64,000 nucleotides of DNA, from NCBI GenBank assembly GCA_035772405.1, contig JAYKKM010000374.1, positions 928,501 through 992,500 on the forward strand. The letters are read 5' to 3'. Source of the DNA: Chrysogorgia sp. JL179-B06 (Eukaryota > Cnidaria > Anthozoa > Scleralcyonacea > Chrysogorgiidae). A program made the position numbers and the translations under genes. A model generated the notes under the pieces. The model had not been told where the DNA came from. It was given only the letters and a program-made list of their open reading frames with translations, and did not search any database. Numbering within the stretch: position 1 is the stretch's first letter; each line of letters opens with the position of its first letter. Positions 1 to 64,000 of this stretch are shown here, one piece after another.

Positions 1-886
1 AAGAGTTTTAGTATCGCAAAAATTCCACAGAAATACAAACATTTTTTAACTTTTAACTGCATCCACGTGTTCTTTGTCATTACCTTTATCTTTTGTGAAA
101 GTTTGAAACCATTTTGTTCAGAATTGAAGTACCTGTACTCGTGGGAATAATCAACACGTTTTGGGACCTCTAAATAAATAGGAAGGTAGGCAAGCCCGGC
201 GCCGGAAATCACACACTACGACGATTTAAACGCCAATACACAACTCCTCGATGTTTTCTCATTCTACTTAGCTAAAATCGAGTCTCGTTCTATTTTCTCT
301 TCTCCCAAAAATCGCCGATATCAAACTCTATTTCACCACGGAGTGGCGCGTAACGATATCCCCCATGGCGACCCGTGACGGGAAATGTCGCTGCAAAAAT
401 ATATACAACAAATCCACAACCCTCCCCACCCAAGGGATGATTTGTCGCTCGGCAGTTTGAAAAAGGTCGCTCTGATCTGTGCCAGCATCGTTACGCGCCA
501 CTCCGTGGTGAAATAGAGTTTGATATCGGCGATTTTTGGGAGAAGAGAAAATAGAACGAGACTCGATTTTAGCTAAGTAGAATGAGAAAACATCGAGGAG
601 TTGTGTATTGGCGTTTAAATCGTCGTGGGATCGCTTGTCTGTGATTTATTCGCTCTTGAAGTGACCCGAGTGTGTGATTTCCGGCGCCGGGCTTGCCTAC
701 CTTCCTATTTATTTAGAGGTCCCAAAACGTGTTGATTATTCCCACGAGTACAGGTACTTCAATTCTGAACAAAATGGTTTCAAACTTTCACAAAAGATAA
801 AGGTAATGACAAAGAACAGGTGGATGCAGTTAAAAGTTAAAAAATGTTTGTATTTCTATGGAATTTTTGCGATACTAAAACTCTTT
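1..886. repeat. Long palindromic DNA element (foldback MITE)
   Basis: Positions 1-358 reappear reverse-complemented in about 488-886, leaving a short centre near 360-487. The arms are nearly identical over hundreds of bases, apart from a roughly 40-base extra stretch near 630-672. The left end probably lies upstream of the window. It has no coding capacity, so it would be a non-autonomous foldback or MITE-like element; the family is unknown. Confidence 0.85.
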
Positions 887-1277
887 ATAAACTAACGGTT
901 ATAATAAAATTACATGTAGCCTGCAGTACAAGCGTTCAGCGTTCTTCTTTATAATAGAATTGATACTGGATTTTTAGGATTTTTTGAGGATTTCGGAGAG
1001 GATGGCCATGCAAAATCTCATCAAAATCACAAACAAAAGCAAAAATATACCTTTTAATAGAAATTAACTTAAGAGTAAAGTAAACAAATATTGAAAGAAA
1101 GGCCATATAATGAGCTTGGGCTACCTGTGGTCAGAGTCGATAAGATCAGAATTATTAAAGCAAGCGTGTAAGAGAGATAATCCTTCTGATCGAGCAAAGA
1201 AGTTTTTGCGAAGACGATTTAATACAATTTCGACTTGATTGGTTGTATAATGTCCATTATGTTGACCAAGTTCCTTA

Positions 1278-1520
1278 TTGTTAATAGCTGTACAGTTGAC
1301 AGAAAGCGGCACCGATAGTTCTTCGAATGTATCGTTTCAGGCTGATTTTATTCATACTGGTCAACGCGGAAGGCCTCGTTACTCTATTTCGATTGACCAG
1401 CTTGAATTTCTTTTGGATATGAGATTTACATCTGGCGAGATTAGCATCTATGTTTGGAGTAAGCGAAAGTACCAGGGTTACGCGAAGATTTCCTCTGTCC
1501 GTGAGGCCCCAGTCCACTAG
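1278..1520 (+). pseudogene. Transposon integrase-like helix-turn-helix remnant
   Basis: The reading contains [20 protein letters not shown] followed by MRFTSGEI. After a frame change it continues as [17 protein letters not shown]. The pattern GRPR, then I..QLEFLL...F....IA..FGVS.ST..RR is an HTH arrangement I associate with the N-terminal part of integrase-core proteins from animal transposons. The frame change near 1438 and the lack of any catalytic core mark it as a fragment. Assignment rests on pattern memory only. Confidence 0.45.
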
Positions 1521-1524
1521 CCGA

Positions 1525-1636
1525 ACATAATTCGAGACGCAATCGCTGTTTCGAATTATGTTCGGCTGTTTCGAATTATGTTCGGCAGTTTCGAATTATG
1601 TTCGGCTGTTTCGAATTATGTTCGGCAGTTTCGAGA
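1525..1636. repeat. 20-bp tandem repeat with internal dyad
   Basis: The unit TGTTTCGAATTATGTTCGGC recurs about four to five times with an alternating A/T at one position. The same word occurs once in inverted orientation at the left edge (CCGAACATAATTCGA), so the array can fold. Confidence 0.85.
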
Positions 1637-1799
1637 AACGCAAACTGAGTGCACGAATAATATAATTTAAACTCTAATATTGACCCTAATAACCCTTCAT
1701 AGTAAATGTCGTTTTGGGTGATCCGTTTGAGTCGGGACCATATTTGATTAGAAATGCAGCGGCCATTATCGATTCGTTGATCTGACGAACTACATAAAG

Positions 1800-1935
1800 A
1801 GGTGTTTACGAAGGGTATACAAGTTTGCGTAATATAATAGGTACGTGTGTTATGTATTTAGACTCGCTAATTCCAAATCTGTTTTCAGAATTGAAAACGG
1901 TTAAATATTGATCGAGATAACTTTCCAAACGAGGG
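1800..1935. repeat. Dispersed repeat, copy 1
   Basis: This stretch (ACGAAGGGTATACAAG through TAAATATTGATCGAGATAAC) is closely repeated in the same orientation at 4345-4490. Both copies contain TATGTATTTAGACTC and a run of TTTTCAGAATTGAAA type. No coding potential was seen. Confidence 0.7.
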
Positions 1936-3376
1936 ATATAGGTGACAAAGCGCTAAAGCTCGCTTACAAGCTTGCTTATAAAGCTTGCTTATAAAGCTTG
2001 CTTATAACCATGGGTTGTTTTATAACGCAACCAAATGGTCTCGTTTCCTATATGCTACCACCAATCTTTTATTACATAATATACGACAATTTTATTATAG
2101 TATACAAAAGATGTTTGTTAACAGGTTGTAGCAATTAAGGTTTACGGCTTGATTACTCAGCTTTTCAGCTGTGGCGAAGGTTAGTTAATGGTCAATTTGA
2201 ACCCTGAAGATCACATTGTAGTCTAAAATTACGTTTGGTAGTTTTTAAACTTTTTAACTTTTAACCTGTGTGTAAGATTATATGTATGCATGTCTCATCT
2301 ATTTTAAGGCACACCACATCGGTTTGTGGTCTGAAAAATATGATTCATATATTCCACTTGTAACGTATTCGTCTGGAATATTGGTGTACAGATGATCCAT
2401 AATCGATTGTACTGGGAAGATGCAACTTGACCAAATATTTTAAGTATCTGCTGTTTCTGACCTTCGTCTGATAGCCAGTCAATGCTGAAATCACCACATA
2501 TTATGCAATACTCTTAGGTAAAAATGTCGACTGCGCATCAAAATAACGTGTTCTGCGTCGGGATATATTAAACATTTAATAATAATCCATATTTAGAGAA
2601 GATATACAATGGATTTACAACTTGTAAAAATAGTTAGGGTAATAAATTAATAAAAAGAACAATACTGCATGTATATATATTATATATTAATATAAGTATA
2701 CTATATAAAAAAACTGATTTCCATTCATAACATCAGGTTAAAATCACAATATACATTTGCATTTTTATTTACACTTGCAAATTCGTTATACTGAATTCCC
2801 CAGCCTGATGTTATGAATTGAAATACGTTGTTTCCCGACGCACTGGCTTATTGTCTTAGAATAGTCAAATGAACACCAAAGACTCCTTATCGACTCACTC
2901 CTTGTCCCAACTACAGTATGGTTGTCCAATTACGTCCTATAAATGCCTCTTACGAGCTCTCAGCTGGAACTAATCAGAAATATTTTGAATATCGAAATTC
3001 GCGCGAAAATATTCGCCCAGTGGAAAACCGCCCCCCTTACGTCGAATCTTCATGTTGTGTGAGATATCGCGTGGAACTAATTAGAAAAGACAAAAGGAAA
3101 AGTCGAGTACAGTATGAGCACAGAATATGACTATGCGGGCACAGAAGGGGACAGAAGCGTTCCTGCGCGCACGGCCCGAGCTTGCCACTGCCAGTTGCTC
3201 CATATTGTAAACACCGTATACTGCAATTCATTTATGAGGATGTGATATGCCAAATAAAAGCAAGTATAACCTATTCAAATCTTTGAAATTGTTGTAAATC
3301 CATAAGCCATTGATCACAACAGTTATGTCCTTAAAGTCCAAATACCAGGAACAGTGGGTGATTTTAGAAATGTTGA

Positions 3377-3586
3377 ACGAAACGGCATAGTTGTCAAATC
3401 AAGCGACGATTTATATTTAGAAACGTAAACACTGACAAAATCAGGGAGCTTATGCCTGAAATTATAAGAATAGAAACCCTTCTAAGACACATCAGTATCT
3501 CAATTAGAGAGAGCGAAAGCCAGAAACTAAAAAGTGAGCTAGAAGTACTCGATAATTTTAGTCTTCTAGAATCAAGTAAGAGATAG
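3377..3586 (+). other. Short coding-like stretch, possible exon or gene fragment
   Basis: An open frame without its own ATG start codon yields a charged, helix-friendly peptide with DKIRELMPEIIRIETLLRHI and ESESQKLKSELEVLDNFSLL, ending in TAG. The leucine spacing suggests a short coiled coil. I do not recognise a family. It may be an exon of an unplaced gene, a retroelement remnant or chance. Confidence 0.2.
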
Positions 3587-3589
3587 ATC

Positions 3590-3806
3590 TTACTTCGTGT
3601 ACCGGACACAGAAATTTGCATGAGTAAAATGTTAGTTAGCACTGCCTAGAACTGCCTCGTTCTTTAAAAAATCCCGTTTATTTTATCCATAATCGGTTTA
3701 ATTCATGAATTGGACAACTCCAGGACAAAAATAAACGGGATTTTTTAAAGAACGAAGCAGTTCTATACCGTGCTAAATTTCTGTGTCCTGTACATGAAGA
3801 GACGCT
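3590..3806. repeat. Small palindromic MITE
   Basis: The arms ACTGCCTCGTTCTTTAAAAA and its complement near 3745-3765 flank a centre of about 70 bases. The outer parts also pair (ACACAGAAATTTG against AAATTTCTGTGT). Non-coding. Confidence 0.75.
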
Positions 3807-4344
3807 AGGTTAGTGGGAACAGAATACCGGTAATGGTCATTAAACCGTGTCAAATTGTTGAAAATTGTCATCATAGAATTGGTTCGTTCTTTAAAATTAC
3901 ATTACTCTAGGTTTAGCTAAAAGTAAATAATAAATACGATTTCACATTCTGATTTATGTCAGTAAATTTAAGTTAAAAAGTTGACGGATATTCTATAATC
4001 GCTCCTGGGTCTCTGAGCTATCAGTTGGCGGCTGGCCATAGCATTTGTCATGCTATGCTAAATTATAATCATCTGCATATTTTGAAAACCTGAATGGCCT
4101 GCTTCGCCACTACAAAATAGTGAAAGCTCGGGAAAAAGCTTGTTATCGTGTGGGGTATATACCTCTGGTTCAATGGTAAACACATTGAAAATTCATCATC
4201 TTAACGCTGACCTTATCATTTGGCCCGGACACAGGCACGGACGCGGACACCGAGGGTATAAATAGCTCTTCTGCACAACGTGCAGGATATATACGACGAG
4301 GCGGTTGGACAGCGCTGGCTGATTGCCGAATAATTTCTAAGTAC

Positions 4345-4490
4345 TTAAACCGTTTTTACTAAGGGTATGCACGTTCTCGTAATATAATAGTAGACACGTA
4401 TTATGTTATGTATTTAGACTCCAAAACTGCTTTCAGAATTGAAATCGAGTAAATATTGGCCGAGATACCGTTCAAAATCTACGTACGACG
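4345..4490. repeat. Dispersed repeat, copy 2
   Basis: Second copy of the repeat at 1800-1935, same orientation, with small differences. Between the two copies I see no gene other than the weak fragment at 3377-3586. Confidence 0.7.
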
Positions 4491-5519
4491 AACCGGCTTT
4501 TAAGGATTTGTTATCGACAGACGCAGTCTGGGCACTGGGGACCATGTATGGGGAAAAGAAACTTTAGGGGTGGGGTGGGGGATTAGTGGTAGAAAAGACG
4601 GGCGAGGGGATTATTGCGAATTCGTATTTCTAGTTTTATTGTTTTAATCAACCAATCACAAAACTTGATAGTATAGGTAGGTGGCGACCCTCAACTGTGC
4701 CAGTGTCGTACTAATCAATTCAATCTACTTATTTTACTCGTATAGTTAAACTCTGAATTCTGTATGTAAATTGGCTCCCCCTACTAGTTTTTAAATTCCC
4801 TCCTCTTTTAAACGTTTCCTCAAAGAAACATATCATAATTTATGGACTCAGAATTTGACGTGGAAATCCCATGTACATGGTAGTGCATATAAACCCTTCA
4901 TAGTTTTTAGTTGTTTGTATAGATGATACGAAAAGAGCTGTTAAGTTACTTTATAGTTTTTGATTTAGTCCGTTAGTTCCCGAGATATTTGCTTCCAAAA
5001 AGCCCAATTTTGGACAACCCGCCAGAAATTGGCGAGAATGTTTTCAATGCTTTAGGGCCTGGGACCCAGGAACCGACGCCGCTCGCTCACTGATCAGTAT
5101 GATTACCAAAAACAGTTCAAGCTTGTGTGTTTTTGGTAGTAATGCCGAATATAGTTTTTGGTCAACTCTGGTCAAAACGCTTATGTATTCCTTGTTCCTT
5201 GTGTCAAATAATAATAATAATAATAATATATATTAATATATAGTTTAATAGAATATTCCTTGCAGTATAAATTTTTGAACAACATAAAATGTTTAATCAT
5301 TGGATCAACAAAGATAATCATTTTACATAAAATGAACACTCTCTCAGTCAATGAACAGTTACAATAATTAATTTATATTAGAATTCCATTCAGATAATGG
5401 AATGTCACTGGTCGACGGAATGGAAATGTTTCTCCAGGTATAAATTAGTTTATAATGAATAATAGTTAAAATACATGAATAAATATCTTCAAATCTAATT
5501 ATATACACGAACAATATTA

Positions 5520-5848
5520 ATAAAATTTGAGTTCAAACTCGAGTAGCACTTGCGATAATAAAAGAGTTCTTAAAACGTTTAGTTTTACAATTACGAATGT
5601 TAAAATATCTTTTATTTCTAAGCCGATTATAATTATTTTGTTCTGGAAGTAAATGGCACAGTTTATATTATGTGATTGGTTGGACAAAACGTCAGCAAAT
5701 GTTCTTTCGGAGTGCAATTGGCGTCTAGCATACAGTGTTTGGAGATTAGATTCCGATAAGCAATCTGAGTAAGATTGGCCATTGAAGATGATTTTCAATG
5801 CTCGTTTTTGGATTCGTTCCAGGTCTTCACTCAAATAACTTGGAAGCG
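5520..5848 (-). pseudogene. Non-LTR retrotransposon (CR1/L2-like) C-terminal fragment 1
   Basis: The minus strand encodes YSLPSYLSEDLERIQKRAL, then LQTLYARRQLHSERTFADVL. After a frameshift it reads NRLRNKRYFNIRNCKTKRFK and NSFIIASATRV before a stop. This is the typical region after the reverse transcriptase in CR1/L2-type LINEs. The 5' side is cut off by the inserted LINE tail at 5862-6485, so this is the older of two nested fragments. The frameshift makes it non-functional. Confidence 0.8.
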
Positions 5849-5861
5849 AGTAGTAGATAGA

Positions 5862-6485
5862 TAGATAGAAAACTTTATTTAAACACGCTGACCCCGTCAA
5901 CCGAAGCTGATTTCCACGAGGGGCGTGTACAAAAGGAGTATATATAGATATAGAATTTAAAAGTTATTTACAAAGTATATAAGATATATAGTATTAAATG
6001 AACTAACTTAATTAACTAGTATAGTAATCTATTTACAGGTACATCTATAATTGCATTAGTTATCAATGTGAGTAGCGATTTTCTTTCGAAAGGAAGAAAG
6101 GGATTTGCTTTCTCTAATTTCTTTTGGAATAGAATTCCAAAGGTATGCTCCATCGTACATAAAACTTTTTTTCATATTATTAGTACGCGGTTGCGGTAAA
6201 CAAAGACTACTTGAAATGTTCCGAAGTTTGTAGTTTGTCATCTCACCTTTATATGTGAAAAGATTAGTGAGTGACTTAGGACCCATTTTATTTAATAATT
6301 TGTACATGATTTTTGCTTTAGCTTTCTTCCTTTCTGTTTTAACACTTACTTTCTGAGTAGTGAAATACCGGAGAAGCATATTCTATGACTGGTCTTATAC
6401 ACGTGCTGTAAAACTGTATCATATCTCTTTTCGGAATCTTTGCTCTTTTTAACTGTTTCAAAAAATATATTCTTTTGGAAGCTTT
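5862..6485 (-). pseudogene. Non-LTR retrotransposon C-terminal fragment 2 with tetranucleotide tail
   Basis: Read on the minus strand, KRIYFLKQLKRAKIPKRDMI and QFYSTCIRPVIEYAS open the fragment. After a frame change it runs through NKMGPKSLTNLFTYKG and SLCLPQPRTNNMKKSFMY to GAYLWNSIPKEIRESKSLSS. The PRT....SF...A..WNS.P motif is diagnostic of LINE C-termini. A 3' untranslated part of about 190 bases ends in (CTAT)n at 5862, the usual microsatellite tail of these elements. It is inserted in fragment 1 and truncated at its 5' side near 6485. Confidence 0.8.
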
Positions 6486-6582
6486 CTTGATACGAAGTGG
6501 CTATTCGTACTGGAGTTGTACGGGGACTTTCATTTGCTATTCGTACTGGAGTCAAAATATTTTCCCCATTTGTTAAACTACT

Positions 6583-7614
6583 ATTAGCGATTCCGACAAG
6601 CGTTCCCATCGTTCATAAAACGAATTTCTAGACTCTCTACTTATACTACAGTTTATCGACACTTGTCGAATGTCTTTCATATTTAATACGCCTGGAAAAT
6701 AACACGCGGGTACCAGGCGCTGAGTGGAAATGGTAATATTGTTTTATTGTAAAGATTTACATTGATTAATGACATGCAAAAAGCAAACAAATATCCATAA
6801 AATAAACTTATTCATTGGAACTCGGATTTCTATACATTTCAATCCTTGGATTGTGTGTTGAAATGTCAGAAGTGAGACTTGTTTGTTTTTTGTATATTTT
6901 TTTGTTTGTAATTTTGTGTAATGTAATTGTTTATTGTGTAGATTAAAGATTAAAGTTCGCCGTTTATGCCACGAGCTGGTTCCCGCGTGCGAGCTCGCGT
7001 GTTATTTTCCAGGCGTAAATCAATCTCGTTCCCAGAGCGTGGCGCGGCGGAGGCTCTGGGAACGAGATTGGGCGTAAATATGAAAGACATTTGCTAATAG
7101 ACGAGTTTCAGGGTCATGCGCAGTAGCAATTTTATTTCAAATTTTCATATGAGGTAAAAACAACTGTTTTAGCTAGAAAGATCATATTAAAAATAGTAAA
7201 AGTGCAAAGTTTGAAACTAATCGGGCAAATAGTGCGAAAGCTACACACTTTGGAAGTTTTGCTCTTCACTATGGATTTAATAGGGATTTTGGCTTGGCGT
7301 GCAACGCCCGCCCGCCAAGCCAAAATCCTTATTAAATCACTAATAAATCCCTTTTGAAATGGCCAGCTTTCTGCTTGTGTAACTTCTTCCTTTTTTACAC
7401 AATTCCTTTCAAACTTTGCACTTCTACTATTTTCAATATGCTCTTTCCAGCTGAAACAGTTGTTTTTACCTATCATGAAAATTTGAATATTTGTTGCTAC
7501 TGCGCATGATCGTCAAAGTCGTCTATTGTCGATAAACTGTAGTAAGTAGAGAGTCTAGAAATTCGTTTTACGAACGATGGGAACGCTTGTCGGAATCGCT
7601 AATAGTACTCAGGC
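6583..7614. repeat. Composite foldback element
   Basis: The terminal arms 6583-6665 and 7527-7614 are inverted copies of each other. Inside are two further palindromes: GCCTGGAAAATAACACGCG (near 6690) against its complement near 6993-7014, and 7139-7490, whose arms meet at a GC-rich hairpin near 7295-7330. No open frame matches a transposase. Confidence 0.75.
7021..7068. repeat. Strong hairpin
   Basis: AATCTCGTTCCCAGAGC and GCTCTGGGAACGAGATT form a 17-bp perfect stem around a GC-rich loop. It belongs to the composite foldback element. Confidence 0.75.
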
Positions 7615-8965
7615 ACATTAATGCCTGGGTCCCAGTCTCAAATGAAGCAAAATTAGCGAAATTACAACAAAAATCAGCAAAAAATGTAAAATGTAAGATT
7701 CTATTTCCATTTGTGTATTGGTCAACGTAATATAAGTCTATGTTCAATATTGATTACTTTTGGTTACCATGGGAACCGATCACGTGACCATATTCATGAG
7801 AAGAAACCCCATGATAATAGATTTTCTTACTTTCGCTTCGCGGCAACCGAAATCTTTATCAAATGAATTGTAATTGTTGCTATATAATAACTACAGACAT
7901 CAGCGTACATGAATCAAACTAGGACAGTTGTCCATTTGTGTTTGATATCCAGATATATGAAAATTAATTGTCTTAAGAGAACGTGACACCACAAACGATG
8001 GCATAACATGATATTTCTAACGTAACAAGTTCACTGTCCTAATTTGGAGAACAAACTTTCATATATTTATAACACATCTGGAAACTAAAAGCTGCTGATT
8101 AAACCGATTTTACCCTGCCGCAAGTTGAACGACCAATTTACATCCTTGAGCCTACAGGTAAGTTCAGTTTAATTCAGCGGCGATCAGCTTTAATTTCGCT
8201 TGTTATTTCCATTGCGATGGCGTACAAAAACATCAGAGGCAATTTAAACAATTTTGATCGTGAATCAAAGTTATCAAAACCATAACGCGGATTTATGTAT
8301 GTCATTGCCAAAGAAAACTTTCAAAATACTTCATAGGGAAAGCATCGCAAGTTTATCCAGCACTGAAGTGTTTGTATAGTTAGTAGATGGTAATGAGTAT
8401 AGAGTAATGGTCAATTCTGCTATTCTAGACGTTTTATTTAATAACTTCACAGGTCTGGAGCATTTCCTGTCGAACGTGTCTGTTGATTTTTAGCAGCACG
8501 ATAAACGATTCCAGATAACTCAAATCGTTCTAATGTTTATAAAGTCATTATTCGAGTTTCATCAAATGGTCAATAATATTATACAAACTGTAGATTTAAG
8601 TGTTTATGACGAGGTTTATAATACATCGAGCAACGCATTGCTAGCTGGATGCGTGTAACAAGCATTTATATATATAGTGTAACTTGACAACATCGCACGC
8701 ATAACTCAAATGCCATCCCAAACTAACAGTGAAATTGCTCTATGCTGAAAATCTCATGGTCATAGTCGTATGTAGCAGTGATCTATTTTATAAATTCTTA
8801 CTGAATATATAATCTTTGCTCCATATTCATTTTTCAAACATGTGAATTTGTAATATTTGCGCTGTGGCAGACTGACATGTCGACTATCCCAAAATTGTAA
8901 ACAAACTGTAAATCCAGAGACAGGAAGGAGTCATGTTTCGTGAAGACTGAAGAAGGCAAAGCCAT

Positions 8966-9033
8966 ATGCTAACAGGGATATTACGCATATGCTAACAGGG
9001 ATATTACGTTATAATAACAGGGATATTACGCAG
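8966..9033. repeat. Three-copy short tandem repeat
   Basis: TAACAGGGATATTACG occurs three times. The first two copies carry the prefix CATATGC and the third ATAA. Confidence 0.8.
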
Positions 9034-9369
9034 TAAAAAGTTATACAAAGCACAAAGACAACCAGAACGCCTTATTAATAGACAGGAATACGCCTATAAG
9101 TTATAACACATTATGTTTGTAGCCACGCGCGCGCGGGTTTCTCGCGGGAAGTATGCTGACTAGAACGTGGAGGGAGACAGGCATTAATGTACCTGAGTAG
9201 TTTAACAAAGGTAGAGTAATGAAAATCATTTGAAACAAGTACTTATTAGAAAATTGGGGGAAATATTTTGACTCCAGTACGAATAGCATACAACTCCAGT
9301 ACGAATAGCCAATCGTTCCTGACTCCCAGGCCCCTCTTAAGAATAACGACGCGCGGCTTTAGATCATCT

Positions 9370-9405
9370 AGTGCTATATAAGGAAGCAATTATTAACCAA
9401 TCAAT
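9370..9405 (+). promoter_or_regulatory. Candidate FICD core promoter (TATA-like plus CCAAT)
   Basis: CTATATAAGG lies about 80 bases before the FICD start codon, and AACCAATCAA follows at about 9395. The spacing is compatible with a short 5' leader. No transcript evidence is available. Confidence 0.3.
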
Positions 9406-9455
9406 TTGCTCCACGTCAAACTCCACCAACTTCCGTTTTCAAGCAAAATGTAAAC

Positions 9456-9741
9456 ATGGCGGTCGGTCATCAGCTTTTCTGTGAGATTTGTCAACGATTA
9501 AGATCAATGATAGACAAACGCAAGGAGCCTGACGGTTTGAATTTGGAGAAGACGAACTCCTCGACAATTTTCTATGTCGTCAGCGTCGCATTCGTGTGTG
9601 TCGCTTCCTGGATCTCGGTGAATTGGCGTTCACTATCGCTCGGTCAACAGTCGTCCCACGAAATGCTGAGCTTTGGCGAACGGAGTCTTCGTTTTGCTGT
9701 CGTTCCTAACCCGAAACAAACCGTAACGGAGACCGAACCTG
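9456..9741 (+). CDS. FICD: FICD coding exon 1 (N-terminus and membrane anchor)
   Basis: The ATG sits in a good context (AAACATGGCG). The exon gives 95 codons plus one base and ends at a GTAATG donor. The hydrophobic run TIFYVVSVAFVCVASWISV follows a basic KRK stretch, as expected for a type II ER anchor. Sequence past the donor stays open for a while but turns into non-conserved residues, which supports splicing here. Confidence 0.85.
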
Positions 9742-12700
9742 GTAATGGCATTTGTTGTTTGAAATGTAATTCTTGCTTATTGTAAAACGTTGCTTGTAGT
9801 CAGGGGTATCAAAGAATTCAAACCGGTTATATAGAAAATATTAATTTGAATCGCTGACGTGTTAGTCCAAAAATGTCAAGTGCTGCAACAGCTGCATGAG
9901 ATGTTTCAAGTCTAAATTTTAATGTGTTTGTTTTGCAATCTTTGCTTCAGTGGTATTTTTATTTTGCCTATAATCTGTGAAATTTCTGCTTTATAATATT
10001 ACGATTTTCAGAAAATGGGAATAATATAGTGTTTTTTATCCAAATTTTGACAGAAGAAATGTATAATGTTGTCAAAGCCAAAGGAATCACATTTAAATTA
10101 TGAATTTACTTACTTCTTTTCTCAAAAAGATCGAGTTACAAAATGTATTTTTTTGTATCAAATTGACACGATAGTACCTTAGCATGATGCGTATTGTAAC
10201 GCCACAAGACTGTACTTTGGTAAACCATGGGTAAACTGCTTATCTCATTTTTGGGCTGAAGAAATACCTAATGGTTTCCGTGTTTGGATACTGTGACCCA
10301 AACACGTGGGAAGTTGCGAGAATGGAGAAAAGCGTAAAAAAACACGAGCGGCTAGGCGAGTGTTTTTTAGCTTTTCGAAAGTCGAGCAACTTCCCAAGTG
10401 TTTGGATCACAACAGAGGCATAGCAACGGGTTTAAAGTTGGGGGGCTGAAGTTGACAAGCAGGTAATCAGTGACCGCATTCTAAGAGGGGTCCGAGGTCC
10501 TCCCCCAGAACATTTTGAAATCTAGAAGCTTGGAAAGACAATTTGCAGCAATTTGAGCAAACTTTTTCATCTAATTTTACAGCGAGCATAGTTCAAATGA
10601 ACCCAAGAGTTGCTTGCTGTCTCTTACCAGGTGACGCCATTTTTTGCACCTGGTGCGTGGCAAAGTTTTAGGTGTTGGATAACACTTCAGGCTAAACCCG
10701 TTTGTAAAATCTCGCGTAGATGAAGCTCGTAGGTTATTACTATTATTTATTATTATATGGCACAAGCTACTTCCGGTGAAATTGCGTGCTCTGATTGGTC
10801 TGTTATTTCCCGTAATGGTCCGGATTACGGATTTTGTCAGCCATTTTGTTTACAAAGGAGCGAACAACGATAGGAAACTTTGAAAAGCAGCAAAAATTGA
10901 ACGAATTTAGTAAATTAAGCACTAAATCATGTACGAGTCGGACGATGAACAATCTGAATGAGAGTCTTACTATCATGAAAGCAATAGAAGAACAAGATTG
11001 AAAATGACGATTTTGTCACTCAAAACGTATACATGTAAAGTATGTTGTTTAAAAAAGCCATGCCATATAATAAACCTCTTAATGACCTCGACCGCTTGGT
11101 CATTACGGGAAAATATCAGACCTCGGTCTTTTATGTACGAACCTCGCCCTACGGGCTCGATCCTGACTGTCAAGACCTCGATCTGATATTTTCCTGCAAT
11201 GACCGCGCTTTCGGTTAATAAGAAGTTATTATTGAACTTTATTTAAATGACGGTAGCTTATCAAAACAAAATTACATAATAAAGTATAAGGTGTTGATTT
11301 TCATAGGGCCGTACTAACTTATTTACATATTTCTAATATAAAAATTGAAAATCTATTTATACACTATTATTAATCTAAAAGTTTAATAAAATACCTACGT
11401 AATACTTATTTATACACTAATAATTCAAATTATTTAAAATTAAACAGTTGTTAGTTGTACTATAGTTGTACTAATACAATAGTTGTACTATTAATTAATT
11501 TATTTTGTATTAATTTTTTTTTTATTAATACAACTAAAACTATAGTTGTACTAATACAATTAAGGAAAAGAATATTAAATTTAGCAATGCTTGTCCTGAT
11601 TTTTGGGGGACTCAGCCCCCATTTAAAATTGGGGGGCTTTCCCCTGGTTCTTACGCATATGGAGTACAGTATCCAAACACGGAAAAACCATTCGGTATTT
11701 CTTTTATAAAATTATACAAGAGAACAAAATAATAAGAGTAGCAAAATTTTTGGCGGGAAATTTCTGTGACCAATCAGAAGCTGCGTAGGATACATAAGTA
11801 TACAAAATTCGAAATTAGAATCAGCTGTTATTTCTAAAATAAAGCATTTAATATCGGCATAGTCATACCTGACCAGTTTTATTGGGGGGCAAAACATTTT
11901 TGCCAGAAAAATTAAGTCGACTGTTGATTATCGGATGCAGTGTGGCAGGCGCAACTTCATGTGACTATAAAGATTTCTCAGCAGCTTCCTCACCGATATA
12001 GTGGAGTACTTCATTTATCGTATGTGATATAGCCCTTAGTATAATTTTAAACTGGGCAACTGCAAAACACCTCTAATATATTATGTTAATGTTAAAGTGC
12101 CTATCACCCAAAACTTTTTATTGTCTTATTTGAAAGAACTTTTAAAATGATAAAGTAACTTCTATTGAAGATTTTCGTTTCTTCGCTTTCTTTTTGAGAT
12201 ATTTCAGTTTGTTTGATATGCAAATGCCTGAAAATGCCTCGAAGTACGTCACACATACATAATGACTTATCAGAGGATGTTATGTATCTTTGCGTTCATC
12301 AAATAAAAACACTAAAGTGTGAATAACACGTGTGCGTGTTTCTCCCACAATACCAAACTTCACGATTTTAAAGATTTCGTTCGAGAATGAAAGAGATACA
12401 TAACATTCTCGGATAAGTCATTATGCATGTGTGACGTACTTCGAGGCATTTTCAGTCATTTGCATATCAAACAAACTGAAATATCTCAAAAAGAAAGCGA
12501 AGAAACGAAAATCTTCAATAGAAGTTACTTTATCATTTTAAAGGTTCTTGCAAATAACACAATAAAAAGTTTTGGGTGATAGGCACTTTAAAACATATTA
12601 CTTTAATATTAAAACAGTTCAAATATAAATTTGTCATGAATATTTAACAGCAATATTACCCGAATTTACCCAAAATTTCTTGCAAAAAGTGCCCGAAATT

Positions 12701-14800
12701 TTCATTTTTAAAACATTGGGGAGGGGGGGGGGGGCAATTGCCCCCACCGGGTACGCCTATGGTTATTGTAAGAGTTAGGATTAGTATTAGGGTAACGTTT
12801 GGAGTTCGGACTATGTTTTGAATATGAAATATCTTACTGACTTTAGTTTCTTTCCAAAGTTTCAGCATTCCTATCAATTTAGTTAAGAAGATATGACTAG
12901 TTGAAGTTGAAAATTTGAGGATTTTGACGCCATATTGGTTTTGAAAATATGACGTCATTGAGTGATTCTATCTCGTATTATGCCTAAGAAGCTCAAGTTA
13001 CTTTCCTGCATGAGGAACTAAATTATTTATTTCGGATAATTTTCATCAAAAGAGCATTCACAACAGCTATCACTATGTGATCGACATCAAAACAACTCCA
13101 CTGCCGATAAAGAATCACTCAATGACATCATATTTTCAAAACCAATATGGCGTCACAATATCCTCAAATTTTCAACTTCAACTAGCCATATCTTCTTAAC
13201 TGAATTTATAGGAATGCTGAAACTTTGGAAATAAACTAAAGTCAGTAAGATCTTTCATATGAACTACATTTGTATTTTGGCTGCAGTATCCCTTTAAATT
13301 CTCTTTGACTTTTTCATTGTTTTGTGCCAAAAATAAGCCAATCAAATCATAATAAACAACATAAAAGAAAGAAAGTCAATTTCCCAACGCAACCAGGTGA
13401 TAAAATCAAACGTAGTTTGCCGCTACTCTGGCTTTAAAAAGTTTTTTGAACGTAACTTAAGGGGCCTGTTGGTGTTCGTACGAAACTGACGTTTAGTCTG
13501 ATCGATGTACTCCTGGCCACAGACTGTCATTGCACGGAATGGAATAAATAACGTCTTTCCTCTGTTCCTTCGCAATACGATCCTTAGGTTTTGCAAAAAT
13601 ATCAGACCCAACGTGGCAACGTCAAGAAAGGTTTTTGAGCAACTTTTACGTTAATACTACCTAAGATACTTTTTTAATTGGTTCCGTAATCCCTTTTCGT
13701 TTTGTTGTTTTCAAGTGTTATTATCTGGCGAAGCCGCAGCCGCACTTCATTTGGCTGTGAAGATGAACGATGATGGCAAATCGTCCAAAGCTCTGAAACT
13801 ATTTCAACAAGCTTTCAAGCTGTCCCCAAACAACGCCGACGTCCTCAACTGCTACGGTGAATTTCTTGAAAAGGAAAAACTCATGGAAGCCGAACACCTA
13901 TATACACGGGCGTTGATAAACGACCCATCGCACTACAGAGCCATGAGGAACAGGCAGAGAACGTTTCCGCAGGTACAGAAGCTTGACCAAGACATGTTAG
14001 CGCGTATCGATGAGAAACGCTTCAGGCTTTACGAGATCCCTGATGAAAACGCAGCGTTACAACGGGTAATGAAGGAAGCGTATTATCGACACATACATCA
14101 CACTACGGCCATGGAAGGCAACACAATGACCTTATCGATGGCCCGAGCGGTGGTCGAAACAAAGATGGCTATCCATGGCAAAAGCATCCAAGAACACAAC
14201 GAGATTCTTGGCCTCGACGAAGCCTTGAAATACATCAATACAACGTTGATTCAAGAGACAGGCAGTATCACGGTTAAAAGTGTGATTGAAATTCACAAAC
14301 GGGTCCTTGGCCATGCGTATCCCTTGGAGGCCGGGAGATTCAGGAACACGCAGGTGTTTGTAGGCAATCACGTACCACCGCACCCAACAGATGTTGAGAG
14401 ATTCATGGATGAATTCAATACATGGCTGGGTTCCACTGTGATCCACCAACTCCATGCAGTCGAGTTGGCTGCCTTGGCTCATTACAGACTTGTGTATATC
14501 CATCCCTTTACAGACGGAAATGGAAGAACAGCTCGTTTACTGATGAACTTGATTCTAATGAGAGCTGGTTTTCCACCAGTTATAATAAAAGTAACTCAAA
14601 GGCATGAGTATTATGCATGCTTGCAAGATGCGAATCATGGAGATGTCAGACCATTTATTAGATTAATAGCTCGATGTGCAGAAAGGACTATTGATGAATA
14701 CTTGTCGGCTACAACCATATTTCCTGTCAAGTACTCTGGGCGAACGTTAGATTATAGAAATCACTTGAGACAAATCGATAAATTAACACTAACCAAATAA
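9456..14800 (+). CDS. FICD: Protein adenylyltransferase FICD, two coding exons
   Basis: FICD (HYPE) is the ER-resident Fic enzyme that AMPylates and de-AMPylates the Hsp70 chaperone BiP. The coding sequence joins 9456-9741 to 13716-14800 and gives 456 residues, close to the roughly 458 of vertebrate FICD. In order it has a cytosolic basic N-terminus, one membrane segment (about 37-56), a TPR region (about 101-180), the inhibitory motif TTAMEGN with its glutamate at 229, and the Fic motif HPFTDGNGRTAR at 358-369. An INTT sequon at 270 matches the conserved N-glycosylation position of the family. Every key residue is present and no break was found. The donor CCTG/GTAATG and acceptor TTTTCAAG keep the frame in phase 1. 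The intron of about 4 kb is full of MITEs. Confidence 0.95.
10255..11703. mobile_element. Non-autonomous TIR element in FICD intron
   Basis: GAAATACCTAATGGTTTCCG with TGTTTGGATACTGTG at the left returns inverted at 11665-11703. Inside are a hairpin at 10298-10408 (CCAAACACGTGGGAAGTTGC against its complement) and another at about 11090-11215. No transposase frame. Confidence 0.7.
12096..12587. mobile_element. TTAA MITE family 1 (AGTGCC ends), FICD intron
   Basis: The 492-bp palindromic element starts AGTGCCTATCACCC and ends GGGTGATAGGCACT, and both sides are flanked by TTAA. Related copies are at 16182-16658 and 49245-49728. TTAA target duplication and long TIRs fit piggyBac-type cut-and-paste mobilisation in trans. 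Confidence 0.88.
12812..13293. mobile_element. TTAA MITE family 2 (AGGGATACT ends), FICD intron
   Basis: The palindrome arms ATCTTACTGACTTTAGTTT and ACTAAAGTCAGTAAGAT enclose about 430 bases. The right end CAGTATCCCT is followed by TTAA. The left terminus is eroded. Partial copies lie at 31231-31572, 47646-47704 and 63947-64000. Confidence 0.8.
13716..14800 (+). CDS. FICD: FICD coding exon 2 (TPR and Fic domains)
   Basis: One uninterrupted exon encodes the TPR repeats, linker helix, inhibitory helix and complete Fic domain. It starts after a pyrimidine-rich acceptor (13690-13715) and its first two bases complete a valine codon with exon 1. The TAA stop is at 14798-14800. Catalytic His358, Asp362, Asn364, Arg366 and Arg369 (full-length numbering) are all present. 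Confidence 0.97.
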
Positions 14801-14930
14801 TATAGACCAAATAGTATTAACCGTAACCCTATATATATATATATATATTTATATAAAATAACAAGTGTCTTTCGCAGGTTCTGATTAGTCAAGTATCATT
14901 TTCTATCAGGGTATATTTTACAGAGACACA

Positions 14931-14936
14931 AATAAA
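14931..14936 (+). terminator. Candidate polyadenylation signal of FICD
   Basis: AATAAA lies about 130 bases after the FICD stop codon, past a short (TA)n run at 14829-14850. It is a plausible signal by position only. Confidence 0.4.
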
Positions 14937-15026
14937 GTAAATGGTTTGAACTATAGGAGGAGTATCATTAGATGTGTGAAGTTGATCGTCCAGGTTGTTG
15001 TAGTCTTTAGAAAGACTATTGTTGGT

Positions 15027-15060
15027 GACTGACGTTTCGACGGCGGTCATCTTCAGAGTC
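15027..15060 (-). ncRNA. Minimal hammerhead ribozyme motif (Penelope end)
   Basis: On the minus strand: stem I GACU/AGUC, core CUGAAGA, stem II GAC-CGCC-GUC after a single U, core GAAA and C-GUC. Stem III is the palindrome ACGU, which can only pair between two molecules, as described for Penelope minimal hammerheads. It lies directly downstream of the GIY-YIG remnant. Confidence 0.7.
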
Positions 15061-15580
15061 AAGTAAAGCGTTTTTGTCAGAGTTTGCCATATATACGTCT
15101 GTCGTCATTACATCATCGTTTGTTTGTGTCATAATCAATGTGAGTGGGTGTTGCGTTAAGCGTGGGCCAATATTGTTCCTCATCGGTTGTTTGTGTCATC
15201 GTCAATGTGTGTGGGTGTTGCGTCATGCGTTAAGTGTGGGTGTATTGTTTGTCGGTAGGTCTATTGTTTGTTGGTGTGTGCGAAGAAGTCTTTTGTATGG
15301 TGTTGGTAATTGTTGTGATCTGTTCAGTGGTTTATGTTCCAAGTTGGTATACCAACTTTCTAATGTAAGTCGCTGTTTGTAGTTTGTGTTAAAGGCGATA
15401 CATTCAGCCGAGTCCCAGTCAATATCGTGTTTTGTTTGTACAAAACACGATATTGACTGGGACGTTTTGTGGTGTTCAGCTATGTGATTAGTCCTGTCCC
15501 CGTTTCTAGTAGCTCGTTTGTGTTCAGCTAGTCTGATTTTTAGGTTTCTGCCGGTTCCACCAATATAAGTAATATAACAC
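15027..15580 (-). pseudogene. Penelope-like element 3' part: GIY-YIG endonuclease remnant
   Basis: On the minus strand, Y-I-G-G-T-G-R-N-L-K-I-R-L-A-E is followed by AEHHKT and later KHDIDWDSAECIAFNT, LTLESWYTNLEHKPLN. This is the C-terminal GIY-YIG domain of Penelope-like retrotransposons. A hairpin-forming duplication (15412-15465) interrupts the frame. The fragment ends in the hammerhead-bearing terminal part at 15027-15060. A sister fragment is at 51541-51960 on the plus strand. Confidence 0.75.
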
Positions 15581-15635
15581 CAAAACGACTTTTTACTTCC
15601 TTATAAGGAATTGGACCTACCATTTTACACACACA

Positions 15636-15692
15636 CACACGTATAGGTAGGTAGGTAGGCAGGCAGGTGGGTGGTAGATGGGTAGATGGGAC
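15636..15692. repeat. GGTA/GGCA/GGTG tetranucleotide microsatellite
   Basis: A run of TAGGTAGGTAGGTAGG followed by CAGG and GTGG variants, preceded by an (AC)n run. Confidence 0.9.
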
Positions 15693-15929
15693 AAGCTGTT
15701 TTAGCCTAACATGAAACAGGTACTTGGAAAATCAATTACGGTTAAGTTCACATGATGATGTCACTTTCGAACTTTTAAAAAAAAATTTTTTTTTTTAATA
15801 AGTTTTGTAAAAACATTTTCTCTAACGGAACAGCATCACTATTTATTATTTTATATAATCCAATGTATAAATGTGAGAATCTGAAAAAGTAGGTTTTCAG
15901 ACAATTAGTTTCAGCTTTGTTTCCAGTTG

Positions 15930-16090
15930 TCAAGGTTATATGAAGGTATCGTCCGCCTTAATCGATTTTTCAAACACCGTGTGATGCCTTATTAATTTAT
16001 AATGAGAGAAGCCTAAAGTGCCATATACGGTATTATAACTAAATGTTTATAATTCAGCTTATGCTGCAAGGAAATTTCTTTCAAATTATA
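15930..16090. repeat. Dispersed repeat shared with 38697-38815
   Basis: TTAATCGATTTTTCA, ACACCGTGTGATGCCTTATT and CATATACGGTATTATAACTA recur at 38700-38815 in the same order. Confidence 0.7.
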
Positions 16091-16181
16091 TTATTATTTA
16101 TTTATTTATTTGTTAATCACAGCGAACTATCTTAACGCTGGTGTCTTAACATGCTTCACTCTTATGTATCTAAAACTTTCC

Positions 16182-16658
16182 AGTGCGCCTGACATCAAAA
16201 ATTTTTATTGTCTTATTTGGAAGAACTTTTAAAATGATAAAGTAACTTATTTTGAAGATTTTCGTTTCTTCGCTTTCTTTTTGAGATATATCAGTTTGTT
16301 TGATATGCAAATGTCCGGGATTTACGTCACACATGCATAATGACTTATTAGAGAAATGTGTGTATCTCTTTCATTCTCGAACGAAATCCTTTAAAATCGA
16401 GAAGTTTGGTGTTGTGGGAGAAACACGCACACGTGTGATTCACACTTTAGTGTTTTTATTTGATGAACGCAAAGATATATAACATTCTCTGATAAGTCAT
16501 TATGTATGTGTGACGTAAATTCCGTACATTTGCATATCAAACAAACTGATATATCTCAAAAAGAAAGCGAAGAAACGAAAATCTTCAAAAGAAGTTACTT
16601 TATCATTTTAAAAGTTCTTCCAAATAAGACAATAAAATTTTTTGATGTCAGGTGCACT
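16182..16658. mobile_element. TTAA MITE family 1, copy 2
   Basis: The palindrome starts AGTGCGCCTGACATC and ends GATGTCAGGTGCACT, followed by TTAA on the right; the left TTAA is mutated. Internal arms match the copies at 12096 and 49245 (for example TTTGATATGCAAATG). It sits next to the broken end of the LINE at 16680-17790. Confidence 0.85.
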
Positions 16659-16679
16659 TTAAAATCCTGCTGATCCCAG

Positions 16680-17790
16680 TAAACATGCCCTCTGCAACAA
16701 CTCTAACAAGTTTGACATCTTACGACTTTTACGGTTTTGCACTTCCAAATTCGTGTAAATCTCCCGTTTCAGATCCTGGTAATTTTCTCCTTTTCCTTGC
16801 TTTTTACTCTAGTGTCGAAAGGGCAGGCGATATCCAAAATCAGGCATGTTCTATCTTCTTTGTTCAGCACAACAATATCAGGTTTGTTATGCTCAAGAGG
16901 GTGGTCGGTCTGGATCCTAAAGTCCCATAACAATTTCATTTTGTCTGACTCGAGCACTGGTTCTGGTTCATGATTATACCATTTGGTCTCCCTTTCAAAG
17001 TCGTATCGCTCGCAGAACTGCCAGTGGATTATTTGCGCAACCTTATCATGTCTCCACAGCCGGTATTGCTTCTGGGCCAGCATCTTACATTCCGCTACAA
17101 TATGGCTTATTGACTCCTCTCTCGCCCCACACATCCTGCACGCAGAAGATATATTTTTGTCCTTAGGGCTTGATCTTGCGCCGCCATTATCAATCCTTCT
17201 GTCTCTTTTTTTAACGTTCCTCTTTTGAGCCACTCCCATGATGTTTTATCTCTTACTGCTTCAGTATTCTTGAAGAACTGCCCGTGTAGGGGTTTATCCA
17301 GATATCTTTGCTTCCTTGCTTCCATGATCGCTGTCTTATCTTTACCCTCATCTTTATCTCGTATAACTTTTTCCCGATGAACTGCTTTGAGCATCTTTTC
17401 CTTACTACTTTTAATGTATGCATTGAAACTGTTGATCTCAATTGTCACACAGTTCTCAATACTAATCATCCCTCTTCCGCCCTCAGATCGTCTCCAGTAT
17501 AACCTGTCTACATCCGCTTGTGGGTGTAAGGAGCGGTAAATTGTAAGTAGTTTTCTCGTTTTTCGGTCCATGGTCTAAAGTTCTTCTTTTGTCCAATTGA
17601 TAATACCGGAACCATACCGCACGATAGAGACAGCTCTAGTGTTGATCACTTTAATAATATTCCCTCCATTCAGTTTGGACTTCAGAATTTTCCTCACACG
17701 ACGGAAATATTCCTTTTGGACTATTTGCTTCATCTCAGTGTGTTTAATATTGTTATACAACCTCCACCAGTCGGTTATATAGGGGACTTC
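16680..17790 (-). pseudogene. R2-like (RLE-type) non-LTR retrotransposon 3' ORF remnant
   Basis: Minus-strand frames read KEYFRRVRKILKSKLNGGN, then LLTIYRSLHPQADVDRLYWR and SEGGRGMISIENCV. After a frameshift comes a zinc-binding CRMCG...H...C cluster (CRMCGAREESISHIVAEC), and finally KPDIVVLNKEDRTCLILDIA. The PD-(X)12-D signature is the restriction-like endonuclease of R2/NeSL/R4-type LINEs. The reverse transcriptase core is missing, the 3' end is cut near the MITE at 16182-16658, and the frame is broken near 17239. Confidence 0.78.
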
Positions 17791-18744
17791 TCAAAGGTAG
17801 AACACACAAGCGTGAGGTTAAGGATCTTTAATATAGGAAATAAATGCAAGGAATCTACTAAATATAAAGTTAGTTAAAATGTTCAGGATATTCTTTCGTG
17901 TTCTTTGTTCTGCTTTACTTCGCTATTCTTTAGATCTGCTGAGTTCTTTATACGGTTGTCGTTCTGTTCACAGGATAAGTTCAAGATAAGATTCAAGGTT
18001 CAATTGGTCCAAAAAGGTCTTCTGACTCTAGGTTCTCTTCTTGGTTGGGTTCTCTTCAGTTCAGCTCTGTATCTACTGCTCTATTGTGAGAGGAACAGCT
18101 TCTTTTATAATAGTTGTGTGACTTAGGAATGATTGACATGATCATCTGTGATGAACCAATCAGATGATTCGATACCAGGCTGCTTGGCTCGATCTTTTGA
18201 AGGCGTTGCTTGGAATGTGTTGACCAAGGCAAATCGGTTGAAAAGTTTTTCCATGTAGTATATAATTTTAGTTCCTAACTAAATTGACATGGTAAGATAG
18301 AAGATATCATAAGCTGCATACTCGTTATATTATTTTACAGTTCCATAAAGTATTTAAGAAACAATTCAACTTTAAAGGTTCGTTACGTTAACTAATGTAA
18401 ATAAATCGAAGCTTCTTCTTCGTATAAATCTAATGATAATCATGCTAGATTTAATAAACCTAAATCAACAAATGTGTGTGTGGTATAACTAACTCTAATT
18501 ATAGATAATAGAAAGCTTTTAAGGAAACTGATAACAAGATAGTAATTATAAATATGACATGCAGGAACTACTAGATAAGATTTTGTTAACAAGATAGTTT
18601 TATAGATGTATCTTACAAGATTTCCTAACAAGATGAGGTTTATAGTTATAATAATAGATGTAAATATATGTTGCATAACAATATCGTCTACTTCAAGGAC
18701 CCCGAGGTACTTATAGCCATCATCATCACCATTCAGTGCTCTGA

Positions 18745-18774
18745 TTATTATTATTATTATTATTATTATTATTG
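18745..18774. repeat. (ATT)n microsatellite
   Basis: About nine to ten ATT units. The duplicated copy at 54025-54050 has fewer units, a length difference between paralogous blocks. The surrounding 17800-18930 is AT-rich repeat shared with 53080-54180, and partly with 44270-44760. No gene recognised. Confidence 0.9.
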
Positions 18775-19001
18775 TACAGGATAGCCGGACCTCATATTCT
18801 GGTTCCCAGCCAGTTCGTAAAACGCCAAATATTGCCGTCTTAATATATATATATATATATACATAAACAAAGCATGATAAACATACAATCAAAAGTGAAC
18901 AGTCACTAACGTCTTTGAAATAACCCACTCAAAATGTTTCTAACTATGGACTCGCTTTCCATTAGGACGATTTTAGTCATCTCTCTGGTGATAAAATGAA
19001 C

Positions 19002-19325
19002 TTATTTTATGTCACTGAATAATTTCTGAACTTCCTCAATAAGAATCTTCGTGCCACCACCCAAACTAGCAATAACCAGTGGAAGGATGTAGGTACAAAA
19101 CCCTGGGCGTTGCTCGCGTATTTCAAATGCCAACTGGGAATACTTAACCATCTTCTTCCTAAAGGCGGCTAGCAGGTTCCGTTCCATGGGACAGGTCATA
19201 TCAACTATCCAGATGGTTTTAGCTTCTATGTCTTCGAGTATTAAATCCGGGCGTCTATGGCTAGTCTCTTTACGAACTTTAAACTCAAAATCCCAGATAA
19301 GTTTGGCATTTCTATTCTCAAAGAC
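19002..19325 (-). pseudogene. Second RLE-type LINE endonuclease fragment
   Basis: The minus strand encodes RRPDLILEDIEAKTIWIVDM then TCPMERNL, YSQLAFEIREQRPGF and LVIASLGGGTKILIEEVQKL before a stop. RPD-(X)12-D-x-x-C-P and the downstream I.P.VI..LG block match R2-type endonuclease C-termini. It differs from the fragment at 16680-17790, so it comes from a different LINE lineage. Its upstream edge abuts the SINE at 19341. Confidence 0.7.
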
Positions 19326-19340
19326 TTCTCCTCTTCTCCA

Positions 19341-19504
19341 TATATACTGCTGTAGTGAATGTGGGAGAGCATGGAGTAGACAGACAATACATGGACGATC
19401 GTCAAGCTCGTATCCTCAGAAAAATGATTTTGAGTCCCGGACAGGATTCGAACCTGTAACCTTCTGATTGGCGGTGAGACGCTCTAACCATGGGGCCACC
19501 GAAT
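19341..19504 (-). mobile_element. tRNA-derived SINE, copy A
   Basis: On the minus strand a tRNA-like head (GGTTAGAGCGTCTCACCGCC, perfect B box GGTTCGAATCC) is followed by a roughly 85-base body containing GAGGATACGAGCTTGACGAT and CTCCCACATTCACTACAGCA. The anticodon-stem pairing is imperfect and the universal T33 is absent, so it is not a working tRNA. The same family is at 40092-40262 and 54610-54774. Confidence 0.8.
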
Positions 19505-19557
19505 GGTAATTTAAGAATGGTAATTTCTGCGCTTGTACACTTCAACACGTGCCTTAA

Positions 19558-20098
19558 AGGTCAACTATACCTTTTGAGGTTCTATTTTCCTCCGAAAGAG
19601 ATATCATCTAACTTTGTAAAAGTGAAGAAAAAAGTGAATTTCATGATATAGCGCAGGATTTATTGAGGAGTATTTCTTCGAATCTCTTGTTGCACGACCG
19701 CGTTTTGAGAAGAATGGCACTGTTACCGGTATGACGTCATAGTGTCATACTGGTAATAGGTTTATTGAACAAAATAGTATTCCAGTGCTTGATATTTGGT
19801 GTGTCACTTATCACTCAGCCAAGAGTAAACAGTATTCCAAACTTCACTAAAATAAAACCAAAATATACAGTATTTTCTCGCCGTATGATATCATTATGAC
19901 ATCACTTACCGGTAGTACCAGGCTTTCTTTCGACGCGGTCGTTGTTCAACTAAGTTTAGCAAAAGGGCTGAAAACTCGATCTTTAACAGATCATAAAAGT
20001 AGAACCGAGTAACCAATTTCAATTATTTCTTCGGTTTTCAATTGAACTTTTCGAATTCTAACGAAAAATAGAATAAACTCGAAAGGTATAGTTGACCT
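19558..20098. mobile_element. TTAA MITE family 3 (AGGTCAACTATACC ends), copy A
   Basis: The 541-bp element has TIRs AGGTCAACTATACCTTTTGA and its mirror, with TTAA on both sides. It is duplicated at 54827-55377 as part of the segmental duplication. Confidence 0.88.
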
Positions 20099-20109
20099 TT
20101 AAATTAGGA

Positions 20110-20730
20110 ATGGTGATTTAGATCTCTTTCATATCTTACGTCGTTCTTGAGATATTTAGACTTGTGTGATATACAAATGAAGTAGCCTATGACGTCAAGA
20201 TGTTTCTACATTTTTAGAAAATTAAGAAATTAGATATTGGAATTCTATCCTAGGATCGAAAATCGTGCGAAAACTGGAATTTCAAGATGGCGTTCTATAA
20301 CACTATAACGCAGGGGCGTAGGAAGCTTTGTAAACTTGGGGGGGGCCAACCAAAGCAAAAGTGGCGAAGCTAGTCCCAAATGGGTGGTCGTGATAATCCG
20401 AGCTCCGTAGGCTTGAGGCTTTCTAGGAGGGTCCGGGGTATGCCACCCCGAAAAATGTTGTAATCTAGATTCCCGCAAATGGCATTTCCTCCATTCTGAG
20501 CGGTGATTTTTCAGCTCAGAAGTTTATAAAATTTCATATTTTGGACTGTGGTGGCCCCAAGCAGGCTCCAAACAACGATACATCCTTTTTCTCCCGCTGT
20601 GAGCAGTGGGCCCCAATCGAATATATTCCACGGGCCCTATTTTTGAGCCACGCCGCTCCTGGGAACCACTGACAACATATATTAATGCAATGGTCAGCGA
20701 GTCCGACATGGACGTTTTTTCAACCGGGGC
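20110..20730. repeat. Dispersed transposon-derived sequence
   Basis: TTAGATCTCTTTCATATC through AATGAAGTAGCCTATGACGT recurs at 26705, 38857 and 55387. The segment CTAGGAGGGTCCGGGGTATG with AAAATGTTGTAATCTAGA resembles 10480-10525 and 26225-26265. These look like parts of one or two TIR-element families; no coding frame is supported. Confidence 0.5.
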
Positions 20731-21359
20731 TACCTTTTAGCCTCAATCATTACGCGATTTCCGCCCTTCTGCTTCGTTAGAAAAGCCGAAAGCCTACTAG
20801 AGTAGGGCTGCGTAAACTAGAGAAATATTAGGACTTTAGTTTAGTGAATCACTCGGCTTAACATGAAAAGATATTGTGATTATTTTTTTTAATTACTGAA
20901 CATGACAGTTTAACAGAACATAAGATGTTGTTTTCGAACTTCTACTTTCGAACTTCTACTTTTTTTGCTGAAATTTTTCTTTCCGCAAATTCAATTATTT
21001 TTTGGGGGGGCCGAAAGCTATTCCGACCCCCCCCCCCTTTTATAATATTCGGCCTCCCCCCGCCGCCCCCCTGCTTCCTGCGCTTGTACACTTCAACATG
21101 TGTCTTTAATAAACTGATAATTTGGCGAAGAGTAAACATAAAGAATAGGGCAAAAGCATTGCTAGCAACGATAATCAATGCGGTAGCAAGTAAAGAAGCA
21201 TTTAATTTAACTTTTATTTATAACGTCGTCGTCAAAGAGCTATTTATATTGAACAATATGACGTCGGCGCAATTCCTGTCTCTATAGCTGCAAATTGTCG
21301 TCTATAAATGTTAAAAGCACGCATGTGTTGTTCGTTTCAGTCTTCTAGGTCGTATTTTT

Positions 21360-21560
21360 CATTCCGGATTCCGGAATGAAATCTCGCACCGCCTTCACAT
21401 GACACCGGAATGAAATTTCAATCTCAAATGAAATTTCATTCCGGAATGAGAACCGGAATGAACTCGATCCGGATTGAGCTGCATCTCATTCGGGATTCAT
21501 GTAAACAGCTGCTCAAGGGATTTTAGCAGAACCGGTATGAGTTTAATGCGGAATGAAACT
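21360..21560. repeat. Cluster of CGGAATGA/TTCATTCCGG motifs, copy A
   Basis: About ten half-sites of the ATTCCGGAATGA type in both orientations within 200 bases, ending near TTCATGTAAACAGCTGCTC. Equivalent clusters precede copies B (39510-39750) and C (56580-56790). It may be a small repeat element or a regulatory cluster upstream of the fibrinogen gene. Confidence 0.6.
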
Positions 21561-21789
21561 ATCACAGGAAAAGCAAAAAAGAATGCCAAATTCCTGATTT
21601 GACATCATTACTAGCACTTCTCAGTCAGAAACAAACCTAGCACATCGATCCAAAATTCAAATCATAAAACATGTTGCCATTCATCTATTCACCCCATGCA
21701 GCCAAAACCACGTGTTTTAAGTGATTAGAAATGATAAACTACGCCTTTATGTGTCCGTGATAAATATATTCATTTCGAGTGGACCTTCT

Positions 21790-21831
21790 GGTGCGAGCAG
21801 CCAAGCTTAATCTGGAACAGAAGAGGTGCAT
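21790..21831 (+). other. Putative non-coding first exon of fibrinogen-related gene A
   Basis: A strong donor (GTGCAT/GTAAGT) at 21831/21832 is conserved in all three paralogous blocks (40004/40005 and 57057/57058). The coding exon 1 of each copy is preceded by a clear acceptor (TATTGTATTCTAG), so an upstream 5' UTR exon is expected. The transcription start is not determined. Confidence 0.35.
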
Positions 21832-24727
21832 GTAAGTATCTTCTGATAATCTAATTATTTTGTTAAAACATCGCTTGCTGTATATACACGCTATTTTTGT
21901 AGGCACAGCAAACTTTCATAAGCGAAGCAGCCCTATTTGGAAAGGGCAACGCCGAATATCGATTTTTAGGTCGTATTCAATGTTTTCTCATGAGCCATAT
22001 AAAATAAGACGAATTGACAAAGCGTTAACATATTACTGTGACAAGAATATTGGTACACCAGGGCGCGAAATAACGGACGGACAATGTGTAGCCGGCGGTT
22101 TTTTGGGTTGGGGTGCGTCGGCCAAATTGAGGCGATGTCCGGTCAAACTCTCGCCTTGCCGCGGTCATTTTGACCGTCACATGACATTAAACAAATTGCG
22201 AGCGGTTGCAACTGTCAAAACCAACATTGTTATGTTATGTTTCCTTTACTATATCAATCAAATGAGGCGATAGCCCGCACGCAATGAACTTGTTTGAATT
22301 TATTGACGCAACCGACGTATTTCATTAATTAACAAGCGTCGCATAATTCGGAAACTTTCCAGAGAGGGTCGACAAAGAACATCTACTTTATAGAATAAAA
22401 TGAATTTAGACTGCTAATTAAATAAATTAAAGCTGAAAAGTATCGGCATTTCATTTGTGTTGACACAATACCAAGGCTGAGCGTACCGTTTTCATCTCGC
22501 ACCACAGCTTAGAAATGATTTTCAAATTGCTCCAGATAATTATAGGTGACGGTTTCGCACATTTCAGTCTTGTATCACGTCTAAACACAACGGCTAACAT
22601 ATAAGCTAAAGCGCAATACATTTTACGTCAAGGAGTTTACCGATGGCGATTACGGAATTAATGCTTTTTTCAGGCTGTACAATTTGTCCAGTCATAAAAG
22701 CGGCATGTCTGAACTAAAATTGACTTGGCCCGCGGTAGGCTTGACCGCGGCGACCAGTAGCCTGCGTGCAGACCCCACCCGATAGGCGACCAGCTGCTTT
22801 GACGAAATTAACTGCAGAAACAGTTCATACTCCCTACTTGTAAGACAGAGCAGTGATACGAAGAAAAAAATTGATCATATGAACGACTACTTCAGAAAAA
22901 GAACGAGTCTCTGGCTTTTGTGCTTTTATAGTACGTCAAATATTCGCTTCATTTCGCCCTCAATGACTTCATTTGTGTTTAGTTTAAGTTTAATTTAGTT
23001 TAATAGGATTTGTCACAAATTTACATTACAATAATTGCTGCCGCAGGCAGCTGGGTTTCTCCAAAGTTCACTCAACCCAGTCTTTCGTGCCGATCTATGT
23101 GTTGTCGACATTTCGATCATTTAAGATGTCGTAATTCCGGGGGGGGCACCGGGGGGAGTGGGAGAAAAATATTGAATTGCGTGCGCATGTACTATTCTAT
23201 GCGGGGAGCGAAGATAAGGCCCTGGGAACGAGGTTGCTATTCTATGTGCTAAAACCAGGTAAGTATGCATGGATTTATTTCTTTCTGCTATTATATCCAT
23301 CAAGGCGATGAACTGTTTAGCGTTCATTCTAGAGGCAAGCAATGTGCTTTTATGAGTTGATATTTCGATAACAAATGCAATCGCTGTATGTTTCTCATTT
23401 GTATCGTGCTGAATCGACGGCTTCAGTACTTTACTAAGCTGGAGTAATGAAGGATTATGTAAATGCATTCGACGCATGTGGACCAATAAATGGTGAATGA
23501 AGATTGGTTTATAAACATAAAATGATACTGTAACGAATTATGAGAATACAGCGTCTCAATAATTGAACCTCGTTCGTTAGTTCGATTTGAAATATGACCG
23601 CTAGATAAGTCAGGCGCAAATATTACAAACGTGAAGTTCGATTAGGCAAACGGCGTGTCGCTTGAATGGAAAAATTATAGTCGCGAGAGTTGCTCGTTTC
23701 AAGTGAATGTTGTAGTCGAATTAGATGTATGGCGCTCAAATGGTCACATTGAATTTTGACAATCCACTGCTCCTGTGTCATTCGCGAGGCAGCATTTCAC
23801 TTCTGATATGAAGAACTCCTAGTAGTAATGCATAAGCGACAGGAGAAGAAACAGGATAAAATCACAATTGATATCATCTCCTTGCATGCAGATAAAACTC
23901 TCTTATATCTATCTAATGTATACTACAAATTAAAAGTATAGAAATTATCTAATACTATAGATTATGCAGTGGAGAATATGTTAAAAGTTTTTCATTGTAC
24001 ATAGAAGAAAGTTGCCTCCTAAAAGACACTCTGATTACAAGTTTTTAGCTTGTGTGGGAGATTGTTCCATAATTTCACTGATCTAGGAAAAAATTAAATT
24101 AAAAAAAATTAAATTAAAAAGTTAATTTCGAGTTAACCTCAAGTTGACTTCGAGTTACTGCACAAACTCATAACCCAGCGGCACGGTGCAATCTTTACGT
24201 GCATGAAAGTAGACAGCTATATGGAGTAATGAATGCTATGTTCGTGAAACTTGTTTCTCCACCAATCAATGCATCTGTTAAAAGGCTATTCGAAATTTTG
24301 ACCAATCAGAATGACTGAACCAATGGTCCAAATCAGTCGGGAAATACAAAGAAGTTAGGCAAACCAATCAATGCTCGTAATAAAAGGCATTTTACGAAAT
24401 GAACAAATCACAAACACGGATACAAACCTTAACGTTCAAATCAGTCGAGATAAAAACCCGCAGAATGCAACAAAAAAATCCAATATTACCCAACCTTTTA
24501 CCGCCAAAAATTTGCCTTACCCAACCCCAGCCATAAATAATAAACGCTGCCTAAGAAATAAAACATCTTCATGTAGGAAATAAAATAAAAACGTTAAGGC
24601 CATGGGAATGCGGTGTATTGCCAAGCCGTTTGTGGTTATCGTTACTAAACCTAAGATGCGAAGGTACTTTCATGTCTGAAACCAAATGGTTATAGAGCTA
24701 CTGTATTGAACTGACGGGTATACATGT

Positions 24728-24965
24728 ACAGGTTTGTCAACATCGTTGTTCCTCAAGGAAAGAAGATGTTCAGCAAACCTGTGTGAAAGGAGGCGTCCTG
24801 CAGCTTCACTGATTTGGATTTTAGGGTTTAGTATCGCAAGAAATGCAAGAAATGATGTTGGTGGACGCGTGCATGAAGAAGTATGACGGATAGTGTGGTC
24901 AGATATATAGGGGCAGTAATGAAATAATGACTGTGGTATAGGATTGAAGAAAGGGCATGTGTAGC
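24728..24965 (-). pseudogene. Degenerate GIY-YIG endonuclease remnant, copy A
   Basis: Homologous by sequence to the clearer fragment at 41311-41628. Minus-strand pieces include RFAEHLLSLRNND. It is too decayed to read through. Its presence upstream of exon 1 in all three copies shows that the insertion predates the duplications. Confidence 0.5.
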
Positions 24966-25296
24966 AGCGGGAACGTCCGCAAATGTTTCTCTTGTTTACT
25001 TCAAGTTTTATCGTTTACATGCATATAACTAATGCTGGAGAAAAATAGGCCCTTTTGTTACCAGACTTAAAAAATAAGGTTTTAGCGAGTAAGCGCGTAC
25101 TTTCATAAACGTCTTGTATCAATTGCAATTTTCGATAAAGGTTTACAACACTGATCTGTGAAACATAAAGACAGCTTTATATATATTATAACGATCGAAA
25201 ACGATCTATATATAAGCCCAACATACCGTTAATCCGTCTCTGTAACTAAATATTAATCTTTTCTATTGTATTCTAGAGTAAAATTCAAGAGTGATC

Positions 25297-36547
<11,251 letters not shown>

Positions 36548-36645
36548 TTGAGTGATGCGTTGAGTGAATATTTTAATTGAGTGCTGATAGTGTTTTGGGT
36601 ATATAGCAAAGTGAAAAGGTGGTAAACTGCCAAGATTTTTAGTAA

Positions 36646-37363
36646 GGGACCGTTAATTATTTATAGCTTATAAGCCGTTCGTTATAATATGGGGCTATAC
36701 AATGTTGAACTTGTTTTATGGGGGGTCCCTTGGATTTTTTCAACCTTGTATGGGGGGGGGGGGTATGACAGTTTGTGACAATTATGACAGTTTGACATAA
36801 AACGTATAAAGTTTAATAAAAAAACAACAGTAACTTAGTATACATCTACAAGTTCATCAAGTTCTGTTAACAAGAACAAGGAACACCCACTTTATACTAT
36901 GGATTCCTCTCTTAATATCTTTATGCTCCCTTGATATTAGAGATTTTAGCAAATGTATTTTAATAGTTGGTAATACTTACTTTGTTGCACACAACTTAAA
37001 TCTCGAATGTAAAAGAAACTAATCTCAAATTGTGAGTATTTTAACTACAATTTCACAAAAATATTCAACAAACATTCAACATTTTAATTGTCCCCGAATT
37101 AATACGGTGATATTATTGTATTATAGTAAACACTAGGAATTCTTAATTGTTGTATAAAATATAAAAATAGTGTAACAAACTGCACGCAAGGGAAACAATT
37201 GTTATAGCTCTTTATATACCGAGTTTTGTCTGAGGGGGGGGGGGGGGGGGGGGGGGGTATATATATTAAATATTTCACTATGATAGGGGGATTCAAAATA
37301 TTTGAAAGCATCAAATAGGGGCCGTACTATAAGATTTGCTTATATGATAAGGCTAACGGTCCT
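36646..37363. mobile_element. Harbinger-like MITE (GGGACCGTT ends), copy A
   Basis: The ends GGGACCGTTAATTATTTATA and AACGGTCC are flanked by TAA, a three-base duplication typical of PIF/Harbinger. It is inserted inside a Penelope end, splitting CTGCCAAG from GAAATACTGACG. A homologous element sits in copy B (49090-50274). It contains the poly-G tract at 37223-37257. Confidence 0.68.
37223..37257. repeat. Poly-G tract (over 30 G)
   Basis: An uninterrupted G run. The homologous site in copy B (about 50127-50140) is a short interrupted G run. Confidence 0.95.
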
Positions 37364-37371
37364 TAACGAAA

Positions 37372-37406
37372 TACTGACGTTTCGAGCGGAGCCCTTCATC
37401 AGAGTA
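37372..37406 (-). ncRNA. Minimal hammerhead ribozyme, Penelope end 3
   Basis: Identical to 31816-31850 in core and stems. It lies downstream (minus strand) of a Penelope reverse transcriptase remnant, which is the expected arrangement. The copy B counterpart at 50283-50317 has CAGAUGA instead of CUGAUGA and should be inactive. Confidence 0.75.
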
Positions 37407-37489
37407 AGACTTTTAAAATTGTTTTTAAAGGATTGCTTAGTGTGGTTGGGATGAGAGGAAGAAAATAGAAGATAACTATGGGAGTCAGT

Positions 37490-37640
37490 CAGTAAGCTTG
37501 TACGAGACCTACGTTTTCAGCGAATCGACCATTAATGTCATTGATCGAAATTAAAATATCAAGGAACGACGCACAGGTTTCGCTGATTTCTCACGTGAAC
37601 TTCAGAGCAGGATGAAAATCATCAACAAAGTTGATGAACT
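37490..37640 (-). pseudogene. Penelope-like reverse transcriptase fragment, copy A
   Basis: The minus strand reads EQFINFVDDFHPALKFT, a stop in place of the expected tryptophan, then EISETCASFLDILISIND. This is the post-catalytic region of Penelope reverse transcriptases. Only about 50 codons remain. Confidence 0.75.
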
Positions 37641-37840
37641 GCTCTAAAAACTCATTTCTTTTTCTCATCCTTTGCTCCATGCAACATTTATAGGCCATTG
37701 TTAGTTTTTGGTAAATGTGTTTATAAATATAGCAGTTTAGATTTCAGAATTACGTTCTGAACTAATTACCATTCACCATGGTTAGTGTACGTTTTACAAA
37801 GCGGTATTTAAATTTGTCACCACTACAAAATCATTGTTCT

Positions 37841-37843
<3 letters not shown>

Positions 37844-37888
<45 letters not shown>
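37844..37888. repeat. (TA)n tract
   Basis: Pure TA run, about 160 bases before the canonical hammerhead. Confidence 0.95.
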
Positions 37889-37890
<2 letters not shown>

Positions 37891-38048
37891 CGTTCTATTG
37901 TCAGTCCTTCTCAGTCAGACTCGCATGAGGAATCACTGAGTCGGTCAAATGACGCAATATGTTTGAGTAATTGTCTATTAGAGCAGTGTGGTATATCCCA
38001 CATCCCGTCTTCAAGACTGTGATGAATATATATATACCTTTGGATGTG

Positions 38049-38124
38049 CTGAGCTATAGGTTTCACCGCGCTGACGAGCCCCAATGAGGGCGAAACAGCT
38101 GTCCGCGGTTGCCAAATAGCTCAG
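38049..38124 (+). ncRNA. Canonical type I hammerhead ribozyme
   Basis: The outer stem I CUGAGCUA/UAGCUCAG (8 bp) and inner stem I CCGCG/CGCGG are separated by an internal loop. Next come core CUGACGA, stem II GCCC-CAAUGA-GGGC, core GAAA, a short stem III C-AGCU-G closed by A-U, and cleavage after GUC at 38103. All invariant core bases are present. The internal loop opposite loop II fits the tertiary contact of fast natural hammerheads. The palindromic ACAGCUGU also permits a dimer. Probably carried by a small retroelement, which I cannot delimit. Confidence 0.88.
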
Positions 38125-38233
38125 GCACTGCCTATAAACTTTTGGTAGTCAAATAACCAAACCATTACCCGCACAGCCTTGGAAGCGATTTCAGTTGTCA
38201 ATGTTTATATGAATTAGGTATCAACCCCTTTGA

Positions 38234-38699
38234 AGTGCCTATCCGGGGTTTGGAAATTTTACATATTTGTGATCTTTGGATTCTCTTGAGAAAAATTGTA
38301 AAATATCTTGTCGTGCGAAAATTTCATCTTCATATCTTTTACGCCTGCTAATGTCATTTACTATTCACAGGAAATCGTCAAAGCAGGGACACGCAAAAAC
38401 ATTGCACATTGATTCAGCAGCGAAATACAATGAAAGTTTGGGAATTGAGCGAATTTTGTCTAAACAGGTGTATTTAAAGTAGTCAGAGGCAAACTTTCTT
38501 TGTATTTCACTGTTGAATTAGTGTGCAATGACTTCGAGTGTCGCTGCTTTGACGTCATTTCCTGTGAATAGTAAATCAACTTTAGCAGGGAAAAAAGTCA
38601 TGAAGATGATATTTTCAAACGATAAGATATATTACATTTCTTCTTGGTAGAACACAAAGATTACGAATATGTAAAAACCCCAAACCCCGGATAGTAACT
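38234..38699. mobile_element. TTAA MITE family 8 (AGTGCCTATCCGGGG ends)
   Basis: The arms ATCCGGGGTTTGG and CCAAACCCCGGAT, with longer imperfect pairing inward, and TTAA after the right end. A fragment with related arms lies at about 46560-46795. Confidence 0.75.
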
Positions 38700-39509
38700 T
38701 TAATCGATTTTTCAGACACCGTGTGATGCCTTATTAATTTATAATGAGAGAAAGCCTAAAGTGCCATCCATATACGGTATTATAACTAAATGTTTGTAAT
38801 TCAGCTTATTTTTTTCTTATTTAGACGAAAATCATTAGAAATGGTATTAATTTAGATCTCTTTCATATATCACGTCGTTCTTGAGATATTTAGACTTGTG
38901 TGATATACAAATGAAGTAGCCTATGACGTCAGATGTTTCTACATTTTTAGAAAATCAAGAAATTAGAAATAGGAATTCTATCCCAGGATCGAAAATCGCG
39001 CGAAACTCTGGAATTTCAAGATGGCGATCTATAACATTATAGCGAATATATGTTTCTTTCAGGGATTTCTGCGCATGTACACTTCAACATGTGCCTTAAA
39101 GTGATAATTTGGCGAAGAATAAACATAAAGAAAAGGAGAAAAGTATTGGTATAGCAACGATAATCGATGCGATCGCAAGTAAACAAGCATTTAATTTAAC
39201 TTTTATTTTATAACGTCGTCGACAAAGAGCTATTTATATTGAACAATATGACGTCGGCGCAATTCCTGTCTCTATAGCTGCAAATTGTCGTCTATAAATG
39301 TTAAAAGCATGCATGTGTTGTTCGTTTCAGTCATCTAGGTCGTATTTTGGCATCGTCTTCGTGTACAGTACACAATGGACACAGACTCATAGACACATCA
39401 AGTTATTTTCTTCAAGATTCAGAAGCTTTACAAGAACAAAAACCCCAACCATAACCCAAATAAAAACTGTAGTGTCCGGATTATATATTCCATTTTAATT
39501 ATATATAGA

Positions 39510-39750
39510 TTATATTCCGGATCCCCGAATGAAATCTCGCACCGCGCCTTTACATGACACCGGAATGAAATTCCGATCTCGAATGAAACTCAATCCGGAA
39601 TGAGAAGTACCGCAATGAACTCAACTGATCCGAATTGAGTGGCATCTCATTCCGGATTCATGTAAACAGCTACCTGTAAATGGATTTTAACAGAACCTGC
39701 ATGAGTTTAATACCGAGTGAAACTCAATCCGGATTCATGTAAACAGCCCC
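39510..39750. repeat. CGGAATGA motif cluster, copy B
   Basis: Same arrangement as 21360-21560 with substitutions, including CAATCCGGAATGAGAAGT and TCATTCCGGATTCATGTAAA. Confidence 0.6.
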
Positions 39751-40091
39751 TATCACAGGGAAAGCAAAAAAAGCTAAATTCCTGATTTGACATCATTACT
39801 AACACTTCTCACTCAGAAACAAACCTAGCATATCAACCCAAAGAATGCAGAAAACCACCTGTTTTCACAGCTGATTAGAAACGATAAGCTATGCCTTTAT
39901 GTGTCAGTTATAAATATATTAATATCCAGTGGACCTTCTGTGAAAGTGCTAAGACGCGAAAACAATTTCGCAGCCAAGCTTAATCTGGAACAGAAGAGGT
40001 GCATGTAAGTATATCTTCTAATAATCTAATTATTTGGTTCCAAAAGTCGCTTGCTACACACACACGCTATTTTTGTAGGCATATAGCAAAC

Positions 40092-40262
40092 TGAGTCTCG
40101 GTGGCTCAATGGTTAGAGCGTCTCACCGTTAATTAGAAGGTTACAGGTTCGATTCCTGTCCGTGACTCAGAATCATTTTTCTGAGGATATGAACTTGAGG
40201 ATCGTCCATGTATCGTCTGTCTACTCCAAGCTCTCCCACATTCACTACAGCAGTGTGTATAT
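40092..40262 (+). mobile_element. tRNA-derived SINE, copy B, with target duplication
   Basis: The head carries an A box (TGGCTCAATGG), a GTT triplet at the anticodon position and a perfect B box (GGTTCGATTCC), followed by a body of about 95 bases. It is flanked by ATAGCAAA on both sides. Copies A and C have a single GCACAGCAAAC at the matching place, so the insertion is specific to B. Confidence 0.85.
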
Positions 40263-41310
40263 TAACACATAGCAAAATTTCGTAAGCGAAACAGCCCAAT
40301 TCTATTTGGAAAGGGTAACGCATTTTTACCCGAGCCGAATATCGATTTTTAGGTCGTATTCAATGTTTTCTCATGAGCCATAGAAAATAAGACAAATTTA
40401 CAAAGCGTTAACATATTACTGTGACAAGAATATTGGTACAACAGGGTGCGAATTAACGGACGGACAACGGACAATGTCCGGCCAAATCGAGGCGCTGTCC
40501 GGTCAAACTCTCACCTTGCCGCGGTCATTTTGACCGCGGACATTATGACACAAACTAAAAAAGACGAAGTGGAAATAAATCCAATTGCGAGCGGCTGCAA
40601 CTGTCAAAACCAGCACTGTTATATATATGTTGTTTCCTTTACTATATATCAATCAAATGAGGCGATCGCCCGCACGCGACGACTTAAAGACTTTTTTAAG
40701 CTGAAAAGTATCGGCATTTCATTTGTGTTGACACGATACCAAGGCTGAACGTGCCGTTTTCATCTCGCACCTGCACCGCTTAGATTATGATTTTCAAATA
40801 TAGGTGACGCGGTTTCGCTGCATATTTTCAGGTCCTGTATCGCGTGTAAACGCAACGGCTAACATAAGCTAAAGCGCAATGCATTTTACGCTTACTAAAA
40901 GTGCGCTTACTAAAGTACGTCAAATATTCACTCCATTTCGCCCTCAATGACTTCATTTGTGTGTTCGCAAGTCTTCAGTCGTCTTAAGTGAATCAACACT
41001 CTGGGATTTTCGCAGAAATTTCTGAAAACAATCGTATTGCAAAACAATTTATGGTAAAAAATAGTTCAATATATGCTCAGTATACTTTCACAGGAATAAT
41101 GCTCAAAATAATTCCCCTATATAAATCACCCTTTTAGACTGTTTGTATATCTACGCAGCACAGTTTGTTTGTATCACTACATTTTCCTGTAGTGAACGCG
41201 GAAGGTTGGAGTAGACACAGGCCAGCACCAGAAATAACTGCTAGCTGACTCAAGATGACCGGCCATCAATTTTAGCTCGGACATGCATGCCGCTTTTATG
41301 ACTGGACAAA

Positions 41311-41628
41311 TTATTCAGCTAAAGGCTGAAAAAATAGCCTTACGTAAAATGCATTGCACTTCATGTTAGCCGTTGCGTTTACACGTGATATATAAGACTG
41401 AAAATGTGCGAAACCGTTGTTCCTCACGGAACGAAGATGTTCAGCAAACCTGTCTGAAAGGCGGAGTCCAGCTTCACCGATGCAGATTTCAGAGCATTTG
41501 GCGCAAGAAATGCAATAAATCATGATGTTGGTGGACGTGCGTGAAAAAGTATGACGGATTGTGTGGTAGAGTTTGGGGGCAGTGATAGATTGAAGAAAGG
41601 GCATGTGTAGCAGCGGGAATGGCCACAA
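41311..41628 (-). pseudogene. GIY-YIG endonuclease remnant (Penelope type)
   Basis: The minus strand reads FSRTSTNIMIYCISCAKCSE, ICIGEAGLRLSDRFAEHLRS, VRNNG. A CxxC pair just before the (Y/C)IGE....L..R..EH core is the usual linker and N-terminal part of the Penelope GIY-YIG domain. It is the best preserved of three copies (others at 24728 and 60122). Confidence 0.7.
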
Positions 41629-41731
41629 GAAAATCTTCCAAAATTTTCTCTAGTTCACTTCGAGTTTTACCGTTTACCTATAACTAAATAATCTTTTCTA
41701 TTGTATTTTAGAATCAAAGTCAAGAGTGATC

Positions 41732-41897
41732 ATGTCTATCAAGGAATACCTCAGCACCGCCAAGACAGTGGTGTACCAAAATGTTTTCACAAGACGTTCG
41801 TTGTATAATCTTCTGTTTCTCTTCTTCGTCTTGCCTTACCTTGCTTATAATACCGAGGGCTCCTTTACAAGCGAAGTGTTCAGACTTGTAGCTGAAG
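41732..41897 (+). CDS. Fibrinogen-related gene B, exon 1
   Basis: Encodes MSIKEYLSTAKTVVYQNVFT and the same NLLFLFFVLPYLAY hydrophobic core. It ends GAAG/GTTAGC and is preceded by the acceptor TATTGTATTTTAG at 41711. Confidence 0.7.
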
Positions 41898-43100
41898 GTT
41901 AGCATAAAAAAGATGTACATTATATTGAAATCAAATACTATAGTAGTAGGGTTCTGCCGGAGCCAGCGCAGCATCTTTTTGGGATGTTTTTAGGTCAATC
42001 CCAGTCATCCGAAGTCCTCATTATTTCTGGCCTATTGGCTAATTTTTCAGACAAACTTCACTCCCAAATAATAATTTGTTTACCCACTTTCAACGCGTGG
42101 GTTTTTCTCCAACTCTTTGGACGCTCTATAGATGCTCTTATGCGCCATAATTTTTCGCCAGTCTCCACATTGGTGAGAGTTATAGGAATTGCTAGTTTCT
42201 TGATTTTGTTATGGTTATATATCTTAAGGATTATAGAGTAAGAAATGTAAGGGAATTAAGAAGCATGTGGTTCAGAAGGAGATCACGTTTGAGGATTACA
42301 AGAGGTCATGCCTGTTTGAGGGGAAGGGAACAAGGGAGAACGATGAACACGTTTAGGAGTAGGAAGCATGAGATTTATATACAGACGAAATAAATAAGAT
42401 CGCGATGAACAGGGGCGCCGGAACCACGCCGCCCGTTGCCCTTTGCTTACGGGGGCAGCGGGGTTTACTTCCCAAATTCGGAAAGCAAAAACATTTAAAT
42501 TTACGAACTAATCGTCTCTAGTCGTCGCTGGTCGTCGTGGTCGACAATTTACGAAATATTGGTTGTGTAATATGGTTACACAGCTGAGGCATGCAACTAA
42601 CGCATGAAGCATTTTCTGTCACCATTGTCAAAAACATTGAGGTTATAATGCCTCCTTGAATTAAGACGCTATCCTTAACGTTTAAGTTTGTAAATATTTC
42701 TGAATTGAACGACTTATCTGGCGGTCGAGCAGTCATATTTCAAATCAAACAAACGAACGGGAATACCCTTCTAATATACACACACTGCTCCTCATGTGTA
42801 TTTTCCGAGGCAGCATTTCACTTCTGATAAGAACTCGTAGTTGTTAAATATTAATATGTTACATATATGCACTTAGCATTAATTATACAAACGTGAGTCC
42901 AGTAATAGATATTAAATAAAAAAGATAGTTAGACGGCTTCTTCTACTAAGCATGTACTAAGGAGAAGAGCTACAAGTAAGGTGAAAGAACCCTTTTTCAA
43001 GACGCTGCCCTGAGTTGCTTCCAGCGCCGCTGCAATTTTCCGTTTCGTAAACGGTCGTTGCCACCAGTTACGGTCGATGCCACCATTTCACTGGCGTTAA

Positions 43101-43562
43101 AGAGTGAGTGTCAACCGTGACGCATTGCACGCTCGGTCGGCCATTTTTTGAAGCACGAAATTCCCTTGGTGAACTGCATCCGTAAATATCTTGTCAATCC
43201 TTGATATAAATTATTCATTTTGTCTTTTAATTGAAAGAAGATATACCTTAGAAAGTAATTACTTCTGTATTTTTCACAAAACTCGACGTTTTCTTGACTT
43301 TCGTTTCGATTTATGTCAGCCTTGACTAATGCGAAGCGTGTAAGACCAAATGGCGAGGTTCAAACAAAAAAATCAGTGTTTGAGTCGACGTATTTGAATT
43401 GTGGATGAATACGAAAGCCTCTATAGGGTTTTCTGAGAAGACTTGGTGAATTTCCGAAGTATTTACCACGTCAAGTTGGCGACGAAGCACTTCAAAACAC
43501 TTCGTTATCGTATACGGAAGGTAAACACAAACGCGCAATGCACGATGGTTGACACTCACTCT
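43101..43562. mobile_element. TTAA MITE family 6 (AGAGTGAGTGTCAACC ends)
   Basis: The 462-bp element in copy B intron 1 has TIRs AGAGTGAGTGTCAACCGT and its inverted form, with TTAA on both sides. An adjacent small inverted pair, AAATTTTTTGGGATCACTT against its complement, lies at 43575-43765. Confidence 0.85.
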
Positions 43563-44269
43563 TTAACGCATCGCAAAAAAATTTTTTGGGATCACTTTAC
43601 TGCGCATGTGTAGTAATCCACATTAATAGTCTCGTTCACTAGTCTACTAATTTAGCACCTTAAGTAGGGGAGTGGACGGGTGGGGGTTAGGGAAAGAGAA
43701 AATACGGGGGGTTAGGGTTAGGATAAAAGTTGTTTCCCATGGCAAGTGATCCCAAAAAAAATTTCTGCTAACGTATCACATACATCACATCCTGTCCTCC
43801 TGAAACACGATATGATGATAGCACACGCGTATGAAAATTTCACGCGCAAACCGCATTTTCATCACTGATTTTCATACATTAAAACTCGGAAACCTAAAAC
43901 CTAATGCGGCAGAACCCAATACTATTCTACTTTAAAAGGTTGGTGTACTACCGGAATAATGTTGAGGAGGACTAACGTTTCGAGTGAAGGACCTTCTTTA
44001 CAGGGTGAAACGTTTCTATATAAAATAATCATATTACAAATAATTTATGAGATGTAAAAGTAGGAATTTCATTTGTTATTTTTAAACTCAATCATTAAGC
44101 AGGTCTCTCGCAAAAGAATGCTAATAAATATGGGAGGAGAAATAATGAAAAAACCAAAGTAAATATAAAACCATCATGAACAGAGAAGAGAAGCACACTT
44201 TTAACTCCTTGAATTTTGAAACTCAATCATGCATGGTATGCATCAATCATGCATGGTATGCATGGTATA

Positions 44270-44760
44270 TATGGGTTTTGTCAGATGGTAGAGAGAACAC
44301 AACGCGGCGTAGTTGAATAGGATCTTTAATACGGATGAATACGCTCGGATGAATACAATACGAGACGAGACGGACAATAAAGTGGTTATAAAGTTAAAGT
44401 TCGTATTTGATCTTTCTGTTCGTTTCTTTCTGACGACTTTTCGGGTTCTGTTCCTTGATTTGTCTCTGAATCGATGAGGTCTCTGACTCTTGCTCGATCT
44501 TTTGATGTTGCTCACTCTGTTGTTTTCTTGCTCACTGATTTCGAGGGTGAAAGCTCGCTCTTTTATAATGGCTTCGTCGACTTAAGGTACCATAGTCTCT
44601 GATTGACTTTCTTGAGTTGGGCTCTCACAATTGACCACTGAGGATATTAGTTACCAACTATCTGGCTCGATTTATTGAAGGCGTTGTTTGGAATGTAGCA
44701 TTAGGCAACCGTACTTTGCAAAGTTTTTTCTTATATTAAATAATCATAGTTCTTAACTAA
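44270..44760. repeat. Repeat related to 17800-18260
   Basis: The shared blocks GGATCTTTAATA, CTTTTATAATGG and CTGGCTCGAT..TTGAAGGCGTTG..TGGAATGT occur in the same order as in blocks A and C. It may be a terminal or internal part of an unclassified element. Confidence 0.5.
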
Positions 44761-45039
44761 ACTAACAGTGTTTGATAAAGACGTTATATTCTACATTCTA
44801 CAACTATGATATTTTATTTTTAAGACTTATTCAGATTTTCAATACAATTTCAGTCTTAACCTTTTTAATGACATAATATAATTTGTAAAGGAATGTAACT
44901 AGAGTAGAGGGTTGTACTTATATAATTTGTGCATAGTTTCATGTTAAAATAACCTTAACCTTCACCATCACTAACCTTGACAAGGAAAATAAACAAGGTA
45001 CTTTTTAAAGTTACTGATAGGTAGGGTGGTGACATCCCA

Positions 45040-45568
45040 GTAGTCCGAAGGTCCACTAGTCCGAAGGTATATTAGTCCGAAGGTCTATTAGTCCGAAGGT
45101 CTATTAGTCCGAAGGTCTATTAGTCCGAAGGTCTATTAGTCCGAAGGTCTATTAGTCCGAAGGTCTATTAGTCCGAAGGTCTATTAGTCCGAAGGTCTAT
45201 TAGTCCGAAGGTCTATTAGTCCGAAGGTCTATTAGTCCGAAGGTCTATTAGTCCGAAGGTCTATTAGTCCGAAGGTCTATTAGTCCGAAGGTCTATTAGT
45301 CCGAAGGTCTATTAGTCCGAAGGTCTATTAGTCCGAAGGTCTATTAGTCCGAAGGTCTATTAGTCCGAAGGTCTATTAGTCCGAAGGTCTATTAGTCCGA
45401 AGGTCTATTAGTCCGAAGGTCTATTAGTCCGAAGGTCTATTAGTCCGAAGGTCTATTAGTCCGAAGGTCTATTAGTCCGAAGGTCTATTAGTCCGAAGGT
45501 CTATTAGTCCGAAGGTCTATTAGTATGAAGGTCTATTAGTCCGAAGGTCTATTAGTCCGAAGGTCCAC
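45040..45568. repeat. 16-bp minisatellite, about 33 units
   Basis: CTATTAGTCCGAAGGT repeats almost without change. The first units have CACTAG or ATATTAG variants, and a single interior unit reads AGTATGAAGG. There are no spacers, so it is not a CRISPR array. Confidence 0.97.
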
Positions 45569-46241
45569 CTGTTTAATAGTCAGATATATGATATGAATAA
45601 TGAATACGAATACGATCATATCAATATAAAAATAAATTAACAATATAAAGAAATTAACTGTTCTATTATTAGTAATTTCCCATGTTCAAAGCGATTATTG
45701 ATCAGGATTTCAGTAAAACTGATATTATTGATTGTTTATCCTTTGAATATGAAGTCTGTGCACAACCATGTATGAAGTTATAGACTGTAAAAAGTAATTT
45801 GTAAAATGCACGAGATACTCTCTCCTCCACAATGGTTTTACGCGGGTCCAGATAAAACGAAAACCGCTAAGGCGGAGGAACGCGCAAGTGCGGGTTCTGC
45901 CTTAGAAACGCACGCGAAGCTTCTGCAGAAGAGAGGGGTAAAAAATACCAAATTCTGTACTGATTATGTTATTGATTTATCAATGTTAACTTTGACTTCT
46001 TAATTTGTTCGAATTCCTACATTACAAACACTCGACATCACTACACCCTTTCCGCTAACAATAAAGTTAGGAATTATAACCCTTAAAACTTGGGAATTAT
46101 AATTATTGTATTATCAGTGTTAATATTGTAATAATAATAATTATTATTAATTAATTTTAAATAATTATCAACAAAATAATTATTACGTAGTATTTTTAAT
46201 TTCTTTTCAAAGATCATGTTAAATTAATTTTCAATTACTGC

Positions 46242-46347
46242 ACCTTTGGACTAGTGAACTTTCGGACTGGTGAACCTTCGGACTAGTGAACCTTCGGACT
46301 AGTGAACCTTCGGACTAGTGAACCTTCGGACTAGTGAACCTTCGGAC
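46242..46347. repeat. Inverted 16-bp minisatellite, about 6 units
   Basis: GGACTAGTGAACCTTC repeats six times; it is the reverse complement of the 45040 unit with two changes. Confidence 0.95.
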
Positions 46348-46819
46348 CCATCAACATCCGTTCATTAGTACAAAAAATTCACATTATGAGGACACGCGAG
46401 GCATGTACCTTACAATAACTATAAGGTTGTGATAAGCTGATCCTACTTGAGCGGTCCGACAACAAGTGGAAAGATAAAACTAATAATGATAAAATGTCAT
46501 TAGCTGACTGCACTTAGAACTAAAAATAGTATTTCTTTGTAGACTAGATAACCTGTTTCCTAACAATGTTATTCGATCGTTGATGCCCAGGCCTCGCACT
46601 CAGAGGCATTTTTGTGGCAAGTGACAAAAGAAAACTGTTTTGAAATGCCTCTTGTGAAATCACATCCGATAACTTTGACAGCGAAATACTCCATGAAGAT
46701 GAAATTTTCGGCTGACAATATATATTATGATTTTGCTCAGGAAGACCCAAATATTACGAATATGTAAAATCCACAAACGAGAGACAAGCACATTAATTAT
46801 ATTTCCTTTTTAACTATAG

Positions 46820-47090
46820 GCCATCGTCTCGACAACTCTCTTATTTATGAAGAGGAAGTGAATAGTGTAATGGACTGTGCTCATCTGTGTCTGTCTCGGA
46901 CATCCACAATGCAAATCCATCAATTATGAAAAAAGAAAAAAACAATACGGAGTGGGAAGATCTAAATGTCAACTCAACAACAAAACAACTGAGCTCAAAA
47001 AGCTTGTGCAAGATTCTGCTTTTAACTACTACGAACCAATGCATTTCAAATTACGAATGACGAAGAAGAGGCAAAAATACTAACAGGTAA
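46820..47090 (+). pseudogene. Fibrinogen-related gene B, exon 2 (frameshifted PAN)
   Basis: It opens normally (HRLDNSLIYEEEVNSVMDC AHLCLSR), then shifts frame at the extra G near 46899. Downstream residues GHPQCKSINYEKRKKQYG are readable only in another frame, and the end (CGAATGACGAAGAAGAGGC) carries additional indels. The splice sites themselves are intact. Confidence 0.85.
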
Positions 47091-47274
47091 TTAATATTAT
47101 GTTTTAAAGAAATACTCCACCCCAAAACCAGTGTTGCTTAAATGTCGCCTTACACGAGAATGGGTATCTAATGTTTTTCGCTTTCTTTTTCCTGCTTTTG
47201 TAAATTGAAGGCCGTCATTTTATTTCTGATTGCCGTCGAATGTGGTCACTCCATTAATTTTTGATAAAGTAAAT

Positions 47275-47640
47275 AGTTTGAAGGTAGGGGTATCATTAGA
47301 TGTGTGAAGTTGATCGTCCAGGTTGTTGTAGTCTTGAGAAAGACTATTGTTGGTGACTGACGCTTCGACGGCCTCAGCGGCTGTCATCTTCAGAGTCGAG
47401 TAAAGCGTGTTTGTCAGGGTTTGCCTATATATATATATACGTGTGGTTCATTACGTCATCGTTTGTTTGTGTCTTAATTAGTGTGAGTGGGTGTTGCGTC
47501 ATGCGTTAAGCATGGACCAATATTGTTCGTCATTGGTTGTTTGTGTCATAATCAATGTGATTGGTGTTGCACGGTAGGTCTATTGTTCGTTGGTGCGTGT
47601 GAAGATGTCTTTTGTATGGTGTTGGTAATTGTTGTAATCT
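47275..47640 (-). mobile_element. Penelope-like 3' end, copy B (no LINE insert)
   Basis: Colinear with 30412-31230 but continuous across the LINE insertion point (GGTTTGCCTATATATATATA then CGTGTGGTTCATTACGTC). The hammerhead core is altered to GAAGC. Confidence 0.75.
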
Positions 47641-47645
47641 GTTAA

Positions 47646-47704
47646 AGGGATACTCCAACCAAAAATACAAATATAGTTCATATGAAAGATCTTACTGACT
47701 TTAG
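47646..47704. mobile_element. TTAA MITE family 2, terminal fragment
   Basis: Starts after TTAA with AGGGATACTCCAACC and continues to TACTGACTTTAGTT, then breaks off about 100 bases before exon 3 of copy B. Confidence 0.75.
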
Positions 47705-47805
47705 TTATACCTTTGTGAGAAATGGATCTGAATACCCGGCGAGATTATCACCCTTGCTTCGCTCGCGAGGGGACTATTCATATTGATTTCCGATTATTGT
47801 TGTAG

Positions 47806-48183
47806 GCAAAAGTTGTGCAGACATATACAAGAAAGGATCAACCATGGACGGTATTTACACCATTAATCCAGATGAACTTGGTGAATTCAAAGTGAGATGT
47901 GATATGAGTACTTCAAGTGGAGGATGGACAGTCTTTCAAAGAAGAATAAATGGAAGTGTCGACTTTTATCGTGGATGGAACGAGTATAAGAAAGGCTTTG
48001 GAGACTTAAATGGCGAGTTCTGGCTTGGGCTGGATAATATCCATCGATTGACGGAGAGTGGTCAAAATGCTTTGAGAGTTGATCTTGAGGATTTTGAGAA
48101 TGAGACACGTTATGCCGAGTACTCAACATTTGCAGTGGCAAATGAAGGAGATAAATACAAGTTAACTGTTGGAGGTTATTCAG
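47806..48183 (+). CDS. Fibrinogen-related gene B, exon 3
   Basis: The full 126-codon exon differs from copy A by four residues (Gly165Glu, Phe166Leu, an Ala to Ser, an Asp to Asn). The last change creates an NGS sequon. The open frame is fully preserved. Confidence 0.85.
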
Positions 48184-48443
48184 GTTAGTTAGCCATGTAA
48201 TTGGCTAATTAAGTTACTCGTTATGTAATTAACAACTAGAAATACGTATACGCAACAACCTCTCGCCCGCCTTCATAGCGTCGTAGTGCTTAGTTATTAC
48301 TCGGGCTACTGTGGCAGCCAGAGTCTTAAAAGGGCTACGTTTTTCTTTTTATTTACGTCGAGGATTTGTAATTACATCATCTCGATTAATAATCCGCTCG
48401 CAAGCGAGGGTGATAATCTCGCCGTGGCACTTGAATTAAGGGG

Positions 48444-48636
48444 ATATACTTCATGGTAACAATACATATAGTCTCCCACCGTATTTTACGGTTATTGTTA
48501 TGGTTAGGATTAGAGTTACGGTTAGGGTTAGGGGTATGGTTAGGGTTAGGATTAGGGTTAGGATTTGGGTTACGGTTGGGGTTAGGGGTATAAAAAACAG
48601 ATGGAAACCCGGTCCAGTGTTACCATGAAGTATATA
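48444..48636. mobile_element. MITE with telomere-like core
   Basis: TIRs ATATACTTCATGGTAAC and GTTACCATGAAGTATAT flank about 100 bases of degenerate GGTTAGGGTTA-type repeats (48495-48590). Confidence 0.8.
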
Positions 48637-48814
48637 CCGTATTAAGACGCTGTAATATATTGATTAGCTTTATTTATTTTCATAATTCGTTACAGCATAA
48701 TTTTATGCTTATAAACCAATCTTCATTCACCATTTGCTGGTCCATGCGTCCAACGCACTTACATAATCTTTGATTACTCCTAGTAATATCCCACACTTAA
48801 TCTTTTTTATCAAG

Positions 48815-48990
48815 GGGATGCTGGTGACTCACTTTCTCAACACAATGGGTTAAAGTTTACAACTAATGACGCAGATAACGACCAGTACTCGAGTTCAAAC
48901 TGTGCTGTGGGTATAAACTGGTTTCAGTGGCACGGACACTATTATTCTTTAAAGATGTCTGAGATGAAAATTCGTCCTCAATTCTTTTAG
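48815..48990 (+). CDS. Fibrinogen-related gene B, exon 4 (internally deleted)
   Basis: Reads [32 protein letters not shown], then directly [20 protein letters not shown] and IRPQFF stop. The in-frame loss of 84 bases removes the core of the fibrinogen fold. Confidence 0.8.
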
Positions 48991-49089
48991 TTGAGTGCTG
49001 CGTTGAATATTTTAATTGAGTACTACGTAGACAGTGTTTTGGATATATAGCAAAGTGAAAAGGTGGTAAATTGCCAGGATGTTTAGTAA

Positions 49090-50274
49090 GGGACCGTTCA
49101 TTATTTATAGCATAGGGGAGGGTGGGATAATATGAGGAAAACTTGTTTTATGGGGGGTTCCTTGGATTTTTTCAACCTTGTAGGGGATATGAGGAATTTG
49201 TGACAATTATGACAGTTTGACATAAATTATTGTATAAAGTTTAAAGTGCCCCTAACCTCAAAATTTTTTATTGTCTTTATATTTGGAAGAACTTTTAAAA
49301 TGATAAAGTAACTTCTTTTGAAGATTTTCACTTCTTCGCTTTCTTTTTGAGATATATATCAGTTTGTTTGATATGCAAATATCTGGAATTTCGTCACACA
49401 ATCATAATGAGTTATCAGAGAATGTTATATATCTTTGCGTTCATGAAATAAAAACACTAACGTGTGAATAACACGTGTGTGCGTTTCTCCCACAACACCA
49501 AACTTCTTGATTTTAAAGGATTTTCTTTCGAGAATGAAAGAGATATACACATTTCTCCAATAATGTCATTATGCATGTTGTGACGAAATTCCAGACATTT
49601 GCATATCAAACAAACTGTTATATCTCAAAAAGAAAGCAAAGAAACGAAAATCTTCAAAAGAAGTTACTTTATCATTTTAAAAGTTCTTCCAAACAAGACA
49701 ATAAAAACATTTTGAGGTTATGGGCACTTTAATATAAAAACAACAGTAAACAGTATACATCTACAATTCATACAGTTCTGTTAACAAGAACAAGGAAAGA
49801 CCCACTTTATACTATATGGATTCCTCTCTTAATATCTTTATGCTCCCTTGATATTAGAGATTTTAGCAAATGTATTGTTGCATACAACTTAAATCTCGAA
49901 TGTAAAGGAAACTAATCTAAAATTGTGAGTATTTTAATAACCAATTTCACAAAAATATTCAACAAACATTCAACATTTTAATAGTCCCCGAATTAATACG
50001 GTGATATTATTGTATTATAGTAAACACTAGGAATCCTTAATTGTTGTATAAAATATTAAAATAGTGTAACAAACTGCACGCAAGGGAAACAATTGTTCTA
50101 GCTCTTTATATACCGAGTTTTGTCTGAGGGGGGAGGGGTATATATATTAAATATTTCATTATGATAGGGGCGTTCAAAATTTTTGAAAGCATCAAATAGG
50201 GGGTACTATAAAATTTGCTTATATGATAAGGAATATCCCACACTCCGCTATGCTATAAATAATGAACGGTTCGC
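49090..50274. mobile_element. Harbinger-like MITE, copy B, with nested TTAA MITE
   Basis: The ends GGGACCGTTCATTATTTATA and its inverted form ATAAATAATGAACGG are flanked by TAA. It is homologous to 36646-37363 and enlarged by the TTAA element at 49245-49728. Confidence 0.75.
49245..49728. mobile_element. TTAA MITE family 1, copy 3, nested
   Basis: Begins AGTGCCCCTAACCTCAAAA and ends TTTTGAGGTTATGGGCACT, with TTAA on both sides. The A homologue lacks it (AAAGTTTAATAAAAA at about 36808). Confidence 0.9.
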
Positions 50275-50389
50275 TAACGAAATACTGACGTTTCGAGCGG
50301 AGCCCTTCATCTGAGTAAGGACTTTTTAGTGTGGTTGGGATGAGAGGGAGAAAATAGAAGATAAACTATGGGAGTCAGTAGGCTTGTAC

Positions 50390-51006
50390 GAGACCGACGT
50401 TTTTCTGTGAATCACCATTTATAATCGAAATTAAAATATCAAGGAACGACACACAGGTCTCGCTGATTTCCCACGTGAACTTCAGAGCAGGATGAAAATC
50501 ATGAACAAAGTTGATGAACTGCTCTAAAAGGACACGTGAGCATGACGCTGTTCCTAAACAGTCAGCGATAAATCTGCGACGAAATCAGGCAAGGGACCCG
50601 TGTATTGTTCAAAGATCTGTTTTTCAACATAACCAACAAATAAGTTGGCATAGCTTGGACCCATTGGTGCCCATCGCAACACCACGTATTTGTTGATAAT
50701 GTTCACCGTCAAACGAAAAATTGTTAAGGGTAAAGCACTAGTTCTGCTAAGCGGAGTAACGTGGATGTTGAGGGTTCTAACTGAGTGCGCTGATCAAAGA
50801 AAAACTTCAGAGCTTCAAGGCCATCACAATGGGGGAATGACGGTGTATAAGGACTTGACGTCCATGGTGAAAATAAATTATCGGAATTACTGAAACGTAA
50901 CTGGTGGAAAATTTGCAAGATGTGTTTAGTATCTTTGATATAAGAAGGCAACTTCTTAACCAAAGGAGACATAACGTTGTCTAGAAAACTGGAAATGAAC
51001 TCGGTG
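50390..51006 (-). pseudogene. Penelope-like reverse transcriptase fragment, copy B region
   Basis: Minus-strand pieces read EFISSFLDNVMSPLVKKLPS, YIKDTKHILQIFHQL, DGLEALKFFFDQRT, STSTLLRLAELVL, then LNNFSFDGEHYQQIRGVAMG after a frame change. The DGL.AL.FFL.QR and IRGVAMG blocks are characteristic of Penelope reverse transcriptases. Several frameshifts and a gap around the catalytic aspartates show decay. Confidence 0.8.
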
Positions 51007-51021
51007 GGGCAACTACAACAC

Positions 51022-51055
51022 TACACTATGAAGGGCTCCGCTCGAAACGTCAGTA
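51022..51055 (+). ncRNA. Decayed hammerhead core (Penelope end)
   Basis: CACUAUGAAGGGCUCCGCUC followed by GAAACGUCAGUA matches the 31816 family except that CUGAUGA has become CUAUGA. Loss of the core G should abolish cleavage. Confidence 0.55.
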
Positions 51056-51540
51056 TTTCGTAACTAAAAGATCCTGCATTGTCTTTTGAGGAGGCTATAC
51101 TTTCTCAGCGTTATTTCAAACTTTTTTCTGTTGCTTTTAATCCGTTATATAATTTCGTTATGTCTTATTCTTTGATTTCATATTAATGTTATATGTTATT
51201 TGTATTTGTAAAGGGTGACCAATCTTGAGGGAATCTTGAATTCTGTTTTTGGTTTACCCTAATACATTGTTGATCAGCACTGTAATAGTACTATCACATA
51301 CTCTACTGTAAATTACAACTGAACATAGTTATATCAGGATATGAAACTTTGCACTATCTTGGGATCTAGTTGGTTTACCCTAACACATTATTTTTTAGTT
51401 ATAATACTTTTGTAATTGATATGTATTATAATTATAATAAATAAATAAATAAATTGTTGTGATCATAGAGTTATAAATATGATGTAATCGCAGTGGTGCG
51501 TACTTGTTCAAGGCTCACCAGATCTAACAGTAATCCAGGG

Positions 51541-51960
51541 TGCAGTTTACAAGATCAAATGCGCGACTGTCAGGACACTTATATTGGTGAAACCTGCAGA
51601 AACCTAAAAATCAGACTAGCTGAAACACAAACGAGCTACTAGAAACGGGGACACGACTAATCACATAGCTGAATACCACGTACAAACAAAACACGATATT
51701 GACTGGGACTCGGCTGAATGTATCGCCTTTAACACAAACTACAAACAGCGACTAACATTAGAAAGTTGGTATACCAACTTTGGAACATAAACCACTTAAC
51801 AGATCACAACAATTACCAACACCATACAAAAGTCTTCTTCGCACACACCAACGAACAATAGACTACCGACAAACAATACACCCACGCTTAACGCATGACG
51901 CAACACCCACTCACTAATTATGACACAAACAAACGATGACGTAATGAACCAGACGTGTAT
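51541..51960 (+). pseudogene. Penelope-like GIY-YIG endonuclease remnant
   Basis: VYKIKC then DCQDTYIGETCRNLKIRLAE, then in another frame HKRATRNGDTTNHIAEYHVQ, KHDIDWDSAECIAFNTNYKQ and RLTLESWYTN. Three single-base frame changes are visible. The same protein tail is seen at 15027-15580 on the other strand. Confidence 0.82.
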
Positions 51961-51976
51961 ATAGGCAAACAAAACA

Positions 51977-52237
51977 AATGGTGGCTTACCACAAGGTACA
52001 AAGTTGGGTCCATTATTGTTTGCTGTTCTTATTAATTCCTTACTCAAAAACTGGCCTGGTAGGACCAAGTATGTGGATGACACCTCGGCCTTAGAGATTA
52101 TACCACGTTTTTCACCCAGTTTAATGCCATTAGTCGTAAATGAAATCTCGGACCACGCTTCAGAACGCGGAATAGAACTAAATTATAAGAAATGCAAACA
52201 GATGTTGATCACAATTCTATTGTGGACCGGTCAATAA
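51977..52237 (+). pseudogene. Non-LTR reverse transcriptase fragment (GLPQGTKLGPLLF / YVDD)
   Basis: The plus strand reads NGGLPQGTKLGPLLFAVLIN, SLLKNW, KYVDDTSALEIIPR and GIELNYKKCKQM. These are reverse transcriptase motifs 4 (PQG), 5 (VDD) and 6. The start is joined directly to the Penelope fragment and the end stops after motif 6, so only about 85 codons are kept. Confidence 0.85.
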
Positions 52238-52239
52238 AT

Positions 52240-52371
52240 GTTCTGTTATGGACCGGTTGCTCGTTGCCAGGGCAATGCAGTAAACACGACGTTTTGCGGA
52301 CCGGCACGTGATACGCTTTTGTCAATCGGAAAACAGAAAAATTGAACTTTGACACTAACTATATAACAATA
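52240..52371. other. Unassigned junction sequence
   Basis: Contains a doubled phrase around GTGGACCGGTCAATAAATGTTC and ATGGACCGGTTGC, and no gene. The segmental duplication (copy C) begins at its right edge. Confidence 0.4.
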
Positions 52372-53090
52372 TGGCTTATTGACTCCTCTCTCACCCCACA
52401 CATCCTGCACGCAGAAGATATATTTTGCTTATCGATCCGATACTTTATGCTATTTGTCCTTAGGGCTTGATCTTGCGCCGCCATTATCAATCCTTCTGTC
52501 TCTTTTTTTAACCTTCCTCTTTTGAGCCACTCCCATGATGTTTTTATCTCTTACTGCTTCACTATTCTTGAAGAACTGCCCGTGTAGGGGTTTATCCAGA
52601 TATCTTTGCTTCCTTGCTTCCATGATCGCTGTCTTATCTTTACCCTCATCTTTCTCTCGTATAACTTTTTCCCGATGATCTGCTTTGAGCATCTTTTCCT
52701 TACTTCTTTTAATGTATGTATTCAAACTGTTGATCTCAATTGTCACACAGTTCTCAATACTAATCATCCCTCTTCCGCCCTCAGATCGTCTCCAGTATAA
52801 CCTGTCTACATCCGCTTGTGGGTGTAAGGAGCGGTAAATTGTAAGTAGTTTTCTCGTTTTTCGGTCCATGGTCTAAAGTTCTTCTTTTGTCCAATTGATA
52901 ATACCGGAACATACCGCACGATAGAGGACAGCTCTAGTGTTGATTTCCCTCCATTCAGTTTGGACTTCAGAATTTTCCTCACACGACGGAAATATTCCTT
53001 TTGGACTATTTGCTTCATCTCAGTGTGTTTAATATTGTTATACAACCTCCACCAGTCGGTTATATAGGGGACTTCTCAAAGGTAGAACAC
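52372..53090 (-). pseudogene. R2-like LINE remnant, duplicated copy
   Basis: Same protein fragments as 17097-17790 (RKILKSKLNGG, LLTIYRSLHPQADVDRLYWR). A roughly 30-base insertion at about 52426 and small deletions disrupt the frame. The endonuclease part is absent because the duplication starts inside the element. Confidence 0.78.
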
Positions 53091-54024
53091 ACAAGCGTGA
53101 AGTTGAGGATCTTTAATATAGGAAACAAATGCAAGGAATCTACTAAATATAAAGTTAGTTCAAATGTTCAGGATTTCTTTCGTGTTCTTTGTTCTGCTTT
53201 ACTTCGCTATTCTTTAGATCTGATGAGTTCTTTATACGGTTATCGTTCTGTTCACAGGATAAGTTCAAGATAAGATTCAAGGTTCACTTGGCCCAAAAAG
53301 GTCTTCTGACTCTAGGTTCTTTCTTGGTTGGGTTCTCTTCAGTTCAGCTCAGTATCTATGCTTATTGTGAGAGGAACAGCTTCTTTTATAATAGTTGTGT
53401 GACTTAGGAATGATTGACATGATCATCTGTGATGAACAATCAGATGATTCGATACCAGGCTGCTTGGCTCGATCTTTTGAAGGCGTTGCTTGGAATGTGT
53501 TGACCAAGGCAAATCGGTTGAAAAGTTTTTCCATGTAGTATATAATGTTAGTTCCTAACTACTTGACATGGTAAGATAGAAGATATCATAAGCTGCATAC
53601 TCGTTATATTATTTTACAGTTCATAAAGTATTTAAGAAACAATTTCAACTTTAAAGGTTCGTTACGTTAACTAATGTAAATAAATCGAAGCTTCTTCTTC
53701 GTATAAATCTAATGATAATCATGCTAGATTTAATAAACCTAAATCAACAAATGTGCGTGTGGTTATAACTAACTCTAATTATAGATAATAGAAAGCTTTT
53801 AAGGAAACTGATAACAAGATAGTAATTATAAATATGACATGAGGAACTACTAGATAAGATTTTGTTAACAAGATAGGTTTATAGATGTATCTTACAAGAT
53901 TTCCTAACAAGTTAAAGTTTATAGTTATAATAATAGATGTAAACATATGTTGCATAACAATATCGTCTACTTCAAGGACCCCGAGGTACTTATAGTCATC
54001 ATCATCGCCATTCAGTGCTCTGAT

Positions 54025-54050
54025 TATTATTATTATTATTATTATTATTG
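54025..54050. repeat. (ATT)n microsatellite, copy C
   Basis: Counterpart of 18745-18774, shorter by about one to two units. Confidence 0.85.
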
Positions 54051-54282
54051 TACAGGATAGCCGGACCTCATATTCTGGTTCCCAGACAGTTCGTAAAACG
54101 CCAAATATTGCCGTCTTAATATATATATACATAAACAATAGCATGATAAACATACAATCAAAAGTGAACAGTCACTAACGTCTTTGAAATAACCCACTCA
54201 AAATCTTTCTAACTATGGATTCGCTTTCCATTAGGACGATTTTAGTCATCTCTCTGGTGATAAAATGAACTTATTTTATGTC

Positions 54283-54600
54283 ACTGAATAATTTCTGAAC
54301 TTCCTCAATAAGAATCTTCGTGCCACCACCCAAACTAGCAATAACAGTGGAACGATGTAGGTACAAAACCCTGGGCGTTGCTCGCGTATTTCATATGCCA
54401 ACTGGGAATACTTAACCATCTTCTTCCTAAAGGCGGCTAGCAGGTTCCGTTCCATGGGAACAGGTCATATCAACTATCCAGATGGTTTTAGCTTCTTTGT
54501 CTTCGTGGATTAAATCCGGGCGTCTATGGCTAGTCTCTTTACGAACTTAAAACTCAAAATCCCAGATAAGTTTGGCATTTCTATTCTCAAAGACTTCTCC
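54283..54600 (-). pseudogene. RLE-type LINE endonuclease fragment, duplicated copy
   Basis: Counterpart of 19002-19325. A single-base insertion near 54458 (CCATGGGAACAGG) and other changes break the frame that is open in copy A. Confidence 0.65.
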
Positions 54601-54609
54601 TCTTCTCCA

Positions 54610-54774
54610 TATATACTGCTGTTGTGAATGTGGGAGAGCATGGAGTAGACAGACGATACATGGACGATCGTCAAGCTCGTATCCTCAGAAAAATGATTCT
54701 GAGTCCGGGACAGGATTCGAACCTGTAACCTTCTGATTGCCGGTGAGGACGCTCTAACCATGGGGCCACCGAAT
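54610..54774 (-). mobile_element. tRNA-derived SINE, copy C
   Basis: Duplicate of 19341-19504. The B box is intact and there are small differences in the tRNA head. Confidence 0.8.
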
Positions 54775-54826
54775 GGTAATTTAAGAATGGTAATTTCTGG
54801 CTTGTACACTTCAACACGTGCCTTAA

Positions 54827-55377
54827 AGGTCAACTATACCTTTTGAGGTTCTATTTTCCTCCGAAAGAGATTATCATCTAACTTTGTAAAAGTGAAGAAA
54901 AAAGTGAATTTCATGATATAGCGCAGGATTTATTGAGGAGTATTTCTTCGAATCTCTTGTTGCGCGACCGCGTTTTGAGAAGAATGGCACTATTACCGGT
55001 ATGACGTCATAGTGTCATACTGGTAATAGGTTTATTGAACAAAATAGTATTCCAGTGCTTGATATTTGGTGTGTCACTTATCACTCAGCCAAGAGTAAAC
55101 AGTATTCCAAACTTCACTAAAATAAAACCAAAATATACAGTATTTTCTCGCCGTATGATATCATTATGACATCACTTACCGGTAGTACCAGGCTTTCTTC
55201 CGACGCGGTCGTTGTTCAACTAAGTTTAGTAAAAGGGCTGATTGGGCTGAAAACTCGATCTTTAACAGATCATAAAAGTAGAACCGAGTAACCAATTTCA
55301 ATTATTTCTTCGGTTTTCAATTGAACTTTTCGAATTCTAACGAAAAATAGAATAAACTCGAAAGGTATAGTTGACCT
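54827..55377. mobile_element. TTAA MITE family 3, copy C
   Basis: Counterpart of 19558-20098 with TTAA on both sides and about 10 extra bases (GATTGGGCTGA) near 55240. Confidence 0.88.
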
Positions 55378-56579
55378 TTAAATTAGGAATGGTGATTTAG
55401 ATCTCTTTCATATCTTACGTCGTTCTTGAGATATTTAGACTTGTGTGATATACAAATGAAGTAGCCTATGACGTCAAGATGTTTCTCCATTTTTAGAAAA
55501 TCAAGAAATTAGAAATAGGAATTCTATCCGACCAAAAATCGCGCGAAAACTGGAATTTCAAGATGGCGTTCTATAACACTATAACGCAGGGGGGGGGGGG
55601 GCAACCAAAGCAAAAGTGGCGAAGCTAGTCCCAAATGGGTGGTCGTGATAATCCGAGCTCCGTAGGCTTGAGGCTTTCTAGGAGGGTCCGGGGTATGCCA
55701 CCCCGAAAAATGTTGTAATCTAGATTCCCGCAAATGGCATTTCCTCCATTCTGAGCCGTGATTTTTCAGCTCAGAAGTTTATAAAATTTCATATTTTGGA
55801 CTGTGGTGGCCCCAAGCAGGCTCCAAACAACGATACATCCTTTTTCTCCCGTTGTGAGCAGTGGGCCCCAATCGAATATATTCCACGGGCCCTATTTTTG
55901 AGCCACGCCGCTCCTGGGAACCACTCGGACAACATATATTAATGCAATGGTCAGTGAGTCCGGGGCTACCTTTTAGCCTCAATCATTCAGCGATTTCCGC
56001 CCTTCTGCTTCGTTAGAAAAGCCGAAAGCGGCTACTAGAGTAGGGCTGCGTAAACTAGAGAAATATTAGGACTTTAGTTTAGTGAATCACTCGGCTTAAC
56101 ATGCAAAGATATTGTGATTATTTTTTTTAATTACTGAACATGACAGTTTAACAGAACATAAGATGTTGTTTTCGAACTTCTACTTTCGAACTTCTACTTT
56201 TTTTGCTGCAATTTTTCTTTCAAATTCAATTATTTTTGGGGGGGTCGAAAGCTATTCCGGCGCGCCCCCCTGCTTCCTAGGGCCTGTATAACGGGTCATG
56301 TTTCCTTTAGCGATTTCTGCGCTTGTACACTTCAACATGTGCCTTTAATAAACTGATAATTTGGCGAAGAGTAAACATAAAGAAATGGGGAAAAGCATTG
56401 CTAGCAACGATAATCAATGCGGTAGCAAGTAAAGAAGCATTTAATTTAACTTTTATTTATAACGTCGTCGACGTTGTTGAACAATATGACGTCGGCGCAA
56501 TTCCTGTCTCTAGCTGCAAATTGTCGTCTATAATTGTTAAAAGCATGCACGTGTTGTTCGTTTCAGTCTTCTAGGTCGT

Positions 56580-56790
56580 ATTTTTCATTCCGGATTCCGG
56601 AATGAAATCTCGCACCGCCTTCACATGACACCGGAATGAAATTTCAATCTCAAATGAAATTTCATTCCGGAATGAGAACTGGAATGAACTCAATCCGGAT
56701 TGAGCTGCATCTCATTCGGGATTCATGTAAACAGCTGCTCAAGGGATTTTAGCAGAACCGGTATGAGTTTAATGCGGAATGAAACTATCA
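56580..56790. repeat. CGGAATGA motif cluster, copy C
   Basis: Nearly identical to 21360-21560. It is followed by the conserved GTGCAT/GTAAGT donor at 57057/57058. Confidence 0.6.
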
Positions 56791-59700
56791 CAGGAAAAGC
56801 AAAAAAGAATGCCAAATTCCTGATTTGACATCATTACTAGCACTTCTCAGTCAGAAACAAACCTAGCACATCGATCCAAAATTCAAATCATAAAACATGT
56901 TGCCATTCATCTATTCACCCCATGCAGCCAAAACTACGTGTTTTAAGTGATTAGAAATGATAAACTACGCCTTTATGTGTCCGTGATAAATATATTCATT
57001 TCGAGTGGACCTTCTGGTGCGAGCAGCCAAGCTTAATCTGGAACAGAAGAGGTGCATGTAAGTATCTTCTGATAATCTAATTATTTTGTTAAAACATCGC
57101 TTGCTGTATATACACGCTATTTTTGTAGGCACAGCAAACTTTCATAAGCGAAGCAGCCCTATTTGGAAAGGGCAACGCCGAATATGAGCCATATAAAATT
57201 TAATTTTCTCATGAGCCATATAAAATAAGACGAATTGACAAAGCGTTAACATATATTACTGTGACAAGAATATTGGTACAACAGGGCGCGAAATAACGGA
57301 CGGACAATGTGTAGCCGGCGGTTTTTTAGGGTTGGGGTGCGTCGGCCAAATTGAGGCGATGTCCGGTCAAACTCTCGCCTTGCCGCGGTCATTTTGACCG
57401 TCACATGACATTAAACAAATTGCGAGCGGTTGCAACTGTCAAAACCAACATTGTTATGTTATGTTTCCTTTACTAAATGAACTTGTTTGAATTTATTGAC
57501 GCAACCGACGTATTTCATTAATTAACAAGCGTCGCATAATTCGGAAACTTTCCAGAGAGGGTCGACAAAGAACATCTACTTTATAGAATAAAATGAATTT
57601 AGACTGCTAATTAAATAAATTAAAGCTGAAAAGTATCGGCATTTCATTTGTGTTGACACAATACCAAGGCTGAGCGTACCGTTTTCATCTCGCACCACAG
57701 CTTAGAAATGATTTTCAAATTGCTCCAGATAATTATAGGTGACGGTTTCGCACATTTTCAGTCTTGTATCACGTCTAAACACAACGGCTAACATAAGCTA
57801 AAGCGCAATACATTTTACGTCAAGGAGTTTACCGATGGCGATTACGGAATTAATGCTTTTTTCAGGCTGTACAATTTGTCAGTCATAAAAGCGGCATGTC
57901 TGAACTAAAATTGACTTGGCCCGCGGTAGGCTTGACCGCGGCGACCAGTAGCCTGCGTGCAGACCCCACCGATAGGCGACCAGCTGCTTTGACGAAATTA
58001 ACTGCAGAAACAGTTCATACTCCCTACTTGTAAGACAGAGCAGTGATACGAAGAAAAAAAATTGATCATATGAACGACTACTTCAGAAAAAGAACGAGTC
58101 TCTGGCTTTTGTGCTTTTATAGTACGTCAAATATTCGCTTCATTTCGCCCTCAATGACTTCATTTGTGTTTAGTTTAAGTTTAATTTAGTTTAATAGGAT
58201 TTGTCACAAATTTACATTACAATAATTGCTGCCGCAGGCAGCTGGGTTTCTCCAAAGTTCACTCAACCCAGTCTTTCGCGCCGATCTATGTGTTGTCGAC
58301 ATTTCGATCATTTAAGATGTCGTAATTCCGGGGGAGCACCGGGGGGAGTGGGAGAAAAATATTGAATTGCGTGCGCATGTACTATTCTATGCGGGGAGCG
58401 GAGATAAGGGCTGGGAACGAGGTTGCTATTCTATGTGCTAAAACCAGGTAAGTATGCATGGCTTTATTTCTTTCTGCTATTATATCCATCAAGGCGATGA
58501 ACTGTTTTAGCGTTCATTCTAGAGGCAAGCAATGTGCTTTTATGAGTTGATATTTCGATAACAAATGCAATCGCTGTATGTTTCTCATTTGTATCGTGCT
58601 GAATCGACGGCTTCAGTACTTTACTAAGCTGGAGTAATGAAGGATTATGTAAATGCGTTCGACGCATGTGGACCAATAAATGGTGAATGAAGATTGGTTT
58701 ATAAACATAAAATGATACTGTAACGAATTATGAGAATACAGCGTCTCAATAATTGAACCTCGTTCGTTAGTTTCGATTTTGAAATATGACCGCTAGATAA
58801 GTCAGCCGCAAATATTACAAACGTGAAGTTCGATTAGGCAAACGGCGTGTCGCTTGAATGGAAAAATTATAGTCGCGAGAGTTGCTCGTTTCAAGTGAAT
58901 GTTGTAGTCGAATTAGATGTATGGCGCTCAAATGGTCACATTGAATTTTGACAATCCACTGCTCCTGTGTCATTCGCGAGGCAGCATTTTCACTTCTGAT
59001 ATGAAGAACTCCTTGTAGTAATGCATAAGCGACAGGAGAAGAAAACAGGATAAAATCCCAATTGATATCATCTACTTGCATGCAGATAAAACTCTCTTAT
59101 ATCTATCTAATGTATACTACAAATTAAAAGTATAGAAATTATCTAATACTATAGATTATGCAGTGAGAGAATATGTTAAAAGTTTTTCATTGTACATAGA
59201 AGAAAGTTGCCTCCTAAAAAAAGTGACACTCTGATTACAAGTTTTTAGCTTGTGTGGGAGATTGTTCCATAATTTCACTGATCTAAGAAAAAATGAGTTT
59301 TTGGTAGTTGCATTGATTGTGGTTAAAGTTGTTTTACAATGTTAAAGTTGTTTGATGTTAATAATAGGGAGGTTATGCAACCTATCTTCCACTCTCGGCA
59401 AGTTTTCAGTCGTCTTAAGTGAACTAACACTCTGGAATTTTCGCAGGAATTGGGATCTTGTATAGTCCATAAGTTCGAGTTAATTTCGAGTTAACCTCAA
59501 GTTGACTTCGAGTTACTGCACATAAACTCATGACCCAGCGGCACGGTGCAATCTTTACGTGCATGAAAGTAGACAGCTATATGGAGTAATGAATGCAATG
59601 TTCGCGAAACTTGTTTCTCCACCAATCAATGCATCTGTTAAAAGGCTATTCGAAATTTTGACCAATCAGAATGACTGAACCAATGGTCCCAATCAGTCGG

Positions 59701-60121
59701 GAAATACAAAGAAGTTAGGCAAACCAATCAATGCTCGTAATAAAAGGCATTTTACGAAATGAACAAATCACAAACACGGATACAAACCTTAACGTTCAAA
59801 TCAGTCGAGATAAAAACCCGCAGAATGCAACAAAAAAATCCAATATTACCCAACCTTTTACCGCCAAAAATTTGCCTTACCCAACCCCAGCCATAAATAA
59901 TAAACGCTGCCTAAGAAATAAAACATCTTCATGTAGGAAATAAAATAAAAACGTTAAGGCCATGGGAATGCGGTGTATTGCCAAGTTATTTAAAAATGAG
60001 ACGCTTCTCTTGCCGTTTGTGGTTATCGTTACTAAACCTAAGATGCGAAGGTACAGACTTTCATGTCTGAAACCAAATGGTTATAGAGCTATACTGTATT
60101 GAACTGACGGGTATACAGGTT

Positions 60122-60358
60122 TGTCAACATCGTTGTTCCTCAAGGAAAGAAGATGTTCAGCAAACCTGTGTGAAAGGAGGCGTCCTGCAGCTTCACCGAT
60201 TTGGATTTTAGGGTTTAGTATCGCAAGAAATGCAAGAAATGATGTTGGTGGACGCGTGCATGAAGAAGTATGACGGATAGTGTGGTCAGATATATAGGGG
60301 CAGTAATGAAATAATGACTGTGGTATAGGATTGAAGAAAGGGTATGTGTAGCAGCGGG
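60122..60358 (-). pseudogene. Degenerate GIY-YIG remnant, copy C
   Basis: Almost identical to 24728-24965. Confidence 0.5.
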
Positions 60359-60684
60359 AACGTCCGCAAATGTTTCTCTAGTTTACTTCAAGTTTTATCG
60401 TTTACATGCATATAACTAATGCTGGAGAAAAATAGGCCCTTTTGTTACCAGACTATAAAAAATAAGGTTTTAGCGAGTAAGCGCGTACTTTCATAAACGT
60501 CTTGTATCGATTGCAATTTTCGATAAAGGTTTACAACACTGATCTGTGAAACATAAAGACAGCTTTATATATATTATAACGATCGAAAACGATCTATATA
60601 TAAGCCCAACATACCGTTAATCCGTCTCTGTAACTAAATATTAATCTTTTCTATTGTATTCTAGAGTAAAATTCAAGAGTGATC

Positions 60685-60850
60685 ATGTCTATCAAGGAAT
60701 ACCTCAGCATCGCCAAGACAGCGGTATACCAAAGTGTTTTTAGAAGACGTTCACTCTACAATCTTCTGTTTCTCTTTTTCGTCTTGCCTTACCTTGCTTA
60801 TAATACCGAGGGGACCTTTACAAGTGAAGTGTTCAGACTTGTAGCTGAAG
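60685..60850 (+). CDS. Fibrinogen-related gene C, exon 1
   Basis: Same 166-base exon as in A with Thr20Arg and Ser44Thr changes. Acceptor TATTGTATTCTAG at 60664, donor GAAG/GTTAGT. The gene continues beyond the window. Confidence 0.85.
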
Positions 60851-60918
60851 GTTAGTATAAAAAAGATGTACATTATATACAAATTAAATACTCTAAAAGG
60901 TTGGTGTACCACTGAAAT

Positions 60919-60946
60919 AACGTTTCGAGCGAAGGTCCTTCGTCAG
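60919..60946 (-). ncRNA. Degenerate hammerhead-like core after exon 1, copy C
   Basis: Same sequence as 25531-25558 (CUGACGA ... GAAACGUU, no stem I). Confidence 0.4.
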
Positions 60947-61666
60947 AGAGTGAACATTTTCTCTGTAAAATAATCATACATCTAATTTATGAGCTGTAAA
61001 ATTAGAAAACGCCATTTGTTATTTTTAACGTCAATAAGTAAGCAGGTCTCTCGCAAAAGAATACCAATAAGTGGGAGGAAGTGAAATAAAAAACAAAAAA
61101 CTATAATTATAAGTGCGAAGCAAGTGTCTTTAATTTTAATAACTTTGCCATACACATTAACGCTAAAGAAAATCTAAAAAACGGGGGTGGATTTTCAAGT
61201 GTCGTAATATGCAAAGTTTCAAGTGATTTTGTCGAATAATCTCAACTAAACTGATATACCTGATTTTCTAAAAACGTGTAAATATCTTAAGAACGACGTG
61301 GGATCGTTATTTTGGAAGTTCATTTAAATATCTAAAATTACTTAATTTTTTTCTTCATAAACACTTTAAGCCCATATGAATGGTTCCAAGGACTTAACTC
61401 TCAGAAGCTGTTGCGTTGATCTTAGCCACGAGTGCATGCCAGTGATGCTGAATAGGATATATTAAGCTTAATATTTGGCATATTCATACATAGGAAACGG
61501 CTTCAAGGATGAATTATTGAAAGTGATTGAGCATTTTGAATTCATTTCAGTTGCAAGTTCATTTCATGACATCGCATCTCTGCATGAAAAATTTCGTTTT
61601 AGGAAATTTGTGTTTGGATTTTCAATGCCTAGTTTTTGCTTAATTATATTTCCTTTTTAACTATAG

Positions 61667-61924
61667 GCCATCGTCTCAACAACTCTCTTATTTATGAAGA
61701 GGAAGTGAATAGTATAATGCACTGTGCTCATTTGTGTCTGTCTCGACATCCACAATGCAAATCCATTAATTATGAAAAAGAAAAAAAACAACACGGAGTG
61801 GGAAGATCTAAATGTCAACTCAACAACAAAACAAAAACAACCGAGCTCAAAAAGCTTGTGCAAGATTCTGCTTTTAACTACTACGAACCAATGCATTTCA
61901 AACCGAACGGCGAAGTATTAACAG
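61667..61924 (+). CDS. Fibrinogen-related gene C, exon 2 (PAN/apple)
   Basis: Open 258-base phase 1-1 exon. Of about five base differences from A only one changes an amino acid (Asp74His). By analogy with A (2.98 kb between exons 2 and 3), exon 3 should start shortly after the window's right edge. Confidence 0.85.
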
Positions 61925-61948
61925 GTAATTAATTATGTTATGTTTTAA

Positions 61949-62669
61949 AGTGTTTGTGAAACGAAAATTGAGGTGACTTTTTATTGATTTATTTGAGAGA
62001 ACTCCTCAAACGATAAAGAATGGCGTTTGTAGTTCTTTGATATCTTATCTCGTTCTCGAGTCATTCAAGATTGTGTAATATGACCTATGACGTCACTAGA
62101 TGTATACCCACCATTATGATGAATCAGAAAATGAAGCATATCTTCAAAAATATTGAGCAAAATTGTTTGAAACTTTACACAAGTATTCAGGTCACTAAAT
62201 TGAACATCCCCACGTCAACTTTATCGTTACCATAGCAATATATATTAGTTCCCAGAACTTTCATCCTGCAGCAAACATTTTCTATTTTCCATCATGCCCT
62301 ACGAAGATTTTGACTCGAAATTGCACCTCACTGATCAACAGTTAAATATTGGTTTAGAAAAGGCAGAATATAAACACGTTTAAGAGAGGAATAAAGGAGT
62401 CTGGGAACTAATCGGTCATTCAATTTAGTGACCTGTATACTTGTGCAAAGTTTCAAGGAATTTTGTTCAATAGTTTTGAAGATATGCTTCATTTTCTGAT
62501 TCGTCATAATGGTGCGTACAACTAGTGACGTCATAGATTACACAATCTTGAATAACTCTAGAACGAGATAAGGTATGGAAGAACTACAAACACCATTCTT
62601 TATCGTTTGAGGAGCTCTTTCAAACAAATCAATAAAAAAAGTCATCTCAATTTTCGTTTCATAAACACT
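61949..62669. mobile_element. TTAA MITE family 4, copy C
   Basis: Counterpart of 29266-29985 with TTAA on both sides and only small differences. Confidence 0.9.
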
Positions 62670-63189
62670 TTAAAGGAATACTACCCCACCCCCAAAACCA
62701 GTGTTGCTCGAGAATGGGTATCTAATCTTTTTAGTTTGGGAGAAATCTCGCTTTCTTTTTCGTATTGAGGGAGAGCACGCCATTTATCCTGGTCAGCGGC
62801 CAACAATCGTCTTCCGAACGATCCTTTTATTAGTATTAGTGTTAGCAATTGGATTTTTGTTAGAAAACCCATTCGGCGGGGGGTTAGGGTTAGGATCTAA
62901 GTTGTTTTTGGGTTATCTCGCGGATACTAAAAAACATCGTCCAGAAGACGATTGCTTGCCGCTGACCGGGATAAATGGCGTGTTCACCCTCCCTCTCCGC
63001 CCGTGGTGTAACGTTTCCCGTCATTTTACTTCTGATTTCGGTCGAATGCGGTAGCTCCATTAATTTTTGATAAAGTAGTGTGTAGTTGATCGTCCAGATT
63101 ACAACATAGTCTTGAGAAAGACTATTGTTGGTGACTGACGCTTCGACGGCCTCAGCGGTGGTCATCTTCACAGTCAAGTAAAGCGTGTT

Positions 63190-63785
63190 TGTCAGGGTTT
63201 GCCTATATAAATAGCAACCTGAGTATATAAATATATAAAATATATAAATAGCAATCTGAGAGAAGTGGAAAAGATGGTTATCCCAAGACCAGAAACTAAC
63301 ATCCTACATAGATCAGTGACGTTTAGGGGAGCAGCTTTGTGGAACAACCGCCAGACTGCAGTATCAGAAACGAGAAACGTCATTCCGTTTTTAAAGCATT
63401 AATAAGACAATATGATCTGGAAACAGAAGATTTTAAAATATATTTAAATAATAAGGACGATAATTATACATATTTTTAAATCATATTATTATATCTGTTA
63501 TATACTTATATCTTTTACTGCAAAAATTTATTTATTTTTATTTATTTATTTTTTTATATATATTATATATATATATTATTTTTTTATATATATTATATAT
63601 ATATAAAATATATATAATATATATATATATTTTATATATATTATATATTTTAATATTTTCATTTTATTGCAAATTTTATACCTGTAAATAACTTTTAAGT
63701 AAACACACGACCACATCAGCAATGTGCTGCATATAAACTTAAATCGTGTTTAAATAAATGCTATTGATTGATTGATTGATTATAC
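63190..63785 (+). pseudogene. Non-LTR retrotransposon 3' end, copy C
   Basis: Reads MVIPRPETNILHRSVTFRGA then ALWNNRQTAVSETRNVIPF, with the LWN motif preserved that copy A has lost. The 3' UTR carries an AT-only expansion at 63550-63655 and an (ATTG)n tail. Confidence 0.75.
63555..63655. repeat. AT-only palindromic expansion in LINE tail
   Basis: ATATATAT and TTTTTTATATATATT blocks not present in the copy A tail (30905-30945). Confidence 0.85.
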
Positions 63786-63946
63786 GTCTGGTTCATTACG
63801 TCATCGTTTGTTTGTGTCATAATTAGTGTGAGTGGGTGTTGCGTCATGCGTTAAGCGTTAAGCGTGGGTATATTGTTTGTCGGTAGGTCTATTGTTCGTT
63901 GGTGTGTGCGAAGAAGTCTTTTGTATGGTGTCGGTAATTGTTGTGA

Positions 63947-64000
63947 TCCAGCCAAAATACAAACGTAGTTCATATGAAAGATCTTACTGACTTTAGTTTA
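63947..64000. mobile_element. TTAA MITE family 2, left part at window edge
   Basis: AGCCAAAATACAAACGTAGT through TACTGACTTTAGTTTA matches 31233-31290; it continues past the window. Confidence 0.75.

Follow-up and report, generated by a model that had tools for sequence, protein, structure and literature searches.

A hammerhead ribozyme on the forward strand of the window, as we call the whole 64,000-nucleotide stretch of Chrysogorgia sp. JL179-B06 DNA analysed here, is best read as part of a small non-autonomous retrozyme whose RNA may be copied in trans by the machinery of Penelope-like elements (PLEs) into (TA)n tracts, a reading to which we assign a probability of roughly 70%. The ribozyme, its repeat unit, the genomic copies, their TA junctions, two sites at which copies end, the inverted arrangement of some pieces and the matching pattern of a PLE were all read from the sequence. 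What had been an "orphan" ribozyme becomes a copy of a defined family, and the end pattern offers a concrete, testable link between retrozymes and PLEs, with two places in the RNA named as the expected starts.

The ribozyme and its host element

The motif is confirmed as a real type I hammerhead, with cleavage predicted from its sequence. Scanning the whole window with cmscan returned a match to RF00163 (Hammerhead_1) at 38065-38109 (+), with a score of 40.1 bits (gathering score 34; E 1.1e-6) and an alignment that spans the full model, 1-45, uncut. It is the only hammerhead among three window matches above the Rfam gathering score; those below it (microRNA, pestivirus and others) were taken as chance or AT-repeat matches. 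An earlier note, made from the letters alone, had described a plus-strand type I hammerhead, which this covariance search upholds, and every part that it named was found: core, stem II, palindromic stem III, inner and outer stem I (Table 1). Its predicted cut, after 38103, falls at the GUC triplet as aligned by Rfam, and its extent of 38049-38124 gave the right location but fell slightly short on both sides, since the fold reaches 38046-38128. Because stem III is palindromic, the monomer would probably form two pairs and an AGCU loop there. The internal loop AGGUUUC/UGCCAA and the loop CAAUGA are both present, and the fold of 38042-38131 (-40 kcal/mol, z -4.1) was equalled by none of 200 dinucleotide shuffles. 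A type III hammerhead, by which plant LTR retrozymes are recognised, was rejected, the type I model having matched over its full length.

Table 1. Retrozyme copy of the window, its junction and its parts (positions in the window).
Feature	Position	Strand	Basis or remark
(AT)n tract, 5' junction, presumed integration target	37844..37888	.	TRF, 22.5 copies of AT; abuts element start
Retrozyme copy, family A	37890..38131	+	BLAST against the 245-nt unit of L007; sequence shared with other genomic copies stops at 38131
3'-end site 1, TTTGAGTAATT, unit 111	37962..37972	+	other copies join (TA)n here; 5 family A ends
Possible hairpin UGUGG-UAUAU-CCCACA, between the two end sites	37987..38002	+	92% of cells paired, no two-sided change
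Hairpin GUCUUCAAGAC; AUCUUUAAGAU in family B	38007..38017	+	two-sided change; alignment columns 35-47
3'-end site 2, GAATATATATATACC, unit ~178	38024..38038	+	6 family A ends
Hammerhead ribozyme, type I, including outer stem I	38046..38128	+	Rfam, fold, covariation
Outer stem I extension, GUGC/GCAC	38046-38049 / 38125-38128	+	predicted fold
Outer stem I, UGAGCUAU with AUAGCUCA	38050-38057 / 38116-38123	+	
Inner stem I, ACCGCG with CGCGGU	38065-38070 / 38104-38109	+	parts located in window sequence
Hammerhead core CUGACGA	38071-38077	+	
Stem II GCCC/GGGC, 4 bp, loop CAAUGA	within 38078-38091	+	
GAA of hammerhead core	38092-38094	+	
Stem III ACAG/CUGU, palindrome	38095-38102	+	
Predicted self-cleavage site, after C38103	38103..38104	+	GUC triplet position in Rfam alignment

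The earlier concern that conserved copies might be missing elsewhere proved unfounded: a query of 38000-38200 matched at least 57 stretches of the 781-Mb genome (522 contigs), the window's own included and some in tandem, with the best 40 of 365 candidates scored. A genome search with RF00163 placed 73 of 74 scored candidates (the best 74 of 109009) above the cut-off for type I hammerheads. Places from the first search were fetched as L001-L040 and 30 of the 73 matches from the second as L041-L070; as L051, L052, L053, L058, L059, L063 and L064 repeat earlier places, the 70 loci amount to 63 places, a sample that is not random, all copies having been selected for their resemblance to the part of the unit that holds the ribozyme. 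BLAST pieces almost wholly of T and A were left out before counting, as was L071 from the locus grouping.

The unit of family A, 245 nt long with GC 0.47, was defined from two copies in tandem in L007. Family B (GC 0.43), to which the best-scoring RF00163 genome matches belong, has a 243-nt unit found in tandem in L037, and its matched pieces are about 69-93% like family A. Folded as circles of 243-245 nt, the L007 unit, the L037 unit and the window copy gave z of -3.7, -4.0 and -2.2, respectively (60 shuffles each). A type I hammerhead in a repeat within 170-400 nt, dimeric at L007 and L037, with GC below 50% and no coding capacity, is what characterises metazoan non-LTR retrozymes, and the host of the window ribozyme, with its non-coding unit of 242-245 nt, is almost certainly one of them. 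The multicopy family bears out the suggestion in the earlier note of a retrozyme-like element, present in the window as a single unit with one ribozyme.

As far as the sections of PMC7229834 (Cervera and de la Pena 2020) covered here go, animal retrozyme units measure ~170-400 nt, those of corals (Acropora) 220-240 bp, and have circular RNA; they share with ours the type I hammerhead, the small and (partly) tandem units, the low GC, the multicopy state and an anthozoan host. They differ in that these sections describe target-site duplications and tandem units, and neither a (TA)n target nor two 3'-end sites nor head-to-head pieces. On the flanks of the copies fetched here, (TA)n would mask any target-site duplication. 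Plant LTR retrozymes are likewise non-autonomous and hammerhead-bearing, with a circular RNA intermediate, but have type III hammerheads in their LTRs, circles of 600-800 nt and Gypsy-type machinery (PMC7229834 and PMC7761336, in the parts covered). A PLE as the host element itself was rejected: without a reading frame for reverse transcriptase (RT) and GIY-YIG, the unit is not a PLE and could at most be copied like one.

The window copy is one exact lap of 242 nt, from unit position 29 to 245 and then from 1 to 28 (counting from the cleavage site). It has just one ribozyme, and no stop-to-stop frame of at least 90 aa overlaps 37890-38131. Its duplicate L004, 33 kb away and outside the window, has the same 5' flank and the same (AT)n junction, though it runs further and keeps an additional partial unit and a (TA)n end, both absent from the window copy. 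A length of about one lap (235-255 nt, unit order intact) was noticed post hoc in six locus groups (L001, L012, L021, L041, L045 and L057). With one ribozyme and its 3' part lost, the window copy is probably a dead product; it could perhaps still cut RNA, yet would presumably be unable to release a unit alone.

Covariation, set against shuffles, gives a mixed picture. Of 23 segments from the two families, 21 were aligned (L016 and L018 were omitted for being near-copies of L012); in this alignment, standard pairs fill 94.9% of the cells at the proposed pairs and 27-45% when the pairing is slid. Paired cells, cells with two-sided change and the covariation score were better than in 500 of 500 shuffles; by contrast, 59 of the 500 had at least as many pairs with two-sided change, and additional pair types numbered 12, against 16.9 in the shuffled alignments. 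Two-sided change affects six pairs, five in stem I and one in hairpin 2 outside the ribozyme, and as five of the six are single A-to-B differences common to many rows, they stand for few events. At columns 35-47, AU is found in 12 rows, GC in eight and another combination in one (21 rows). For the possible hairpin between the end sites RNAalifold favours a different pairing.

The sixth pair, A38052-U38121 in outer stem I, is private to the window copy and sets it apart from its near duplicate L004; the 11 other family A rows picked up by a strict pattern have G-C. Domestication, with the ribozyme serving the host near the fibrinogen gene, which the earlier note had also entertained, would suit this two-sided change that keeps the pair, as well as the intact core, but is very improbable for a multicopy sequence that has a duplicate, is flanked by TA on its 5' side in the same (TA)n-type junction as other copies, and lacks the 3' part still present in L004; no tie to the fibrinogen gene was found.

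Where the copies end

Taking the first member of each locus group (70 loci, 63 places), 26 of 44 groups have a TA run of at least 14 at one end or at both, and 18 have it at neither. The grouping merged too much where loci have neighbouring repeats in common (L007 with L033, L015 with L027). The control value is 3.8% of 50-mers from the same loci, or about 7-8% for two chances.

Considering ends joined directly to (TA)n, with duplicates removed, 27 of 30 sense-3' ends fall on two homologous positions of the unit that are separated by 65-67 nt. Family A has five at u111 (a set that includes the end of L007, extending into TA as far as u118), six at u178 and three at u54-56, the last of which (L025, L028 and L034, alike in structure) fit neither site; family B has eight at u107-109 and eight at u174. 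TA-joined sense-5' ends are scattered (nine after deduplication; A: 29, 94, 105, 187; B: 19, 28, 58, 84, 107), none of the nine being at the ribozyme cleavage site. That copies continue through the cleavage place fits a template that is circular, or multimeric and uncut, though the argument is weak, since they were chosen by that very region.

An inverted piece is found on the 5' side in L003, L005, L015, L027, L033, L036, L043 and others. Wherever such a copy has both outer ends joined to TA (L003, L005, L033, L027 and L036; n = 5), one end falls at each site. L027 and L036, which lie on one contig at a distance of 68 kb and are nearly the same in structure, may be one duplicated insertion, in which case the family B counts would be one lower per site and the inverted cases four.

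Spread at the DNA level would have a satellite-like repeat moved by recombination, its (TA)n produced by slippage from the TA tract of the unit and the two sites acting as microhomology break points. Site 2 is indeed a TA tract, site 1 in most family B copies ends in ATAT or TTAT, and whole-locus duplication is real (L001/L004; L012/L013/L014/L016/L018); we nonetheless hold this unlikely, as TATAT at u132 (A) or u134 (B), the UAUAU of the possible hairpin, serves as an end in 0 of 30 cases, site 1 of family A (GAGTAATT) is hardly TA, and clustered 3' ends with scattered 5' ends call for a polarity.

A Penelope-like element and the proposed mode of copying

In L002 and L006 (and L008, a near-copy of L006) the retrozyme sits in the (TA)n that follows a PLE, presumably of the Neptune clade, with open frames upstream of a hammerhead-like motif (CTGATGAG..GAAA by our reading). 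Searches with its frames returned 2831 homologues in one case and 1106 in another, and RT motifs such as YRDDG are common to the homologues. The model of one homologue, P0006 (mean pLDDT 77), had telomerase RT first in a PDB fold search (E 1.1e-7, TM-score ~0.3), with other RTs ranking close behind. For the second frame, a GIY-YIG match was obtained in five of 26 homologues (best E 2.4e-5), which we chose from the 120 listed and which include P0301, already labelled GIY-YIG. Pfam returned nothing significant for the two PLE frames and six homologues, the query endonuclease frame included, nor did a sequence search of the PDB give a match; the I-TevI match of P0241, a homologue of the query endonuclease frame (model pLDDT 67), was non-significant (E 0.96, rank 2). 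It is by the RT motifs, the telomerase RT fold match and the GIY-YIG matches that we identify the element as a PLE, canonical PLEs being defined by a telomerase-like RT with GIY-YIG (PMC11167929).

This PLE is recently active: its 3' end has at least 47 genome matches, 12 of them full-length at 99-100% (best 40 of 1539 scored). Fetching 20 of the 47 (L072-L091) and adding L002, with L006 and L008 dropped as the same places as L072 and L073, gave 28 raw TA-joined ends: 19 at q631/632, eight at q571/575 and one at q441 (15, four and one after deduplication). The two sites, 57 nt apart, account for 27/28 raw and 19/20 deduplicated ends, some of those at q57x (L082, L086, L091 minus) coming from copies only 67-81% like the query. 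Head-to-head pieces setting a q575 end against a q631/632 end occur in L078, L080, L088 and L091. The PLE and the retrozyme thus have their target in common, each has two end sites (separated by 57 nt in the PLE and by 65-67 nt in the retrozyme), and both occur as head-to-head copies, in a comparison with one PLE of the same genome and with PLE as the only element type contrasted.

The purified anole PLE (Poseidon) cuts AT-rich DNA, extends both target strands and uses two adjacent internal starts (PMC11167929). AT-rich target, two RT starts, extension of both strands, partial tandems and a hammerhead are thus shared with the retrozyme; the difference is that Poseidon carries its hammerheads in pseudo-LTRs along with an RT-endonuclease gene, which the retrozyme lacks. 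PLE ribozymes are described as minimal in the covered parts of PMC7229834 and PMC7761336, whereas the one here has a long outer stem I. In rotifers, Penelope copies may have an inverted pseudo-LTR next to them, and a preference for AT-rich sequence is cited as well (PMC3846280, portions covered).

PLEs have been put forward in print for retrozyme mobilisation, as a strong candidate (PMC7229834) and, in a 2020 review, as likely candidates (PMC7761336), the grounds stated in the parts covered being hammerheads in both, tandem copies and co-occurrence. Our end pattern joins the anole PLE biochemistry to this retrozyme literature. Two-site ends of retrozymes were not met with among the titles and abstract openings of open-licence papers that were surveyed in part, and are absent from PMC7229834, PMC7761336, PMC11167929 and PMC3846280 as covered here; the support added here to the printed hypothesis is the two-site, both-strand end pattern. 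LINEs too are named as candidates in a covered part of PMC7229834, and microsatellite-targeting non-LTR elements exist (PMC4640811, in part), so that a LINE-type retrotransposon with an APE or REL endonuclease might have favoured (TA)n by chance. Such a mover is doubtful, given that two discrete internal starts together with head-to-head pieces match both the PLE of this genome and the anole PLE (PMC11167929).

PLE-type copying through two fixed sites is, judging from these ends, probable. Following the published model, a locus with at least two ribozymes would be transcribed, the ribozymes would cut the transcript to unit RNAs and a host RNA ligase would close these into circles. A PLE RT-endonuclease would then open a (TA)n tract, and the TA-ended DNA would prime reverse transcription of the retrozyme RNA at either of two fixed internal places, units 107-111 and units 174-178. 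At times both strands of the target would act as primers. The resulting insertion would span roughly one to two laps and at some loci include an inverted piece placed head to head. Transcription, cleavage, circles and copying by this PLE class are steps that we infer. Whereas the anole starts are not homologous to the cut DNA (PMC11167929), the sites here carry some UA-rich sequence, so that microhomology may contribute. Also speaking against the PLE reading are the 18 of 44 groups that lack a TA run, the three family A ends at u54-56 and the absence of TTGAGCACTCT, a motif of PLE tails, from the A and B units. We lean, with less assurance, towards the wider proposal that PLE proteins copy animal retrozymes from circular or multimeric RNA with two fixed starts, one per strand of the cut (TA)n. 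If true, retrozymes would stand in the same relation to PLEs as SINEs do to LINEs, and the ends seen in the genome would preserve a fossil record of priming from both strands at two sites of a non-coding ribozyme RNA.

Other hammerhead families were seen along the way. Family C, the third, has a 284-nt unit (L038:2803-3086) and loci in L007, L032, L037, L038, L074 and L082; of the six ribozymes matched by a pattern for this family, five are followed by TA repeats after the same 12-14 nt, the sixth being a tandem junction. Hammerhead-like cores recognised by pattern are D (L036/L051, L037/L063), E (L003, L027, L055, L065) and F (L009, L022, L031, L061); since E and F adjoin GIY-YIG-looking frames, they are probably other PLE families. 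The motif TTGAGCACTCT, common to several PLE-like tails and to family C and possibly an RT recognition site, occurs at 57 places in 12 context clusters, including window positions 33266-33276, 33350-33360 and 33518-33528 (-), with GCTC 11-24 nt upstream in 9/12 clusters and TA repeats 39-60 nt downstream in 5/12. Though frequent in PLE tails here, it is absent from the unit sequences of families A and B. A hairpin preceding the motif found no support (stem of at least 4 in 8/12 clusters against 50% of controls).

Neighbouring features of the window

Ten of the 63 window frames of at least 90 aa were searched against Pfam, and only Fic and Fibrinogen_C exceeded the cut-off. For the Fic protein, the nearest of the named matches among the 120 listed are Nematostella (63%), Oculina and Acropora (62%) and Exaiptasia (61%), followed by acorn worms (60%), in agreement with an anthozoan host; matches without a name reach 89%.

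About 100 bp downstream of the retrozyme lies a MITE-like foldback element (38230-38703) with 125-nt arms that are 78% complementary and with inner inverted repeats. Two tRNA-like sequences score above the Rfam cut-off, at 40095-40167 (+, 59.6 bits) and 19438-19501 (-, 33 bits), and are perhaps tRNA-derived repeats. Two arrays of 16-bp repeats, 45041-45565 and 46242-46347, stand ~680 bp apart and are largely reverse complements of each other (TAGTCCGAAGGTCTAT / ACCTTCGGACTAGTGA), and a degenerate internal TTAGGG array, telomere-like, occupies 48486-48587. Pieces of PLE family E, all on the minus strand, were located at 31618-31854, 33663-33890, 24625-24982, 41417-41637 and 59938-60369; as the first two overlap AT arrays, some of the window's AT arrays appear to be PLE tails.
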